Of a stretch of DNA of 64,000 nucleotides, positions 1-64,000 are shown one piece after another. Within the stretch, counting starts at the first letter, position 1. Every line of letters begins with the position of its first letter. This DNA comes from Arthrobacter sp. 35W (lineage in GTDB: Bacteria > Actinomycetota > Actinomycetes > Actinomycetales > Micrococcaceae). The stretch is taken from NCBI RefSeq assembly GCF_000482545.1, contig NZ_KI519455.1:496001-560000 (forward strand), written 5' to 3'. A program made the position numbers and the translations under genes. Under the pieces are notes generated by a model. The model ran no database searches, had not been told where the DNA came from, and saw only the letters and a list, made by a program, of their open reading frames with translations.

Positions 1-1220
1 TCAAGGCCCTCGCCGATGCCCTCCACGGCGACGGCCCTGCCGTGCAGCTGCAGCCCGGCGCCACCCCCGGCGCCGATCCGGTGCTGACCCTGATCCCGCA
101 GGAGGAGCTCGCCCTGGGCTTCGGCGGTGCGCTGGACGGCGAGATCGCCGCCGTCGTCGCCACCTCCGGTTCCACGGGCACGCCCAAGCGCACCATGCTC
201 AGCGTTGATGCGCTGGCCGCATCATCCGTCGGCACGGCCATGGCGCTGGGCGGCGAGGGCCAGTGGCTGCTGGCCCTGCCCGTGCACTACGTCGCCGGCC
301 TGCAGGTGCTGGTCCGCTCGCTCTTCGCCGGTACCCGCCCCTGGGCCATGGATTTGTCCAACGGCTTCACTCCGGAGGCCTTCACCGAGGCCGCCGGGGA
401 ACTCACCGACAAGCTGCGCTACACCTCCCTGGTGCCCACACAGCTGGCCCGCCTGCTCGAGGATCCCTCTGTGGAGACCCTGTCCGCGCTGCGCCGCTTC
501 AACGCGGTGCTGCTGGGCGGTGCCCCGGCCAGCCGTGCGCTGCTGGATGCCGCCCGCGACGCCGGGGTGCGCGTGGTCACCACCTATGGCATGAGCGAGA
601 CCAGCGGCGGCTGTGTGTACGACGGCGTCCCGCTGGAGGGCGTGCAGGTTTCCGTCCGCGATGGCCGGGTCTGGCTGGGCGGGGATGTGGTGGCCGCCGG
701 CTACCTCAGCGCCCCGACGCTGACGGCCGCGTCGTTCACCGATGAAGACTCCCAGGACGGTCCGGTGCGCTGGTACCAGACGGGTGATCTCGGCCAGTTC
801 GACGCCGATGGCCGTCTGGACGTGCTGGGCCGCGCGGACGATGTGATCATCACCGGTGGGTTGAAGGTGGCGGCGCATGCCGTGGCCGAGGCCCTCACCG
901 CCCTGCCCGGCGTACGCGAGGCCTTCGTCGCCGGCGTCGAGGACACACAGTGGGGCCAGCGCGTTGCCGCGGCAGTGGTTCCGGACGGATCCACCGGCCC
1001 GCTCTCCGCAGCCGAAGTGAAGGCCGCTTTCAAGGAAGCCGTCAAGGCCGCCGCAACGGCCGCGATGGAGCCGCACACCGTCCCCAAGACCCTGCTGGTG
1101 CTGGACGAGCTGCCGCTGCTGGCCAGCGGCAAGCCGGACCGCAAGGCGCTGGCCGCCCTGCTGGCCGCAGGCGCCGCCGACAACGCAGAAACCACCTCCA
1201 ACCCCTCCGAAGGAGCATAG
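1..1220 (+). CDS. menE: o-succinylbenzoate-CoA ligase, 5' end cut by window edge
   Basis: ANL-superfamily adenylating enzyme that activates o-succinylbenzoate with CoA in menaquinone synthesis. The reading frame is open to the left edge (first full codon at base 3), so the true start lies outside; a GTG at 42 is internal. Visible motifs are the P-loop SGSTGTPK near the N-terminus, the GMSETSG core, YQTGDL followed by GRADD, and the C-terminal SGKPDRK that holds the catalytic lysine. The protein is compact for the family, and only a short N-terminal stretch is missing. It is followed by menA with a 2-nt gap, so the two menaquinone steps are probably cotranscribed. Confidence 0.93.
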   Translation, partial: KALADALHGDGPAVQLQPGATPGADPVLTLIPQEELALGFGGALDGEIAAVVATSGSTGTPKRTMLSVDALAASSVGTAMALGGEGQWLLALPVHYVAGLQVLVRSLFAGTRPWAMDLSNGFTPEAFTEAAGELTDKLRYTSLVPTQLARLLEDPSVETLSALRRFNAVLLGGAPASRALLDAARDAGVRVVTTYGMSETSGGCVYDGVPLEGVQVSVRDGRVWLGGDVVAAGYLSAPTLTAASFTDEDSQDGPVRWYQTGDLGQFDADGRLDVLGRADDVIITGGLKVAAHAVAEALTALPGVREAFVAGVEDTQWGQRVAAAVVPDGSTGPLSAAEVKAAFKEAVKAAATAAMEPHTVPKTLLVLDELPLLASGKPDRKALAALLAAGAADNAETTSNPSEGA

Positions 1221-1222
1221 GC

Positions 1223-2107
1223 GTGGCCACTGCCGGTCAATGGATCCAGGGGGCGCGCCTGCGCACCCTGCCGATCGCCATGGCACCCGTGGTCATCGGC
1301 TCCGCCGCCGCCTACGAGCTCGGTGGCTTCCACTGGGTGAACGCCCTGCTGGCCGCCGTCGTCGCCTTCTTCATGCAGGTGGGCGTGAACTACGCCAATG
1401 ACTATTCGGACGGCATCCGCGGCACCGATGAGGTGCGCGTGGGCCCGCTGCGGCTGGTGGGTTCGGGCGTCGCCACGCCGCGCTCGGTGAAGCTGGCCGC
1501 CTTCGGCTCCTTTGGCGTCGCGATGCTGGCTGGGCTGGCCCTGGTGGTGCTGACGCAGACCTGGTGGCTGCTGCTGGTGGGCGCCGGCTGCGTGCTGGCC
1601 GCCTGGGGCTACACCGGCGGCAAGAACCCCTACGGCTACATGGGGCTGGGGGACGTCTTCGTGTTCGTCTTCTTCGGCCCCGTGGCCACCCTGGGGACCA
1701 CGTACACCCAGGCCGGGCAGATCAGCGCCGCCGCCGTCGTCGGCTCCATCGGCACCGGGCTGATCGCCTGCGCGCTGCTGATGGCCAACAATGTCCGCGA
1801 CATCCCCACCGACACCGAGGTGGGCAAGCGCACCCTGGCCGTGCGGCTGGGCGACACCTGGGCGAGGCGCAGCTACGTGCTGATGCTGGCCCTGGCCATC
1901 GCCCTGGTGCTGGTGCTGGCACCCAGCATTCCCTGGATGCTGCTGGTGCTGCTGCTGATCCCGGCGTGCCTGATGCCCAGCTGGCTGGTCCTGAAGGGCA
2001 AGAAGCGCAAGAGCCTGATCCCGGTGCTCAAGCAGACGGGTCTGATCAATCTGGGCTATGCGGCATTGTTCGCCGCCGGCCTGGTGCTGAGCGTGGCCAC
2101 GCGCTGA
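1223..2107 (+). CDS. menA: 1,4-dihydroxy-2-naphthoate polyprenyltransferase
   Basis: UbiA-family integral membrane prenyltransferase that attaches the polyprenyl tail to dihydroxynaphthoate, giving demethylmenaquinone. The 294-residue protein has the Asp-rich motif NDYSDGIRGTD and a second motif NNVRDIPTD, with about eight hydrophobic helices. The GTG start at 1223 was chosen because AGGAG lies a few bases upstream and the protein begins just before the conserved RTLPIAMAPV helix. A longer reading frame from 950 only overlaps menE out of frame. It lies directly behind menE. Confidence 0.95.
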   Translation: MATAGQWIQGARLRTLPIAMAPVVIGSAAAYELGGFHWVNALLAAVVAFFMQVGVNYANDYSDGIRGTDEVRVGPLRLVGSGVATPRSVKLAAFGSFGVAMLAGLALVVLTQTWWLLLVGAGCVLAAWGYTGGKNPYGYMGLGDVFVFVFFGPVATLGTTYTQAGQISAAAVVGSIGTGLIACALLMANNVRDIPTDTEVGKRTLAVRLGDTWARRSYVLMLALAIALVLVLAPSIPWMLLVLLLIPACLMPSWLVLKGKKRKSLIPVLKQTGLINLGYAALFAAGLVLSVATR

Positions 2108-2115
2108 CCCGGCGT

Positions 2116-2769
2116 CTACAGCCGGCCCGGCGAGCCGCCCAGCCAGCCTTCAAAACGGGCGACGGCGGCTTCCGTGCCGTCGACGTCCACCAGGGCGGCC
2201 CTGCGCCGACCCGATGAGGCGAGCACCAGCTCCACCACGGGGCCGGTGACCACCACTGTGTCTTCGCCCCGGTGGGCCGCGAGGCGTCCGCCGCCGGGAA
2301 CCACCAGCACGACGCCCACGGGGCTCTTGCGGAAGGCTCTGCGGGCCAGGAACGGCACAGCGGACCACAATGCCTTCAGCTGCCCCTCGGGAAGGTCGCG
2401 TGGCTCGGCGGCGCCGGTTCCGCCGCGGCGCAGGTCCTCGTGGTGGATGGTGTATTCCACCACCTGGGCGGCATCGCCCAGCCAGGTGAAGGGATTGGCC
2501 CAGGACGTTCCGCCGGCAAAGCGCTGAAGGAGCGCCTCATAGCCCGCGGGGCTTTCGGCCCGCCCGCAGATCACACTCAGGTGGCGTTCGGTGCCCGGCT
2601 GGGGCCTGCGCAGGGCATCCGCCGCCCGCAGCAAGGGCGTATGCTCCCGCTGGACCAGGTGGGCCAGCAGCCGCCGGGTGTTCCAGCCGGTGCACAGCGT
2701 TGGCCCCTCGGGATCCGCCCGGCGGAAGGACTCCACCAATGCCGCGCGTTCCATTCCGCCCCATGCCAT
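2116..2769 (-). CDS. TIGR03085-type DinB-like metal-binding protein
   Basis: 217 residues resembling the actinobacterial TIGR03085 group of the DinB / mycothiol-dependent maleylpyruvate isomerase N-terminal fold. The pattern LCTGWNTRRLLAHLVQRE near residues 20-40 carries the expected first histidine, and a later HHEDLRR supplies the others; together these are the usual metal ligands. In such proteins the four-helix bundle binds a divalent metal; no substrate is established. The gene converges on menA with only 8 bp between stop codons. An internal ATG five codons in is an alternative start. Confidence 0.8.
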   Translation of the reverse strand: MAWGGMERAALVESFRRADPEGPTLCTGWNTRRLLAHLVQREHTPLLRAADALRRPQPGTERHLSVICGRAESPAGYEALLQRFAGGTSWANPFTWLGDAAQVVEYTIHHEDLRRGGTGAAEPRDLPEGQLKALWSAVPFLARRAFRKSPVGVVLVVPGGGRLAAHRGEDTVVVTGPVVELVLASSGRRRAALVDVDGTEAAVARFEGWLGGSPGRL

Positions 2770-2865
2770 GACGTGCCCCTGCCTCGTGCCACGATGCCGA
2801 CAGGGTTCAATCTACCCGTGTGGGAGGGCTCCGAGGCGCAGGGCGCGGGCGGGAGGGGTGCTGCC

Positions 2866-3273
2866 CTATTTGTCCAGGAACTCGCGCGGGACCTGCGCGG
2901 CCTCGGGCGCCGCCGTCGTCGAGCCTGCGGCAGTGGCGGCTGGAGCGGCCGGGGCGGCAGCATCGTCAGTGCGGGCGGCGTTGGAGGCCGCGATGGTGCC
3001 GGGGGCCTCGTCATCGGCGGTCAGGGCGTCCTCGGCCTCGGCGTCGGACAGCTCGGTGGCGGAGCGGATCGGCTTGGCATTGCCGGAGAACCGGTGGCGC
3101 AGCTGGTCCGAGGCGGCGTCGCGCTGCTTGCGGAAGAACAGGTAGCTGACGCAGAACGCGATGAGGGCCGCGAAGACCACGGACATGATGGAGCCGGCAC
3201 CCAGGAGCAGAAAAAGGACGAACAGCGGCACGAAGATTGCCGCGCGGATCAGGAAGTACTTGAAAAAGGCCAC
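2866..3273 (-). CDS. DUF4229 membrane protein
   Basis: 135 residues. Two closely spaced hydrophobic helices at about residues 5-25 and 28-47 are followed by the basic pair FFRKQRDAASDQLRHRF and then a charged, Ala-rich and probably disordered tail. This matches DUF4229, a small membrane family found near menaquinone and cytochrome genes in Micrococcales. Function is unknown. It is transcribed divergently from the PLDc_N-type gene 73 bp away. Confidence 0.8.
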   Translation of the reverse strand: MAFFKYFLIRAAIFVPLFVLFLLLGAGSIMSVVFAALIAFCVSYLFFRKQRDAASDQLRHRFSGNAKPIRSATELSDAEAEDALTADDEAPGTIAASNAARTDDAAAPAAPAATAAGSTTAAPEAAQVPREFLDK

Positions 3274-3346
3274 GGCCCCAGTTTACCGGGCCAAGCTGGG
3301 CGCCAGCCGATGGGGGCGCTGGAGGGCTCCGGCGATAGAATTAGGC

Positions 3347-3754
3347 ATGGTCCGCTACCTTCCGGTCATTGTGATTTTGGCCCTGTACATCTATTCGATC
3401 ATCGACTGTCTCCGCAGTGAGCCGGCCGATGTCCGCAGCATCTCCAAACCGCTGTGGATGGTGGTGATAGTCCTGCTGCCTGTGATCGGCTGGGTGCTCT
3501 GGTACTTCCTGGGCCGCCCCCAGTACGAAGAGGCCGCTTCGGCCCCGTCGTCGCGGATGGGACCGCTGAACGGCGGCCGTGGTCCGGGGCCCGTGGCGCC
3601 CGACGACGATCCCGAGTTCCTGCGCAATCTGGCCATCCGCCGGCACCAGCAGGAGGAGGCCGAGAAGCTGCGCAAGCTCAAGGAGGAGCTGGACGCCCGC
3701 GAGGCCCGCTTGAAGGACCAGCACCCGGACAACGGCGCCGCCCCCAAGAACTAA
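3347..3754 (+). CDS. PLDc_N-domain small membrane protein
   Basis: 135 residues. The N-terminal 55 residues hold two membrane segments with the PLDc_N signature: an initial YLPVIVILALYIYSIIDC helix, the S-K-P-L-W-M stretch, then PVIGWVLWYFLGRP. This module precedes phospholipase D domains in cardiolipin synthases but also occurs alone, as here. The C-terminal half is a charged, probably coiled segment (EEAEKLRKLKEELDAREARL). Start ATG at 3347. The gene ends just before a very long palindrome. Confidence 0.82.
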   Translation: MVRYLPVIVILALYIYSIIDCLRSEPADVRSISKPLWMVVIVLLPVIGWVLWYFLGRPQYEEAASAPSSRMGPLNGGRGPGPVAPDDDPEFLRNLAIRRHQQEEAEKLRKLKEELDAREARLKDQHPDNGAAPKN

Positions 3755-3755
3755 A

Positions 3756-3816
3756 AACTGTGCAACAGAAAACGCTTCAAACCCACCGGGTTTGAAGCGT
3801 TTTCTGTTGCACAGTT
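3756..3816. terminator. perfect 29-bp-arm palindrome between convergent genes
   Basis: Left arm 3756-3784, loop ACC 3785-3787, right arm 3788-3816. The arms are perfectly complementary over 29 bp. It sits between the stop codons of the PLDc_N gene (+) and ccsB (-), so it probably serves as a bidirectional terminator. On the minus strand the hairpin is followed by a run of five T. The outer arm AACTGTGCAACAG recurs as AACTGTGCGACAG in the palindrome at 40719-40780. Confidence 0.85.
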
Positions 3817-3830
3817 GCGTGGGGCGGTGT

Positions 3831-4943
3831 TTAGCCGCCGACGCCGGCGTAGGAGTGCAGGCCGGAGAAGTACATGTTCACGATGGTGAAGTTGAAGATC
3901 ACGCAGAGGTAGCCAACGATCGACAGCCAGGCGGCGCGGGTGCCGGTCCAGCCGCGGGTGGCGCGGGCGTGCAGGTATCCGGCGTAGACCACCCAGATGA
4001 CAAACGTCCACACTTCCTTGGTGTCCCAGCCCCAGAACCGGCCCCAGGCCTTTTCGGCCCAGATGGCGCCGAACATCAGGGTCAGCGTCCAGCCCACGAA
4101 GGCGATGGCGTTGATGCGGTAGGACATGTTTTCCAGGCTCAGCGCGGTGGGGACCAGACGCATGAACGGCAGCTTGTCAGCCTTGCCGCTCGCCAGGGAT
4201 TCCTCGCGGCGCGACTGGAACAGCTGCAGCGCGGACATCGCAAAGGTCAGCGTGAACAGTGCGGAGGACATCACGGCGATGGAGACGTGGATGACCAGCC
4301 AGTAGCTCTGCAGGGCCGGGACCAGGTGTCCGGCCGGGGTCCAGAAGGCCACGGAGGCGGCCACCAGCATCACCAGCACCAGCCCGATGACAAACGTGCC
4401 CAGGAAGCGCAGGTCGCGGCGGGTGAGGACGATCAGGAACACGACCGCCACGGCCAGGCCGCCGGTGGTGCAGAACTCGTACATATTGCCCCAAGGCACA
4501 CGGCTCACTGCCACACCGCGGGCGACGACGCCGGCGGCCAGGACCAGCGTGGCCAGCACCGTCAGCGCAACCGCCACGCGGGCTGCCACACGGCGTTCGG
4601 TGCCGTAGCGCATGGAATCGCCAGCCGTCTGGGCCTCGACGGCGTCGACCCCCGAACCGCCCACACCGGAGTGCAGCTTGCTGCTGGGGCGCTGTCCACG
4701 GCCCTCGGGGCCCTCCTGCGCGGACTCATCCAGTCCGGCGTCGTCCACCCCGGCACCGGCGCCCACGCGGGCCGGAACGCGGGCCGCGGAGGCCTGGGTG
4801 CTGGCCGCATAGACGGCCTTGGTGGTCTTGGAGTAGCTCACCAGATCCCAGGCAAAGGCAATGAAGGCCACTGCATAGGCCAGGGCGGCGAGGAACACGA
4901 ATCTCTCGCTGTACTGGGCCATGAGCTCATTGATTTCAGGCAT
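3831..4943 (-). CDS. ccsB: cytochrome c biogenesis protein CcsB/CcsA (haem handling)
   Basis: 370-residue polytopic protein of System II cytochrome c maturation, working with ResB to move haem across the membrane and ligate it to apocytochrome. The WWD-type haem motif is present as FWGWDTKEVW at residues 303-312, with a downstream conserved LHARATRGW. A hydrophilic Ala/Gly-rich insert of about 90 residues separates the first transmembrane helix from the rest. The ATG overlaps the resB stop codon (TAATG), so the two are translationally coupled. Last gene of the tlpA-ccdA-resB-ccsB operon. Confidence 0.95.
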   Translation of the reverse strand: MPEINELMAQYSERFVFLAALAYAVAFIAFAWDLVSYSKTTKAVYAASTQASAARVPARVGAGAGVDDAGLDESAQEGPEGRGQRPSSKLHSGVGGSGVDAVEAQTAGDSMRYGTERRVAARVAVALTVLATLVLAAGVVARGVAVSRVPWGNMYEFCTTGGLAVAVVFLIVLTRRDLRFLGTFVIGLVLVMLVAASVAFWTPAGHLVPALQSYWLVIHVSIAVMSSALFTLTFAMSALQLFQSRREESLASGKADKLPFMRLVPTALSLENMSYRINAIAFVGWTLTLMFGAIWAEKAWGRFWGWDTKEVWTFVIWVVYAGYLHARATRGWTGTRAAWLSIVGYLCVIFNFTIVNMYFSGLHSYAGVGG

Positions 4944-6658
4944 TACTGGTCCTTACTTGCAGTGGTGCTGCTCTGCGCAGCCGTGGAGGTAGTTGAGATG
5001 GTCCCCGTGCCATTGTCCGCTCCGGGCGTGCCCGGCACCAGCCACTTGGTCCGCAGTGCCTTGTCCAGCGCCTTGGACTCGGCGGCCAGGCGGTGGTCCT
5101 CGCCGCGGGCCAGCAGCCCGTATTCGACCATGGTCCGCCCGTCGGGGTGGTTGCCGGTGCGCACCCAGACGCGGCGCCGGTTGAAGAACAGCGAGGCCAT
5201 CAGGCCCAGCAGCGCCAGAACGCTGAAGACCAGCACCATGCCCTGGCCCGGGTCGTGGCGGATGTCCAGGGCAACGTAGCGCTTGAGGCCGTCGAAGCTG
5301 ATGCTGCCCTTGCCCTCGGGAAGGTCGTAGCTGCCGCCGGGCGCCAGGACGATGCCCTTGGTGGGCAAATCGCGGCCGTTGAGCTGGGAGAGCCCCTTGG
5401 TGTCGAGGGTGAAGACGTTCCGGGGCACGCCGTTGTCCAGGCCGAGGTCACCGTAGAACGAGTTCAGGTTCAGCTGGGGGTTGAACGGGTCCGGGTCGGA
5501 GCCAAAGGCAACGCCCTTGTCGTCGATCAATGCGGTGGGCAGGAAGAAACCGACGAAGCCGAGCTGGCTGGGCTGTGCGTCGGGTGCCTTGATGACGATC
5601 AGGGAGGTGTAGGCGCCGTCGGTGGGAACGGAGACCACCGGACCCTGGAAGGCGATGTTGCCGGCGCCGTCCTTGACCGTCACCACCGGGGCGTAGCCAT
5701 TGCCCACCAGGTAGAGGTTGGTGCCGCCCAAGGAGACGGGATCGTTCACCTTCAGCGTCTGGGTCTGGGCCGGGGCCGACGGCGAATCCTTGGTGGTCAG
5801 CGTCGCGTTGAAGTCCAGCGGCTGGCCGTAGTGGGCCGTGGATTCGCGGTCGAAGGTGACGGCGAACTTGTCCAGCTGCACCGAGAATGGGGACAGCTGG
5901 GTGGAATCGAAGTTGGCCCCGGGGGTGAAGGTGTCATAGCCCACCAGGGTGTTGACGAACGTCTCGCCCTCCACCAGCACCCGCTGGCCGCTGTAGCCGA
6001 ACAGGCCGCTCACGGCCACTGCCACCAGCACGCCGATCAGGGAGGTGTGGAACACCAGGTTGCCGACCTCCTTGAGGAAGCCGCGCTCGGCACCCACCGA
6101 GGGGCGGGCGCCGTCGGCGTCGCGGACCTCCACGCGGTAGCCGCGGGATTTCAGCACGGCAGCGGCGTCGCGCACGGCGGTTTGGGCGTCGATTCCGGAG
6201 TCGGACGGGATCTCCACGGTGCCGTACTCCGGCAGCCGCGAGAGCCGCTTGGGCGTGCGCGGCGGCGCGGACTTGATGGCCTTGAAGTGGATCTTGGCGC
6301 GCGGAACCACGCAGCCGATCAGCGAGGTAAACAGCAGCAGGTAGATGGCCGCGAACCACGGGGACGAGTAGACGTCAAAGAGCTTGAACCAGTCCAGAAT
6401 GGGACCGGTGGTGGGGTTGTCCGCCAGGTAGGTGGTGACATTGGAGGGGTTGGACGAGCGCTGCGGGAACAGCGAGCCGGGCACCGCTGCCACGGCGAGC
6501 AGGAGCAGCAGGAACAGCGCCGAGCGCATGCTCGTCAGCTGCCGCCAGGCCCAGCGCAGGCTGCCGAGAAAGCCCAGCTTGGGCAGCACGACGTCGTCGG
6601 TGTCTGCGGCGGGGGTGTCGCTGTTTTTCTCCACTGGGGAGGACCCGTTCTTTCTCAT
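4943..6658 (-). CDS. resB: cytochrome c biogenesis protein ResB
   Basis: 571 residues, normal for actinobacterial ResB. Three membrane helices in the N-terminal 220 residues (including the LRWAWRQLTSMRSALFLLL start), a large extracytoplasmic beta-rich domain, and a final helix near residues 480-500 followed by FFNRRRVWVR. It forms the haem delivery and ligation complex with CcsB. It overlaps both neighbours by a single shared base (TGATG with ccdA, TAATG with ccsB). The short Ser/Thr-rich C-terminus is probably disordered. Confidence 0.95.
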   Translation of the reverse strand: MRKNGSSPVEKNSDTPAADTDDVVLPKLGFLGSLRWAWRQLTSMRSALFLLLLLAVAAVPGSLFPQRSSNPSNVTTYLADNPTTGPILDWFKLFDVYSSPWFAAIYLLLFTSLIGCVVPRAKIHFKAIKSAPPRTPKRLSRLPEYGTVEIPSDSGIDAQTAVRDAAAVLKSRGYRVEVRDADGARPSVGAERGFLKEVGNLVFHTSLIGVLVAVAVSGLFGYSGQRVLVEGETFVNTLVGYDTFTPGANFDSTQLSPFSVQLDKFAVTFDRESTAHYGQPLDFNATLTTKDSPSAPAQTQTLKVNDPVSLGGTNLYLVGNGYAPVVTVKDGAGNIAFQGPVVSVPTDGAYTSLIVIKAPDAQPSQLGFVGFFLPTALIDDKGVAFGSDPDPFNPQLNLNSFYGDLGLDNGVPRNVFTLDTKGLSQLNGRDLPTKGIVLAPGGSYDLPEGKGSISFDGLKRYVALDIRHDPGQGMVLVFSVLALLGLMASLFFNRRRVWVRTGNHPDGRTMVEYGLLARGEDHRLAAESKALDKALRTKWLVPGTPGADNGTGTISTTSTAAQSSTTASKDQ

Positions 6659-7413
6659 CAGATTGGAAGTCTCACTTCATTGGCGAACCAGTTCTGCAGT
6701 TCATTGATCCAGGTGCCCCACAGCCCGCTGACCATCAGCAGGCCCAGCACGATCAGCATGCCGCCGCCAAACCACTGCAGCGCCCGGCGGTGGCTGCGGA
6801 AGAAGGCCAGGGCGCCCAGACCGCGCCGCACGCCCAGGGCGATCAGCAGGAAGGGCAGGCCCAGGCCGAGGCAGTAGACAAAGGTCAGCACGGCGCCCTT
6901 GGCCGCGCTGGAGCCGTCGGAGAACGCAAGCGCCTGCACGGCACCGAGCGTCGGGCCGGTGCACGGCGCCCAGCCCAGGCCGAAGGTGATGCCCAGCACC
7001 GGGGCGCCCCAGAGCCCGGCCGGCGGCTTCGCATGGACCTTGGCCTCGCTTTGGAACCAGCTCATGCCGCCGAGGAAGATGATGCCCAGGATGATGACGA
7101 CGACGCCGAGCAGCTGGGTGACCCAGGCGGCGTCGGGCCCCTTGAGCCAGGCACCCAGCTGGCCGAACACGGCACCGATCAGCATGAACACCAGGGAGAA
7201 GCCCAGGACAAACAGCCCAATGCCCGCCAGCATCCGCCCGCGGCGCTGCTTCTGCAGGTCCACGCCTGTCAGCCCGCTGACGTAGCCCAGATAGCCCGGA
7301 ACCAAAGGCAGCACGCACGGCGACAGGAAGGACACCAGCCCGGCCAGCAGGGCCACGGGCATGGCCAGCAGCATGGAGCCGCTGAGCACTGTTTCGGCGA
7401 AGGGATTGTTCAC
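6658..7413 (-). CDS. ccdA: thiol-disulfide electron carrier CcdA
   Basis: 251 residues, DsbD transmembrane-domain family, six helices. Two cysteine sites typical of CcdA are visible: SFLSPCVLPLVPGYL in the first helix and GWAPCTGPTLGAV in the fourth. It passes electrons from cytoplasmic thioredoxin to the external thioredoxin-like protein encoded just upstream, keeping apocytochrome cysteines reduced. It overlaps resB by one base. Confidence 0.95.
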   Translation of the reverse strand: MNNPFAETVLSGSMLLAMPVALLAGLVSFLSPCVLPLVPGYLGYVSGLTGVDLQKQRRGRMLAGIGLFVLGFSLVFMLIGAVFGQLGAWLKGPDAAWVTQLLGVVVIILGIIFLGGMSWFQSEAKVHAKPPAGLWGAPVLGITFGLGWAPCTGPTLGAVQALAFSDGSSAAKGAVLTFVYCLGLGLPFLLIALGVRRGLGALAFFRSHRRALQWFGGGMLIVLGLLMVSGLWGTWINELQNWFANEVRLPI

Positions 7414-7429
7414 TGGGTGGGTGCGTCCG

Positions 7430-8029
7430 CTAGTTTTCGGCCAGGGCGCTGGTGATGAGCGCCTTGAGGGTGCCCTTGTCCGCCAGGCCCAGGATGCGGG
7501 CGCTGACGCGGCCCTTCTTGTCCAGCACCAGCGTGGTGGGCACGGCGGCCGGCGGAACGTACTTGGTCAGGGCCAGCAGCACGCCGCCGTCCTTGTCGGC
7601 CATCGACGGGTACGTCAGGCCAAAGTTGCGCTCGAAGGCCTCCGCGGTGGCGGCCTCGTCGCGGATGTTGACGCCGTAGAACTTCGCGCCCTGCGGGGTG
7701 AATTCCTCGTGGAGGGCCTGCAGGTCCGGCGCCTCGACCCGGCACGGGGCGCAGGCCGCGTACCAAAAGTTCAGCACTGTGACCCCGCCCGGCAGGTCCG
7801 CGGACGCCACGGTGGTGCCGTCAAAGAGCGTGCCGGAGAACTGCACCGGCTCCTTGCGGTCGGCCGCGCCGTATTCCGTGACGGAGCCGTCACCGGCGAT
7901 GTAGTTCTTGTTGTCGCCCGCATTGGCCTGCTGCGCCAGCGGATCCTTCGCGGTGCATGCGGAAAGGGCCAGTGCCGCCAGGGCGCCGGAGGCGGCCAGC
8001 AGGGACCGACGGGTGATTTGGTTTCTCAC
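7430..8029 (-). CDS. TlpA/ResA-type thioredoxin lipoprotein
   Basis: 199 residues. The signal region begins MRNQITRRSLL (twin-arginine-like) and ends in the lipobox LSAC with Cys25, predicting a membrane-anchored extracytoplasmic protein. The thioredoxin-like fold carries the redox site CAPC at residues 93-96 and a later cis-proline segment (VPPAAVPTTLVLD). It is the likely partner of CcdA for reducing apocytochrome c. First gene of the operon; ccdA follows after 16 bp. Confidence 0.92.
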   Translation of the reverse strand: MRNQITRRSLLAASGALAALALSACTAKDPLAQQANAGDNKNYIAGDGSVTEYGAADRKEPVQFSGTLFDGTTVASADLPGGVTVLNFWYAACAPCRVEAPDLQALHEEFTPQGAKFYGVNIRDEAATAEAFERNFGLTYPSMADKDGGVLLALTKYVPPAAVPTTLVLDKKGRVSARILGLADKGTLKALITSALAEN

Positions 8030-8110
8030 TTAAAGCATCCACATCTGAAACGGGGGCATTCTTCTACAAGGTGTCGAAAACTAAAGTGTCTCGCATCCGG
8101 GTGCACTTTC

Positions 8111-8773
8111 TCAAGCCCCGGGCGTGGTGGCGGCGCCGGGCAGCAGCACGGCGGCCGGCTCGCTGTAGCTGACCTCGACGACGTCGTCGCCCTCAAAGAC
8201 CAGCGTGGTCAGCGAGGCGAGGGTGCATTCACGGTGGCGGGGATCATGCCAGAGCCGCTTGCCTTCCGCGCGACGGCGGGTGGCCCAGATGGGCAGCTGG
8301 TGGCTGACCAGCACGGCCTCGGCGCCGTCACCGCCCAGTTCAAGGGCCCGGCGGCCGGCGTCGCGCGCGGCCTCCATCATGCGGTCCGCCTGGCGGGCGT
8401 AGGGCTCGCCCCACGAGGGGCGAAGCGGGTTGAGGAAGTACTTCCAGTGCCGCGGCTTGCGCAGCTCGGCCTTGGAGACCTTCAGCCCCTCGAAGTGGTT
8501 CTCCGCCTCGATGATCCGCGGATCGGTGCTGATCTCCAGGCCCAGGGCCGCCGCGGTGGGCTGCGCCGTTTCCTGCGCACGGGTCAGCGGCGAGGCCACC
8601 AGGTGGACCAGCTTGGCGCCACCGGCGGCACGCTCGGCCAGGTGGTCCGCCACCAGATCAGCCATGGCGCGGCCACGGTCTGAGAGGTGGAATTCAGGGA
8701 GCCGGCCGTACAGGACGCCGTCGGGGTTGAATACCTCACCATGGCGCAGCAAATGAACTAGGACTCGGGGCAT
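8111..8773 (-). CDS. histidine phosphatase family protein
   Basis: 220 residues from the ATG at 8773. The catalytic RHGE (HLLRHGEVFNP) lies 10 residues in, with the later conserved SPLTRAQETA and SHQLPIW. These place it in the phosphoglycerate-mutase-like phosphatase clade; the physiological substrate cannot be told from sequence. A TTG at 8845 would add 24 residues with no family similarity, so I chose the ATG. It is transcribed toward the tlpA-like operon with an 81-bp gap. A role in cytochrome maturation is not implied. Confidence 0.86.
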   Translation of the reverse strand: MPRVLVHLLRHGEVFNPDGVLYGRLPEFHLSDRGRAMADLVADHLAERAAGGAKLVHLVASPLTRAQETAQPTAAALGLEISTDPRIIEAENHFEGLKVSKAELRKPRHWKYFLNPLRPSWGEPYARQADRMMEAARDAGRRALELGGDGAEAVLVSHQLPIWATRRRAEGKRLWHDPRHRECTLASLTTLVFEGDDVVEVSYSEPAAVLLPGAATTPGA

Positions 8774-8957
8774 GGAACCAAGTTTCTCAAAGTTACGCAG
8801 CAAGCGGTTAATCAGGGAACTCCCAGCCTGGGTGGATACTTTCAAAAAAGTTTTCCGGGAGCGGGAATATTAGATGCAAACGCATGCTTATACCCCGTGA
8901 AGGTCGACGAACAGCCGTCCTGAAACCATTGATGAACCCTATTCAACAGGAGCAAAC

Positions 8958-9515
8958 ATGAGCACCTCGATCGCCACCGAAACCACCGGACTGACCACCG
9001 GCACCTGGAACCTGGATGCCAGCCACTCCGAAATCGGCTTCTCCGTCCGCCACGCCGGCATCTCCAAGGTCCGTGGACGCTTCAACGCCGCCACCGCCGT
9101 ACTGACCATTGGCGAGACCCTTGAGGCCTCCTCCGTCACCGCCACCATCGAGGCCAACAGCTTCGATTCCGGCGACGCCAACCGCGACGGCCACGTCCGC
9201 GGCACCGACTTCTTCGACGCCGAGCAGTTCCCCACCCTGGACTTCGCCTCCACCTCCATCAGCGGCGACGCCGAGGAGTTCAAGCTGGCCGGCGAGCTGA
9301 CCATCCGCGGCATCTCCAAGCCGGTTGTCTTCGACTCCGAGTTCAACGGCGTTGCCGTTGACCCGTACAACCTGACCCGCGCAGGCTTCACCGCCACCAC
9401 CGTGATCAGCCGCAAGGAGTTCGGCCTGACCTACAACGCACCGCTCGCAGCCGGTGGCGTGCTCATCGGCGACAAGGTGACCCTGACGCTGGACGTCGCC
9501 TTCGTCAAGGCCTAG
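8958..9515 (+). CDS. YceI family lipid-binding-like protein
   Basis: 185 residues covering a complete YceI domain: GTWNLDASHSEIGFSVRH at the start, then the GDANRDGHVRG-DFFDAEQFP stretch and the FGLTYNAPLAAGGVLIGD ending. The fold is a lipocalin-like beta barrel that binds polyisoprenoid-type lipids. There is no signal peptide, so it is predicted to be cytoplasmic. A clear AGGAG precedes the ATG. The 184-bp upstream region is relatively AT-rich and probably holds its promoter. Confidence 0.93.
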   Translation: MSTSIATETTGLTTGTWNLDASHSEIGFSVRHAGISKVRGRFNAATAVLTIGETLEASSVTATIEANSFDSGDANRDGHVRGTDFFDAEQFPTLDFASTSISGDAEEFKLAGELTIRGISKPVVFDSEFNGVAVDPYNLTRAGFTATTVISRKEFGLTYNAPLAAGGVLIGDKVTLTLDVAFVKA

Positions 9516-9542
9516 CCTTCCCGCCGCCGGCCTCCGCCGGCA

Positions 9543-9604
9543 GCGCCCAACGGCCGCTCCCATCCACCAACCCTTCGGGGCGTGGACCGGGGCGGCCGTT
9601 GCGC
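9543..9604 (+). terminator. GC-rich hairpin downstream of YceI gene
   Basis: AACGGCCGC at 9549-9557 pairs with GCGGCCGTT at 9592-9600, with flanking GCGC at both ends. It lies 28 bp after the YceI stop. No T-run follows, so terminator function is inferred from position. Confidence 0.5.
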
Positions 9605-9737
9605 ATGTAGCAGGCATTGTCCCGCCCGCTGGAGGAAAAGCAGGCCCGGCGGACGTCCCAAATGTTGCCCGAATCGTTGCCTGCTGGGCACCTGTCTGAG
9701 CCTATGCAAAGGCATGGGCCGCGACTATCGTGTGAGC

Positions 9738-10394
9738 ATGAGCACCCCATATGAGAACCCAGGTCCCGAGCAGCCCGGCTCGCAGCCACCTCCCGGTGGC
9801 TACGGTTCCCAGCCCGGCACAAACGCTCCTCCCCCCGGATACCAGACGCCACCGGGCTACCAGCAACCGCCCGGCTACCAGACGCCGCCGGCCTACCAGC
9901 CGCCGCCCGCCTACCAGCCTCCCCCCGGCGCTCCGCAGCCCGGTTCAAACGACTTCAAGTTCGAGATGCCCACGGACATGCCGCACAACATGAACGATGT
10001 GATGCCCAAGGGCGGATTCGCCGGCATTTTCAACACCAGGGGCCTTCCCACGCTGCTGAAGGTTTCCTACATCGTCTGGCTCGTGACCGCCGGACTGTGG
10101 CTGCTGGGCACCATCGTCGGCTTCCTGTTCTCGCTGGTGACCCTCAGCGGGAGCGGCATCGTCCTGTCGATCATCTCCCTGGCCGTCATTGCCGCCATCG
10201 TGGTGTGCGCGATGAAGCTCAAGGAAGGGCTGGAATGGCCGCGGATGGCGTTGAGCGCGCTGGCCGTCCTGTCGTTCATTCTGATGTTCTTCGGTGCCGG
10301 CGGCGTCGGCCTGATTGGCATTGCCGCGGCGGTGCTGATGTGGCTGCCGGAGTCCACGGCGTGGATCAACGCCCACAAGGGCGCCGCCCACTAG
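9738..10394 (+). CDS. proline-rich N-tail membrane protein
   Basis: 218 residues from the ATG at 9738. Residues 1 to about 72 are low-complexity with short repeats of the type GYQxPPGYQ / AYQPPP. The rest has about four hydrophobic helices (YIVWLVTAGLWLLGTIVGFL onward) and ends in a short soluble tail. I do not recognise a named family. The Pro/Tyr/Gln tail resembles cytoplasmic tails of many actinobacterial membrane proteins. The next gene encodes a protein of the same plan, suggesting a paralogous pair. An in-frame GTG two codons upstream is possible. Confidence 0.75.
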   Translation: MSTPYENPGPEQPGSQPPPGGYGSQPGTNAPPPGYQTPPGYQQPPGYQTPPAYQPPPAYQPPPGAPQPGSNDFKFEMPTDMPHNMNDVMPKGGFAGIFNTRGLPTLLKVSYIVWLVTAGLWLLGTIVGFLFSLVTLSGSGIVLSIISLAVIAAIVVCAMKLKEGLEWPRMALSALAVLSFILMFFGAGGVGLIGIAAAVLMWLPESTAWINAHKGAAH

Positions 10395-10449
10395 GACGGC
10401 CCGCGTCCCGCGCCAAGGGCGGGGCAGCAGGGCAGACAACATTCGGAGC

Positions 10450-10489
10450 AGGGGCCGCGGTAGGGTTGAAAGACCCCGCCGCGGCCCCT
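10450..10489 (+). terminator. 11-bp perfect hairpin between membrane-protein genes
   Basis: AGGGGCCGCGG (10450-10460) pairs perfectly with CCGCGGCCCCT (10479-10489); the 18-nt loop contains GGGTTGAAAGACCC, which can extend the stem. It lies between the two proline-rich membrane protein genes, so they may be separate transcripts. No T-run. Confidence 0.5.
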
Positions 10490-10527
10490 CTGCGTGAGGT
10501 TGAGAAGAAGACGAGGAACAGCTGGCC

Positions 10528-11226
10528 ATGAGCACACCGCAGGAGCAGCCGCAGAACAATCCGCAGAACAATCCGCAGGACAATCCACGGCCCCAGGAGC
10601 CGGCCAAGCCGGCGGGCTCTGCGCCGGAACGCGGCCACTACGGTGAGGTTTCCCCGGGCGTTCCGCGCTACGGCCAGTACGCGCCCGAGGGCTGGCAGCC
10701 GCCGTCGGCCGCTCCCCCGGCGGCCCATCCCGCACCCTCTGCACCTGCCGGCTGGACCGCGCCGGATGTCCATCCTCCGGCTGCGGCTGGCGCCGGAGCG
10801 GTTCCGGGCGCCGTGGCTGCGCCGCCGCGGCAGGTCATGATGTCCTTCCGGCTGATCATTGCCGCCGGCGCCATCCAAACGGCCATCCTGGTGCTCAGCA
10901 TGTTTACGATCTTCACCCCTGCGGGGCAGTCCGCTGCACGCCAGGTGATGGTGGACATGGGCCTCACCGACACCTCGATGCTGCAGTCGGTGCTGGTCGC
11001 GTCGCTGGTGCTCAACGGCATCGGTGCCGTGCTGTATTTCCTGCTGGCCTTCGCCATCCGCAAGGGCCGCAATTGGGCCAGGATCACGGGCACTGTGCTG
11101 GCGTGCCTCTCCCTGTTGTCCCTGTTGGTGCCCAATCCGATCACTCTGACACAGGTCCTGCTGGGCATCGTGGCCGTGTTCGTGCTGTGGCGGGCTCCCG
11201 CCAAGGACTACTTCACGCGCAAGTAG
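10528..11226 (+). CDS. proline-rich N-tail membrane protein, paralogous layout
   Basis: 232 residues. The first ~105 residues are Pro/Gln/Ala-rich and probably disordered, including three QNNPQ-type repeats. Then come four hydrophobic helices (SFRLIIAAGAIQTAILVLSM; ASLVLNGIGAVLYFLLAFAI; ITGTVLACLSLLSLLV; QVLLGIVAVFVLW) and a short basic end. The layout matches the preceding gene, though the membrane parts are divergent. Function unknown. It converges on rex with only 2 bp between stop codons. Confidence 0.75.
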   Translation: MSTPQEQPQNNPQNNPQDNPRPQEPAKPAGSAPERGHYGEVSPGVPRYGQYAPEGWQPPSAAPPAAHPAPSAPAGWTAPDVHPPAAAGAGAVPGAVAAPPRQVMMSFRLIIAAGAIQTAILVLSMFTIFTPAGQSAARQVMVDMGLTDTSMLQSVLVASLVLNGIGAVLYFLLAFAIRKGRNWARITGTVLACLSLLSLLVPNPITLTQVLLGIVAVFVLWRAPAKDYFTRK

Positions 11227-11228
11227 CG

Positions 11229-11963
11229 TCAGGCGCCGGGGAGGCCCTCGGCAATGTCCCGTTCCTGGTCGCGCTGGGCGTGGTAGGCCAGAATCTGCAG
11301 TTCGGTCGCCATGTCCACCTTGCGCAGGGTGACGTTGTCCGGAACCTGCAGCACCACCGGGGCGAAGCTGAGGATGCTGCGCACACCGGCTGCCACCACT
11401 CGGTCGCACATGGCCTGCACTACGGCCGACGGCAGCGCCAGGACCACCATATTGGCCCGGGTCCGCGCGAGCACGGCCTCAAGATCGGCCACATCGGAGA
11501 TCCGCAGCCAGCCAACCTCGCTGCCAATGAGCATCTGGTCAGCATCCAGCAGGGCCACCACGTCAAAACCACGGGATTCGAAGCCCGCATAGCCGGCCAG
11601 CGCGCGGCCCAGGTTTCCGGCGCCGACAATCGCCACGCGCCATTCGTGGGTGAGCCCCAGGGCCTGGGCAATGTTCCGGCTCAGGTGGGCCACCTCGTAG
11701 CCAACGCCGCGGGTTCCGTAGGACCCCAGGTAGGACAGGTCCTTGCGGACATTGGAGGAGCCTACTCCCGCGGCCTCGGCCAGAGCCTCGGAGGAGACGC
11801 GCTCGACGCCGTCGGCCAGCATCCCTGTCAGGGCGCGCAGATAGATGGTCAGCCGGGACACCGTGGCAGCTGGAAGCTGCCGTCCCGCCGATCCTGCCGG
11901 CCCGGGCTCACCCGGGGCGGTCTGCGCTGCACCCACTTGCTGCCTCCCAGGTATTTCTCGCAT
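11229..11963 (-). CDS. rex: redox-sensing transcriptional repressor Rex
   Basis: 244 residues. An N-terminal winged helix (LPAATVSRLTIYLRALTGML, then SSNVRKDLSYLGSYGTRGVGY) precedes a Rossmann domain with GAGNLGRAL and the later SFAPVVLQVP. Rex senses the NADH/NAD+ ratio and represses respiratory and fermentative genes when NADH is low. The ATG at 11963 gives a 32-residue Gly/Pro-rich lead-in before the HTH. In many actinobacteria rex sits beside hemA and cydAB; here the neighbour is a glutaredoxin gene on the same strand. Confidence 0.93.
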   Translation of the reverse strand: MREIPGRQQVGAAQTAPGEPGPAGSAGRQLPAATVSRLTIYLRALTGMLADGVERVSSEALAEAAGVGSSNVRKDLSYLGSYGTRGVGYEVAHLSRNIAQALGLTHEWRVAIVGAGNLGRALAGYAGFESRGFDVVALLDADQMLIGSEVGWLRISDVADLEAVLARTRANMVVLALPSAVVQAMCDRVVAAGVRSILSFAPVVLQVPDNVTLRKVDMATELQILAYHAQRDQERDIAEGLPGA

Positions 11964-12168
11964 CTTAGGATTGCAACCCACTGTAGAACCACCCCTTGGT
12001 GCGGCCAGTGGCGGGGGTTCCGCCACGGCGCGGGGGTAACCTCCACTGTAGGTTGCCGGTGCCCGGCCCACCAACTGGCGTCCGCCAACAGCGTCACGAC
12101 CCCAAGGGAGGGGGAAGACAGGAGCGGGAGGCAGGCGCGGGCCCGCCCAGCACCGCGGAACCCGTGGG

Positions 12169-12462
12169 CTACGCGGCGCCCATGGCCTGCTGCAGGACGG
12201 CGCGCAGGCGCACCGGGTCGATCCGCCAGAAGTCGCGCTGGACGCCGTCCACCAGGACCACCGGAATCTCCTCGGCAAAACGCTCGGCCAGCCCGGCGTC
12301 GTCGTCGATCGATGCCTCGGTGAAGGGGATGCCCAGCTCCCCCGCGACGGCGGAGACCACCTCGCGCGCATCGTGGCAGAGGTGGCAGGAGGACTTGGTG
12401 ACAAGGGTCAGCTCCGGCACCCGCGGGGAGGCCGCGGCGTCTTCTGGGGAAATCTTTTCCAT
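12169..12462 (-). CDS. glutaredoxin-like protein
   Basis: 97 residues. The redox motif CHLC lies in LTLVTKSSCHLCHDAREVV, followed by EEIPVVLVDGVQRDFWRID, which contains the cis-proline of the thioredoxin fold. The size and motif match the actinobacterial glutaredoxin-2-like group (Rv0508-type). The start is uncertain: at 12462 a GGAGGG abuts the ATG very closely, while an in-frame ATG at 12510 adds 16 residues. It lies upstream of rex on the same strand and is divergent from the HAD-IB gene. Confidence 0.86.
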   Translation of the reverse strand: MEKISPEDAAASPRVPELTLVTKSSCHLCHDAREVVSAVAGELGIPFTEASIDDDAGLAERFAEEIPVVLVDGVQRDFWRIDPVRLRAVLQQAMGAA

Positions 12463-12570
12463 CCCTCCACCGTAACGGCTGGGACGGAGTGCCCTCTCCG
12501 GCTCCGTCATGGGCCGGCCCCACCCGCTCAATGTGTCCCACAGCCTGCATGGATTGACTAGACTCGAGGC

Positions 12571-13392
12571 ATGCCCGACGTGAACATGGAAAGTGCCGAG
12601 GACCGCTCGGTTACTCCGGAGCACCTCGGCGAAGCCGCCTTTTTTGATGTGGACAACACCCTGATGAAGGGTGCCAGCCTGTTCCATGTGGCGCGCAAGA
12701 TGTACCAAAAGAAGGCCTTCACCCTTCACGATGCCGCCGGGTTTGCCTGGAAGCAGGCCAAGTTCATCTTCCGCGGCGAGAACATGAAGGACGTACATTC
12801 CGTCCGCGACGCCGCCCAGGCCTTCGCGACCGGGATCAGCTCGGACTTCATCAAGCAGCTGGGCGAAGAAGTCTATGACGAGATGATCGTCTCCAAGATC
12901 TGGCCCGGCACCCGCGCCCTGACCGAGCAGCACATCCGTTCCGGGCGCCAGGTCTGGCTGGTGACGGCCACGCCCGTCGAGGTTGCCAGTGTGATTGCCT
13001 CCCGGCTGCACCTGACCGGCGCCCTGGGAACGGTGGGCGAGGTGGAGGACGGTCTCTACACCGGCCGCCTGGTGGGCGAGATCCTGCATGGCCCGGCCAA
13101 GGCCGTGGCTGTGCACGAGGTGGCCGAGCGCGAGGGCCTGGACCTGTCCCGCTGCTGGGGCTACAGCGATTCCTACAACGACATCCCGCTGCTGACCGCC
13201 GTCGGGCATCCCGTGGCCATCAATCCGGACGCCAAGCTGCGCCGCCATGCCCGCGACAACAACTGGCCCGTCTACGACTTCCGCTCCGGCCGGCGCGCGG
13301 CGACCCTGGGCCTGCGCGCTGCCACCGGCGCGGGCGTCATCTACGGCCTGTGGAAGGGCCTGAGCCGGATGCGCGGCAAGCAGCCCAACTAG
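12571..13392 (+). CDS. HAD-IB family phosphatase (SerB-like)
   Basis: 273 residues. HAD motif I is FFDVDNTLM, motif II is the VTATPVEVA threonine, and motif IV is GYSDSYNDIPLL. A basic C-terminal segment with a hydrophobic stretch (GAGVIYGLWKGL) may associate with membrane. The family includes SerB1/CicA-like phosphatases; the substrate is not known. TAGACT at 12559-12564 lies exactly 6 nt before the ATG, so the mRNA is probably leaderless, although no good -35 is visible. It is oriented opposite to rex, glutaredoxin and bS22, the same arrangement as mycobacterial serB1. Confidence 0.88.
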   Translation: MPDVNMESAEDRSVTPEHLGEAAFFDVDNTLMKGASLFHVARKMYQKKAFTLHDAAGFAWKQAKFIFRGENMKDVHSVRDAAQAFATGISSDFIKQLGEEVYDEMIVSKIWPGTRALTEQHIRSGRQVWLVTATPVEVASVIASRLHLTGALGTVGEVEDGLYTGRLVGEILHGPAKAVAVHEVAEREGLDLSRCWGYSDSYNDIPLLTAVGHPVAINPDAKLRRHARDNNWPVYDFRSGRRAATLGLRAATGAGVIYGLWKGLSRMRGKQPN

Positions 13393-13443
13393 GTGACAGT
13401 TATCGCACATTCTGGTGCGAAAAACGTGTCACAGCTGTCACCT
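13391..13443. terminator. nested palindrome between convergent HAD-IB and bS22 genes
   Basis: AGGTGACAG (13391-13399) pairs with CTGTCACCT (13435-13443). Inside, TCGCAC (13403-13408) pairs with GTGCGA (13415-13420). The left arm overlaps the HAD-IB stop codon. The string GTGACAGTTATCGCAC recurs exactly in the palindrome at 29756-29822. Confidence 0.7.
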
Positions 13444-13526
13444 ACTTGGGCGGGCGGAGGGGCCGGGATGCAGAAATGCCCGCCACCTTTCGGCAACGGG
13501 CACTCCTTGTGCAATAAGAAGTATCT

Positions 13527-13625
13527 CTACTTCTTGTTGCGGCGCTGGTGGCGGGTCTTGCGAAGCAGCTTGCGGTGCTTCTTCTTCGCCATACGCTTGC
13601 GGCGCTTCTTGATAACTGAGCCCAT
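13527..13625 (-). CDS. small ribosomal subunit protein bS22 (AURKAIP1/COX24-type)
   Basis: A 32-residue, extremely basic peptide: [17 protein letters not shown] at the start and [11 protein letters not shown] at the end. This is the conserved actinobacterial 30S protein (bS22, Rv0500B-type) related to the COX24/AURKAIP1 domain and seen near the decoding region in mycobacterial ribosome structures. Start ATG at 13625, stop at 13527. It lies downstream of the HTH gene on the same strand, the order known from mycobacteria. Confidence 0.93.
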
Positions 13626-13741
13626 GTAGACCTCAAACTTTCATGACAACGTCACTACCGCGAGGTAGCCGTCTTCGAATTGGCTGACCGATCACAGGTA
13701 TCGGTCAAAACCGAAAATGGATCTTTACTAGCGTACCGTCT

Positions 13742-14026
13742 CTAGGCAGTATGCGCCGAACCGGCCGAATGGGCCCCTCCTGGGGCATGGCCCCCAGTAC
13801 TGCCCAGGGCATGGCCGGGGTGGCTCCCGGGAACGTCGACGACGGCCTGCTCCAGATACGCTGCGACGGCGGATTCGGGCACCCGGTAGGACTTGCCGAA
13901 ACGGACCGCGGGCAGGTCGCCGGCATGGACCAGGCGGTAGACGGTCATCTTGGACACGCGCATCACCTCGGCGACCTCCGCCACCGTCAAGAACTTGACC
14001 TCGGAGAAATTCTGCTCCTGTGCCAT
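13742..14026 (-). CDS. excisionase-type helix-turn-helix DNA-binding protein
   Basis: 94 residues. Residues 11-58 form the MerR-like HTH_17 domain: KFLTVAEVAEVMRVSKMTVYR begins it, and GDLPAVRFGKSYRVPESAV follows with the wing. The rest is a His/Gly/Ala-rich tail. It matches the conserved actinobacterial small regulator encoded beside bS22 (Rv0500A-type); despite the excisionase label it is chromosomal, not phage-linked. The frame from the ATG at 14026 was chosen because it encodes the HTH; longer frames through this stretch do not. Confidence 0.9.
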   Translation of the reverse strand: MAQEQNFSEVKFLTVAEVAEVMRVSKMTVYRLVHAGDLPAVRFGKSYRVPESAVAAYLEQAVVDVPGSHPGHALGSTGGHAPGGAHSAGSAHTA

Positions 14027-14111
14027 GGCCCTGCCACCCTTCGCTCTGGGTCCGGATCCGTTTGGCCGAGGCGTCCTCCAGAGCACCTGCCCAATCTGCT
14101 GTTTGACTGCA

Positions 14112-14140
14112 ACTGTAGAGGCTGATGGGGCTCTTGTGAA
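14112..14140 (-). promoter_or_regulatory. probable promoter of the HTH gene
   Basis: Read on the minus strand: -35 TTCACA (14140-14135), 17-bp spacer, -10 TACAGT (14117-14112). Predicted start near 14105 gives a 5' UTR of about 80 nt. Confidence 0.5.
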
Positions 14141-14232
14141 CAATGCACCGGCAAAGAGTGCTGCGGACCTGCAAGACTGGGGTGGACAGGCGGCGTGGCA
14201 AGGATCCGCGCCACGGAACCAGGGGGACAGTC

Positions 14233-15972
14233 GTGTCAGGAATGCAGGGAGCCGATCCGGAGGATCTGCGGGGATTGGCCACCATGATGGATGAGGGCGC
14301 CGCGTCATTGGAGCGCGCGTGTTCGGCGCTGCGGGGCGGCTTTTCCCGCATCCGCTGGCAGGGCCAGGATGCCACCGCCATTGTCGGCCGGTTCTCCAGC
14401 CAGCAGGCACCCAAACTGCTCAGTGCGGCGGCCATGCTCCGCGAGAACGCGGAGATGCTGCGCAAGAATGCCGACGACCAGGTGCAGACCAGCTCCGGCA
14501 ACGGCGGCACATCGGGCGGATCCGGCTTCAACGGTTCGGGCTCCAGTTCGGATTTCGGCTCGGCATCAACCGCCGGCGCCGCTCTGCCGCCGTCGTTCCT
14601 TCCCCGCCCGCCGGTGCTTCCGGGCGGCACCAACGAGCTGGGGGTCTCCGTCACACGCGGGCCGGATTCGGACAGTGCCACGGTGACCGGTTCCAGCGGC
14701 CTGTCCACGGACAAGATTCCGCTGAACAACCTGCCCGGGCTGGGCGGGATCGATTCCGACAAGTTCGGCATGGACGGCGGCATCAAGCAGATCAGCACCG
14801 TCGCTGCCGAGGTGGGCCACGACGACAGCAGCGACACCTACAAGATCACCTCCACCATCAGCACCGAAGGCAGCGTGTCGATGGACCTGGGCCGGTTTGG
14901 TATCGAAGGCACCCTGGCAGACGGTCAGAAGATCGAATACAAGATCACGGTTCCCAAGGGCGTGGACCCCTTGAGCATCAACCCCAACGACCCCTCCTCA
15001 TGGCCGCCGGGCACCAGCATCCAGGTGGACAGCTCGGCCACTGCAGCGCAGGGTCTTGGTCTGAAATACGGCGCACTGGGCCTGGACGGCAGCGTTGACA
15101 CCCAGAAGGGCACCACCCAGACCATCAGCAAGGGGGGAGACTCCTCCGTCACGGTGATGTCCGGCCCGCAGGATGCCGTCACCAACAAGGCCTCACTGTC
15201 GGTGAGCTTCGACGAGGCCAAAGCGGCGGTGGGTGCCAGCCACTCCCTGGCCGGCTCCACCGTGGCCTCGGCCACCTTCGACACCTCCACCGCGGAGGGC
15301 CGTGCAGCGCTGGCCAACACCCTCGCGAACGGCACCATTCCCGGCCAGAACGGCGCCGGTGTCTCCGATGCCGCCACCGTCCAACGTTTGGACTACTCCA
15401 ACTCCCAGGAGGCCAGCCTGAAGGTCTTCGATTTCGAGGCCAGCTTCGAATCCGCGGCCTACGAATCCTCGCTGGTGGAGACGAAGTACGGCAACGGGAC
15501 CTCGGAGCAGACCTTGACCATCCAGGATCCGGGCCGTGCGGACATGAGCGCCAGCGTGCAGTTCAACGCTGCCGGAAACCCCATCCCCGATTCCAAGGTC
15601 TACACCTACACGGTCGCCAACATCAGCGACATCGAGGCACAGATGCTGAATACGTCCAAGTATTCGGGCTTCTCCGGGAGCGGCTACGAGGCCGGGCAGA
15701 GCGTGGCCATCTCCCTGACAGCCGATCAGCTCAACGAATTCCAGGCCAATGCCGCGGCGGCGCACAAGGAAATCCTCAACACCACTGGGGACATGTCGCT
15801 GCTCAGCAATTCGGCCAACGAGGATGCCGCCTACTACGCGCTGCTGATCCAAAAGGCCGGCGGGGATCCCAACGGGCTGATCGGGGGCATTTCCACCGTC
15901 AACCAGCAGGCCAACGGAGGCGGCGGCACCAACGCCCGGCCCTTCCCCGGGACCGTGACCCGCCTGGGGTAG
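14233..15972 (+). CDS. WXG100-like N-domain protein with large beta-rich body
   Basis: 579 residues from a GTG at 14233, chosen because AGGGGGA lies 5-6 nt upstream. Residues 1 to about 85 look like a type VII secretion WXG100/ESX hairpin: ADPEDLRGLATMMDEGA, the turn RWQGQDA (a W-x-G), and NADDQVQTSSGNGG. A Gly/Ser linker follows, then about 450 residues of Thr/Ser/Asp-rich sequence, probably beta-structured, with no recognisable catalytic or toxin motif. No signal peptide. No ESX secretion genes are in the window. It is a candidate type VII substrate of unknown role. Confidence 0.75.
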   Translation: MSGMQGADPEDLRGLATMMDEGAASLERACSALRGGFSRIRWQGQDATAIVGRFSSQQAPKLLSAAAMLRENAEMLRKNADDQVQTSSGNGGTSGGSGFNGSGSSSDFGSASTAGAALPPSFLPRPPVLPGGTNELGVSVTRGPDSDSATVTGSSGLSTDKIPLNNLPGLGGIDSDKFGMDGGIKQISTVAAEVGHDDSSDTYKITSTISTEGSVSMDLGRFGIEGTLADGQKIEYKITVPKGVDPLSINPNDPSSWPPGTSIQVDSSATAAQGLGLKYGALGLDGSVDTQKGTTQTISKGGDSSVTVMSGPQDAVTNKASLSVSFDEAKAAVGASHSLAGSTVASATFDTSTAEGRAALANTLANGTIPGQNGAGVSDAATVQRLDYSNSQEASLKVFDFEASFESAAYESSLVETKYGNGTSEQTLTIQDPGRADMSASVQFNAAGNPIPDSKVYTYTVANISDIEAQMLNTSKYSGFSGSGYEAGQSVAISLTADQLNEFQANAAAAHKEILNTTGDMSLLSNSANEDAAYYALLIQKAGGDPNGLIGGISTVNQQANGGGGTNARPFPGTVTRLG

Positions 15973-15987
15973 CGGTTGGACACGACG

Positions 15988-16031
15988 ACGGCGGCGGCAG
16001 GCCGGGCACCAGCCCTGCCAACCGCCGCCGT
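15988..16031. terminator. GC hairpin between convergent genes
   Basis: ACGGCGGCGG (15988-15997) pairs with CCGCCGCCGT (16022-16031), with a partial inner CAGG/CCTG stem. It lies between the stop codons of the WXG100-like gene (+) and aroG (-). Confidence 0.55.
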
Positions 16032-16066
16032 TGTTCCCGCCGGAGTTGCCGCAGCAGTGGAGCAGG

Positions 16067-17194
16067 TCAGTCCTGCCCGAGCTCCCGGCGGACCCGGACG
16101 CTGCGGGAGAGGTGGTCCAGCACCGAAGAGGTGACGTCCCATTCCATGCAGGCGTCCGTCACGCTCTGCCCGTAGGTGAGCTCAGCGGTGCCGGCGGCAA
16201 CCTCTTCGACGTCGAGGTTCTGGGCCCCGCCCACCAGGAAGCTCTCCAGCATGACACCCGCGACGGCGTGGGCAGCGGCGCCGCCGGCCTCCAGCTGGGC
16301 GCCGATTTCCAGGGCCACCTCGGCCTGGCGGTGGTGGCTCTTGCCGGAGTTGGCGTGGCTGGCGTCCACGATCAGGCGCGGGTTCAGCCCGGCAGCGGCC
16401 AGCTGCGCGGAGGCCGCGGCGACGTCGTCGGCTCCGTAGTTGGGGCCCTTGCGTCCGCCGCGCAGGATCAGGTGCGTGTCCGGGTTGCCCGCGGTGGAGA
16501 CCAGCGACGCGCGGCCGTCGCCGTCGATGCCCAGGAAAGACTGCGCGGCGCTGGAGGCGGAGCAGGCGTCAAGGGCCACCTGGAGGCCGCCGTCGGTGCC
16601 GTTCTTGAAGCCAATCGGCATGGACAGGCCGGAGGAGAGCTGGCGGTGGATCTGGCTTTCGGTGGTGCGGGCACCGATGGCACCCCACGTCACCAGATCG
16701 GCTGTGTACTGCGGGCTGATGGGTTCGAGGAACTCGGTGCCGGCGGGCATGCCCAGGGCTGCCACCTCGAGCAGGAATTCGCGGGCCATGCGCAGGCCGG
16801 TGGCGACGTCGTGGCTGCCGTCCAGGTGCGGATCGTTGATCAGGCCCTTCCAGCCGACGGTGGTGCGCGGCTTCTCGAAGTAGGCGCGCATCACGATGAG
16901 CAGGTCTTCCTTGTGGCGCTCGGCGGCGCTGACCAGCCGGCGGGCGTATTCCAGCCCGGCCTTGGGATCGTGGATGGAGCACGGGCCCACCACCACCAGC
17001 AGGCGGTCGTCCACGCCGTCCATGATGGCGCGGACCTGGTCGCGGCCGCGCTCGACGACGGAGCTGGCCGCCGCGTCAAGCGGGAGTTCGGTGGCGAGCT
17101 CGGACGGCGTCGGCAGAGCGGTGAACTCACTGACCCGCAGATTCGAGGTGGACTGGATCTGGTGTGCGGGGCCGGTGGCTACGGTGCTGTTCAC
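16067..17194 (-). CDS. aroG: 3-deoxy-7-phosphoheptulonate synthase, class I
   Basis: 375 residues. Condenses phosphoenolpyruvate and erythrose 4-phosphate, the first step of aromatic amino-acid synthesis. Class I signatures are LLVVVGPCSIHD, MRAYFEKPRTTVGWKG, the GTEFLEP segment, ILRGG-KGPNY and the metal-binding IVDASHANSGK. I chose GTG at 17194 because TGAGGAAG lies 6 nt upstream; an ATG at 17209 adds five residues but lacks a ribosome site. It is preceded by a short leader peptide rich in Trp, Tyr and Phe codons and by two hairpins, so expression is probably controlled by attenuation. Confidence 0.94.
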   Translation of the reverse strand: MNSTVATGPAHQIQSTSNLRVSEFTALPTPSELATELPLDAAASSVVERGRDQVRAIMDGVDDRLLVVVGPCSIHDPKAGLEYARRLVSAAERHKEDLLIVMRAYFEKPRTTVGWKGLINDPHLDGSHDVATGLRMAREFLLEVAALGMPAGTEFLEPISPQYTADLVTWGAIGARTTESQIHRQLSSGLSMPIGFKNGTDGGLQVALDACSASSAAQSFLGIDGDGRASLVSTAGNPDTHLILRGGRKGPNYGADDVAAASAQLAAAGLNPRLIVDASHANSGKSHHRQAEVALEIGAQLEAGGAAAHAVAGVMLESFLVGGAQNLDVEEVAAGTAELTYGQSVTDACMEWDVTSSVLDHLSRSVRVRRELGQD

Positions 17195-17255
17195 GGGGTG
17201 CTTCCTCATTTTGGGCTGGGAGCGGGCCCTGGACAGAACCCGCCGGATACGGCGA

Positions 17256-17339
17256 AGGACAGAGAATAATCTCTGTCCTGTTGGCTCTGAAGGTGGGTTG
17301 GATGCGTGTCAGTTAGACGCGGGCCCCTCCAGAGCCAAC
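17256..17339 (-). promoter_or_regulatory. candidate attenuator hairpins upstream of aroG
   Basis: Two stems on the minus-strand transcript. The first pairs CAGAGCCAAC-type arms at 17330-17339 and 17280-17289 (10 bp), with its 5' arm inside the leader-peptide coding region just after the Phe codon. The second is a compact 10-bp perfect hairpin with a 4-nt loop at 17256-17279 (AGGACAGAGA / TCTCTGTCCT). CTCTG and CAGAG segments allow exchange pairing between the stems. The second stem is followed by TTCG rather than a T-run, so intrinsic termination is uncertain. Confidence 0.6.
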
Positions 17340-17368
17340 GAAAAATACGCATACCAACGGTTTGTCAT
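17309..17368 (-). CDS. aromatic leader peptide of aroG
   Basis: A 19-residue peptide, MTNRWYAYFSLALEGPASN, whose residues 5-9 are Trp-Tyr-Ala-Tyr-Phe: all three aromatic end products of the pathway that aroG starts. ATG at 17368, TGA at 17309. The predicted transcription start coincides with the ATG, so the leader would be translated from a leaderless mRNA. An overlapping +1-type frame (ATG 17352, 48 residues, containing FRWLW, stop 17206 inside the aroG ribosome site) also exists and could couple to aroG; I regard the 19-residue frame as the better sensor. Confidence 0.72.
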   Translation of the reverse strand: MTNRWYAYFSLALEGPASN

Positions 17369-17374
17369 GGCAAC

Positions 17375-17404
17375 ACCATATGCCCGTGCCGAGCGCAGCG
17401 GCAA
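17375..17404 (-). promoter_or_regulatory. aroG leader promoter
   Basis: Minus-strand -35 TTGCCG (17404-17399), 18-bp spacer, -10 TATGGT (17380-17375). The seventh base after the -10 is the A of the leader ATG at 17368, predicting a leaderless transcript. Confidence 0.6.
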
Positions 17405-17414
17405 ATCGTGTCCG

Positions 17415-19064
17415 TCACACGGCGGCGACGCAGTGCCGTCCGCCCACCATGGTCCCGGCCACGGCGATGGAGCCCACCTCGGCAGCCGGCCGCTGGAATG
17501 GATCCTCCGCGAGCACCGCCAAATCGGCAAATTTGCCCGGTTCCAGCGACCCCACCTCGTGGTCCATCTTCAGCAGATAGGCCGCGCCCAGCGTCACGGC
17601 ATGCAGCCCCTGCGCCACGGAGATCCGCTCGCCGCCGCCCATCACCCGCCCCGACGCCGTCAGCCGGGTGGCAGCATGCTGGACGCTCTTCAGCGGGGCC
17701 ATCTCCGTGACGGGGGTGTCGCTGTGCAGGGCGATGGGCACCCCGGCGCGCAGCGCCGTGGCCGTGGCATTCATCCGGGCCGCGCGGTCCGGGCCCACGG
17801 TGATGTCCATATGCTGGTCGCCCCAGGCGCGGATGTGGTTGGCAAAAAGGTTGGCACCCACCCCCAGCGCGGCCATCCGTCGGTACTGTGCGGGCGTGCT
17901 CAGCTGCGAGTGGGTCACGGTGTGCCGGTGGTCGGGGCGGGGATGCCGGGCGAGGATGTCCTCAACCACGTCCAGGAACACCTCCGTGGCTTCATCGCCG
18001 TTGCAGTGCACATGCACCAGCAGCCCGGCCCGGTGGAAGTCCTCAAAGGCTGCGGCAAACGCCTGAAGCGGCATGCTCCACAGGCCGTTGGGCTGCCCAT
18101 TGAGGTAGCCGGGCTCCTGCAGCCGGGCGGTGAAGCCCTGGATGGACCCGTCTAGGAAGAGCTTCACATGGCCCATCCGCAGCCGGTCCGTTCCGCTCCC
18201 CCGCAGCCGCTGCAGCCGGTCCGCCGCCTGCGCAGGCAGCACGGTCCCGCCGCCGTAGTGGAAGACGGACAGACGCGCCGGGTAGTCCTCCCCGACGGCG
18301 GCACGGTACGCCGCCACGCCGCCGTCGTCCATCAACAGTTCCGTGCCCAGATCCGTGGCCGTGGTGACGCCATTGTTCACGGCGTCCCGGCCAAAGCGGG
18401 CCAGTGCCCGGGCAAAGGCGGCCGGATCCGGGGCCGGGGCCAGCGGGGCGGCCAATGCCATGGCCGCGAACTCGCGCAGCTCGCCGGTGGGGGCGCCGTG
18501 CGCATCAACCTCCACGCCCTCGATGCCGAAGGAGACGGCGATCCCGCAGCGCTGCAGGGCAGCGGAGTTCAGCACCACGATGTGGCCGCTGGCATGGTCA
18601 ACCTTGATGGGCCGGGTGGTCGAGACGGTGTCCAGCTCGCGGGCCAGCACCTGTTCGCCGGGATAGTAGATGGGATCCAGCCCCCAGGCAGTGAGCACCA
18701 CCGAGGGGTCCGGCGGCAGCAGACGCTCCGCCTCACGTAGCCGTTCCAGCACCTGGGCCGTTGTGGCACAACCGGGCCACAACCGGCCGTCCGGGTCTCG
18801 TCGGTCGAATCTGCCCACATAGACGTTGTCCCAGAGTCCGCCGGAATGCGTGTGGCTGTGCGCCTCGACGAAGCCGGGCAGCAGCACCGTGTCCGCATAC
18901 CGATCGTCGACGGCGGTGCCCGGGTAGCGGCGCAGCTCGGCCAGCGAGCCCACGGCCAGAATCCTGTCCCCACGGACGGCTACGGCCTGCGCCACCGGCC
19001 GGGCCGGGTCCAGAGTGCGGATGATCCGCGCCGGGTAGATGATGCTGCGCTGCGTGCCGGTCAC
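17415..19064 (-). CDS. YtcJ-like amidohydrolase (Amidohydro_3)
   Basis: 549 residues. Metal-dependent amidohydrolase with the N-terminal metal motif GFVEAHSHTHSGG, HVHCNGDEA and HTVTHSQL histidines, and the late HSDTPVTEM aspartate. The closing segment (GKFADLAVLAEDPF) is typical of the YtcJ/Amidohydro_3 group; the substrate is not predictable. GTG at 19064 is preceded by GGAGGGGGA at ideal spacing, so I chose it over an ATG nine codons upstream. The FadR-type regulator upstream on the same strand is a plausible local regulator. Confidence 0.88.
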   Translation of the reverse strand: MTGTQRSIIYPARIIRTLDPARPVAQAVAVRGDRILAVGSLAELRRYPGTAVDDRYADTVLLPGFVEAHSHTHSGGLWDNVYVGRFDRRDPDGRLWPGCATTAQVLERLREAERLLPPDPSVVLTAWGLDPIYYPGEQVLARELDTVSTTRPIKVDHASGHIVVLNSAALQRCGIAVSFGIEGVEVDAHGAPTGELREFAAMALAAPLAPAPDPAAFARALARFGRDAVNNGVTTATDLGTELLMDDGGVAAYRAAVGEDYPARLSVFHYGGGTVLPAQAADRLQRLRGSGTDRLRMGHVKLFLDGSIQGFTARLQEPGYLNGQPNGLWSMPLQAFAAAFEDFHRAGLLVHVHCNGDEATEVFLDVVEDILARHPRPDHRHTVTHSQLSTPAQYRRMAALGVGANLFANHIRAWGDQHMDITVGPDRAARMNATATALRAGVPIALHSDTPVTEMAPLKSVQHAATRLTASGRVMGGGERISVAQGLHAVTLGAAYLLKMDHEVGSLEPGKFADLAVLAEDPFQRPAAEVGSIAVAGTMVGGRHCVAAV

Positions 19065-19151
19065 CCGGGTCCCCCTCCATGGCGCCCACATGGCTTGTCC
19101 GGGTGTGGGCTCCCCTTCCTCGATCCTGCCCCAAGGGCGGCGCAGGGAGGC

Positions 19152-19874
19152 CTAGGCGCCCGGAGTGTCCCCGGAACCCGACGCGGGGGAAGGCATGCCG
19201 GCCTCGCGGTAGTACCCCTCGATGTGCGCGCCCACCAGGGTGCCGGCGCGGGCGCCGTCGCCGGCCCGGATGGCTTCCAGGATGCCCCGGTGCTCCCCCT
19301 GCAGCCTGGCGGAGGTGGCGTCCCAGTCGGGAAGGTTGGCGGTCAGCGAGCTGGCGTAGCCCTGGATGGCGGCGCGCAGGGAGCCCATCATCGCGCCGAC
19401 GACGGCGTTGCCGGCCGCCTTGGCCAGCTCCACATGGAAGGCCGCGTCCAGCGCGAGGAATTCATCGGCGTCGGCGCAGGCATCCATCCGCTCCAGCAGG
19501 GCGGCTGCAGCATCCAATTCCGGTGCCTGGCCGCGCGCGGCGGCATGCGCCACGGACCAGGATTCAAGCAGCACACGGGTCTGGACGATGTCAGCCACCG
19601 GAAAGTGCGAGGTGGCCACGTGCAGGCGCAGTGCCGAACCGAGCGCGGCCGTGGGGTCGGCCGTGATCACAGTCCCGGCGTCGGGCCCTGAACCCACGCC
19701 CGAACGGACCACGCCCATGGCCTCCAGAATCCTGATGGCCTCGCGGACGGAGGCGCGGGAGACGGCGAGCTGGGTGGCCAGCGCCCGCTCCGGTGGGAGC
19801 CGGCCGCCCACCGTGAGGGCGCCGCCGGCCAGCTGTTCTTCAATCCAGGCCAGGACGAGTTGGTGGGTGCGCAT
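19152..19874 (-). CDS. FadR/GntR family regulator (FCD domain)
   Basis: 240 residues. An N-terminal GntR winged helix (GGRLPPERALATQLAVSRAS then VREAIRILEAMGVV) is followed by an all-helical FCD ligand-binding domain with conserved His/Asp metal positions (QTRVLLESWSVAHAA; LDAAFHVELAKAAGN). The usual ligands are small organic acids. It lies between gdhA and the amidohydrolase gene, both on the same strand; the terminator palindrome after gdhA suggests it starts a new unit with the amidohydrolase. Confidence 0.88.
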   Translation of the reverse strand: MRTHQLVLAWIEEQLAGGALTVGGRLPPERALATQLAVSRASVREAIRILEAMGVVRSGVGSGPDAGTVITADPTAALGSALRLHVATSHFPVADIVQTRVLLESWSVAHAAARGQAPELDAAAALLERMDACADADEFLALDAAFHVELAKAAGNAVVGAMMGSLRAAIQGYASSLTANLPDWDATSARLQGEHRGILEAIRAGDGARAGTLVGAHIEGYYREAGMPSPASGSGDTPGA

Positions 19875-19900
19875 TCCACCATCCTAGGGTTCCCTGGAGG

Positions 19901-19963
19901 CGCTGGGTGTACGAAAGACGCCGGTGTTCGCGATGAACACCGGCGTCTTCCATACACCCAGCG
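19901..19963 (-). terminator. 29-bp-arm palindrome downstream of gdhA
   Basis: Left arm 19901-19929, loop 19930-19934, right arm 19935-19963. The arms match over 29 bp with two mismatches and contain GACGCCGGTGTTC. Placed 16 bp after the gdhA stop, it is a probable strong terminator. Confidence 0.75.
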
Positions 19964-19978
19964 GGTTGAAGCGTGGGG

Positions 19979-22219
<2,241 letters not shown>

Positions 22220-22285
22220 TCATGCGCGCCGGGGTGGATCCTTGACGGAATCCGTACGCGCCGGCCCCATCCCCGCCGGGGGGTG

Positions 22286-23020
22286 CTACTCCTTGCGGCG
22301 GCCGAACTTGGGCTTGGGCAGATTGGCGAGCAGATCTGCGGCCTTGTTCGCGGCCCGGCCCACGCTGCGCCCGATCTGCGCCGGCATGGAAGCCTCCCCC
22401 TCGGTGCTGCGGGCGGCGGCAGGCGCCATGCTGCGCTCGACGGGACGGCCCACGGCGGTTCCGGTTCCTGTGCCAGCACCAGCACCTGGCCGCGTGCCGT
22501 TGGGACCGCCGGCCGCTGCCGGGTGGACGCCGGCCTCAAGCATGGCCGCTGCGGCGGAGACACCGGCGCGTGCCGGCTCCTGCGGCTGTGCCGGTGCAGG
22601 TGCCTGCGCCGAGGCAGCCGCGGTGGCTGCCTGGGGGCGCTCGACGGCGGGGCGCTGGGCGGTGCGGGCGTCGCGGCGCTCGGGCACCACGGTGGTCTGG
22701 ATGTGGGCTGCGTCGAGCCCCTGCGGATCGGACTGCTGCGCCGGTGCGGCATCCATGCCCGGCGCGCCAATCTCGGCCAGCCAGCCGACGACGGCGGCCA
22801 GCGGCGCCGGGTTCAGGCTGTAGAAACGCTTCTGGCCCTCGGCCCGCATGGTGACCAGCGTGGCCTCGCGGAGTACGCGCAGATGCTTGGAGACGGTGGG
22901 TTGGCTGGCCTCCAGCTCCTCCACCAGCTGTCCTACGGACTTGTCTCCGCCGCGAAGGGCTGCAAGGATCTCTCGCCGGGTTGATTCCGCCACCACGGAG
23001 AATACATCGTCAGTCACCAT
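22286..23020 (-). CDS. ArsR-type HTH regulator with long disordered tail
   Basis: 244 residues. Residues 1-85 are an ArsR/SmtB winged helix (STRREILAALRGGDKSVGQL, ASQPTVSKHLRVLREATLV, EGQKRFYSLNP) without the Cys/His metal-site motif of ArsR helix 3. The remaining ~155 residues are Ala/Pro/Gly/Gln-rich and predicted disordered, ending in a basic KPKFGRRKE. Most members of the family stop soon after residue 100, so the tail is unusual. It is upstream of the hypothetical gene on the same strand. Confidence 0.85.
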   Translation of the reverse strand: MVTDDVFSVVAESTRREILAALRGGDKSVGQLVEELEASQPTVSKHLRVLREATLVTMRAEGQKRFYSLNPAPLAAVVGWLAEIGAPGMDAAPAQQSDPQGLDAAHIQTTVVPERRDARTAQRPAVERPQAATAAASAQAPAPAQPQEPARAGVSAAAAMLEAGVHPAAAGGPNGTRPGAGAGTGTGTAVGRPVERSMAPAAARSTEGEASMPAQIGRSVGRAANKAADLLANLPKPKFGRRKE

Positions 23021-23132
23021 GCCCTAACCCTAGCGACATATGCGCTTGGCGGCATCCATTGCCGCCGGTGCGTCCGCCAACTTCCGCCGGGCTGTGCCCA
23101 GGCGGGGTGTGGAACGGAAAGTGCCGGCCCAG

Positions 23133-24341
23133 TCAGTCGAACCAGGGGTCCAGCCCGTGCAGCGGGAAGATCTCCCTGCGCGTGGCCATCACTGTCCTGT
23201 CCACCGGGTCGTTCGGGTTGTAGCCCACCTCCCAGGAGCGCCACCACGTGTCGGCGTCCTCGCCCATCAGCAGCGGGGCCACCGCGCCGTAGTGCTCAAG
23301 GACGTAGCTGCGCCACGACGGCGGCACCTCGGTGCGCAGCGGCACGGGTGTTCCGGTGGCAATGGCCATCAGATGGCTCCAGACCCGCGGCACCACGGAG
23401 GTGGTGTTGTAGCCGCCGCCTCCGGTGGCAATCCAGCGGCCCCCGCAGTGCCGGGCGGCCAGCGAGGCGATGGTCAGTGCTGCCTCGCGCTGGGCGTCCA
23501 CGCTGGTGTTCAGGTGGGCCAGCTCATCGTCGCGGTGGGAGTCGCAGCCGTGCTGGCTGAGAATCACCTCCGGTTCGAAGGCGGCCACCAATTGGGGCAC
23601 GACGGCGTGGAAGGCCCGCAGCCAGCCCGCGTCTCCCGTGCGGGCCGGCAGGGCGACGTTCACGGCACTGCCGACGGCGTCGGGCCCGCCCGTCTCGTTG
23701 GCAAAGCCGGTCCCGGGAAACAGGCTCAGCCCGCTCTCATGCAGCGAGATGGTCAGCACGCGTGGATCGTTCCAGAAGATGGACTGGGTGCCGTCGCCGT
23801 GGTGGGCGTCGATGTCGATGTAGGCCACGCGCCGCACGCCACCCTCCAGCAACCGCGCAACGGCCAGGGCGGCGTCGTTGTAGATGCAAAAGCCGCTGGC
23901 CTTCTCCCGGTGGGCATGGTGCATGCCGCCGGAAAAGTTCACCGACCGCACCGCCGAGCCGTCCAGCACGGCCTCCACCGCCATCAGGGAGCCGCCGGCG
24001 ATCCTGGCGCTGGCCTCGTGCATGCCGGCAAAGGCTGGGTCGTCCTCGGTGCCCAGCCCGTGGGCCGGGTCCGTGAGCGTGGGGTTCTGGCCAACGCGGC
24101 GCACGGCAGCGATGTATTCCAGGCTGTGCACCCGTGCCAGCTGCTCATCGGCGGCGACCTCCGGGGCAAGCATCCGCACCTGGGGGCGGTCGAAGATGCC
24201 CAGATCGTTGGCCAGCCGGGCCGTCAGCTCCAGCCGGGCCGGGGTCATCGGGTGCCCCGGGCCAAAGTTGTAGGCGGTCAGCGCCGGATCCCACACCAGG
24301 GCGGTGGGAACGGCGGCCGGGCCGGAACTGGCGAAGGATGA
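23133..24341 (-). CDS. acuC: AcuC-like histone deacetylase family protein
   Basis: 402 residues, arginase/deacetylase fold. Zn-site and catalytic motifs of class I/II HDACs are present: FSGGMHHAHREKASGFC with the tandem histidines, DIDAHHGDGTQ (Asp/His ligands), SLHESG and SQHGCDSHRDD. In Bacillus, AcuC deacetylates acetyl-CoA synthetase; no acuA or acsA is nearby here, so that role is inferred. ATG at 24341. Divergent from ktrB across 145 bp. Confidence 0.88.
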   Translation of the reverse strand, partial: SSFASSGPAAVPTALVWDPALTAYNFGPGHPMTPARLELTARLANDLGIFDRPQVRMLAPEVAADEQLARVHSLEYIAAVRRVGQNPTLTDPAHGLGTEDDPAFAGMHEASARIAGGSLMAVEAVLDGSAVRSVNFSGGMHHAHREKASGFCIYNDAALAVARLLEGGVRRVAYIDIDAHHGDGTQSIFWNDPRVLTISLHESGLSLFPGTGFANETGGPDAVGSAVNVALPARTGDAGWLRAFHAVVPQLVAAFEPEVILSQHGCDSHRDDELAHLNTSVDAQREAALTIASLAARHCGGRWIATGGGGYNTTSVVPRVWSHLMAIATGTPVPLRTEVPPSWRSYVLEHYGAVAPLLMGEDADTWWRSWEVGYNPNDPVDRTVMATRREIFPLHGLDPWFD

Positions 24342-24486
24342 CATCCACCACAGGCTATCTAATCCAAGCTCTCCATGCCGCACCGCAGCGCATCGGCGAG
24401 GAAAAGTGGTTAACTACTCAGCAGGGCCAAAATCGGCCCAACATAGTCCCCGCCGTTCCCGGTGGGCGAGGAGGTGCCGGCGCGCA

Positions 24487-25899
24487 ATGGCGACCAAACA
24501 GGAGCAGCTCCTGCACATCTCCGACAAATCCCCCGTTCTGCGCTTCGTCACCACCGTCCGCGACTTCGTGGACCGGGTGGCCAACAGCTCCCCCGCACGG
24601 CTGGCCTTGATTGTTTTTGCCCTGGTCATCCTGCTGTTCACTTCCCTGCTGTCGCTGCCCATCGCGGCCGCCAACGGGCAGGTGACGCCGTTCCACGACG
24701 CCCTTTTTACGGCCGTCTCGGCGGTGTGTGTCACGGGTCTGACCACCGTGTCCACGGCCCTGCACTGGACGTTCTTTGGCCAGCTGGTGATCCTCATTGG
24801 CATCTTTGTCGGCGGTTTGGGCATCCTGACGCTGGCCTCGCTGATGTCCCTGATGGTCAGCAAGCGCCTGGGTGTGCGCGGAAAGCTGATTGCCCAGGAG
24901 GCCATGAACGCCGGTCGGCTGGGCGAGGTGGGTACGCTGCTGCGGATCGTGATCAGCACCTCCGTGGCCGCCGAAGTGGTGCTGGCGCTGGTTCTGGCTC
25001 CGCGCTTCATCATCCTGGGCGAGCCGGTTCCACTGGCCATCTGGCATGCGGTCTTCTACTCAATCTCTTCCTTCAACAACGCCGGTTTCACCCCGCATTC
25101 GGATGGCGTAGTGCCGTACGAGACCGATCTGTGGATCCTCGTGCCGCTGATGGTGGGCGGCTTCGTCGGCAGCCTGGGCTTCCCGGTGATGATGGTGCTG
25201 CTGGCCACCGGCTTCAATGTGAAACGGTGGACGTTGCACGCCAAACTGACGGTGCAGGTCTCCCTGATGCTGCTGGGCGCCGGGGCCGTGCTGTGGGCGG
25301 CGATGGAGTGGACCAACCCCCAAACCATTGGCTATATGAGCGTGGGCGACAAGATCACCCACTCCATTTTTGCCTCGGTCATGACCCGGTCCCTGGGCTT
25401 CAATCTGGTGGACATGAACGCCATGAACTCCCCCACCATGCTGCTCACCGATGCCCTGATGTTTGCCGGCGGCGGCTCGGCCTCCACGGCCGGCGGCATC
25501 AAGGTGACAACGCTGGCAGTGATGTTCCTGGCCATTGTGGCCGAGGCCCGCGGCGACAGCGATGTGAAGATCTACGGCCGCACCATCCCGCAGGGCACCA
25601 TGCGCGTGGCCATCTCGGTGATCATGATGGGCGCCACCTTCGTTCTGGTGGCGACGGGGCTGTTGCTGGGCATCAGCGGGGCCAGCCTGGACCGCGTGCT
25701 CTTTGAAACCATCTCCGCCTTCGCCACGGTGGGCCTGAGCACCGGCCTCAGCGCCGAGCTGCCGCCGTCGGGCGTCTACGTCTTGTCAGTCCTCATGTTC
25801 GCCGGCCGCGTCGGCAGCATCACCCTGGCCGCGGCCCTTGCCCTGCGCCAACGCCGCCAGCTGTACCACTACCCCGAAGAGAGGCCGATCATTGGCTGA
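24487..25899 (+). CDS. ktrB: TrkH/KtrB potassium uptake channel subunit
   Basis: 470 residues with the four M1-P-M2 pore repeats of the Trk/Ktr/HKT family. Pore-loop signatures are visible as AVSAVCVTGLTTV, SISSFNNAGFTPH, SVMTRSLGFNLVD and TISAFATVGLSTG, supplying the conserved glycines of the selectivity filter. A soluble N-terminal segment of about 35 residues precedes the first helix. It is partnered by the RCK protein encoded immediately downstream with an 8-bp overlap. Confidence 0.94.
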   Translation: MATKQEQLLHISDKSPVLRFVTTVRDFVDRVANSSPARLALIVFALVILLFTSLLSLPIAAANGQVTPFHDALFTAVSAVCVTGLTTVSTALHWTFFGQLVILIGIFVGGLGILTLASLMSLMVSKRLGVRGKLIAQEAMNAGRLGEVGTLLRIVISTSVAAEVVLALVLAPRFIILGEPVPLAIWHAVFYSISSFNNAGFTPHSDGVVPYETDLWILVPLMVGGFVGSLGFPVMMVLLATGFNVKRWTLHAKLTVQVSLMLLGAGAVLWAAMEWTNPQTIGYMSVGDKITHSIFASVMTRSLGFNLVDMNAMNSPTMLLTDALMFAGGGSASTAGGIKVTTLAVMFLAIVAEARGDSDVKIYGRTIPQGTMRVAISVIMMGATFVLVATGLLLGISGASLDRVLFETISAFATVGLSTGLSAELPPSGVYVLSVLMFAGRVGSITLAAALALRQRRQLYHYPEERPIIG

Positions 25900-26578
25900 G
25901 AAGTCCAGCTCCAACAACCGCCCGCCGCACAATGCCCCCGTGCTGGTCATCGGTCTGGGCCGTTTCGGCTCGGCCACCGCGGACCAGCTGGTCAAGCAGG
26001 GCCGCGAGGTCCTGGCCATCGAGCGCGACCCCGCCCTGGTGCAGAAGTGGGCCGGAACCCTGACCCATGTGGTGGAGGCAGACGCCACGAACATCGATGC
26101 ACTGCGCCAGCTGGGCGCACAGGACTTCAGTTCCGCCGTCGTCGGCGTGGGCACCTCCATCGAATCCAGCGTGCTCATCACCGTGAACCTGGTGGATCTG
26201 GGCATCGAGCACCTCTGGGTCAAGGCCATCACCCAGTCGCACGGCAAGATCCTCACCCGCATCGGCGCCAACCACGTGATCTATCCGGAGGCCGACGCCG
26301 GTGTCCGTGCGGCCCACCTGGTGGGCGGGCGGATGCTGGACTTCATCGAGTTCGACGACGATTTTGCGATCGTGAAGATGCACCCGCCCAAGGAAACCCA
26401 GGGCTTCACGCTGGCCGAGTCCAAGGTCCGCAGCAAGTACGGCATCACCGTGGTGGGCGTGAAGTCTCCGGGCGAGGACTTCACCTACGCCCAGCCGGAC
26501 ACCAAGGTTTCCAGCCGCGACATGCTGATCGTCTCCGGACATGTGGATCTGCTGGAGCGCTTCGCCGCCCGGCCGTAG
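25892..26578 (+). CDS. ktrA: TrkA/KtrA RCK regulatory subunit
   Basis: 228 residues. An N-terminal RCK_N Rossmann domain (LVIGLGRFGSATADQLVKQG, IERDPALV, DATN) is followed by an RCK_C domain ending in SRDMLIVSGHVDLLERF. It forms the cytoplasmic ring that gates KtrB in response to nucleotides. The start is a TTG at 25892 inside the last codons of ktrB, with GAGAGG upstream; the overlap implies coupled translation. Confidence 0.92.
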   Translation: MAEKSSSNNRPPHNAPVLVIGLGRFGSATADQLVKQGREVLAIERDPALVQKWAGTLTHVVEADATNIDALRQLGAQDFSSAVVGVGTSIESSVLITVNLVDLGIEHLWVKAITQSHGKILTRIGANHVIYPEADAGVRAAHLVGGRMLDFIEFDDDFAIVKMHPPKETQGFTLAESKVRSKYGITVVGVKSPGEDFTYAQPDTKVSSRDMLIVSGHVDLLERFAARP

Positions 26579-26672
26579 CTGGACGCAGGATCTCACGAAA
26601 CACCGCTGCGGATCGTCTACCCAGTGTTGAAGCCTTCGGAAACCCCCAAGGCCGGCATGGAAGGAGCGGACC

Positions 26673-27182
26673 ATGAGGACGCACGCCCTGATTGACTCGC
26701 CGTTGGGTGTCTTGACCGCCGTGGCCGACGACGGCGCCCTGTGCGGGGTGTACATGGAGAGCCACAAGCGGCTCCCGGGCCCGGAAACCATGGGTGCGCT
26801 GGTCCAGGCAGCCACCGACCCGCTGTTCGCCGCTACGGCCCAGCAGCTGGGCGAGTACTTTGCCCACGACCGGCGCGCCTTTGACCTGCCGCTGGCCCCG
26901 GTGGGCAACGCCTTCCAGCACAAGGTCTGGGAGCAGCTGCGGCTGATCCCCTACGGCGAATTGCGCAGCTACGGGGACATCGCCCGGATTTTGGGCGACA
27001 GGTCCCTGGCCCAGGCGGTGGGCTCGGCCAACGGCCGCAACCCGATCAGCATCATCGTCCCCTGCCACCGGGTGGTGGGTGCCGATGGCTCGCTGGTGGG
27101 CTACGCCGGCGGGCTGGCGCGCAAGGAGTTTCTGCTGGAGCTGGAAAACCCCGCGCGCGGGCACGCCGAGGCCCTGTTCTGA
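26673..27182 (+). CDS. ogt: methylated-DNA--protein-cysteine methyltransferase (first copy)
   Basis: 169 residues. Suicide acceptor that removes O6-alkyl groups from guanine. The acceptor-cysteine motif is IIVPCHRVVGADG and the C-terminal GYAGGLARKEFLLELE is standard. The N-terminal ferredoxin-like domain is present. No Ada-type Zn/phosphotriester domain. Its stop overlaps the start of the sigma-factor gene by one base (TGATG), making a coupled Ogt-sigma-Ogt operon. Confidence 0.93.
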   Translation: MRTHALIDSPLGVLTAVADDGALCGVYMESHKRLPGPETMGALVQAATDPLFAATAQQLGEYFAHDRRAFDLPLAPVGNAFQHKVWEQLRLIPYGELRSYGDIARILGDRSLAQAVGSANGRNPISIIVPCHRVVGADGSLVGYAGGLARKEFLLELENPARGHAEALF

Positions 27183-27679
27183 TGGTGCCCTCGCCGGGTC
27201 GGGTTCCGTTCGAGGTGCTGGTGGAGCACCACGGCGCGGCCATGCTGCGGCTCTGCCGAGCCCTGGTGGGCTTCCAGGAGGCCGAGGACGTGTGGCAGGA
27301 GACCTTTCTGGCCGCCCTGCGCGCCTATCCGGAGCTTGACGACGGCGCCAACACCGAGGCGTGGCTGGCCACGATTGCGAAGCACAAGGCCACCGACCAC
27401 CACCGCCGCGGCGCCCGGCTGCCGGCCCCCATGCCCGAGCTGCCGGAGGCCGCGGACCCGGGTTCCGCCGTCGGGCTTCCCCTTGAGGCGGCGGAGCTGT
27501 GGACGCTGGTGGCCACGCTGCCGCCCAAACAGCGCGCAGCCATTGGCTACCACTACCTCGCCGGGCTGCCCTTCGCCAGGATCGGCGAGCTGTTGGGCAA
27601 TACAGAGGCCGCCGCGCGCCGGGCCGCCGCCGACGGCATGAAGACACTGCGCGCCCGCACGAATGGAGACTTGCCATGA
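27182..27679 (+). CDS. ECF-like RNA polymerase sigma factor
   Basis: 165 residues. Region 2 is recognisable (FQEAEDVWQETFLAALRAYP, then WLATIAKHKATDHHRR) and region 4 as LPPKQRAAIGYHYLAGLPFA followed by IGELLGNTEAAARR. No anti-sigma gene is adjacent. It is sandwiched between two alkyltransferase genes with single-base and ATGA overlaps, so it most likely belongs to a DNA-alkylation response; the signal is not evident from sequence. Confidence 0.88.
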   Translation: MVPSPGRVPFEVLVEHHGAAMLRLCRALVGFQEAEDVWQETFLAALRAYPELDDGANTEAWLATIAKHKATDHHRRGARLPAPMPELPEAADPGSAVGLPLEAAELWTLVATLPPKQRAAIGYHYLAGLPFARIGELLGNTEAAARRAAADGMKTLRARTNGDLP

Positions 27680-28314
27680 CCACCACCCACACACCGGAAT
27701 TTCCGACGCTGGCGGCCCTCGGCTCGCCGGAGGCGCTGGCCTTCGACGACGACGCGGTGGGGCGCCTGTCGCGGTCCCTGTCCGCCGCCGCCGAGGCCGA
27801 GGGGTTGGTGGATGTTGCCTACCGCAGCGTGGACACCCCCGTGGGGCCGCTGCTGCTGGCCGCCACGGCGGCCGGGCTGGTCCGGGTGGCGTACGCCGTG
27901 GAGGACCACGGCGCCGTGCTGGAGCTGCTGGCGAAGACCATCAGCCCGCGGGTGCTCAAGGCGCCGAAGCGGCTGGACACGGTGGCCCGCGAGCTGGAGG
28001 AGTACTTTGCCGGCACGCGCCGGGTCTTCGACGTGCCCTTGGACTTCCGGCTCGCCACCGGGTTCCGGCTCAATGTGCTGGCCGCGCTGCCACGCATTGG
28101 CTACGGCCACACGGCCAGCTATGCGGCAGTGGCGGAGCTGGCCGGCAACCCCCGGGCCATGCGGGCCGTGGGGACTGCCTGCGCCAAAAACCCGCTGCCT
28201 GTGGTGGTGCCGTGCCACCGCGTGGTGCGCAGCGACGGCAGCCAGGGCGGCTACCTGGGCGGCGCGGTGGCAAAGAGCCTGCTGCTGGCCCTGGAGGCCG
28301 GCACACGGGGCTGA
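27676..28314 (+). CDS. methylated-DNA--protein-cysteine methyltransferase (second copy)
   Basis: 212 residues. The acceptor motif is VVVPCHRVVRSDG and the ending is GYLGGAVAKSLLLALE. About 45 extra residues precede the usual N-terminal domain, with no cysteine cluster like the Ada Zn domain. It is clearly diverged from the first copy, so not a recent duplication. The ATG overlaps the sigma-factor stop (ATGA). The gene ends at a long imperfect palindrome. Confidence 0.92.
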   Translation: MTTTHTPEFPTLAALGSPEALAFDDDAVGRLSRSLSAAAEAEGLVDVAYRSVDTPVGPLLLAATAAGLVRVAYAVEDHGAVLELLAKTISPRVLKAPKRLDTVARELEEYFAGTRRVFDVPLDFRLATGFRLNVLAALPRIGYGHTASYAAVAELAGNPRAMRAVGTACAKNPLPVVVPCHRVVRSDGSQGGYLGGAVAKSLLLALEAGTRG

Positions 28315-28320
28315 CCGGAC

Positions 28321-28400
28321 CGTTCTGCGGAAAGTTGCGGAGCAACCTCTGCGCAGGACCGCTTATGCGCAGAGGTTGGGTCCGAACTTTGCGCAGAACG
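28321..28400. terminator. long two-stage palindrome between convergent genes
   Basis: The inner perfect stem is CAACCTCTGCGCA (28343-28355) with 28366-28378. The outer stem is CGTTCTGCGGAAAGTT (28321-28336) with 28385-28400, one mismatch. It lies between the stops of the second Ogt (+) and proC (-); probable bidirectional terminator. Confidence 0.7.
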
Positions 28401-28416
28401 TCGCGGTCTTGCCGTG

Positions 28417-29253
28417 CTACTGAGCGGACAGCTCCGCGGTGATGGCGGCGGCCCGGGCGGCGGCGGCCTGCGCGCCGGCGCTGACGATGCCGGGCAGACC
28501 CTGCGCGTCAAAGGTGGCGATGGCCTGCTCGGTGGTGCCGTTGGGGCTGGTGACGCCCCGGCGCAGGGCCGTTGGATCGGCGCCCGGCTCGGCCAGCATC
28601 AGGCCGGCACCGGCGACGGTTTCCCTCGCCAGCACGGCGGCAATGGCGTCGGAAAGTCCAAAGTCGCGGGCCGCAGCGGCCATGGCCTCCGCAAGGTAGA
28701 ACGCGTAGGCCGGGCCCGAACCGCTGATGGCCGAGACGGCGTCCTGCTGCTCCTCGGGGATGTCCAGCACCACGCCGGAGCCGTCGAACACCTGGTGTGC
28801 GGCGGCCAGGTGCTCAACTGTGGCGGACGTGCCGGCGGAGAGGGCCACCACGCCGCGGCCCACCTTCAACGGCGTGTTCGGCATGGAGCGGACCACCGGC
28901 TGGCCTGCGGGCAGCACTGCCTCCATCTGGGCGATCGACACCGCGGCGGCCACGGAGACCACCACCGTGCCCGGACGCAGCGAGGGGGCGATCTCCCGGC
29001 ACAATGCTGCAATGCCCACTGGCTTCACTCCCAGCACGACAACGTCGGCAGCAACCACCGCCTCGGCGTTGGCCGTGGGCTCCTCATTGGAGGAGATCAC
29101 CGTAATGCCGTGCCGTGCTGCCAGCTCTTCGGCCCGTTCAATGCGGCGCACGGTGGCGACGACGGTGGAGGGGTGCGTGCCGGCGGCCAAGAGGCCGGAG
29201 AGGATGGCCTCGCCCATGGAGCCGCAGCCAAGGAATGCAATTCTGTTCGTCAT
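28417..29253 (-). CDS. proC: pyrroline-5-carboxylate reductase
   Basis: 278 residues. NADPH-dependent last step of proline synthesis. The N-terminal Rossmann motif is IAFLGCGSMGEAILSGLL, with VVLGVKP and the C-terminal SGSGPAYAFYLAEAM and VTSPNGTTEQA signatures. Start ATG at 29253. Upstream on the plus strand lie two tandem small-RNA units whose direction is divergent from proC. Confidence 0.96.
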   Translation of the reverse strand: MTNRIAFLGCGSMGEAILSGLLAAGTHPSTVVATVRRIERAEELAARHGITVISSNEEPTANAEAVVAADVVVLGVKPVGIAALCREIAPSLRPGTVVVSVAAAVSIAQMEAVLPAGQPVVRSMPNTPLKVGRGVVALSAGTSATVEHLAAAHQVFDGSGVVLDIPEEQQDAVSAISGSGPAYAFYLAEAMAAAARDFGLSDAIAAVLARETVAGAGLMLAEPGADPTALRRGVTSPNGTTEQAIATFDAQGLPGIVSAGAQAAAARAAAITAELSAQ

Positions 29254-29377
29254 GCCTCCATCCTTCCACCAACGCGGTGGTTGTGACGGTGCACGACGAA
29301 TGAAGAAGTGCGGTGATTGCCAGAGTTTTCCCAGCCTTGGCCAAGCCTTTGCCCAGAGAGGGGTCCTAGAGTCATAG

Positions 29378-29504
29378 GTACCTCATAAAGGTGCGAGTGA
29401 TGAAGTCCAAGAGCCGGTCCGCCGGGTTTTGGACTCCGCGTCGAAGGCGGCCTCCAGCAATTCCCCCCAGTTGCTGGAGGCGGCCTTCGACGCATTCTCT
29501 TTTT
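29378..29504 (+). ncRNA. candidate small RNA, unit 1 of a tandem pair
   Basis: Follows a TAGAGT hexamer (29367-29372). The predicted RNA begins with a small hairpin ACCT-CATAA-AGGT (29380-29392) and a conserved GCGAGTGATGA tract. A second stem AGTCCAA/TTGGACT (29404-29410 with 29429-29435) encloses a CCGG/CCGG stem. The last is a 23-bp near-perfect hairpin (29438-29460 with 29471-29493) whose loop contains CCCCCC, followed by a T-rich tail (CTCTTTTT). No credible reading frame. Unit 2 repeats the whole architecture about 235 bp downstream. Confidence 0.75.
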
Positions 29505-29612
29505 AACGTGACAATCACACCGTTTCGGGGCTGGTTTCGGACCATTTTCGATTAACGGTAAACATCCAGCCAACGCCCGGCTTGTTCCCAAGGTGGCTCT
29601 CTAGAGTCTTAA

Positions 29613-29745
29613 CTACCTCATAAGGGTGCGAGTGATGATCGGGTTGGGCCCGTCCTGGGGACCAACCAAATCGCCGGACAGCTGCCAGGGTTTCCCCCCA
29701 TCCCCTGGCTGGCTATCCGGCGATTTCGCATTTAATGCCGATTTT
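29613..29745 (+). ncRNA. candidate small RNA, unit 2 of a tandem pair
   Basis: Follows TAGAGT (29602-29607). It opens with ACCT-CATAA-GGGT (29615-29627), the same hairpin as unit 1 with a pairing-preserving G-U change, then GCGAGTGATGA. The second stem is GGTTGG/CCAACC (29642-29647 with 29662-29667), different in sequence from unit 1 but in the same place. The terminal hairpin (29668-29690 with 29702-29726; outer 11 bp AAATCGCCGGA perfect) again has CCCCCC in its loop. The downstream T-tract is weaker than in unit 1. Confidence 0.72.
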
Positions 29746-29755
29746 CCCCTGCCTG

Positions 29756-29822
29756 CCCAACTGAGTGACAGTTATCGCACGATTTCCGGCGAGAATCGTG
29801 CGATAACTGTCACTCAGTTGGG
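29756..29822 (-). terminator. perfect 29-bp-arm palindrome downstream of isomerase gene
   Basis: Left arm 29756-29784, loop 29785-29793, right arm 29794-29822, fully complementary over 29 bp. It lies 6 bp after the stop of the sugar-phosphate isomerase-like gene. It contains GTGACAGTTATCGCAC, identical to the palindrome at 13391. Confidence 0.8.
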
Positions 29823-29827
29823 TGGGC

Positions 29828-30646
29828 TCAGTCGACGGGGTGCTCGTCCTGGCCAAGATGCTTGCGGGCAAAGGCCAGGGTCTCCGCGAGCCACTCCTCG
29901 CGCTCTCCGGCGCCCTTGGCCTTACGCGTGGAAATCTCGGCCACCACGACGCCGTCGAACGCGTTCTCGCGCAGCAGGGCCAGAACCTCGGCGCATTCCT
30001 GGTCGCCATGGCCGGGAATCAGATGGTCGTCGCGGCCGGAGCCGGTGCCGTCGGTCAGGTGCACGTGCCGCAGCCGGCTGCCCAGGGCCTTGGCGGCCTC
30101 CAGCGAGCTGACGTCGGCCGTCGCGGCGTGGGAGAAGTCCCACGTGACGTGTTCGTAGTCCTGGCGCACGGGGTCCCAGTGCGGCAGGTAGGCCAGCGCC
30201 TCACGTCCCCGGACCCGCCAGGGGTACATGTTCTCCACGGCAATCTGGATGCCGAAGGCGTCGGCGATGTCGCGCACCCCGTGGGCAAAGGTCTCCGCGT
30301 AGCCGTTCTGCCAGCGGAACGGCGGGTGGACGACGACGACCTCGGCCCCGACGTCGACGGCCATCTGGGCCGAGCGTTGGATCTTGTTCCAGGCACTGCC
30401 CCAGACCTGCTGGGTCAGCAGCAGCGTGGGGGCATGGATGGCCATGATGGGCTTGTGGTAGCGCTCGCTCAACTGCATCAGCGCCTTGGAATCCTGGCTG
30501 GTGGCGTTGTGGGTGACCAGGATTTCCATCCCGTCATAGCCCAGATCGCTGGCCACGGCGAAGCCGTCGTGCACCGTCAGCGGATAGACGGAGGCGGTGG
30601 ACAGCGCAACAGGGATGTGATTCCCCTGCCCCTGGGAGCCAGCCAT
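29828..30646 (-). CDS. sugar phosphate isomerase/epimerase family protein
   Basis: 272 residues. AP-endonuclease-2-like TIM barrel with VALSTASVYPLTVHDGFAVA at the start, AEVVVVHPPFRW, AVENMYPW and the metal-site segments WDFSHAA and HVHLTDGTG. It matches the conserved actinobacterial protein encoded between ppx and proC (Rv0498-type). Substrate unknown. ATG at 30646, 5 bp after the Ppx stop, indicating one operon. Confidence 0.88.
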   Translation of the reverse strand: MAGSQGQGNHIPVALSTASVYPLTVHDGFAVASDLGYDGMEILVTHNATSQDSKALMQLSERYHKPIMAIHAPTLLLTQQVWGSAWNKIQRSAQMAVDVGAEVVVVHPPFRWQNGYAETFAHGVRDIADAFGIQIAVENMYPWRVRGREALAYLPHWDPVRQDYEHVTWDFSHAATADVSSLEAAKALGSRLRHVHLTDGTGSGRDDHLIPGHGDQECAEVLALLRENAFDGVVVAEISTRKAKGAGEREEWLAETLAFARKHLGQDEHPVD

Positions 30647-30651
30647 GTCCG

Positions 30652-31641
30652 CTACGCCATCCGTGCAGCGGCGGGGCCGGCCGTCACGTGGGCCGGCGGA
30701 TCCAGCGGGCCATCGAAGACCAGCTGGTCCAGCCGGCGCAGGATCAGACCCTCGCGGAGGGCCCAGGGGCTGATCTGCAGGCTGGGCACCTTGAAAATCT
30801 GCAGGGCGGCCTCGGCCACCAGGGCCGCGGCCAGCATTTGGCGCGCGCGGGCCTCGGAGACGCCCGGCAGGTACAACCTGTCCGCTGCCGACATGGCCGT
30901 GAGCCGCTGGCTCCACAGGCCCAGATCCGAAAGGTGCAGCTCGCGCTTGACGTAGGAGCCCATGGAGCTCGGGGCGGCACCGGTGATGCGGGCCAGGGCG
31001 CGGAAGGATTTGGAGGAACCCGTGACCAGATTCGGCGCGCCCAGCTTGGCAATCTCCGCGGCGGGGCCCTTCATGGTGGCCTTGATGTGCTTGCGCAGTT
31101 CCTTGACGCTCTTCGCGGTGGGCGGGTCCTCCGGCAGCCACTCGCGCGTCAACCGGCCGGCGCCCAGTGGCACGGAGTGGGCGACCTGCGGAAGTTCGTC
31201 ATGGCCCTGGGCCATTTCGAAGGAACCGCCGCCGATGTCCAGGTTGAGGATGGAGCCGGCGCCCCAGCCGTGCCAGCGGCGCACGGCGAAGAAGGTCATG
31301 GCCGCTTCCTCCTCGCCGGTGAGCTCGGTCAAGGTGATGGTGGTTTCGCGCTGCACCCGCTCCAGAACCGCTGCACCGTTGGTGGATTCACGGATGGCCG
31401 AGGTGCAGAAGGCCAGCAGGTCCTTGGCCTTGTGTTTGGCGGCGAACTCCCACGCCTGCAGGATGAAATCAATGAGCTCCTGCTGGCCGGCGTCATCGAT
31501 GTTGCCCTCGGCGTCCAGATGCTGCACCAGGCTCAGCGGCCGTTTGAAACTGGCGTAGGCCACGGGCTGGGCGCCGGGGTGGGCATCCACCAGCAGCAGG
31601 TGGACGGTGTTGGAGCCGATGTCGAGCACGCCAAGTCGCAT
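30652..31641 (-). CDS. Ppx/GppA family exopolyphosphatase
   Basis: 329 residues, the short actinobacterial form without the C-terminal HD domain. Actin-like ATPase fold motifs are LGVLDIGSNTVHLLLVD and ILNLDIGGGSFEMAQG, plus TELTGEEEA. Hydrolyses polyphosphate and/or pppGpp; the mycobacterial counterpart Ppx1 acts on short-chain polyphosphate. ATG at 31641 is placed four residues before the conserved core. First gene of the ppx-isomerase pair. Confidence 0.92.
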   Translation of the reverse strand: MRLGVLDIGSNTVHLLLVDAHPGAQPVAYASFKRPLSLVQHLDAEGNIDDAGQQELIDFILQAWEFAAKHKAKDLLAFCTSAIRESTNGAAVLERVQRETTITLTELTGEEEAAMTFFAVRRWHGWGAGSILNLDIGGGSFEMAQGHDELPQVAHSVPLGAGRLTREWLPEDPPTAKSVKELRKHIKATMKGPAAEIAKLGAPNLVTGSSKSFRALARITGAAPSSMGSYVKRELHLSDLGLWSQRLTAMSAADRLYLPGVSEARARQMLAAALVAEAALQIFKVPSLQISPWALREGLILRRLDQLVFDGPLDPPAHVTAGPAAARMA

Positions 31642-31680
31642 GTGCCCATTATTGCGCGTCCCGGCACCCGGACACACCGA

Positions 31681-31732
31681 AGGCCACCCAATCCGGGGCA
31701 ACATTTGAAATGTTGCGCCGGGCGGGTGGCCT
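31681..31732 (-). terminator. two-part palindrome downstream of hexosaminidase gene
   Basis: Outer AGGCCACCC (31681-31689) pairs with GGGTGGCCT (31724-31732). Inner arms 31693-31706 and 31708-31721 (CCGGGGCAACATTT with AAATGTTGCGCCGG) pair with one mismatch. It lies between the GH20 stop and the Ppx start, both minus strand. Confidence 0.7.
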
Positions 31733-31771
31733 CCAGTGCATCGCATCCGGCGGTTGGGACCGCCGGTGCCG

Positions 31772-34700
31772 CTAGTGGCGCTGGCCCATGCGCCGGCGGC
31801 TGGCGGCAACCACCAGGGAGCCGGCCATCACCAGCAGCAGGGCGCCGCCCCAGAGCCAGGTATTGGCGGATCCGGTGGAGGCCAGATCGTTCCCTTCGGC
31901 GGCGGGGGCCGCGGCCACGGTGAACGAGGCCTCCAGCACGCGCCCGGAGGTTTCGCCGGCGAGCCGGACCACGTGGGCGCCCAGCTCAAAGCCGGCCGGG
32001 ACGGTCCAGGTGAAGGACACATTGCCGTTGGCATCGGCCACAACCGTGCCCAGCTCCACCACCGTGCTGTGGACGCTTCCGCTGACGTTCTCGCCCGGCA
32101 GGAAGCCGGTGCCGGTGAACGTGATGGTTTGTCCCTGGGCAGCATCGGCCGCGACCACTGTGCCGGCACCGGCCGTGGTGGTGTTGGACGTGCCGGTGTT
32201 GGACGTCTCCGTGGGGAGCGGATCCACAAACACCGGAGCCGACGTCGTTGCGGCGGACGTCTCGGCGGGCGCCGAGGTGGTGGCCGGGGCACTCGTTGTA
32301 GCCGGAGCGCTTGTGGTGGCCGGTGCCGACGTCGTGGCGGGCGCCGAGGTGGTGGCCGGAGCCGACGTCGTCGCGGTCTGGACATCTGTGGAATCCACCG
32401 AAAGTTCGGCGATGGTGGTCCACGGGTTGCCGCCTTGCTCGGAGAGCGCCTTGATCGTCACATAGCGGCCCTTGGCCGGGGTGGCCAGGGCAATCGACTG
32501 CAGCGTGGCGACGTTGGCGAAGGTGCCCTCGGCCGCCTTGGTGCCAACCACCGTGGGGCTGTTGCCGACGTAGATCTCATACCCCTTGATGCGGCCATTG
32601 GCAGCGCCGGAACCGGTGCCGGTGCGGGGCAGCTGGTTGACGGCGCAGATGCTCTGCTCCTTGCCGAGGTCCACGGTGATGCTGTGGGGCATGGGCGCAT
32701 TGGACGGGGACCAGGCGGTCCCCCAGAACGTTGCCGGGTTGCCGTCAATGGCGTTGATGGCAGGCGTGCGCTCGTCGGCGTTGTTCTGTTCACTGTCGAA
32801 GGCCGTCACAGCCGTGGGGCGCAGCGCCGCCAGGGAGCAGCTCAGCTGCGCGGTGGAGGCCAGGCTGGTGCTGACCAGGCTGGTGCCACCTGCCGTGTAC
32901 GCCGCCGAGGCGGTCAGTGCCACCGGCCCCGCCGTCGCATTGGCCGGCGGTGTCAGCGTGAAGCTGGCGCTCTTGGTGGAACCGGCGGGCACGGTGCCCA
33001 GCGGCGCCGAGGCCGGAGCCAGCGTCCAGCCGGCCGGGACCTGCGGTGTCACGACGACGTTGGTGATGTCCGCTGCCGTGCGGTTGTCCACGGCGACGCT
33101 GACGGCGGTGGCCGCCCCGGCCAGGACCTTGGCCGGAGCCGTGACGGCCGTGGAAACCTCGCCCGTCAGGGAGAAGACGCCCGCGGCGCGGACATCCGCT
33201 GTCTCCTGGGTGAGGGCACCGGTGCCATTGACGCTCAAGGGCAGCTGGGTGATGGCGTTGCGCAGCACATAGCCGCCGTCGACCTTGAGGACCTCCCACT
33301 TCTGCAGGTTGCTGGCACTGCCGTTGCCGGCCACGCAGTCCACCAGTGTTGGCGCCAGATCCTGCTGCATCGGGGCCTGCAGCCACAGCTTGCCGCCGGT
33401 CATGACGAGGCACTTGTTGCCGGTGCCGGTGATCTTGTAGTAGTTGTCGCCCGTCGCCGCCAGCGTCCAGATGTCCTTGGCGCCGGAGGCCAGTACGACG
33501 GCGGTGCCGCTGGCGTTCAGGGATTTGCCGTTGATGCCGATCGACCAGCCGCCATCGCCCACGGGGGTGCGGTCATAGCTGCTGTAGCCGGGCGCACGGC
33601 CCAGTTTCGTGGCCAGGGCGGCGAAGGCCGGGTAGTCGGCCGTGGGCCGCTGGCCGCCCCAGGTGGTCTGGGCCAGGAAGCGCATGGTGGTGAAGATCTG
33701 CTCCTCCACCATGGCCTCGGTGGCGGCAGGCGTGTTGTCCGGCCAGGCCGAGAGTTTGGCGCCGAGGATCCTGCCCTTGCCGGGGACATCGTTCACCGGC
33801 ACACTGCTGCCGTCAAAGAGGCTCGGCGTCCAGTTGTTGTTCCACAGGCTTTGGAGGTTCACGTTGTAGTTGCCGGGGCGGTTGAAGTACAGCTGCTGGG
33901 CGGAATTCTGCACATCGTGGCCGGCATTGAGCAGAGCCTGGGGCGTGGGGCCGGAGTTCACCCAGTGCTCCACCACGATGTCCTTGTCCAGCGGGATGGT
34001 GCTGGCGGTGGGTACGCCGTCGTTCCAGATGCGCAGCGTCTTGCCCTGCGCCTTCACGTGCGCGTTGACCCTGTTCATGAACCAGATGAAGACGTCGCCC
34101 GGGCCGGAGCCGGCGGGGAAGATCTCCGGGTGGGCTGCCACAAAGGCGGCAAACTGCGGGTAGTTCGCGTAGCTGTCGCCCATCATGTATTCGTCGCCGC
34201 CCATGTGCCAGTACGGGGTGTCGAAGACTGAGGCGTACTCGTCGGCCAGGCCTGTGACCATGTCAAAGGCGGCGGGCTGGGTGATGTCCAGCTGCTCCAC
34301 CTTCTTCACGCCGTTCTTGTTGACCAGCTGGAGCTCAGGGTAGTCCTCCAGCCACGGGCGCATGTGCCCGGGAGAGTTGACCTCCACGATGAGCTCGATG
34401 TGGTACTTCTTGGCCCAGCCGGAGATCTGCCGGGCCTCGTCCTTGGTGTAGTAGGCCCAGAAGTTGGCGCGGGTGTACTCGTCGCTGACGACCTTGGTCT
34501 CCAGCCAGAGCTGGTTGAGCTTGTTGTACGCCATATCCTTCATGGTGCGTTCCAGCGACTCCATGGAGATGGTCACCTGGCAGGCGCACAGGCCCACGCC
34601 GCGCTCGACGTAGCGCGGGACGTCGATGGAGGTCCCCGCCTTGATGGCGTTGCCCTGGCCCAGCAGCTGGACGAGGGTCTGCGTGCCGTAGAACGCGCCG

Positions 34701-35185
34701 GTGTCCGTGGCGCCGGTGACCTTGAGGGTGGACCCGACGGAGAGCTCGTAGCCCTCGGCGCCCAGTGCCGTCGAACGTGTGGGGTCGACTGCCACTTCAA
34801 TGTCGCCCGCCGTGGCTCCGGCGGTGCCCGTGGCGACGGTGCGGCCCAGCACCTCCCCGAGCTGCGCGGCGAGGTCGGTGGCCAGGGTGGTCTTGGCGCT
34901 GGAGATCTTCGCGGAGGCGCCCAGCGTGAACTCACCGGCCGCCGGGGTCCAGTTGGACAGGCCGGGGATGGTCTGCGGTGCACCGGCAGGGGTGGACGGC
35001 ACGACGCCGGCCGGGGCCGTGACGGCGAGCGTCGCCGGGGCGGCCAGCACCGGGGAGGGGGCCGCACTGGCCCCGGGAAGCGATATTGCTGTGGAGGCCA
35101 GGGCGATGGCTGATGCGGACAGGGCCGCAACAATCATGCGGTGGCCGCGGCGGTGGTGTTGAGAGGAATTGCCAGGACTCTTCAT
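31772..35185 (-). CDS. cell-wall-anchored GH20 beta-N-acetylhexosaminidase
   Basis: 1137 residues. In order: signal peptide (basic start, hydrophobic core, cleavage near GASAAP); GH20 N-domain; GH20 catalytic barrel with the Asp-Glu pair in YWHMGGDEYM; a probable ricin-like or Ig-like segment; a NEW3-type Ig domain; an F5/8 discoidin/CBM32-like domain (NAIDGNPATFWGTAWSP); an APATTS repeat linker; another Ig-like domain; and a C-terminal LASTG sorting motif, hydrophobic helix and RRR tail. It should release terminal GlcNAc/GalNAc from chitin-derived or glycan substrates at the cell surface. ATG at 35185 has GGGGAG just upstream. Confidence 0.92.
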   Translation of the reverse strand: MKSPGNSSQHHRRGHRMIVAALSASAIALASTAISLPGASAAPSPVLAAPATLAVTAPAGVVPSTPAGAPQTIPGLSNWTPAAGEFTLGASAKISSAKTTLATDLAAQLGEVLGRTVATGTAGATAGDIEVAVDPTRSTALGAEGYELSVGSTLKVTGATDTGAFYGTQTLVQLLGQGNAIKAGTSIDVPRYVERGVGLCACQVTISMESLERTMKDMAYNKLNQLWLETKVVSDEYTRANFWAYYTKDEARQISGWAKKYHIELIVEVNSPGHMRPWLEDYPELQLVNKNGVKKVEQLDITQPAAFDMVTGLADEYASVFDTPYWHMGGDEYMMGDSYANYPQFAAFVAAHPEIFPAGSGPGDVFIWFMNRVNAHVKAQGKTLRIWNDGVPTASTIPLDKDIVVEHWVNSGPTPQALLNAGHDVQNSAQQLYFNRPGNYNVNLQSLWNNNWTPSLFDGSSVPVNDVPGKGRILGAKLSAWPDNTPAATEAMVEEQIFTTMRFLAQTTWGGQRPTADYPAFAALATKLGRAPGYSSYDRTPVGDGGWSIGINGKSLNASGTAVVLASGAKDIWTLAATGDNYYKITGTGNKCLVMTGGKLWLQAPMQQDLAPTLVDCVAGNGSASNLQKWEVLKVDGGYVLRNAITQLPLSVNGTGALTQETADVRAAGVFSLTGEVSTAVTAPAKVLAGAATAVSVAVDNRTAADITNVVVTPQVPAGWTLAPASAPLGTVPAGSTKSASFTLTPPANATAGPVALTASAAYTAGGTSLVSTSLASTAQLSCSLAALRPTAVTAFDSEQNNADERTPAINAIDGNPATFWGTAWSPSNAPMPHSITVDLGKEQSICAVNQLPRTGTGSGAANGRIKGYEIYVGNSPTVVGTKAAEGTFANVATLQSIALATPAKGRYVTIKALSEQGGNPWTTIAELSVDSTDVQTATTSAPATTSAPATTSAPATTSAPATTSAPATTSAPAETSAATTSAPVFVDPLPTETSNTGTSNTTTAGAGTVVAADAAQGQTITFTGTGFLPGENVSGSVHSTVVELGTVVADANGNVSFTWTVPAGFELGAHVVRLAGETSGRVLEASFTVAAAPAAEGNDLASTGSANTWLWGGALLLVMAGSLVVAASRRRMGQRH
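32237..32375 (-). repeat. in-frame APATTS repeats in the hexosaminidase linker
   Basis: About seven 18-bp units encoding APATTS/APAETS variants. They form a Thr/Pro/Ala linker, probably spanning the cell wall between the catalytic region and the anchor. Codon choice varies between units, so the repeat is old or selected at protein level. Confidence 0.8.
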
Positions 35186-35436
35186 ATCTCCCCGATGGAC
35201 AGGTGCGGGCGGATGCGGACGGCATGGCGGCAGCAGGGCCGCCAGACGGTGCACCTGTGATCTGGACCACGAAATTGTGCACTGTCCGGCCCAGCATAGG
35301 GGTTCCATTGAGCGAATGACAATATGTTACCGATAGCAAAGAACAAACTCTCACATAATCAACCAAATAATAGAGATGGGTGTTCGAAATTGCCGAGAGG
35401 GCCGACCGGGGGCGGCACCACGGTAGGCCTTAAACG
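35186..35436 (-). promoter_or_regulatory. AT-rich upstream region of the hexosaminidase gene
   Basis: No gene. 35310-35390 is markedly AT-rich for this window (for example ACATAATCAACCAAATAAT) and probably contains the promoter and operator. No single -35/-10 pair with good spacing could be assigned. Confidence 0.4.
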
Positions 35437-35476
35437 CCACGAGCCCCGCCACCCGTGTGGGCGGCGGGGCTCGTGG
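35437..35476 (-). terminator. topA terminator hairpin
   Basis: CCACGAGCCCCGCC (35437-35450) pairs perfectly with GGCGGGGCTCGTGG (35463-35476), 14 bp. On the minus strand it is followed after two bases by TTTAA. It lies 7 bp beyond the topA stop. Confidence 0.8.
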
Positions 35477-35483
35477 ATCGCAG

Positions 35484-38246
35484 CTACTTCTTGGCGGGAA
35501 CCTTGCGCTTGGCAGGGGCCTTCGCGGGTGCCTTGGCGGTCCGCTTGACCGGTCCGCGCTCGCGCTTGTCGGCCAGCAGTTCCACGGCCTTCTCGCGCGT
35601 CAGTTCCTCCAGGGAGGTGTCGCGCGGCACGGTGATGTTGGTGACGCCGTCGGTGATGTACGGGCCGAAGCGGCCCTCCTTCACCACGATGTTCTTCCCC
35701 GACACCGGGTCCTCGCCGAACTCGGCCAGCGGGGCCACAGCGGCGCGGGCGCCGCGCTGCTTGGGCTGGGAGTAGATCGCCAGGGCATCCTCGAGGGTGA
35801 TCGTGAAGATCTCCTCCTCCGAGCCGATGGAGCGGGAGTCGGTGCCCTTCTTCAGGTACGGCCCAAAGCGGCCGTTCTGCACGGTGATCTCGTTGCCCTC
35901 TGCATCGGCGCCCAGAACTCGCGGCAGGCTCATCAGAGCCAGCGCCTCATCCAAGGAAACCGTTTCCACGGTCATGGACTTGAACAGCGATCCGGTGCGC
36001 GGCTTGGCCTTGACGGGCTTCTTCGGCGGCTTCGGCTTGCCGTTCTTGTAGTACTCCACGGGCGCGTTGGCGAGGTCCTCCGCCGTCGGCTCCGGAATGA
36101 CCTCTGTGACGTAGGCACCGTAGCGGCCGTTCTTGGCCACCACGGAATGGCCGGTGGCCGGGTCGACGCCCAGCACGCGCTCTTCGGGCGCGGCCGTCTC
36201 CATGAGCTCACGCGCCTTGGCGGGGGTCAGTTCATCCGGTGCCAGGTCCTCGGGGACGTTGGCGCGGGCGGACTCGATGATCTCCCCGGTCTTGGGGTCA
36301 AGGGTGGGGACTGTGCTTTCCAGGTACGGGCCGAACTTGCCCACCCGCAGCACCAGGGTGTCGGTGATCGGCACGGAGTTGATCTCCCGCGCGTCGATCT
36401 CGCCGAGGTTGTTCACAATGCTCAGCAGGCCGGCGTCGTGGTCGGAACCGAAGTAGAACTTCTTGAGCCAGTTGGCGCCCACCTCCTCGCCCTTGGCAAT
36501 GCGGTCCAGGCCCGTCTCCATGCCGGCGGTGAACTTGTAGTCCACGTAGTCGGTGAAGTGCTGCTCCAGCAACCGGATGACGGAGAACGCCACCCAGCTG
36601 GGCACCAGGGCCGAGCCCTGCTTGCGGACGTAGCCGCGGTCCATGATGGTGGACAGCGTGGAGGCGTAGGTGGACGGGCGGCCGATCTCCCGCTCCTCCA
36701 TCTCCTTGGTCAGCGAGGCTTCGGTGAAGCGCGGCGGCGGGGAGGTCTCGTGCCCGTTGGCCGTGACATCGGCGGCGCGCAGCGCGTCCTTTTCCTTGAC
36801 GTTGGGCAGGCGGCGGTCGCCGTCGGAATCGCCATTGTCGCGGGCCTCGTCCTTGCCCTCCTCATAGGCGGCGAGGAAGCCGCGGAAGGTGATGACGGTG
36901 CCGGAGGCCGAGAACTCGGCATCTGTGCCGCCGTCGGCCCCGCCGACAGTCTGCGCGCCGAGGCGGATGGTCGCCGTCGAGCCCTTGGCATCGGACATCT
37001 GGGAGGCGACGGTGCGCTTCCAGATCAGCTCGTAGAGCTTGAACTCGTCGCCCTTGAGCGCGGAGGCCACCTGGGCCGGCGTGCGGAAGGAGTCACCGGC
37101 GGGGCGGATGGCCTCGTGGGCCTCCTGCGCATTGGAGCTCTTGTTGGCGTAGACGCGCTTGGCGGCCGGGATGTACTCGGCGCCGTACAGCTCCGAGGCC
37201 TGGCGGCGGGCGGCGTTGACTGCCTCATCGCTCAGCGCCGAGGAGTCGGTACGCATATAGGTGATGTAACCGTTTTCGTACAGCCGCTGGGCCACCTGCA
37301 TGGTGGACTTGGAGGAGAAGCGCAGCTTGCGCCCGGCCTCCTGCTGGAGGGTCGACGTCGTAAACGGCGCGGCGGGGCGGCGGGTGTACGGCTTGTGCTC
37401 CATGGAGCGGACGGCGAAATCGGCGTTTTGCAGGCCGGCGGCCAGTGACGTGGCGGTGGCCTCGTCCAGGTGGGCCACGTTCTTGCCCACCAGCTCGCCG
37501 GCGTCGTTGAAGTCGCGGCCGGAGGCCACGCGGCGGCCGTCGACGGCGGCCAGCTTGGCGGTGAAGGCCTCGGTGGAATCCACCGGGGTGAAGGAGCCCA
37601 GCAGGTCCCAGTAGGAAGCGGACTTGAACGCCATGCGCTCACGCTCGCGCTCAACCACCATGCGGGTCACCACGGACTGCACACGGCCGGCGGACAAGCC
37701 GCGGGAGACCTTGCGCCACAGCACCGGGGAGATCTCGTAGCCGTAGAGGCGGTCCAGCACGCGGCGGGTTTCCTGCGCGTCAACCAGATCCGTGTCCAGT
37801 TCGCGCAGATTGCCCAGGGCGCGCTGGAGGGATTCCTTGGTGATTTCGGCAAAGGTCATGCGGTGCACGGGCACCTTGGGCTTGAGCACTTCCAGCAGGT
37901 GCCACGCGATGGCCTCGCCCTCGCGGTCCCCATCGGTTGCGAGGTAGAGTTCGTCGGCGTCCTTGAGCTGCGCCTTGAGCTCGGCCACCTTCTTCTTCTT
38001 GTCCGGAGACACCACGTAGTACGGCTTGAAGTCGTTTTCCAGGTCCACGGCAAACTTGCCGATGGGGCTCTTCTTCAGTTCCGCCGGCAGGTCCGAGGGC
38101 TGGGGCAGGTCACGGATGTGGCCGATGGAGGCCTCCACAACAAAGCCTTCCCCCAGATACTTGCCAATGGTCTTGCTCTTGGCGGGGGACTCGACGATGA
38201 CAAGCTTTTTGCCTGTTTTTGGCTTGTTGGCTGCCTTGCTGGGCAC
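35484..38246 (-). CDS. topA: DNA topoisomerase I
   Basis: 920 residues. TOPRIM domain at the start (KLVIVESPAKSKTIGKYL, then ATDGDREGEAIAWHL) and the active-site tyrosine in GYITYMRTDSSALS. The C-terminus has several Topo_C repeats of the type GRFGPYLK / GRYGAYVTE and a final Lys/Ala/Arg-rich tail like those in other actinobacterial TopA proteins, which aid DNA binding. Relaxes negative supercoils. GTG start at 38246 with AGGAG upstream. Confidence 0.97.
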   Translation of the reverse strand: MPSKAANKPKTGKKLVIVESPAKSKTIGKYLGEGFVVEASIGHIRDLPQPSDLPAELKKSPIGKFAVDLENDFKPYYVVSPDKKKKVAELKAQLKDADELYLATDGDREGEAIAWHLLEVLKPKVPVHRMTFAEITKESLQRALGNLRELDTDLVDAQETRRVLDRLYGYEISPVLWRKVSRGLSAGRVQSVVTRMVVERERERMAFKSASYWDLLGSFTPVDSTEAFTAKLAAVDGRRVASGRDFNDAGELVGKNVAHLDEATATSLAAGLQNADFAVRSMEHKPYTRRPAAPFTTSTLQQEAGRKLRFSSKSTMQVAQRLYENGYITYMRTDSSALSDEAVNAARRQASELYGAEYIPAAKRVYANKSSNAQEAHEAIRPAGDSFRTPAQVASALKGDEFKLYELIWKRTVASQMSDAKGSTATIRLGAQTVGGADGGTDAEFSASGTVITFRGFLAAYEEGKDEARDNGDSDGDRRLPNVKEKDALRAADVTANGHETSPPPRFTEASLTKEMEEREIGRPSTYASTLSTIMDRGYVRKQGSALVPSWVAFSVIRLLEQHFTDYVDYKFTAGMETGLDRIAKGEEVGANWLKKFYFGSDHDAGLLSIVNNLGEIDAREINSVPITDTLVLRVGKFGPYLESTVPTLDPKTGEIIESARANVPEDLAPDELTPAKARELMETAAPEERVLGVDPATGHSVVAKNGRYGAYVTEVIPEPTAEDLANAPVEYYKNGKPKPPKKPVKAKPRTGSLFKSMTVETVSLDEALALMSLPRVLGADAEGNEITVQNGRFGPYLKKGTDSRSIGSEEEIFTITLEDALAIYSQPKQRGARAAVAPLAEFGEDPVSGKNIVVKEGRFGPYITDGVTNITVPRDTSLEELTREKAVELLADKRERGPVKRTAKAPAKAPAKRKVPAKK

Positions 38247-38369
38247 AGTACTCCTACAGGGAAATGAAGATGGGCGAACGGCGCCCCCAAGTGCCTAGTT
38301 CACCATATTTTTACCCCGAACGCGCATTGAATAGGTAAATGGGGTGGCTGGCCGAAGTGTTTGACGCCG

Positions 38370-38963
38370 CTAAGGCGCCCCGGCCGCCGGGTCCGCATCG
38401 GGGGTCAATACGGTGGTCAGGTGCATCCGCTGCAGTCCCTGCGGTGGTGCCGCGCGGTGCAGGGCACCGTAGCGCTTCACGAGGGCTTCTAGCTCGGCGG
38501 CCAGCTCCTTGCCCTCCGCTTCGGTGAGCAGCAGCTGGGAGGTGGACACCACCAGGGTGGGCTTGCCGCCGTCGGCTGAGGCATCCACCTGGCGCAGGGC
38601 GGCCACCACCTTCTCCCGGGCGGCGTTGAGCGTGACGTCGATCAGCGCCGAGCTGACCAGATCGGACGCCGCGGCCAGTCCGCCCACGTTCAGGGTGTCC
38701 CCCGCCGCCTTCCAATGGCGCTCCCGGCCGTCCGGCCCGGTCTCGGCACGGACCACGTAGCCCCATTTTTCCAGGGCCCGCAGGTGGTAGCTCATGGCGC
38801 TGGGGGTCAGGCCGAAGCGGTGCGCAAGGGCCGTGGCCGTATGGCTGGCATCGGCAGCGAAAAGCTCCTCGATCACATCCAGACGCACCTTGTGGGCCAG
38901 TGCCCGGATGGCCAGCGGATCGGTGATGGTCACCGCCGTGTGTTGGTGCTCCCGGGCATTCAT
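38370..38963 (-). CDS. ArsR-type winged-helix regulator
   Basis: 197 residues from ATG at 38963. An N-terminal winged helix: DPLAIRALAHKVRLDVIEEL, ALAHRFGLTPSAMSYHLRAL and RHWKAAGDTLN. The C-terminal ~100 residues are helical and may bind ligand or mediate dimerisation, as in the ArsR/helix_turn_helix_20 group of Micrococcales. No metal-binding cysteines. Downstream of the methyltransferase gene on the same strand. Confidence 0.84.
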   Translation of the reverse strand: MNAREHQHTAVTITDPLAIRALAHKVRLDVIEELFAADASHTATALAHRFGLTPSAMSYHLRALEKWGYVVRAETGPDGRERHWKAAGDTLNVGGLAAASDLVSSALIDVTLNAAREKVVAALRQVDASADGGKPTLVVSTSQLLLTEAEGKELAAELEALVKRYGALHRAAPPQGLQRMHLTTVLTPDADPAAGAP

Positions 38964-39018
38964 GGTCCCAGCATAGCCAGATCTGAAACAAGTGCTGAAG
39001 ATTACCGGACAGGATCCC

Positions 39019-40689
39019 TCAGGCAGGCAGCAGGAAACCCTCCAGGACCAGGTTGCGCACATCCTCCAGCAGGTCATGGGCGAATCCGGCGTCATCGCGC
39101 TCCAGCAGCATGGCCAGGGCTCCGACAATCTGCCCGGCCGTGAGCTCGCCGTCGCTGGCGGACACAAAGCCGGCCAGCTCCGTGCTCAGCAGATTGGTCC
39201 GGCGCAGGCCCGCGCCCTGGCGCAGCAGGATGACGCCCGGGTGTTCGGCGCCGGGCTTCTGGTGCCGCTCCTCCGTGACGTCCTCGGCCACCACCAGGTA
39301 CTCGCCGGCCAGCCCCTCGGAATCCGGGTCCAGGGCGCCAACCCAATCGGCGCGCTCCACGGCCGCGGCCAGATGCGGGCCCACGGGCTGCTCGATCGGG
39401 TAGAGGATCTCCTCGAAGCGGCGGATCGCCGCGCCGGCCTTCAGCGCCGACTCGGGGCGGCGCAGCCAGATGTAGCCGAAGCCGATCCCCGCCACATTGC
39501 GGGAGGCGAAATCGTCGAGGTAGTCGGCATAGGACTCCTCATAGTGGGCCGCATCCCGGGCCTCGGAGGCATCCTGCAGCCAGGTCTCGGCGTACTGGCC
39601 CGGCCCCACCATCTCGCGCTGGAGGAACCAGGCCTCGGTGCCATCGGCGAGCCACGACGCCGGGCGGGAGTGCCAAGCACTCGGTGCACCGTCCTGCGCA
39701 GCCGTTCCTTCGGCGGCAGCTGTCCCTTCGCCTGCGGCGTAGATTTCCCAGTTGCCGAGCATCTGGGCGGTGCCGCCGGGCGCCAGCACCGTGGGCAGCG
39801 TGCGCACCAGCGTGGCCACGATGTCATCGCCGGGCAGGCCGCCGTCGCGGTAGGTGAACTGGTCCGCGGCACCTTCGCCGCGGCGGCGCGGGGTGATGAC
39901 GAACGGCGGGTTGGAGACGACGAGGTCGAATTCCTCCCCCGCCACGGGCTCCAGCAGGCTGCCCAGGCGCAGCGAAATCCGCGCATCGGGATTGGCCGGA
40001 TCGAAATCCTCGGCCTTCAGGCCCAGCTCGGCGGCGTTGAGCAGCAGGTTGAAGCGGGTGAAGGCCAGGGCGCGCTCGGAAATGTCGGTGGCCACCACGA
40101 TGCGGGCATGGTGGAGCAGGTGGAAGGTCTGGATGCCGCAGCCGGTGCCAAGATCCAGGGCCCGGTCCACGTGGCGGCGGATGGTGCCCTGGGCCAGCGT
40201 CAGCGAGGCCTGGCCGATGCCCAGCACGTGGTCCTTGCGCAGCACGCCGGGGCGCTGGTGCGCGGCGAGGTCGCTCGCCACCCAGAGGTCCGCACCGGCG
40301 GCGCCGTCGGCATCCGCCGGCCAGCCGTAGGGGCGCAGATCCACCGAGGCGCTCAGGGTGGCGCCCTGGTGGGCGTATTCCGCCAACCCCAGCTCCAGCA
40401 ATCCGTCCACGCCGAGCGTGGGCAGGGCCGCCTCGATGGCGGCGTGGTCCACCGGCTGGGCCAGCAGCCACAGCTTGACGACGGTGGCCAGCGGTCCGCC
40501 GTCGTGCTTGAGCTTCAGCGACGCCGGCACCGTCTGGTCCCGGCCGAACGCGGCATAGGCCTCGGCCCCCAGGAGCGTCTCAACGCCGTCCACGGTGTAG
40601 TCCAGAGCGGACAGGTCGGCGGCGAGCGCACGCAGCAGCTCGGGATGGTCGCTGCGCGGGGCGTCGGGGATATGCGAGAAATCAGTCAC
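39019..40689 (-). CDS. class I SAM-dependent methyltransferase (RsmC/HemK-like)
   Basis: 556 residues from a GTG at 40689. An N-terminal ~150-residue domain of its own, then the SAM-binding Rossmann core (RALDLGTGCGIQTFHLL) and the catalytic DLVVSNPPFVITPR. The NPPF tetrad is typical of N-methyltransferases acting on nucleic-acid bases or glutamine. The C-terminal ~200 residues contain a winged-helix-like end. Length and layout match the large DUF7059-type methyltransferases of actinobacteria. Target unknown. Confidence 0.86.
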   Translation of the reverse strand: MTDFSHIPDAPRSDHPELLRALAADLSALDYTVDGVETLLGAEAYAAFGRDQTVPASLKLKHDGGPLATVVKLWLLAQPVDHAAIEAALPTLGVDGLLELGLAEYAHQGATLSASVDLRPYGWPADADGAAGADLWVASDLAAHQRPGVLRKDHVLGIGQASLTLAQGTIRRHVDRALDLGTGCGIQTFHLLHHARIVVATDISERALAFTRFNLLLNAAELGLKAEDFDPANPDARISLRLGSLLEPVAGEEFDLVVSNPPFVITPRRRGEGAADQFTYRDGGLPGDDIVATLVRTLPTVLAPGGTAQMLGNWEIYAAGEGTAAAEGTAAQDGAPSAWHSRPASWLADGTEAWFLQREMVGPGQYAETWLQDASEARDAAHYEESYADYLDDFASRNVAGIGFGYIWLRRPESALKAGAAIRRFEEILYPIEQPVGPHLAAAVERADWVGALDPDSEGLAGEYLVVAEDVTEERHQKPGAEHPGVILLRQGAGLRRTNLLSTELAGFVSASDGELTAGQIVGALAMLLERDDAGFAHDLLEDVRNLVLEGFLLPA

Positions 40690-40718
40690 CCATCAAGTCT
40701 AGGGCGGCCCCTCCCCCT

Positions 40719-40780
40719 CAACTGTGCGACAGCAGACGCTGTTCTGGGGCTCCAGAGCAGCGTCTACTGTCGCACAGTTG
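40719..40780 (-). terminator. 31-bp-arm palindrome downstream of isochorismatase gene
   Basis: Arms 40719-40749 and 40750-40780 match with three mismatches, at least one of which becomes a G-U pair in RNA. The outer part AACTGTGCGACAG with inner AGACGCT closely matches the palindrome at 3756. It ends 9 bp from the stop of the isochorismatase-like gene. Confidence 0.75.
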
Positions 40781-40788
40781 GTGAGGGG

Positions 40789-41370
40789 TCAGGCGGTGGC
40801 GGGCGCCTTGGCGGGGAGGGCTGCGAGCAGCTCCGCGCTGGTGGCGATCCGGACCATCGGGGAGAGCAGGTCCAGCAGGGCCAGGGTCTGCGCCTGGGCC
40901 TCGTCGCCCACTGCGGCGCAGCCATCGCTGACGACGGTGACGAAGCGCCCGGCGTCGACGGCGCCCAGCGCCGTGGAGAGGATGCAGCAGTCCGTGGCCA
41001 CCCCGGTGAGCACCATCTCCCCACCGAGCGGGACCAGAGCCTCAAGCTCCGGGCCCCACTTGGAGAACGTGGGCTTGGTGACGATGGGGCTGCCGGCCGG
41101 CACGGCCATGGTGATCCCCCAGGCCGGGGCGTCGGCCGCCTGGCACATCTGGTGCCAGCGCCGGTAGTAGGCCTGCCACGCGCCGGGCTCCTCGGGGTCC
41201 GGGACGAAGCGGGTGAAGACGGCGGATCCCCCGATGCGCTCCTGCAGGGCCTCGATGGCCGGCACAATCTCGTCGTAGCGCGGCACGCACCACTGGCTGG
41301 CCGGATCGCGGAATCCGCGCTGCATGTCGATGACCACCAGGGTCTGCGGCCGGGCCGCCGGCGTGCTCAC
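40789..41370 (-). CDS. isochorismatase-like cysteine hydrolase
   Basis: 193 residues. The Asp-Lys-Cys triad of the family is visible: TLVVIDMQRGF (Asp), VTKPTFSKWG (Lys) and VATDCCILSTALGAVDAG (Cys). Relatives include RutB (ureidoacrylate hydrolase), N-carbamoylsarcosine amidase and nicotinamidase, so an amide or carbamoyl bond is a likely target. The start overlaps the permease stop by 4 bp, coupling it to transport. Last gene of the catabolic locus. Confidence 0.88.
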   Translation of the reverse strand: MSTPAARPQTLVVIDMQRGFRDPASQWCVPRYDEIVPAIEALQERIGGSAVFTRFVPDPEEPGAWQAYYRRWHQMCQAADAPAWGITMAVPAGSPIVTKPTFSKWGPELEALVPLGGEMVLTGVATDCCILSTALGAVDAGRFVTVVSDGCAAVGDEAQAQTLALLDLLSPMVRIATSAELLAALPAKAPATA

Positions 41371-42833
41371 TGGGCGTCCCGGGCGGAGACGCTCAGGGCC
41401 TCAGCGGCGGCCTCGGTTGAACCCGTGCCGGTGGCGCCGGTTTCAAGGTGCACCAGCTTGGAGAGCGGGCGAAGCTTGTAGGTGGCCAGGTAGACGACGA
41501 CGGCGATGGCGGCTGCCACGAACATGCTCAGGTCGCCCCACTCGGGGAACGCCGCGGCCACGGGTCCGGTGTACAGGGAGGAGACCCAGAACGGCACCGA
41601 GCCGACGACGCCGGCGGCCCAGGCCACGAAGCCCCACTCGAACTTGCGCGTCTTGTCAAAGAGCTGGGCCATGCCCTGGGCGCTCTGGCGCCCGCCGAGG
41701 TAGTAGTCGCAGATCAGGACCATCGCGAACGGTGCGATGAAGTAGGCCGTCAGGTTCAGGAAGACGGAGAAGCCCTCGTAGATGCCGTTCTGGCCCCACA
41801 GCGCCACCAGGTAGGAGGCCACGCAGATGAAGACGACGCCGGTGGTGCGCTTGACCGGCACGCCCATGGTCTGGATTGAAATGGCGCCGCCATAGACGTT
41901 CAGGAAGTTCTGCGAGAAAGAAGAGACGGCGATGGCCAGCAGTCCGGGGACGGCCCAGGGACCCATCAGCTCGTTCAGGGCCGCGATCGGGTCGGACGTG
42001 GTGGCGGTGCCGGCCAGCACGACGCCGACAATGCCCATCCAGGAGACGGTGGTGAAGTTGCCCAGCATGGTGAAGATGCCGGTGCGGCGGCGGATGGTGG
42101 GGGTGTCCGGGAGGTAGCGGGAGTAGTCGGAGGCGAACGGCAGCCAGGCGACCAGGAAGGCCAGGAAGTAGCCGAAGAAGGTGATCCAGCTGCCGGCGCC
42201 CATGAAGCCCTCGGCCTCGGGGTTGGCGGGCAGGCCAGTGCCGCCGCGGGTGACGGTGACGATGGTGATCATCACAAAGGCGAAGAAGAGCACGATGGCC
42301 AGGATGCGCTGCAGGAAGTGGATGAGGTTGTACCCGATGACGGCGACCAGCAGTTGCAGGAGCATCAGCACCAGGGCCGTGATCCAGAACGGAACGCCTG
42401 TGAGCTCGGCCAGGGCCTTGCCGCCAAGGATCACCGTCACGGCCGCCCAGCCGATGCCGGCGAAGACGTTGACATAGGCCACTGGGAAGAGGTTGCCGAT
42501 GAAGCCCAGCGGTCCGCGGGCCTGCATCTGCTGCGGCACACCGAGGCGGACCCCCATCCGGGACATGATGCCCATGACGACGGAGCCGATGAGCGCGCCG
42601 GCCAGGATGGCAATCACGGCCTGGCCCATGGACAGTCCAAAGTAGGCGGCGCTGAAACCCAGCACGATGATGGGGAAGTTCATGCCTGCGGCAAACCAGA
42701 TGAAGAACTGGGAGCTGGGCTTGCCGTGGCGCTCCACCTCGGGGATGTGCTCGACGCCGTACGGCTCCACCTTGGTGAGGCTGTCCCGGTAGCCCCGGTC
42801 CTCTGCGGTGCTTGACTCGTTGACACGGGCCAT
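41367..42833 (-). CDS. NCS1 family permease (cytosine/purine/hydantoin type)
   Basis: 488 residues with about 12 membrane helices. NCS1 features include WFAAGMNFPIIVLGFSAAYF in helix 1, SRMGVRLGVPQQMQARGPLG and PFASDYSRYLPD. Such permeases carry cytosine, uracil, allantoin, hydantoins, thiamine or pyridoxine precursors by cation symport. In this locus it probably imports the N-heterocyclic substrate. Upstream 200 bp to the GntR stop contain no gene and no copy of the local operator. Confidence 0.92.
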   Translation of the reverse strand: MARVNESSTAEDRGYRDSLTKVEPYGVEHIPEVERHGKPSSQFFIWFAAGMNFPIIVLGFSAAYFGLSMGQAVIAILAGALIGSVVMGIMSRMGVRLGVPQQMQARGPLGFIGNLFPVAYVNVFAGIGWAAVTVILGGKALAELTGVPFWITALVLMLLQLLVAVIGYNLIHFLQRILAIVLFFAFVMITIVTVTRGGTGLPANPEAEGFMGAGSWITFFGYFLAFLVAWLPFASDYSRYLPDTPTIRRRTGIFTMLGNFTTVSWMGIVGVVLAGTATTSDPIAALNELMGPWAVPGLLAIAVSSFSQNFLNVYGGAISIQTMGVPVKRTTGVVFICVASYLVALWGQNGIYEGFSVFLNLTAYFIAPFAMVLICDYYLGGRQSAQGMAQLFDKTRKFEWGFVAWAAGVVGSVPFWVSSLYTGPVAAAFPEWGDLSMFVAAAIAVVVYLATYKLRPLSKLVHLETGATGTGSTEAAAEALSVSARDAQ

Positions 42834-43035
42834 GGTCTTTGTCCTTTTCTGAAGAATTCCGGCAGCAGGGTGCCGCCCAGCGCCACGGCCACCGTCATTG
42901 GTGCCGCGTGGTGCCTATGGAATTGTGTCTGGGGGTGGTGCACCTGCGGCCGCGGGGCGGGGGCCCGTGGGATTGGCGGGGCCGCGGTGTGGAAGAAAAG
43001 CAGTGCGGTGGGGAGAAGGCCCCTAAAGGCGGGGC

Positions 43036-43710
43036 CTACGGGGCGGCGGGGACTGAGTCCGTCATGACCTCGCGGGCCGAAGAGACCACATGGTCCTTCA
43101 TGGCCAGCTCGGCTCCGACGCCGTCCTTTTGGATGATCAGTTCCAGCACCCGCCGGTGTTCGGCGGTGGAGGTGGCAAGCCGGCCTGGGTGCCGGACGGA
43201 GCGGAGTACAAAGCGGTGGTAGGCCAGCTGGTTCATCAGCATCCGGTAGTGCTCGGCCAGCTTGCGGTTGTCGGAGCCTGCGACGATCGTCTCGTGGAAA
43301 TCGTGCACCAGGCGGGCGTATGCATCGCTGTCATTGCGCTGCACCGCCAGTTCGGAGGCCTCTACATTTGCCCTCAGTGCCGCCAGCTCGGGGATGTCCC
43401 CGCGCCGCGCCATCAACCGGGCGGCCATGCCCTCCAGTGTTTCCTTGACCTCGAACATCTCGAGGATCTCCCGCCGTGTGATTTCGCGGACGAAGGTGCC
43501 TACCTTCGGACGGATCTCGACCAGGCCCTCGATCTGCAACTGCTTCAGGGCCTCACGGACGGGGGTGCGGCTGACATCGAAGTGTTCTGCCAGCCGGACT
43601 TCGGAGAGCGCCGCGCCAGGAGTGTATTCGCCGCCGAGGACCAGTTCGCGGATCCGGTCCAGCAGGGCAATCTCATTCAATGTGGTCTGCATCACGATGC
43701 TCTCTTGCAT
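43036..43710 (-). CDS. GntR family regulator (FCD) of the catabolic locus
   Basis: 224 residues. GntR winged helix (LSEVRLAEHFDVSRTPVREA then LVEIRPKVGTFV) and an FCD effector domain (HDFHETIVAGSDN, STAEHRRVLELI). Likely repressor of the surrounding operons, relieved by a pathway metabolite. The promoter predicts a leaderless mRNA starting at or next to the ATG, which itself lies inside the shared element CTACCATGCAA; that implies autoregulation. An ATG at 43692 (seventh codon) with AAGAGAG upstream is an alternative start. Confidence 0.88.
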   Translation of the reverse strand: MQESIVMQTTLNEIALLDRIRELVLGGEYTPGAALSEVRLAEHFDVSRTPVREALKQLQIEGLVEIRPKVGTFVREITRREILEMFEVKETLEGMAARLMARRGDIPELAALRANVEASELAVQRNDSDAYARLVHDFHETIVAGSDNRKLAEHYRMLMNQLAYHRFVLRSVRHPGRLATSTAEHRRVLELIIQKDGVGAELAMKDHVVSSAREVMTDSVPAAP

Positions 43711-43747
43711 GGTAGTTATCGTATGGAGGGTTCTGCGGTGAAGTCAA
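43705..43747 (-). promoter_or_regulatory. GntR-gene promoter with shared operator element
   Basis: Minus strand: -35 TTGACT (43747-43742), 18-bp spacer, -10 TACGAT (43723-43718), two bases (AA), then CTACCATGCAA (43715-43705). The same layout occurs at the LLM and SnoaL promoters. The start codon lies within the element. Confidence 0.72.
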
Positions 43748-43871
43748 GGAAAAATGCCATTTCGACCCCACCTTCTGCATTGCTACGCCAAGTTGCCGCA
43801 AATCCGGGGATCCAACGGTGCGGCCGGAGCCCAGGAACGCCACTCGAGGCCGCCCGACGTACCATGCAAGA

Positions 43872-44072
43872 TCACTGGACCCGGGCATCCATCTCGGCCA
43901 GCGTGGCGTCCCCCTTGGCCCAGTGGGCCCGTGGGATCTCGCGCACGATCACCGTGATGTGCTCGGGTTTGGCATTGATGGTCCGCTCCACGGCGGCGTG
44001 GAGTTCAGAGACCAGGGCGCGGATCTGCTCCGGCGTCCGGCCTGCGGACACGGAGGCTTCAATCAGCGGCAT
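43872..44072 (-). CDS. 4-oxalocrotonate tautomerase-like protein
   Basis: 66 residues beginning M-P-L-I-E-A-S-V-S-A-G-R-T; after Met removal Pro1 is the catalytic base of this superfamily. The central TINAKPEHITVIVREIPRAHW matches short tautomerase subunits that form hexamers. Probably isomerises an enol or semialdehyde intermediate in the pathway. It starts 2 bp after the aldehyde dehydrogenase stop, in the same operon. Confidence 0.88.
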   Translation of the reverse strand: MPLIEASVSAGRTPEQIRALVSELHAAVERTINAKPEHITVIVREIPRAHWAKGDATLAEMDARVQ

Positions 44073-44074
44073 GG

Positions 44075-45562
44075 TCAGCTTCTCATGATGAAGGGGTCCG
44101 CCACGGGCTCTTCATTGGTGTTGATCCACACACTCTTGAGCCGCGTGTATTCGCGCATGGTTTCTGTCCCATGCTCCACACCCACACCGCTGTTCTTGAA
44201 GCCCTGCCGCGGGGACATCGGCGACATCGCACGGTAGGTGTTGACCCAAATGGTGCCGGCCTCAAGCTTCGAGGCCATCCGGTGCGCCCGGGACAGGTTC
44301 TGCGTCCACAGGCCCGCCGCCAGGCCGTAGTCGGTGTCGTTGGCCAGCCGCAGCACCTCCTCCTCCGTCTCGAACGGCATGATCGCCGCCACCGGGCCAA
44401 AGATCTCCTCGCGGACCACGCGCATGCTGTTGTCCACATCGGTCAGCACGGTGGGCTCGTAGAAGAAGCCGCCCAGGCCGCCGTCGGACCTCCGTCCACC
44501 GGTGAGGACCCTGGCACCCTCGCTGACGCCGAGGTCCACATAGCCGGCCACCTTGTCGCGCTGGTCGGCAAAGGCCAGCGGCCCCAGCTCGGTGAGGTCA
44601 TCGAGCGGATCGCCGATGACGATGCTCCGGGCCCGCTCGGTGACGCGTTCCAGCAGTTCGTCGTAGATGGATTTGTGCGCGAACACGCGGCTGCCGGCGA
44701 TGCAGGTCTGGCCCGCGGCGGCAAAGATGCCCGCCACCACGCCCATGGAGGCGTTGGCGACGTCGGCGTCCCCGAACACAATGTTCGGCGACTTGCCGCC
44801 CAGCTCCAGCGTGGTGCCGATGAACCGCGAGGCGGCGCTGGCGGCGATCCGGGAGCCGGTGAGCGTGCTGCCGGTGAAGGAGATCTTGGCCAGCTTCGGG
44901 TGCTCCACCAGGGCCGCCCCGGCCTCGGCGCCAAAGCCCGTGACCACATTGACCACGCCCGGCGGGAAACCGGCCTCGGTGGCCAGCTCGGCCAGCCGCA
45001 GCACCGTGGCGGAGGTGTATTCGGAAGGCTTGATAACCATCGTGTTGCCGGCGGCCAGCGCGGGGGCCAGCTTGCTGGTGGTCAGCGTCAGCGGCGAATT
45101 CCACGGCGTAATCGCGCCCACCACGCCCAGCGGCTCGCGCATCGTGTAGTTGAGCACGCGCTTGTCCGAGGCCGGAATCACGTCGCCCTGGATCTTGTCC
45201 GCCAGGCCGGCGTAGTAATAGTAGTACTCCGGCAGCGTGGACAGCTGGGCCCGCATTTCGCGCAGCAGCTTGCCGTTGTCCAGCGTTTCCATCCGGGCCA
45301 GTTCCTCGGCATGTTCACCGATGAGGTCACCGAGGCGGCGCAGCAGGTGGCCGCGCTTGGTCTGGCTCAGATCCCGCCAGCGCGGATCCTCGAACGCCGC
45401 CTGGGAGGACTCCACGGCCTTGGCCACATCCTCGGCATTGCCGCGCGCCGCCGAGTACAGCACGGCCAAGGTGGCGGGGTTGGTGCTCTGGAAGTACTCC
45501 CCGGAGGACGGGGCAACCCACTGGGCACCGATGTAGTGCTGGTATGTCTGGTTATTCGCCAT
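44075..45562 (-). CDS. NAD(P)-dependent aldehyde dehydrogenase
   Basis: 495 residues, full-length ALDH. Catalytic cysteine in AAGQTCIAGSRVF, general-base glutamate in LELGGKSPNIVF, and the nucleotide-site segment SFTGSTLTGSRIA. Oxidises an aldehyde or semialdehyde to the acid; it occupies the place of a semialdehyde-handling step in the pathway. Its ATG lies within the last codons of the upstream alpha/beta hydrolase gene (11-bp overlap), a sign of coupled translation. Confidence 0.93.
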   Translation of the reverse strand: MANNQTYQHYIGAQWVAPSSGEYFQSTNPATLAVLYSAARGNAEDVAKAVESSQAAFEDPRWRDLSQTKRGHLLRRLGDLIGEHAEELARMETLDNGKLLREMRAQLSTLPEYYYYYAGLADKIQGDVIPASDKRVLNYTMREPLGVVGAITPWNSPLTLTTSKLAPALAAGNTMVIKPSEYTSATVLRLAELATEAGFPPGVVNVVTGFGAEAGAALVEHPKLAKISFTGSTLTGSRIAASAASRFIGTTLELGGKSPNIVFGDADVANASMGVVAGIFAAAGQTCIAGSRVFAHKSIYDELLERVTERARSIVIGDPLDDLTELGPLAFADQRDKVAGYVDLGVSEGARVLTGGRRSDGGLGGFFYEPTVLTDVDNSMRVVREEIFGPVAAIMPFETEEEVLRLANDTDYGLAAGLWTQNLSRAHRMASKLEAGTIWVNTYRAMSPMSPRQGFKNSGVGVEHGTETMREYTRLKSVWINTNEEPVADPFIMRS

Positions 45563-46304
45563 TGAATTCCTTGTCGATGAAGGTGGCCAGGGCCGCTGCG
45601 AATTCGCGCGGCCTCTCCACCGGAAGCATGTGCCGGGCGCCGGGGACGACGACGGCGGTGCAGCGCGGCAATGCGCGCGCCAGCCGGTGGGTCATCTCCG
45701 GGGTGGAACCTGGATCAAGTTCGCCCGTGATGGCCAGGGACGGCACTGTGACGGCACCCAGTTCCGGCTCGATCTGGGCATCCGCCGTGGCGAATACCCG
45801 GTAGCAGGCCAGATAGGAGCCCACATCGTTGGCCAGCAGGGTGGCCCCGGTGGCCGCGACCAGCGCCGGATCCACTGCCGGCACACCCGTGAGGGGATCC
45901 GCCGGGAACCAGCGCTGCAGCGACGCGGCAACGCTGGCGGGGAAATCGGCCTCCGCCGCCGCCAGCCGCCCCAGCACGGCGGTGCGTTCGGCCTCGGTGC
46001 GCTGGCAGACGGAGCTTACCGAGACCAGGCTGGCCACCAGTTCCGGCCGGTGCCGGGCCAGGTGCTGGGCCACGAGCGCGCCCAGGGAGAACCCGACAAG
46101 GTGCGATCCCGGCGCAATGGCGGCAGCGACGTCGTCGGCCATCTCAGCCAGCGTGATCCCATCCCGGGCCGCGGCGTTCGCCCCATGCCCGGGCAGGTCC
46201 AGCGCACGCACCTCGAAGGTGCCCGCCAGCAGCGCGGCCACGGGCCCCCACATGGTGCGGTCCAGACCCACACCGTGGAGCAGGACCAGCTTGGGTGCGC
46301 TCAT
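45552..46304 (-). CDS. alpha/beta hydrolase
   Basis: 250 residues. The oxyanion region is LVLLHGVGLDRTMWGP, the nucleophile elbow is VGFSLGALVAQ (Ser), and the catalytic His is near the end in GARHMLPVERP. The fold resembles 3-oxoadipate enol-lactonase and RutD. Probably hydrolyses an ester, lactone or carbamate intermediate. It overlaps the aldehyde dehydrogenase start and follows the DUF1185 pair in the operon. Confidence 0.9.
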   Translation of the reverse strand: MSAPKLVLLHGVGLDRTMWGPVAALLAGTFEVRALDLPGHGANAAARDGITLAEMADDVAAAIAPGSHLVGFSLGALVAQHLARHRPELVASLVSVSSVCQRTEAERTAVLGRLAAAEADFPASVAASLQRWFPADPLTGVPAVDPALVAATGATLLANDVGSYLACYRVFATADAQIEPELGAVTVPSLAITGELDPGSTPEMTHRLARALPRCTAVVVPGARHMLPVERPREFAAALATFIDKEFNGE

Positions 46305-46312
46305 GGCTGCCG

Positions 46313-46864
46313 CTACAGTTCCGTGGACAGATCGGCCAGCCGCTGCTGCGGACGGCCCTGTGCCGCGGCGGCGAGGGCGATGATCAGCTCGTCCGGGTGC
46401 GGGGCGTCGGAGATGCGCACCTCGATGCTCTGGTGGTGCGAGCGGATGGTGGCATCGGTGATGTGCTTGAGTGGGATGTCGAAGACGACGCCGGCCGGCC
46501 CGCGCTTCTCGACGGCCGGGAGCAGGGTGGTGGCGTTGGCGGCCACCCGGAAGTGGTCGCCGAACTTGAGCGTGTGGATCAGCGCCGAGCCGTGCTCAAT
46601 CTCGCCGTTGAGGCCCACGATCGCGGCCTTGCCATAGGCCTCGGCCGTGGCGCCGAGGGCCGCCAGCACGGCCGGGGCCAGCAGGGCGCCAACATCGGAG
46701 GCGGTGGCCTCGATGCCCTCGCTCAGGTCTTCGACAAAGCCCTGGCCCTTCCACGGGTTTTCGATCACGGCCGCGACAATGGCGACGCGGGCGGGCGGGT
46801 TGACCTCGCGGCCGCCCTCGCTGGTGATTTCTTCAATAATGGTGACGATCTTGCGTACCTTCAT
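46313..46864 (-). CDS. amino acid synthesis family protein (DUF1185), copy A
   Basis: 183 residues. Matches the family named amino acid synthesis (DUF1185): RKIVTIIEEITSEGGREVNPP, AAVIENPWKGQGFVEDLS, AYGKAAIVGLNGEIEHGSAL and a closing DAPHPDELIIALA. To my knowledge no reaction has been established, and the name is not functional evidence. Its ATG overlaps the stop of copy B (ATGA). Genes of this family are recurrently found with LLM oxygenases and hydrolases, as here. Confidence 0.87.
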   Translation of the reverse strand: MKVRKIVTIIEEITSEGGREVNPPARVAIVAAVIENPWKGQGFVEDLSEGIEATASDVGALLAPAVLAALGATAEAYGKAAIVGLNGEIEHGSALIHTLKFGDHFRVAANATTLLPAVEKRGPAGVVFDIPLKHITDATIRSHHQSIEVRISDAPHPDELIIALAAAAQGRPQQRLADLSTEL

Positions 46865-47478
46865 GCCAATGCACTCTCCAGGTCTTTTGCTCTGATGATG
46901 GGGTCGGTCTTGCGGTCGCCGATGCGGGCGTGCGGGCGGGGGCCGGTGGAGGCCGCGGCGATGATGACAATCTCATCGGCCCGGGGGCCATCGGAAATGC
47001 GCGCCGCAATGGTCTGGTAGTGGCTGCGGGTGGCGGCGGCGCTCTTGTGCCACATGGGCACCACCAGCGTCTCCCCCGCCTCCGCCCGGGCGTCTGCAAA
47101 GCAGATGATGGATTCACCCTGCAGGAAGTCCCGCATGAGATTCCCGAAGTACGGCGTGTGGATCAATGCCCCACCGTGCTCGATCTCTCCCGCGGTGCCC
47201 ACGATGGCTGCCTTGCCGAAGGCCTCGATGGCCTCGGCGCCGCCCAGATCGGCAATCAGCCGGTCCGTCAGCATCTTGGCCAGCTGCGGAGCAATCGCCT
47301 CGGCGGCGGCCGAGAGGTCCGCCGCCGGGCCGGTGCCCAGCCACGGATTGTGGATCACGGCGGCCACTGTGGCGCGCAGAGCCGGGCGTTCCGGGCGGCT
47401 GCCGTTCTCGTTGAGGACTTCCTCGCGGTAGAGAACCAGCTTGCGGACGCCGGCGTCGGAGCTAGAAGGCCGTGTCAA
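46861..47478 (-). CDS. amino acid synthesis family protein (DUF1185), copy B
   Basis: 205 residues from a TTG at 47478 that lies inside the last codons of the LLM gene (17-bp overlap). Shares the family signatures with copy A: AAVIHNPWLGTGPAADLS, EAFGKAAIVGTAGEIEHGGAL and GPRADEIVIIAAAS. The two copies are clearly related but diverged, so they may form a heteromer or act on successive intermediates. A weak start codon with overlap implies tight coupling to the oxygenase. Confidence 0.86.
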   Translation of the reverse strand: MTRPSSSDAGVRKLVLYREEVLNENGSRPERPALRATVAAVIHNPWLGTGPAADLSAAAEAIAPQLAKMLTDRLIADLGGAEAIEAFGKAAIVGTAGEIEHGGALIHTPYFGNLMRDFLQGESIICFADARAEAGETLVVPMWHKSAAATRSHYQTIAARISDGPRADEIVIIAAASTGPRPHARIGDRKTDPIIRAKDLESALA

Positions 47479-48589
47479 AACGGGGCTTCACTTTCTCGGA
47501 GAACAGCTCCAGGGAGCGCATGGCCTTCTTGTGGTCCAGGCCCGGGTGCGTGGTCCACAGCATCATGTGTTCCAGGCCCACCTCGCGCTGGAGTTCCTCG
47601 ATCTTCTCGGCCACGAAGTCCGGCGTACCCACCAGCATGTTGCGGTCCATCAGGAAATCGAAGTCCAGCTTGTGCGCGTCGGTGAGTTCCTCGCCCTCCT
47701 CCATCATGTTGCCCAGGCCGCGCCAGTGCGTGATCCACTTGTAGGAGTTCATCACGGCCTCCTCGAATTCCTCGCGGGCCTGTTCCATGGTGTCTGCGAC
47801 GTAGACGTCGCGGACCAGGGCGATGCCCTCGCCGAGGGTGACGTCGCGGCCCTGTGCCGCCGCGGCGGCGTCGCGGTAGAGCTCGAAGCGGGGCTTGAGT
47901 GCGGAGACCGGCGGCAGCCAGAAGATGCCCTGGATGCCATCGCGCCCGGCGTTCTGGATGGAGCGTGGGGTGTCGATGACCTGCCACAGCGGCAGTTCCT
48001 TCTGGAACGGCTTGGGGATGACCGACATCTTGGTGATGACGCCGTCCTCGGTGAAGTCGCTGGTGGCCGGGGACATCGGGTGGCTCCACTTCACGCCCGG
48101 CTTGGGGAACTCGAAGAAGCGCCCCTTGTGGCTGAAGAAGTCCTCCGTCCAGGCCTTGCGCATGACCTCCACCGTTTCCTCGAAGAGGGCCCGGTTCTGC
48201 TCCTGGTCTCGGGGATCGGCCAATTCATTCAGGTTCAACGCCTCGCGGCCGTAGAGCCCGCGGCCCACGCCCACCTCGACACGGCCGTCGGAGAGCTGGT
48301 CCAGCAGGGCCAGATCCTCGGCCAGGCGCAGCGGGTGCCAGAAGGTGGCGATGGCGGCGGCCTGGCCGATCCGGATGGTGGAGGTCCGGGCGGCGATGTC
48401 CGTACCCATCAGCACCGGGTTGGGCGTCAGCTCCTGGCCCTCATGGCCAAAGTGGTGCTCCGTGTACCAGGTGGACCAGAAGCCGTAGCGCTCAGCGGAC
48501 TGGGCGTACTCGCGGGCATCCTTCATGTGCTGGTTGTAGTTCTTGAGGTCTCCGGGGGCCCCGAGGGCGTGGAAGATGGAAAAGCGCAT
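47462..48589 (-). CDS. LLM class flavin-dependent monooxygenase
   Basis: 375 residues, bacterial-luciferase-like TIM barrel: MRFSIFHALGAPGDLKNYNQ, WYTEHHFGHEG, and the typical LDQLSDGRVEVGVGRGLYG. Uses reduced flavin supplied by a separate reductase, most likely the flavin reductase encoded divergently at 49419. First gene of the operon, so it probably catalyses the opening oxidation of the substrate. ATG at 48589; a longer frame upstream lacks similarity and would cross the promoter. Confidence 0.92.
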   Translation of the reverse strand: MRFSIFHALGAPGDLKNYNQHMKDAREYAQSAERYGFWSTWYTEHHFGHEGQELTPNPVLMGTDIAARTSTIRIGQAAAIATFWHPLRLAEDLALLDQLSDGRVEVGVGRGLYGREALNLNELADPRDQEQNRALFEETVEVMRKAWTEDFFSHKGRFFEFPKPGVKWSHPMSPATSDFTEDGVITKMSVIPKPFQKELPLWQVIDTPRSIQNAGRDGIQGIFWLPPVSALKPRFELYRDAAAAAQGRDVTLGEGIALVRDVYVADTMEQAREEFEEAVMNSYKWITHWRGLGNMMEEGEELTDAHKLDFDFLMDRNMLVGTPDFVAEKIEELQREVGLEHMMLWTTHPGLDHKKAMRSLELFSEKVKPRFDTAF

Positions 48590-48761
48590 CGCTGAAAACC
48601 TTTCGGTCCGTACCGCCGTGGAGCAGCGGGTACAGGTATGTGGCTCGGTGGTATCGAGGCCGGCCGCAGCCGGCGGTCCCTGCACGTCCCCGCGGATCCT
48701 GGTGGTGGATCCGCAAGGCCGGCCGGGGTGCCCGCTTCGCCGACCTCACTGTCGGCGCCGC

Positions 48762-48804
48762 TTGCATGGTAGAGACTATAGGCTCCAAAAATCCCCCGCG
48801 TCAA
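48762..48804 (-). promoter_or_regulatory. LLM-operon promoter with shared operator element
   Basis: Minus strand: -35 TTGACG (48804-48799), 18-bp spacer, -10 TATAGT (48780-48775), two bases, then CTACCATGCAA (48772-48762). The element covers the predicted start site, a classic repressor position. The 401 bp between 48589 and 48991 hold only this promoter, its divergent partner at 48919 and about 170 bp of GC-rich 5' UTR. Confidence 0.75.
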
Positions 48805-48918
48805 CGGCAAGCTCTGCACCATGGATTCAACTTGAGAGGATTCCCAGTAAACAAGGGAAACTTTCGGAACGCCGTCGAATACGTCCTACATCCGAAGTCC
48901 TCGTGTTACGCTCCTGCC

Positions 48919-48961
48919 TTGACGATCAAATGTGAGCTGGATTACCGTAGCTACCATGCAA
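48919..48961 (+). promoter_or_regulatory. SnoaL/flavin-reductase promoter with shared operator element
   Basis: Plus strand: -35 TTGACG (48919-48924), 18-bp spacer, -10 TACCGT (48943-48948), two bases, then CTACCATGCAA (48951-48961). Same geometry as the LLM and GntR promoters. The predicted 5' UTR of about 36 nt contains GAGGAGG before the ATG at 48991. Confidence 0.72.
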
Positions 48962-48990
48962 CAGCACTCAATGAGGAGGTCAGAGCATTC

Positions 48991-49419
48991 ATGGCACAGG
49001 AATCAGAGCTGAAAACACGGGTCCGCGAGATCTGGCACGCGGTCTGGGACGACGGCGATGTCGATGCCCTGGATGCGCTGCTGGCCGACGGGTACACCCG
49101 CACCAGCAATGCATCCCCCGCGGCATTGGGCGCCGGCGAGTTCAAGGACATGGTCCGCACCACCCGCGAGGCCTTCCCGGATTTTTCCACAACCATCACG
49201 GCGCTGGCCCAGGATGGGGACCAGCTGGCCATCTTCTGGAGCAGCACGGGAACCCACAGCAGCGAGCTGTTCGGCGTCCCGGCCACGCATCGTCGGATCA
49301 CCACGTATGGCTCAAATTTCTGCACCTTTGACAACGGCCGCCTGGTGAATGAGCACGTCACCTGGGACCCGCGCCAACTCCTTACCGCCCTGGGCATCAT
49401 TTCGCTGGGAGAAGACTAA
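48991..49419 (+). CDS. SnoaL-like / NTF2-fold protein
   Basis: 142 residues with the cone-shaped NTF2/SnoaL fold pattern: LKTRVREIWHAVWDDGDVDA, LLADGYTRTS, FKDMVRTTREAFPDFSTTIT and GRLVNEHVTWD. Members are ester cyclases, isomerases or binding proteins. Likely acts on an intermediate of the oxygenase pathway. GAGGAGG lies 11 nt before the ATG. The stop overlaps the flavin reductase start (TAATG). Confidence 0.86.
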   Translation: MAQESELKTRVREIWHAVWDDGDVDALDALLADGYTRTSNASPAALGAGEFKDMVRTTREAFPDFSTTITALAQDGDQLAIFWSSTGTHSSELFGVPATHRRITTYGSNFCTFDNGRLVNEHVTWDPRQLLTALGIISLGED

Positions 49420-49949
49420 TGACTGAGACAGCACCCACATCCACAGGTCTGGCCGACGAGCCCGATCCGGACCTGGTGCGGGGATTCAACCGCCAGTTCG
49501 TCACCGGCGTCACGGTGGTCACCACGAAGGACGGCGGCAAGGCCCGCGGTCTGGCGGTGAATGCCTATGCGTCCATCTCGTTCGACCCGCCGCTGATCAT
49601 GGTCTGCATCCAGCGGACCTCCTCCACCTACCCGGCGCTGCATGCCGCCACGCACCTGGGGGTGAACATCATCGCCAACGACCAGAGCGGCGTCCTGGGC
49701 GTGTTCGCCTCCAAGGCGGAGGACAAGTTCGCCACCATCGACTGGCATGAGGGCCCGCACGGCTCGCCGCTGATCGATGGCTCCGCGGCAATGCTCGAGG
49801 CGGAGATCCGCGAGCGCTTCCAGGCCAAGACCCACACGGTGTTCATCTGCCGCGTCCGCCATGCGGAAGTCAACGACAAGTACCCCATTGTCTACAAGGC
49901 CGGCAAGTTCTTCGACGGCGCCGCGCTCGCTCCCCTGCCCACGGACTAG
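49419..49949 (+). CDS. flavin reductase (DIM6/NTAB-like)
   Basis: 176 residues, split-barrel FMN/FAD reductase domain: FNRQFVTGVTVVTTKDGGKA, GLAVNAYASISFDPPLIMVC, HLGVNIIANDQSG and FICRVRHAEVNDKYPI. Supplies reduced flavin by diffusion. It is the natural partner for the divergent LLM oxygenase, comparable to RutF or HpaC, and shares an identical promoter/operator arrangement with it. Confidence 0.92.
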   Translation: MTETAPTSTGLADEPDPDLVRGFNRQFVTGVTVVTTKDGGKARGLAVNAYASISFDPPLIMVCIQRTSSTYPALHAATHLGVNIIANDQSGVLGVFASKAEDKFATIDWHEGPHGSPLIDGSAAMLEAEIRERFQAKTHTVFICRVRHAEVNDKYPIVYKAGKFFDGAALAPLPTD

Positions 49950-49991
49950 CTCCGCTCCGGGGGTCGAGCTTGGGCCCCGGACAGGTACGCG

Positions 49992-50023
49992 AATGGCCCC
50001 GGAGCCGAGGCTCCGGGGCCATT
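49992..50023. terminator. 14-bp perfect hairpin between convergent genes
   Basis: Arms 49992-50005 and 50010-50023 (AATGGCCCCGGAGC with its complement), 4-nt loop. Lies between the flavin reductase (+) and ABC ATPase (-) stops. The string GTCGAGCTTGGGCCCCGG just before it (49963-49980) recurs, with one extra G, at 55510-55528. Confidence 0.75.
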
Positions 50024-50046
50024 CTGGACGGGACCGTCGCGCCTGC

Positions 50047-51168
50047 CTACCCCTCGAGGACGAGCAGTTGGGCGTTGGCTGCATCCCAGCCCACGTGCAC
50101 CTCCCCTGCCGCACCGCTGCGGCCAGTGCTTTCGGAACTCAGTTCACGCAGCTGCAGCTCATGGCCGCCAGCGGTGATCCGGTGCCGGATCGTGGCGCCG
50201 AGGTTGGTCGAGGACACCATCGTGCCGGTGCCGCCGTTTTCCTCCGGTGCCCCCGGGCGGAACTTGAGGTGCTCGGGACGGATGGATACGGCGTACCTCT
50301 CCCCCACCACGCCGCGATCCTGGACCCTGCCGATGCCCAGCCCACCCAAATCCACCACGGCCTCGGAGCCATGGCGCTCCAACACCGTGCACGGAACCAG
50401 GTTGGTGTCGCCCAGGAAGCTGGCCACCCAGTCCGTCAACGGGTGGGCGTACACCTCCTCCGGCGGTCCGGACTGCACGATGCGCCCGTCCTTCATCACC
50501 ACGATCCGATCCGACATCGCCATGGCCTCGTCCTGGTCGTGGGTGACAAAGAGAACCGAAATCCCCAGGCTCTTCTGCAAGGTCTTGATCTCCTCCTGCA
50601 TGTGCTCGCGCAGCCGCTTGTCCAGTGCGGCCATGGGCTCGTCCAGCAGCAGTGCTGCGGGATTGAACACCAGGGACCGGGCCAGCGCCACTCGCTGCTG
50701 CTGCCCTCCCGAGAGCTGGCGCGGACGGCGCCCGCCCAGACCACCCAGGCCCACCCGTTCCAGTGCAGCCTCGGCGCGCTCGCGCCGCTCGGCCCGCGGA
50801 ATCTTGCGCATCCGCAGGGCGAATTCCACGTTTTCACGGGCATTCATGTGCGGAAACAGCGCGTAGTTCTGGAACACCACGCCGAGATTGCGTTCGCGCG
50901 GCGGCAGCGCATCCACCGGCTTTCCATCGATCAGCACCGAACCGGAGGTGTGTTCCTCAAATCCGGCAACCATCATCATGGTGGTGGTCTTGCCCGAACC
51001 GCTGGGTCCGAGCAGCGTCACGAACTCCCCGGGTTGGACCACCAGGTCAAGCTCGTCCACGGCCACGACGTCGCCGTAGGTTTTGCGCACCTGGCGCAGT
51101 TCGATGGAGCCCCGGGCCGCCGTCGCCGCACCGGGTGTTGTGTCTGCGGAAATCACTGAAGTCGTCAT
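50047..51168 (-). CDS. ABC transporter ATP-binding protein, PotA-like
   Basis: 373 residues. Walker A GPSGSGKTT, Q-loop VFQNYALFPH, signature LSGGQQQRVALARSL, Walker B ALLLDEPMAALD, H-loop FVTHDQDEAM, then a C-terminal TOBE domain. This is the spermidine/putrescine/Fe3+ importer class (PotA/FbpC). It energises the two permeases encoded upstream. ATG at 51168 chosen because it follows the permease stop and starts 20 residues before the conserved ELRQVRKTYG. Confidence 0.94.
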   Translation of the reverse strand: MTTSVISADTTPGAATAARGSIELRQVRKTYGDVVAVDELDLVVQPGEFVTLLGPSGSGKTTTMMMVAGFEEHTSGSVLIDGKPVDALPPRERNLGVVFQNYALFPHMNARENVEFALRMRKIPRAERRERAEAALERVGLGGLGGRRPRQLSGGQQQRVALARSLVFNPAALLLDEPMAALDKRLREHMQEEIKTLQKSLGISVLFVTHDQDEAMAMSDRIVVMKDGRIVQSGPPEEVYAHPLTDWVASFLGDTNLVPCTVLERHGSEAVVDLGGLGIGRVQDRGVVGERYAVSIRPEHLKFRPGAPEENGGTGTMVSSTNLGATIRHRITAGGHELQLRELSSESTGRSGAAGEVHVGWDAANAQLLVLEG

Positions 51169-51190
51169 TGAAATACCTTCGCTAAGTGGG

Positions 51191-52033
51191 CTAAACGGCC
51201 AGCGGCAGCATCCGCGCGGTGGACCGCCGGCGGAGCACGTAGATGACCTGGAGAAGCAGGCCAACGGTGGCCACGGTGACCAGCACGGCGGAGGACACCG
51301 CGATCTTGGGGGTCAGGTTGAACTGGATGTCGGTGAACATTTTCACCGGCAGCGTTGTGGCGCTGGGCGATTGCATGAACAGGCTCATGACGGTTTCGTC
51401 GATCGAGACCGAGAAGGCGAACAGCGCCCCGGAGACCAGCCCGGGCAAGATCACCGGCAGGTAGACGTGGCGCAGGATGGACAGTGCGCCGGCCCCCAGG
51501 CTCTGCGCCGACCGCACCAGCGCCGGATTGAGCCCGGCAAGGCTGGCCCGGGTGGTCAGATACACATACGGAGTGGCAATCACCGCGTGCGCCAGGCCGA
51601 TGGGGATGATGCTGCCGACCATGCCGACCGAGATGAAGAACTGGTAGAACGCCAGGGCCAGCACCACTGTGGGGACGATCATTGGGGCCAGGATCAGCCC
51701 CACCACGGCCGGCTGGCCGGGAAACTTCCGTCCATGCAGGCCGATGGCTGCCGTTGCCCCCAGCAGCACACCGAGGACGACGGCGATGGCCGCGGCCTGC
51801 AGGCTGGCGGACAGCGCTGTGGTCCAGGCATGGTCCTCGAAGAAGCCCTGCACGGCGGCCAGGGAAACCCCTTCCGGCGGGAACGTGATGTAGCGGCTGT
51901 CATTGAGCGCCACGGGCACCACGATCGCCGTCGGAATCACCAGGAAGGCGAACACCGGCAGGGAGAGCAGCGCCAGTGCGCGGCCCTGCGCCCGGCCCTG
52001 GGGGCGCGGACTTGTGGTCTTAGAGCGCTTCAT
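51191..52033 (-). CDS. ABC transporter permease, PotC-like
   Basis: 280 residues, six helices. The EAA loop that docks the ATPase is visible as SAQSLGAGALSILRHVYLPVILPG. ATG at 52033 has AGGAGG upstream and overlaps the PotB-like stop by 14 bp. The downstream ATPase gene follows after 22 bp. Substrate class is polyamine-like or other small cationic organic compounds by family. Confidence 0.92.
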   Translation of the reverse strand: MKRSKTTSPRPQGRAQGRALALLSLPVFAFLVIPTAIVVPVALNDSRYITFPPEGVSLAAVQGFFEDHAWTTALSASLQAAAIAVVLGVLLGATAAIGLHGRKFPGQPAVVGLILAPMIVPTVVLALAFYQFFISVGMVGSIIPIGLAHAVIATPYVYLTTRASLAGLNPALVRSAQSLGAGALSILRHVYLPVILPGLVSGALFAFSVSIDETVMSLFMQSPSATTLPVKMFTDIQFNLTPKIAVSSAVLVTVATVGLLLQVIYVLRRRSTARMLPLAV

Positions 52034-52904
52034 GCTGGCCTCCTGCCTTGAGCACACGTTGGTAGACGGCCACCAGGATGCTCACCAGCACCGTCAGGAC
52101 CACGGCCAGGGCCGCGGCTCCGGAGAAGTCGGTGAGCTGGCGGGCGTAGTAGTCGATCTGGTTGGCGATCATCATGTCCCCGGGCCCGCCCATCACCACC
52201 GGGGTGATGAAGAATCCCGTGCTGATGATGAACACCAGCAGCCCTGCCGCGGACACTCCCGGCGCACTCAGCGGCAGGATGATCCGGCGGAAGATCGAGA
52301 TTTCGCGGGCACCCAGCGAGCGGGCGGCCAGGGCCAGCCTGTCGTCGATGGAGGCCAGCGAGGAGAAGATGGGAAACACCGCATAGGGCAGCAGACAGTG
52401 CACCATGCCGACGATCACCGCAAAGCGGTTGTGCAGCAGCTCGATCGGATGGTCGGTCAGGCCGATGGCCTGGAGGATCGAGTTGACCACGCCGTTGTCC
52501 TGCAGCAGGACCGCCCAGGCGAAGTTCTTCACCAGGATGCCGGTCCAGAAGGGCAGCAGCACGACGGCGAACAGCACCACGCGCATCACCGTCCCGCTGC
52601 GCCAGAGCACCAGGGCAATCACATAGCCCAGCAGCACCGTCACCACCGTCGAGGCCAGGCTGATGGTCAGCGTATTGGCCAGCGAGCGGAGCACCAGCGG
52701 ATCCGAGAGCACACGCTGGTAGGCGTTGTCCGAAAAGCTGGAGCCCACCAATTTGCCCAGGGGTGTCAGGAAAAGCAGGGCGTCGAAGGCCAGGATCGGC
52801 GCCAGCAGCAGCCACCAGCCGCTGCGCCGCCGCGGCCTGCCACCACTTGTCCCCGGCGTTGGCCGGCCCGCGGGCCGCACTCGTTCAAGGGTTGTCTGGC
52901 TCAT
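52020..52904 (-). CDS. ABC transporter permease, PotB-like
   Basis: 294 residues. A basic Pro/Arg-rich N-terminus is followed by six helices, with the EAA loop AARSLGAREISIFRRIILPL. Pairs with the PotC-like permease. It starts 1 bp after the binding-protein stop, consistent with one operon in the order binding protein, PotB, PotC, PotA. Confidence 0.92.
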   Translation of the reverse strand: MSQTTLERVRPAGRPTPGTSGGRPRRRSGWWLLLAPILAFDALLFLTPLGKLVGSSFSDNAYQRVLSDPLVLRSLANTLTISLASTVVTVLLGYVIALVLWRSGTVMRVVLFAVVLLPFWTGILVKNFAWAVLLQDNGVVNSILQAIGLTDHPIELLHNRFAVIVGMVHCLLPYAVFPIFSSLASIDDRLALAARSLGAREISIFRRIILPLSAPGVSAAGLLVFIISTGFFITPVVMGGPGDMMIANQIDYYARQLTDFSGAAALAVVLTVLVSILVAVYQRVLKAGGQHEAL

Positions 52905-52905
52905 C

Positions 52906-54000
52906 TCAGCCGGCCTGCCAGAGCTTGAACTGCTGTTCGGTCTGCTTCAGATTCGTCGCCCACCACTTGTCATCGCGGACCAGGATCTTGTCGGCCAGCT
53001 TGGGGCTGGTGGGCAGCGTATCGGCGATCTCCTGCGGCAACTTCGTCAGCGCAGGAGTGTTGGCGAGGGTCAGGTTGGTGACCTTGTCGAATGCGGCACC
53101 GGCCTCGGCGTCGTTCGACATGAAGTTCATCAGCTTGAAGGCGGCCTCCTTGTTCTTCGCCCCCTTGGGAACCACAAAGTAGTCGCCGGCAAGGACGGCA
53201 TTCTGCGGCGAGAAGTTCAGCTTCGCGCCGTCGGCCCGGGCGGCATTGATCCGGTTGTTGAAACTCGTGGAGAGCGACACCTCGCCGGAGGTCAGCTGCT
53301 GGATCGGCTCCTGGTTGGCCGAGTGGTAGAGCAGCCGGTCCCGGCCCGGATGCTGTCCCAGCACCCGCAGCGCGCGGTCCACATCGAGGGGGTAGATCTT
53401 GTCGAACGGAACGCCGTCGGCCAGCAGGGCTGCCTCGAGAATGGAGCTGTCGGAGAGCTGGTTGTAGACGGACCGCTTGGTGCTGTACCTGTTCTGGTCG
53501 AAGAACTGGGCCCAGTCGGCCGGCGCCTGGCCGTTGGGAATGGTCGTCTCGTCCCAGGCCATGACGAAGAGGAAGCTCAGGTACTTGATCCCGTATTCGG
53601 CCTTGGCATAGCCGGGGAGGCCCTTGTCGCTGATGATGTCGTAGTCGAACTTCTCCAGCAGACCTTCGGCCACGGCCGTCTCGTACTCGGGGGCCGTGAT
53701 CTCGACCAGATCCCACTGCACATCCCCCGACTGCACCTGCGCCTTGAGCGCGGCGAGGCTCGTATTGGCCAGCAGGGTGGGCTGGATCCCGGTTTGTTTG
53801 GCGAAGGGATTCAGGATGGTATCCGTCAACTGGTCGTTGTAGGAACCCCCATAGGAGGTGACTGTGACGGTTTTGTTGGCTGCCGCGGTGGTGGAGGATT
53901 TCGTACTGCAGCCCGACAGGGCCAGGCCTGCAAGGGGCGTGAGTGCTGCGGCCTTGAGCATTTGCCTGCGATTGAACATGGGGGAGCTGGGAATGGTCAT
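52906..54000 (-). CDS. extracellular solute-binding lipoprotein, PotD-like
   Basis: 364 residues. A signal region with RRQ and lipobox LSGC predicts a lipoprotein; the PotD/PotF-type fold begins VTVTSYGGSYNDQLTD and includes WDLVEITAPEYE and the WWATNLKQTEQQF ending. Binds the imported solute outside the cell. Because the operon lies between the flavin reductase and the cyclase gene, its ligand may be the substrate of the catabolic locus or a related amine; this is inference. Confidence 0.9.
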   Translation of the reverse strand: MTIPSSPMFNRRQMLKAAALTPLAGLALSGCSTKSSTTAAANKTVTVTSYGGSYNDQLTDTILNPFAKQTGIQPTLLANTSLAALKAQVQSGDVQWDLVEITAPEYETAVAEGLLEKFDYDIISDKGLPGYAKAEYGIKYLSFLFVMAWDETTIPNGQAPADWAQFFDQNRYSTKRSVYNQLSDSSILEAALLADGVPFDKIYPLDVDRALRVLGQHPGRDRLLYHSANQEPIQQLTSGEVSLSTSFNNRINAARADGAKLNFSPQNAVLAGDYFVVPKGAKNKEAAFKLMNFMSNDAEAGAAFDKVTNLTLANTPALTKLPQEIADTLPTSPKLADKILVRDDKWWATNLKQTEQQFKLWQAG

Positions 54001-54502
54001 TGCGGAATGTGCCTCTCATAGGCGCCTGCCAGCACTGGACTGGCGCTGGCGGGCGGGGAGCATGGGTGTGGCGGTGCGGCTCCGTCGGCGGTTCTCGCCC
54101 ACTTGACCGCTCATCGTTGAGCGGAGCTAAGTCCGTGGCCGGGATTGGCCTCTTCGGTGTGGCAACTCTAAAGTGATAGTTGTCTCAGAGTCAACGGTTG
54201 TGTTTCATTAAGAAACAAGTTAGTTTTGCTCCACCACCCCGCGGAACCGGAAACCACCCCGTGCTGCGCAATCCAAACCTGCCCTCACGGGCCGAGGAGA
54301 AGGAGTTTGACGCCCCGCCGGGGGCTCCCGCGCCCCGATGCGCATCCGGGACGCACTTCCCCGCTGAGGACGCGTCCGCTACTGCATCTTCGGAGGGGAC
54401 GTGCGTCGCCAGCCGGGACACGACCCATCTAGAGGGGGAAGGCTCCACGGACACTTCCCAATTCTTGTTGCGCATTGACCCCAGGCTCCGCATCATTTCA
54501 AG
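54001..54502. promoter_or_regulatory. palindrome-rich divergent control region, no gene
   Basis: Divergent region between the binding-protein gene (-) and cyclase gene (+). A minus-strand promoter is visible: -35 TTGACT (54194-54189), 18-bp spacer, -10 TAGAGT (54170-54165), giving a 5' UTR of about 158 nt with a GCTCA/TGAGC stem at 54109-54122. Around the -35 lie overlapping palindromes: GTTG.CTC.GAG.CAAC (54179-54195), CAACGGTTG (54192-54200) and GTTTC-ATTAA-GAAAC (54202-54216). 54220-54502 shows no convincing gene; short frames on both strands look like chance. Confidence 0.6.
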
Positions 54503-55432
54503 ATGACCACCCAGTACAGGGCAAGCTTCGATGCCAAGATCACCTTCTCGAACGGCGGCGGCCTCCAAGCACAGGGATTCCGGATCGACATCCCCGATCG
54601 GGACACGCCGTCAGATCACATCGGAGCCCTCTTCGTGGCTTCTCTTGGCCTGCTCATGACTGAGTCGGTCACACTTGAGAATGTTGAGGTTTTCGCCGAG
54701 CCGCACAAGGGCACTCGCGGGGGTCCCCGTGGCCCTGGGGTGGCTGGCCCCGTCCCTACTGCGCAGAAACGTTTTGTGGAGCTGAGCCATGTCATCCGCG
54801 CAGGCGAGACAACCTATCCTGGTCTTCCTGCGCCGGAAGTGGCTCCGCACCTCACCCGGGAGGCATCCAGGGATGTCTATGCGGACGGTACAGAATTTTC
54901 CATTGACCGCATTCCGATGGTGGGGAACACCGGGACCTACCTCGACGCCCCGTTTCATCGTTATGCCGCCGGCCTGGACCTTGCCGGCTTGCCGTTGGCC
55001 CAGCTCGTGGATCTTCCTGTTGTTGTCGTCCGAACCGCCGGCGGCGGCGTTCGGGCCGTTGACATCGGCCAACTCGCGGCACTGGAGGTCGGCGGATGCG
55101 CGGTGCTTCTCCACACCGGCGGTGACCGTGATTGGGGGAAACCGTCCTATGCCCTCGATGCTCCCTACCTCACGGAGGCGGGCGCGCAGTGGCTCGTCGA
55201 CCATCGTGCAGCACTCGTGGGCATCGATGCCGTCAATATCGACGACACCAGCAGCGGAAGGTCACGACCGGCCCACAGCCTGCTTCTTGCCGCCGGCATT
55301 CCGATCGTCGAACACCTCACCGGACTGGGGGCGGTTCCACCAAACGGCGCAACGTTCACGGCCGCGGCGCCGCTCATCGAAGCATTCGGCACCTTCCCCG
55401 TCCGCGCCTACGCCACCGTCCCCGTCGAGTAG
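54503..55432 (+). CDS. cyclase family / kynurenine-formamidase-like metal hydrolase
   Basis: 309 residues. Residues 1 to about 75 form a separate N-terminal module (FDAKITFSNGGGLQAQGFRI, GALFVASLGLLM) absent from classical KynB. The rest is a cyclase domain: FVELSHVIRAGETTYPGLPA, the motif region GNTGTYLDAPFHRY, and a C-terminal TGLGAVPPNGATFTA. In the usual motif HxGTHxDxPxH the first and second histidines are Asn and Tyr here, while the Asp and last His remain. This may alter metal binding or define another subfamily. It is divergent from the ABC importer and probably hydrolyses an amide or lactone. The start is weakly supported. Confidence 0.8.
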   Translation: MTTQYRASFDAKITFSNGGGLQAQGFRIDIPDRDTPSDHIGALFVASLGLLMTESVTLENVEVFAEPHKGTRGGPRGPGVAGPVPTAQKRFVELSHVIRAGETTYPGLPAPEVAPHLTREASRDVYADGTEFSIDRIPMVGNTGTYLDAPFHRYAAGLDLAGLPLAQLVDLPVVVVRTAGGGVRAVDIGQLAALEVGGCAVLLHTGGDRDWGKPSYALDAPYLTEAGAQWLVDHRAALVGIDAVNIDDTSSGRSRPAHSLLLAAGIPIVEHLTGLGAVPPNGATFTAAAPLIEAFGTFPVRAYATVPVE

Positions 55433-55526
55433 GGGCCCAAGCTCTGTGGCGGAACACGGGGAAACGTTTGGCGCGCCGGATTTCGACAAGCTCAATCAGC
55501 GGACCGGCGGTCGAGCTTGGGGCCCC
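55432..55526. repeat. REP-like palindrome between convergent genes
   Basis: GGGGCCCAAGCTC (55432-55444) pairs with GAGCTTGGGGCCCC (55513-55526) with one bulge. Nested inside, CAAGCTC (55487-55493) pairs with GAGCTTG (55513-55519). The segment TTTCGACAAGCTCAATC resembles the dispersed intergenic palindromes common in Arthrobacter genomes. It separates the cyclase (+) and GH15 fusion (-) genes. Confidence 0.6.
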
Positions 55527-55593
55527 GGCCGCGAGGGACCCGCAGCGAGCTTGCGAGCTGTGGGAGCGGCTGGGGAGCGAGACCCGTTGACCG

Positions 55594-58227
55594 TCAGGGC
55601 GTTGGCGGCGTATACGCGTCCAGCAGTTGGGCGCAGCGGATGAAGCCGAGGTGCGAGTAGGCCTGCGGGTGGTTGCCCAGGTGCATCTCGGTCGCTGGAT
55701 CGTACTCTTCGGGCAGCAGTCCGGTGGGTCCGATCAGGTTCACCAGCTGGTTGAACAGCTCCAAGGCGTCGTCGTAGCGGTGCACTGCCAGGTAGGCCTC
55801 GATCAGCCAGGTGGTGCAGATGTGGAAGCCGCCCTCCAGGCCCGGCAGTCCGTCGTCGTACCTGTACCTGAACACCGTTGGCCCCACCCTCAGTTCGCGT
55901 TCGACGGCGGCAACGGTGTCCAGGAAGCGCTGGTCGCGGACATCCAGCAGCCCCGACAGGCCGATGTGCAGCACGGCAGCGTCGAGGTCCGGGCTGTCGT
56001 ACGCCACGGTGTAGGAGGCGGCGGCGTCGTCCCAGCCCTCCCGCAGCACCTCCGCGCGGATGGTGTCCGCCGTCGGCGCCCACTCGGCATGCGCATCCCG
56101 GCCAAACTGCTCCGCCGTCCGCAGCGCCCTATCCAGCGTCACCCAGCACATCACCTTGGAATAGACGTGGTGGCGCGGCGGGCGGCGGGCCTCCCAAATT
56201 CCGTGGTCCGGCTCATGCCAGCGTGCCAGCACCGCCGCCGCCATTTGCTCCAGCAGCAGCCAGTGGGCGTCGCTGAGGACTCCGGTCCGGATGGCCAGCG
56301 AATGGATCAGCTCGGCGATCGGGCCAAAGACGTCCAATTGCACCTGGTGGTCGGCGGCATTGCCGATGCGCACGGGCCTGGAGCCGGCATAGCCGGGCAG
56401 GCTTTCGATGGTGGCCTCCGTGGAGAGCGGCGCACCGGAGACCGAGTAGAGCGGGTGCAGCCACTCCGGGCCGGGGGCATTGGCCAGAATCCGGCCCAGC
56501 CAGTCCAGGAACCCCTCCGCCTCCGCCGTCGAGCCCAGGTCCACCAGGGCCTTGACCGTCATCGAGCCATCGCGCAGCCAGCAGTACCTGTAGTCCCAAT
56601 TGCGGGTTCCACCGATCCCCTCCGGCAGCGAGGTGGTGGGCGCGGCCAGCACGGCGCCCGTCGGTTCGTGGACCAGCGCGCGCAGCACCAGGGCTGAGCG
56701 GCGCACCAGCGCCGCCTTCACGGTGGGGATCTTCAGCCCACCGACCCACTGCCGCGAGGCAAGGGCGACGGCGGAGCGCCGCTCCGTCTCACCGCCGGGG
56801 TCGGCGGTGTAGGGCTCCGTGTCTCCACAGCGCAGCGTGAGGACCACCGGACCGTTGCGCAGATCCACCTCGGCCGACGCCGTTGCATGCCGTCCGTCGC
56901 TGGTGATGCTGAAGTCCAGCCCGGGCGCGGAGAGCAGAATGGGGTCCGACGTGCCCACGACGTGCACCTCATCCCCACGTGCCTCCATACTGAAGGGCGC
57001 ATTGGCGTAGTCGGGCCGCGGGGCAAAGGTGATCCGCGCGCCACCCGTGCCCGACAAGACCCGGACCAGGCTCGTGATGCCCTCGGGCGCCGGCTCAAGG
57101 TAGTCCGTCACCGTCACATCCGCCCAGCGGGTTTCCACAATCATGGTGCTGTCCACATAGCGCTGGGCCAGCACGGGCGAGGGCTTGAGCGGCTCCACAC
57201 TGAAGTGCCCCGCGGCATCGCCCCCAAGGATGTGGGCAAAGATGGAGCCGGAATCCGGCAGCGGATGGCTCATCCAACAGATCCTGGCGTCTGGGGTGAT
57301 GAGCGCGGTGGAGGAGCCGTTGCCGATCATCGAATGACGCTCCAATCCCACGGCGTCCTCGCCAAACAGCCAGGCCCGGCGCAGTTCAAACAGCATGGCC
57401 AGCACCCGGGCAAACGATTCCGGATCCCGCAGCCTGTGCCCCGGCGCAGGCACGGCGTCCCCCACCCTGATGCCCAGATCGGGGCCGCGCAGGGTGGCGA
57501 GGGCGAGTTCGTCGCTGGGCGCATCGCCGGCATACAGTGCCGCGCCGACACCCAGCCGGGCGCGCAGCCGTTCCAGAGCCTCTCCCTTGGAGGGCTCGAC
57601 GACGGACAGGTCCAGCACCGATCCATCCACGATGAAGTGCAGATTGTGCTCCCGGGCCACGTCCTGGGCCCGCTGGGTCACTGCCGCCACCACCTTGCGG
57701 GCCGCCGGCCGAGTGTGCACGGCCACGGCCACGGGTTTGCGCTCGATGCTGATGCCCTTTTCAAATCCCACGGCCTCCATCAGCGCCAGACTGGCGTTCT
57801 GCAGCACCGACTCGGTGGCCAGGGCCAGGCCGTGGGCGTAGCCCATGTCGAACTCCGCACCGTGCGAGCCGACGAGGTGGACCTCCGCGGGCAGCCGGGA
57901 CACGGCGGCCAAATCCCGCAGCGACCGGCCGGAGATCACGGCGGTGTGGGTGTTCGGCAGGGCGGCCAGCGCACGCAGCGCGACGGATGCGCTGCCCAGT
58001 GGCAGAGTTTCGGTCGAGATCCCCTCGGCGGTGCACAAGGTGCCGCCATAGTTGCAGGCGACCAGCAGGCTGGGCGTACGGGCCAGCAGCTTGAGTTCAG
58101 CCATCAGGCTCGGCGTCAGGCCGTCGTCGGCGGCATCGGATTGAACGAAGGCCCTCAGCAGTTCAAGGGGCAGGGATTTTGTCAGCAGGGCCGAATCGGC
58201 AACTGTCTGGTTGAGTCGAGTTGGCAT
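55594..58227 (-). CDS. OtsB-like HAD domain fused to GH15 glycosidase
   Basis: 877 residues. Residues 1-260 resemble trehalose-6-phosphate phosphatase (HTAVISGRSLRDLAAV, VHLVGSHGAEFD, YAGDAPSDELAL), but the catalytic DxDGT is replaced by NYGGT (LLVACNYGGTLC), so phosphatase activity is unlikely. Residues from about 290 on are a GH15 domain (HSMIGNGSSTALITPDARIC, RNWDYRYCWLRDGS, LLPEEYDPATEMHLGNHPQA), the family of glucoamylase and of mycobacterial trehalase. The protein probably hydrolyses trehalose or an alpha-glucan, with the HAD part as a regulatory or binding domain. No signal peptide. Confidence 0.86.
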   Translation of the reverse strand: MPTRLNQTVADSALLTKSLPLELLRAFVQSDAADDGLTPSLMAELKLLARTPSLLVACNYGGTLCTAEGISTETLPLGSASVALRALAALPNTHTAVISGRSLRDLAAVSRLPAEVHLVGSHGAEFDMGYAHGLALATESVLQNASLALMEAVGFEKGISIERKPVAVAVHTRPAARKVVAAVTQRAQDVAREHNLHFIVDGSVLDLSVVEPSKGEALERLRARLGVGAALYAGDAPSDELALATLRGPDLGIRVGDAVPAPGHRLRDPESFARVLAMLFELRRAWLFGEDAVGLERHSMIGNGSSTALITPDARICWMSHPLPDSGSIFAHILGGDAAGHFSVEPLKPSPVLAQRYVDSTMIVETRWADVTVTDYLEPAPEGITSLVRVLSGTGGARITFAPRPDYANAPFSMEARGDEVHVVGTSDPILLSAPGLDFSITSDGRHATASAEVDLRNGPVVLTLRCGDTEPYTADPGGETERRSAVALASRQWVGGLKIPTVKAALVRRSALVLRALVHEPTGAVLAAPTTSLPEGIGGTRNWDYRYCWLRDGSMTVKALVDLGSTAEAEGFLDWLGRILANAPGPEWLHPLYSVSGAPLSTEATIESLPGYAGSRPVRIGNAADHQVQLDVFGPIAELIHSLAIRTGVLSDAHWLLLEQMAAAVLARWHEPDHGIWEARRPPRHHVYSKVMCWVTLDRALRTAEQFGRDAHAEWAPTADTIRAEVLREGWDDAAASYTVAYDSPDLDAAVLHIGLSGLLDVRDQRFLDTVAAVERELRVGPTVFRYRYDDGLPGLEGGFHICTTWLIEAYLAVHRYDDALELFNQLVNLIGPTGLLPEEYDPATEMHLGNHPQAYSHLGFIRCAQLLDAYTPPTP

Positions 58228-58379
58228 GAGCTGTGTCCTTTGCTTGAACCCGCCCCCAACCGGTCACCATGGCCACCTCCCAGTATCCTCGGACCGGCGT
58301 TTCACCGGAATATCCACGGCGTTGCAGTCTTGTTGCCGGTTTTCCGCTCCCGTTCGGCAGCCACTCGACCACCGGGCCC

Positions 58380-59273
58380 TCAGTCGGTGCAGCCCTGGGG
58401 GCACATGAGGGTCTCCGGGCTGGCGGCGCAGTCTTCGCAGTACAGGCTCAGGTTGCGGCAGCTGGGGTTGGAGCAGTTCTCAAACTTCGAGGTGGGCGCG
58501 GTGCAGCGGACGCATTCGCCAATGGTCTTGGCCTCGTCGCTGAATTCCAGGTGCATGCGCTTGTCGAACACGTAGAGCGAGCCCTCCCACAGGCCCTTGT
58601 CCTTGAACGTCTCCCCGTAGCGGACGATGCCGCCGTCCATCTGGTAGACCTCCTTGAAGCCGCGGTTCACCATCAGCGAGCTGAGCACCTCGCAGCGGAT
58701 GCCGCCGGTGCAGTAGGTGACCACCGGCTTGTCCTTGAGGTTGTCGTACTTGCCGGAATCCAGCTCCTTGATGAAGTCGTGCGTGGTGGCGACATCGGGG
58801 ACGACGGCGTTCTTGAACTTGCCGATCTGGGCCTCGAAGGCGTTGCGGCCGTCGAAGAAGACCACCTCTTCGCCGGCCGACTCCTTGGCGGCCACCAGCT
58901 CGTGCAGCTCCTCGGGTTTGAGGTGCGTGCCGCCGCCGACGACGCCGTTCCCATCCACAACGAGCTCGCCGGGGGCGCCGAAGGAGACGATCTCGTCCCG
59001 CACCTTCACGCTCAGCCGCGGGAAGTCCTCGGCACCGCCGTCGGACCATTTGAAGTCAAGGTCGTGGAAGCCGCGGTACTCGCGCGTGGTCTTCACATAC
59101 TGCTTGACCGCGTCGATCTCTCCACCCACTGTGGAGTTGATGCCGTCCTTGGAGATGAGGATGCGCCCGCGCAGGCCCAGCTTCTCGCACAGCGCGCGCT
59201 GCCACAGGCGCACAGCGTCAGGGTCCGCGACGGGGGTAAAGCCATAAAAAAGCACAATTCGGTTCAAAGCCAC
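58380..59273 (-). CDS. trhO: TrhO-type rhodanese domain protein (tRNA U34 hydroxylase family)
   Basis: 297 residues from a GTG at 59273. An N-terminal acylphosphatase-like domain ([37 protein letters not shown]) is followed by a rhodanese domain with active-site CTGGIRCE, then a Cys-rich C-terminus (CVRC, NCSNPSC, CEDC, CPQGC) likely to bind zinc. The family (UPF0176/YceA) makes 5-hydroxyuridine at the tRNA wobble position. Longer upstream starts are Arg-rich and unlikely. Divergent from the M20 gene. Confidence 0.9.
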
Positions 59274-59398
59274 GCATTTAAGCGTACGGCGTGCTGCCAA
59301 ATAGCTCTGGCGGGGCCGGGCATCCCGGGCGGACACTGGGGTATGACGACGGCGCCGGCCGTCCGGCAGGCACGTGACCGGCTTGAGGAAAGGCACCC

Positions 59399-60625
59399 AT
59401 GGAACCCAACGACATCGCCCTCGCCTCTCAGGGCGTCAAGGCGGCCCTGGCCAACGGCGTCGGCCACTGGCGCGAGCGCGTCCATACCCTGGCCCGCGGC
59501 ATCCATGCGAACCCGGAGCTGTCCTTTGAGGAGGTCCGCTCCGCCGGGGAGATCGCCGCCCTGCTCGCCGACGGCGGTTTCGCCGTCGAACGCGGAACCA
59601 GCGGCCTGCCCACCGCCTTCACCGCCACCGCCGGCAGCGGGCCCCTGGTGGTTGCCCTCTGCGTGGAGTACGACGCACTGCCCGGCGTGGGCCACGCCTG
59701 CGGGCACAATCTGATTGCCGGCGCCTCGGTGGCAGCGGCCCTGGCCCTGGCACCGCACGCCGACGAGCTGGGCATCACGCTCAAGGCCATCGGCACGCCC
59801 GCCGAGGAACACGGCGGCGGCAAGGCGCTGATGCTGGCGGGCGGAGCGTTCGACGCCGTCGGGCTGGCCCTGATGGTCCACCCGGTCCAAGACGGCGTCA
59901 CCTACAACCCGGCCGGCACCAGCGCCCAGGCCGTGGGGCGCTACCGTGCGATCTTTACGGGCAAGGCCGCCCACGCCGCAGCCGCCCCGCACCAGGGGGT
60001 CAACGCCGCCGATGCTGCGGTGCTGAGCCAGGTGGCCATCGGGCTGCTGCGCCAGCAGATCCCCGGCGACCACCGGGTGGCACTCTACGTGGCCGAGGCA
60101 GGCCATGTCACCAACATCATCCCGGAACGGGCGGTGGTGGAATTCGAATGCCGGGCCTTCACCCTGCCCGAATACGAGGCCCTGCTGGTGCGGGTGCGGC
60201 GCTGCTTCGAGGGCGCGGCGCTGGCCACCGGAACCACGCTGGAGATCGAGCCTACCGAGCCGCTGTATGAGCCGCTGCGCCAGGACGACGACCTGGCCGC
60301 CCATTGGACGGCGGCGATGGACGTGTTCGGCAAGGACACCAGCCCCGCCGCGGGCCTGGGCGGCGGATCCACCGACATGGGCAACATCTCCCAGGTCATC
60401 CCCAGCCTGCACCCCTGGCTGAGCATCCCCGGGGCCAATGTGCCGATCCATTCCCACGGCTTCGCGGCGCTGGCTGACACCCCGGAGGCCTACACCGTGA
60501 TGTTTGAGGCCGCCGTCGCGCTGGCCTGGACAGTGGCCGACGCCGCCACCACCCCCGCCCAGCGGGACCGCTTTCTCCGGGCCGCCTACCAGCGCCCCGC
60601 CACTGAAGAGGAAGGTGCACCATGA
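59399..60625 (+). CDS. M20 family metallopeptidase / amidohydrolase
   Basis: 408 residues of the M20D type (aminoacylase, IAA-amino-acid hydrolase-like). Metal-site motifs are [25 protein letters not shown] and the late SHGFAAL histidine; a dimerisation lid domain lies between about residues 185 and 300. Cleaves an amide bond of N-acyl or peptide-like substrates. The stop overlaps the DUF3100 start by 4 bp (ATGA), suggesting a dedicated uptake or efflux partner. Confidence 0.9.
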
Positions 60626-62010
60626 ACAGCAACAAAACCGTTCCTGCCATGGCGGAAACCCGGCATGCGCTGCCGATAGCCGCCCTGGCCCTGGTCATCG
60701 CCGTCGTCGTCCAGCTCATCGGCCAGCTGAACATCAACGTGGGCATCGGTTCGATCGTCATCTTCCCGATGGTGTGGGGCCTGATCATCGGCCTCATCGT
60801 GTCCATCCAGAAGTTCAAGCCGCTGGGCATCGATCTGCAGAAGGTCGCCGCGGCGCTGGTGGGGGTGGCGGTGCTGCTGCTGGTGGCGCGGCTGGCCTTC
60901 AACATCGGGCCAAGCCTGCCCTCCCTGGTGACGGCGGGGCCGGCGCTTCTGCTGCAGGAGGTGGGACACCTGCTGGGCACCATCGCCCTGGCCCTGCCGC
61001 TGGCCGTGCTGCTGCGGATGGGCAAGGCGACGGTGGGCGCCACGTTCTCTCTGGACCGCGAGCCCTCCTTTGCCATGGTCTCGGAAAAGTACGGTCCGGA
61101 TTCGGACCAGTACCGCGGCGTGCTGGCCATGTACGTCTTCGGCACGCTGTTCGGGGCCGTCTTCATCACCCTGCTGACCTCGCTGGTGGCCAACTGGGGG
61201 ATCTTCGATCCGCTGGCCCTCGCCATGGGCGCCGGGGTGGGGTCCGGGTCCATGATGGCCGCCTCCGCCGCGAGCACCATTGCGGCATACCCGGACCAGC
61301 AGGAGGCCATTTTGGGCATGGCCGCCGTGTCCAATCTGATCACCACGATCCTGGGCGTCTACGTCGGCATCTACGTCGCTCTGCCAGTGGCCGACAAGTT
61401 CTACAGCTTCCTGACGCGCGGACAGCGGGCCCGCGAGGCTGCCGCCGTCGGCGCCGGAGCAACCGGTGGTTCGGGCGTGTCCGACGCCGAGATGGCGGCC
61501 GCAGCCGAACGGGAGGAGGCCCAGGCCGAGGCCAACCGGAGGTTCCGTGAACAGGTGGCCGAGTCCTCCGCGCCGGTGAGTCTGACCCTGTGGCTGTCCC
61601 TGGGCACCCTGACGGTGCTGGGTGTCGCGACAGCCTCGGTGGCTGCCAAGGGCTTCAACTGGACCATTGTGGGCGGGTACGTGGTGATGCTGGCCCTGAT
61701 GCTGCTGAGCCTGTTCCTGGCGAAGGTGACACGGAAGATCTCCGCCATCATCTGGATCACCACCATCGGCGCCTATGTGTCCAGCCCGTGGTTCTTCGCC
61801 GCGGGTGCGCTCACGACCATGGTGAAATCCGTCGACTTCCTCTCCATTGCCACGGTGATGCTGACCTTGGCCGGCCTGTCGCTGGGCAAGGACATCCCGC
61901 TGCTGCGGACCATCGGCTGGAAGATCATCCCTGTGGGTCTGGTTGCCATCGCGGCCTCGTTCCTGCTGGCCACCGCCATCGCCGAGTTCACCCTGGGCTT
62001 CTGGGACTAG
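60622..62010 (+). CDS. DUF3100 polytopic membrane protein
   Basis: 462 residues with about 10-11 helices in two halves, separated by a charged cytoplasmic stretch near residues 265-315 (EREEAQAEANRRFREQVAES). Recognised as DUF3100 from LNINVGIGSIVIFPMVWGLI, GHLLGTIALALPLAVLL and GAGVGSGSMMAASAAS. The inverted two-half layout with a Gly/Ser-rich broken helix looks transporter-like. Function unproven; overlap with the M20 gene suggests transport of its substrate or product. Confidence 0.85.
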   Translation: MNSNKTVPAMAETRHALPIAALALVIAVVVQLIGQLNINVGIGSIVIFPMVWGLIIGLIVSIQKFKPLGIDLQKVAAALVGVAVLLLVARLAFNIGPSLPSLVTAGPALLLQEVGHLLGTIALALPLAVLLRMGKATVGATFSLDREPSFAMVSEKYGPDSDQYRGVLAMYVFGTLFGAVFITLLTSLVANWGIFDPLALAMGAGVGSGSMMAASAASTIAAYPDQQEAILGMAAVSNLITTILGVYVGIYVALPVADKFYSFLTRGQRAREAAAVGAGATGGSGVSDAEMAAAAEREEAQAEANRRFREQVAESSAPVSLTLWLSLGTLTVLGVATASVAAKGFNWTIVGGYVVMLALMLLSLFLAKVTRKISAIIWITTIGAYVSSPWFFAAGALTTMVKSVDFLSIATVMLTLAGLSLGKDIPLLRTIGWKIIPVGLVAIAASFLLATAIAEFTLGFWD

Positions 62011-62085
62011 ATCCTTCGGTTGTTTCCCTCCCGGGCGGCCGAGGCAGCATTGGTGCCGGAGCCGCCCGGGACATAGGCTCGAACT

Positions 62086-62784
62086 ATGCAGCATTCATTA
62101 GAGGAAACACCCCAATTGCTGCATGACTGGTTCACCGGCTGGGCTGCCCTGCGCACCTATCCGACGTCGTTCGACACCGGCTACCCGGCAGCCCTGCGGC
62201 GGGACCGCGGCGGCACCTGGGAGCATTTCATCGGGGACCCCTCCCCCTTGTCCCTGGCCACCCTCGCGGCCCAGGTCCGCACGGTCCCCGGCAGCACGCT
62301 GTCCGTCTGGGGCCACGACGTCCAACGCTATGTCGACCAGGCGCATCTTGCCGGGCTGAAACTGGTGTCCACGGGCGAGATGCTGATGTCCTTGGATCTG
62401 GACCTGATGGACGCCGAGGATCCCTATCTGGCGGATCCGGACTTCACCCTGTCCACGGCCCGGCTGGGCGGCCGCCACGATTCTTCGGCAGTGGTGGCGC
62501 GCTATGCCACCGCCATCCGGAGCGGACAGGCAATGGTGGCCTGGGGCATGGTGGCCGTCCACTCCGACGTGGCCGTGTTCGACCAGACCCAGACCGTCCC
62601 GGCCTTCCGGCGCCGCGGATTCGGCCGGCTGGTGATGGATGCCCTGGCCGCCCGCGCCCTGGACCACCCGGTGCGGCAGGGGCTGCTGCTGGCCTCCCCC
62701 TCCGGGCAGCAGCTGTACGAGAAGCTGGGCTGGCGGCGCGTCTGCCCCATTACAGTGCTGGCCGTTCCGGCGCCACGCCAATGA
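62086..62784 (+). CDS. GNAT family N-acetyltransferase
   Basis: 232 residues. The C-terminal GNAT core is visible: VAVFDQTQTVPAFRRRGFGR (acetyl-CoA P-loop R-R-G-F-G) and LLASPSGQQLYEKLGWRRV. The N-terminal ~130 residues form a second, diverged GNAT-like half. Acceptor unknown. The helicase GTG lies 12 bp downstream, so the two may be cotranscribed. Confidence 0.85.
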   Translation: MQHSLEETPQLLHDWFTGWAALRTYPTSFDTGYPAALRRDRGGTWEHFIGDPSPLSLATLAAQVRTVPGSTLSVWGHDVQRYVDQAHLAGLKLVSTGEMLMSLDLDLMDAEDPYLADPDFTLSTARLGGRHDSSAVVARYATAIRSGQAMVAWGMVAVHSDVAVFDQTQTVPAFRRRGFGRLVMDALAARALDHPVRQGLLLASPSGQQLYEKLGWRRVCPITVLAVPAPRQ

Positions 62785-62795
62785 CAGAATGAACC

Positions 62796-64000
62796 GTGTC
62801 CTCCTCCGAATCGCTGATCTCCCTGCTGGGCCGCGGCGACGCCCCCGAGCAGCTGCAGCATGTGCGCAGGATTCCGGCGCGGACGGCGGTCACCGCACCG
62901 TGGCCCGAGTGGGTCCACCCGGATGTGGTGTCGGCCTACGGCGCCCTGGGCATCCAGGAGCCGTGGCAGCACCAGATCGAGGGCGCACAGCTGGCCCATG
63001 ACGGCCGGCACGTGGTGGTCGCCACCGGCACGGCATCCGGCAAGTCGCTGGCCTACCAACTGCCCGCCATCGATGCGATCCACCGGTCCGAGCGCTGGAT
63101 CCTGGACAACCCGGGCAAGCTGGATCCCGACGGCTCGGTGGCCCTGTACCTCTCCCCCACCAAGGCCCTGGCGGCCGACCAGTATGCGGCGGTCAAGGCG
63201 CTCAAGCTGCCCACCGTCCGCGCCGCCACGTACGACGGCGACACCGACCCCGCCGAGCGCCGCTGGATCCGCGACCACGCCAACTTTGTCCTGGCCAACC
63301 CGGACATGCTGCACTTCGGCGTGTTGCCCAACCACACCTGGTGGGCCCGGTTCTTCCGCCGGCTCAAGTACGTCATCATCGACGAGGCGCACAGCTACCG
63401 GGGCGTCTTCGGCTCGCATGTGGCAGCCCTGATGCGCCGGCTGCGGCGGATCTGCGCCCACTACGGTTCCGAGCCGGTGTTCATTGCCGCCTCCGCCACG
63501 TCCTCGGACCCCGAGGTCTCGTTCGGACGCCTGATCGGCGCCCCTGTCACGGCCGTCACCGACGATTGCTCACCCCATGGAGCGACCACCGTGGCGTTTT
63601 GGGAGCCGCTGCTGACCGACCTCAAGGGTGAAAACGGGGCGAAAACCCGCCGCACGGCCATTGCCGAAACGGCGGATCTGATGGCCAACCTCGTCTCCGC
63701 CCGGGTGCGGACCATCGCGTTCATCAAGTCCCGCCGCGGGGCCGAGACCATCTCCACCATCACCAAGCGGCTCCTCGATGAGGTGGACCCCAGCCTCCCC
63801 CGGCGAGTGGCCGCCTACCGCTCCGGGTATCTGCCCGAGGAGCGCCGGGCCCTGGAAAAGGCGCTGCGCTCCGGTGAATTGCTGGGCGTCTCCAGCACCT
63901 CGGCGTTGGAGCTCGGCATCGACATTTCCGGGCTCGACGCCGTGCTGGTGGCCGGCTGGCCCGGAACCAGGGCCTCGCTCTTCCAGCAGATCGGCCGGGC
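62796..64000 (+). CDS. DEAD/DEAH-box helicase (YprA/DUF1998 type), 3' end cut by window edge
   Basis: 401 residues visible from a GTG at 62796; the frame is open at the right edge. Motif I ATGTASGKS, motif II IDEAH, motif III SATSS, and helicase C-domain segments FIKSRRGAETI, LEKALRSGELLGVSSTSALE, LGIDISGLDAVLVAGWPGT and QIGRA. The Q-motif-like WQHQIEGAQLA and overall order match the large actinobacterial helicases that end in DUF1998 (YprA/MrfA group, linked to DNA repair). The rest, including the expected zinc-binding C-terminus, is outside. Confidence 0.9.
   Translation, partial: MSSSESLISLLGRGDAPEQLQHVRRIPARTAVTAPWPEWVHPDVVSAYGALGIQEPWQHQIEGAQLAHDGRHVVVATGTASGKSLAYQLPAIDAIHRSERWILDNPGKLDPDGSVALYLSPTKALAADQYAAVKALKLPTVRAATYDGDTDPAERRWIRDHANFVLANPDMLHFGVLPNHTWWARFFRRLKYVIIDEAHSYRGVFGSHVAALMRRLRRICAHYGSEPVFIAASATSSDPEVSFGRLIGAPVTAVTDDCSPHGATTVAFWEPLLTDLKGENGAKTRRTAIAETADLMANLVSARVRTIAFIKSRRGAETISTITKRLLDEVDPSLPRRVAAYRSGYLPEERRALEKALRSGELLGVSSTSALELGIDISGLDAVLVAGWPGTRASLFQQIGR

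Follow-up and report, generated by a model that had tools for sequence, protein, structure and literature searches.

The interval between proC and a xylose-isomerase-like gene in Arthrobacter sp. 35W contains two similar units, each with a run of six C in the loop of a long hairpin, and it raises the question of whether these are small RNA (sRNA) genes and, if so, whether they belong to the 6C RNA family or to a family of their own. The window, that is, the whole stretch of DNA analyzed here, is 64,000 nucleotides long; the two units and their neighbors are listed in Table 1.

Two tandem units between proC and an isomerase gene

The tandem arrangement, the TAGAGT hexamers, and the C6 loops that the original prediction had described were all read directly in the sequence where it had placed them, with the two units 235 bases apart. 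In each unit, TAGAGT precedes UACCUCAUAA[A/G]GGUGCGAGUGAUGA; a second stem comes next, and then a long terminal hairpin, the loop of which holds CCCCCC. The conserved sequence TACCTCATAA[A/G]GGTGCGAGTGATGA occupies positions 29379–29403 and 29614–29638, the 5′ hairpin of both units leads directly into GGTGCGAGTGAT, and the units could be aligned along their length with MAFFT. A simple scan of the window, with a loop limit of 8, flagged neither terminal hairpin as a terminator, and it found no TTGACA-type promoter at the units. The T-tracts after the terminal hairpins are weak, chiefly in unit 2.

Table 1. The two units and the flanking genes, with positions in the window
Feature	Position	Strand	Remarks
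proC (pyrroline-5-carboxylate reductase)	28417–29253	−	Pfam PF14748 and PF03807; divergent upstream neighbor
Unit 1 promoter-like region	29345–29372	+	G 29345, CAG 29354–29356, −10-like TAGAGT 29367–29372
Unit 1 5′ domain	29379–29403	+	Hairpin UACCU-CAUAA-AGGUG and conserved tail CGAGUGAU
Unit 1 second stem-loop (AGUCCAA.../...UUGGACU)	29404–29435	+	Fold and helix 2 covariation; loop not C-rich
Unit 1 long terminal hairpin (29438–29492), then T-rich tail	29438–29504	+	CCCCCC loop 29463–29468; presumed terminator
Unit 2 promoter-like region	29580–29607	+	G 29580, CA 29589–29590, TAGAGT 29602–29607
Unit 2 5′ domain (UACCUCAUAAGGGUGCGAGUGAUGA)	29614–29638	+	Motif searches, orthologue comparison
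Unit 2 second stem-loop (GGUUGG.../...CCAACC)	29642–29667	+	Fold and helix 2 covariation
Unit 2 terminal hairpin (29669–29725), weak T-rich tail	29669–29738	+	CCCCCC 29694–29699; presumed terminator
Xylose-isomerase-like TIM-barrel gene	29828–30625	−	Pfam PF01261; convergent downstream neighbor

Two further features of the surroundings were recorded. In the gap that separates unit 2 from the convergent isomerase gene, two perfectly matching 29-bp arms of an inverted repeat enclose a spacer of 9 bases (29756–29822), perhaps as a two-way terminator; Rfam microRNA matches at approximately 29751–29827 fall on this repeat and under their cut-offs, and they were rejected. Near proC, at 26673–27679, an O6-methylguanine-DNA methyltransferase gene adjoins a gene for a sigma-70-type factor.

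Folding and covariation of the predicted RNAs

On the plus strand, both units fold more stably than shuffled sequences (z = −8.76 for unit 1 and −4.58 for unit 2; none of 200 shuffles was as stable). The opposite strand likewise surpasses all 200 shuffles, though with z-scores somewhat less extreme (−7.19 and −4.11), and fold energy alone therefore gives no strand; what points to the plus strand for both units is the promoter motif, together with the tails and with G-U pairs that the orthologues retain. In the single-sequence fold of unit 2, other pairings largely displace the first hairpin.

Two differences between the units had originally been taken as covariation. The change from AGGT to GGGT in the first hairpin is one-sided, from U-A to U-G, and is therefore not compensatory by itself. 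The second stem does pair in both units despite its exchanged sequence, but this contrast is between paralogues, so that covariation proper had to come from orthologues. There, the homologues with compensatory changes that had been anticipated were found: among the unit-2 orthologues (n = 21), 99.1% of the cells are paired and 8 of 33 pairs show double changes, and among the unit-1 orthologues (n = 10), 94.0% of the cells are paired and 17 of 35 pairs show double changes. None of 500 shuffles matched the paired-cell and double-change figures in either orthologue set, whereas only one of the five covariation measures, “further pair types,” was equaled, by 31 of 500 shuffles in the unit-2 set. 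When the pairing partners were slid as a control, pairing fell to 26–49% of the cells; a slide of −1 in the unit-1 orthologues still gave 10 double-change pairs. Helix 2 shows double changes at 8 of its 12 pairs in the unit-1 orthologues and at 5 of its 9 pairs in the unit-2 orthologues. The 5′ helix has no double changes in the orthologue sets, its 3′ strand being near-constant and its 5′ strand varying almost solely within pairing; this helix is supported because variants of its loop length keep the pairing (ACCTCATTGAGGGT, ACCTCACAGGGT, ACCTCAAGGGT, and ACCTTCTCAAGGT; for example, CACCUU-CUC-AAGGUG). In the genus orthologues, the loop keeps C4–6 while the stems covary, which is the pattern looked for in a C-loop sRNA. 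The view that the units are RNA genes is supported by their conservation and covariation, by the promoter spacing that they have in common, and by the constancy of their position.

Distribution in the Micrococcaceae

A 25-base motif, searched with up to three mismatches, has just two sites in the 4.66-Mb genome of Arthrobacter sp. 35W, and the reversed-pattern control has none. The motif occurs in all 23 of the genus genomes (its own included), nine of which have two copies by pattern, and in a tenth (L006) a second core was seen when the loci were compared. Across the family, it is found in 187 of 295 genomes, which represent 27 of 32 genera, again with no match for the reversed pattern. The named carriers among the matches listed (at least 119 stretches, 80 of them with titles) include Arthrobacter, Nesterenkonia, Glutamicibacter, Paeniglutamicibacter, Micrococcus, and Kocuria, as well as Citricoccus, Zhihengliuella, Auritidibacter, Tersicoccus, and Psychromicrobium. 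A covariance model of the promoter and 5′ hairpin (R1) was positive in 17 of 25 genomes, mostly from genera in which the motif is scarce, and it found other loop lengths; the eight genomes that it missed are four of genus g6, two of genus g3, and two of another family. Under stricter filters, which lose weak matches, R1 matched 22 of 297 genomes in an order-wide sample and 2 of 346 in a phylum-wide sample, all of them Micrococcaceae. As far as sampled, the unit family is confined to the Micrococcaceae. Copies were also seen on two contigs with other labels: one labeled Sporosarcina (L098) has a proC region 79% identical to the window ProC and is therefore probably a mislabeled or contaminated assembly, and the other is labeled Acidobacteria (L111).

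The position next to proC is conserved as well. At 140 of 332 core occurrences in the fetched loci, the opposite strand encodes a ProC homologue no more than 900 bases upstream; the figure counts rows and not species, since loci often overlap or stem from a genome already represented. A TIM-barrel gene and a Ppx/GppA gene often come next, and other copies adjoin varied genes. No common theme emerged among the neighboring proteins scanned: 20 proteins hinted at amino-acid and nitrogen breakdown, and 89 of 225 gave a mixed list in which the top families occurred in 4 of the 89. An origin from phages or plasmids was rejected, with no matches in those two collections.

Variable 3′ loops and a near-invariant 5′ domain

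The 3′ part of the units is modular, with one or two hairpins; at one extreme it is a plain terminator, and at the other it has two C loops. Among 265 distinct core occurrences, which are non-independent (near-identical orthologues are counted separately, six are the second of a tandem pair, and at least one, L162, is a likely chance match), 178 have an unpaired run of five or more C (C5+), 26 have CCCCUC, 4 have UCCCC, 4 have CCUCCUU, and 53 have none of these. The last group, without an unpaired C-rich or anti-Shine-Dalgarno (SD)-like loop, indicates that loop pairing is not the job of every copy. An unpaired C5+ run is present in 149 of 209 units, compared with 32 of 180 mononucleotide-shuffled controls, and 6 of the 209 have two such runs in two loops. 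By sequence, in a set of 265 occurrences that was filtered slightly differently, [ACG]CCUCCUU is present in 11; it lies in the tail in L094 and L122, the exclusion of which leaves nine units, two of them classed as having none in the unpaired-loop test. In five of the nine, the sequence is UCACCUCCUU, and the predicted fold pairs part of it with GGAG; the other four expose GCCUCCUU in a large loop. We take UCACCUCCUU to be part of the 16S rRNA 3′-end word GGATCACCTCCTTTCT, which has four exact matches, in putative rRNA, in the Arthrobacter sp. 35W genome. In toy duplexes, C6, CCCCUC, and CCUCCUU each pair with some variant of a ribosome-binding site. The two C6 loops of the window gave −17.3 and −17.4 kcal/mol against a G6 site and a poor −5.9 kcal/mol against a standard SD site. 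Because G-rich sites are common, such a match names no target. The exchange among three loops that can each pair with a ribosome-binding site is the best clue to the probable repression of translation by the loop.

The part that defines the family is the 5′ hairpin together with GGUGCGAGUGAU, not the C6 loop. Motif positions 12–23 are nearly invariant across the 209 units, although this invariance is inflated, because some of the collection patterns fixed the core or allowed few mismatches. In six units, the core GGTGCGAGTGAT is tandemly repeated (loci L084, L115, which is a Micrococcus record, L194, and L212). A conceivable but less likely alternative places the function in the 5′ domain: GGUGCGAGUGAU would bind an mRNA, a protein, or the ribosome, while the 3′ hairpin would serve mainly as a terminator whose loop is secondary. 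Such a role would suit a core that is nearly invariant beside so changeable a 3′ part and that directly precedes a second core in six occurrences, as well as the resemblance of AAGGUG to an SD sequence. The loops, however, are much richer in unpaired C runs than shuffled sequences and keep C4–6 while their stems covary, and a search for complements of the core yielded no target: there were 15 non-self places with one mismatch, compared with 7 for the reversed pattern, and 9 of the 15 were ATCACCCGCACC, so the search was judged uninformative. Pairing of GAUGA with the 3′ tail was likewise dropped after inspection by eye, since GAUUC variants occur without a matching change in the tail.

Relation to 6C RNA

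The original prediction had proposed a covariance-model search with a comparison to Rfam 6C RNA and had allowed that the units might form a separate family; the Rfam scores bear this out. The 6C model RF01066 has no match at its gathering cut-off (47 bits) in the window, in the Arthrobacter sp. 35W genome, or in 20 loci of relatives; unit 1 reaches 24.7 bits, whereas two 6C controls reach 89.1 and 46.2 bits, and no Rfam family reaches its cut-off on the units. Conversely, the core GGTG[CT]GAGTGAT is absent from 19 fetched 6C loci, and nine 6C-positive genomes outside the Micrococcaceae gave no R1 match. Within the family, 6C matches with E ≤ 0.01 were found in 9 of 100 genomes, 4 of them over the cut-off. 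In genus g6, all four genomes sampled for 6C RNA gave a match to it, and the new motif is in none of 23; both occur in genus g11, where G032, G061, and G084 carry them on separate contigs, and this co-occurrence speaks for two families. Six loci (L289, L292, and L293 of g6; L290, L291, and L294 of g11) carry 6C-type RNAs that, judged by eye, seem to form at least three hairpins with CCCCC loops.

The units share with 6C RNA an actinobacterial host and a predicted hairpin-rich structure, and with 6C/B11 they have in common C-rich loops, a presumed terminator hairpin, and a likely pairing with G-rich ribosome-binding sites. They differ in usually having one C loop (both hairpins of a 6C RNA carry a C-rich loop with about six C, while CCCCCC in the window units is found solely in the terminal hairpin), in the near-invariant GGUGCGAGUGAU, in often having several copies per genome, and in their promoter and neighbors. 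In other Gram-positive bacteria, C-rich sRNAs such as RNAIII and RsaE/RoxS also direct C-rich unpaired stretches at SD sites; they belong to another phylum, and the likeness is one of mechanism. Two reports describe 6C RNA as an actinobacterial sRNA of about 90–100 nt (PMC2764107, PMC4046766). The Corynebacterium glutamicum 6C RNA is reported to reach 27 nt further at its 5′ end than Rfam predicts (PMC4046766), so that a 5′ part ahead of the C-loop hairpins may be a shared plan. Mycobacterium abscessus B11 is reported to repress an eccB4 reporter when one of its C loops, whichever it is, has been mutated, but not when both have (PMC10470900).

It is unlikely that the units are divergent members of 6C RNA. 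Their C-rich loop, their occurrence in Actinobacteria, the hairpin ahead of the loop hairpins, the few units with C5+ in two loops, and the subthreshold score of unit 1 would agree with such an origin, but the low scores throughout the window, genome, and relatives' loci, the absence of the core from 6C loci, and the distribution in g6 and g11 stand against it. The units look like members of an uncatalogued sRNA family separate from 6C, and the distribution suggests that this family replaces 6C RNA in parts of the Micrococcaceae. The unit family is not described among the matches listed for literature on 6C RNA, C-rich sRNAs, and sRNAs of Arthrobacter, Micrococcus, or the Micrococcaceae.

A shared promoter-like region

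After merging and a position filter, the 209 units gave 207 distinct upstream regions, of which 206 were counted (one with a poor −10 sequence was left out). Relative to the hexamer, they share G at −22 (0.88), C at −15 (0.67), C at −13 (0.85), and A at −12 (0.95), followed by TAgnGT. In 204 of the 207, a spacing of 5 or 6 bases separates the end of the hexamer from the motif. The hexamers were picked by a score favoring TA, T, and G, and conservation within them is therefore partly built in; the letters upstream were unselected by this score. A comparison was made with the RecA-NDp motif, which we take to be TGTCRGTG-N8-TAN3T. With up to two mismatches, this motif occurs upstream of recA in 14 of 14 genus genomes; the recA gene of Arthrobacter sp. 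35W has it exactly, as TGTCAGTG-N8-TAGCGT, and carries TGTCAGTGGCCTCCGCTAGCGT. At the place of the unit 1 CAG, the recA promoters have CAG in 10 genomes and CGG in 4. Like the RecA-NDp/PafBC promoters, the units have C[A/G] at −13/−12 and TANNNT, and CAG stands at the same place in unit 1 and the recA promoter of the same genome. Unlike them, the units have CNC where RecA-NDp promoters have TGT before CAG, and a conserved G at −22; family-wide, the units and the motif associated with PafBC control have no more in common than C −13, A −12, and TANNNT. These features suggest a non-canonical promoter in which an activator, possibly PafBC-like, takes the place of a −35 box; because the preceding TGT is not shared, the link to PafBC is a lead only.

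Two further explanations were considered. The conserved 5′ stretch could be a DNA operator just past the transcription start, and an ACCT-N5-AGGT inverted repeat is recognizable there by eye; this is highly improbable, given that the loop length varies with the pairing kept, that conservation extends to one side only, and that the downstream stems covary. The idea that the conserved GUG or AUG opens a small-peptide leader or coding region is scarcely credible and was rejected, despite the start-site-like AAGG-N5-GUG noted by eye. The frame from the GUG meets a stop after 3 to 36 codons or, for 86 of 208 units, none within the stretch read; 59 of 209 units have lost the AUG; and the stems change by pairing.

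Proposed mode of action and significance

The reading that we favor, with some reserve, is that the units are paralogous trans-acting sRNA genes of a Micrococcaceae family that block G-rich ribosome-binding sites through their loops, independently of Hfq, and share a 5′ domain. Starting from the family-wide conservation, covarying structure, loop composition, promoter motif, and conserved position, we infer the transcription, termination, targets, and effect of the units as follows. Each unit is probably transcribed from its own promoter, with a start just before UACC, and the predicted RNAs would end at the long hairpin, near 29504 (unit 1) and 29738 (unit 2). Such an RNA would join a near-invariant 5′ domain, formed by the hairpin and single-stranded CGAGUGAU, to an exchangeable 3′ part, and in many cases the loop of this 3′ part would expose a C-rich or anti-SD-like sequence. 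This loop may pair with G-rich ribosome-binding sites (matching UUCCCCCC) and thereby block translation without Hfq, as reported for mycobacterial B11/6C, while the 5′ domain could act as a common stability, protein-docking, or second pairing element. A more far-reaching version, which we put forward only tentatively, is that of a modular Hfq-free riboregulator with one 5′ platform, a shared activator-type promoter, and interchangeable anti-SD loops (C6, CCCCUC, and a copy of the 16S tail), in which each paralogue would address another class of ribosome-binding site and which would replace 6C RNA in much of the Micrococcaceae.

Hfq-free sRNA regulation in high-GC Gram-positive bacteria is poorly understood. 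With a near-invariant domain, often several copies per genome, and natural loop swaps, the units offer ready-made comparisons for recognizing the part that finds the target and the partner of the constant part. The family would add annotation to many genomes, with the promoter and synteny as guides.
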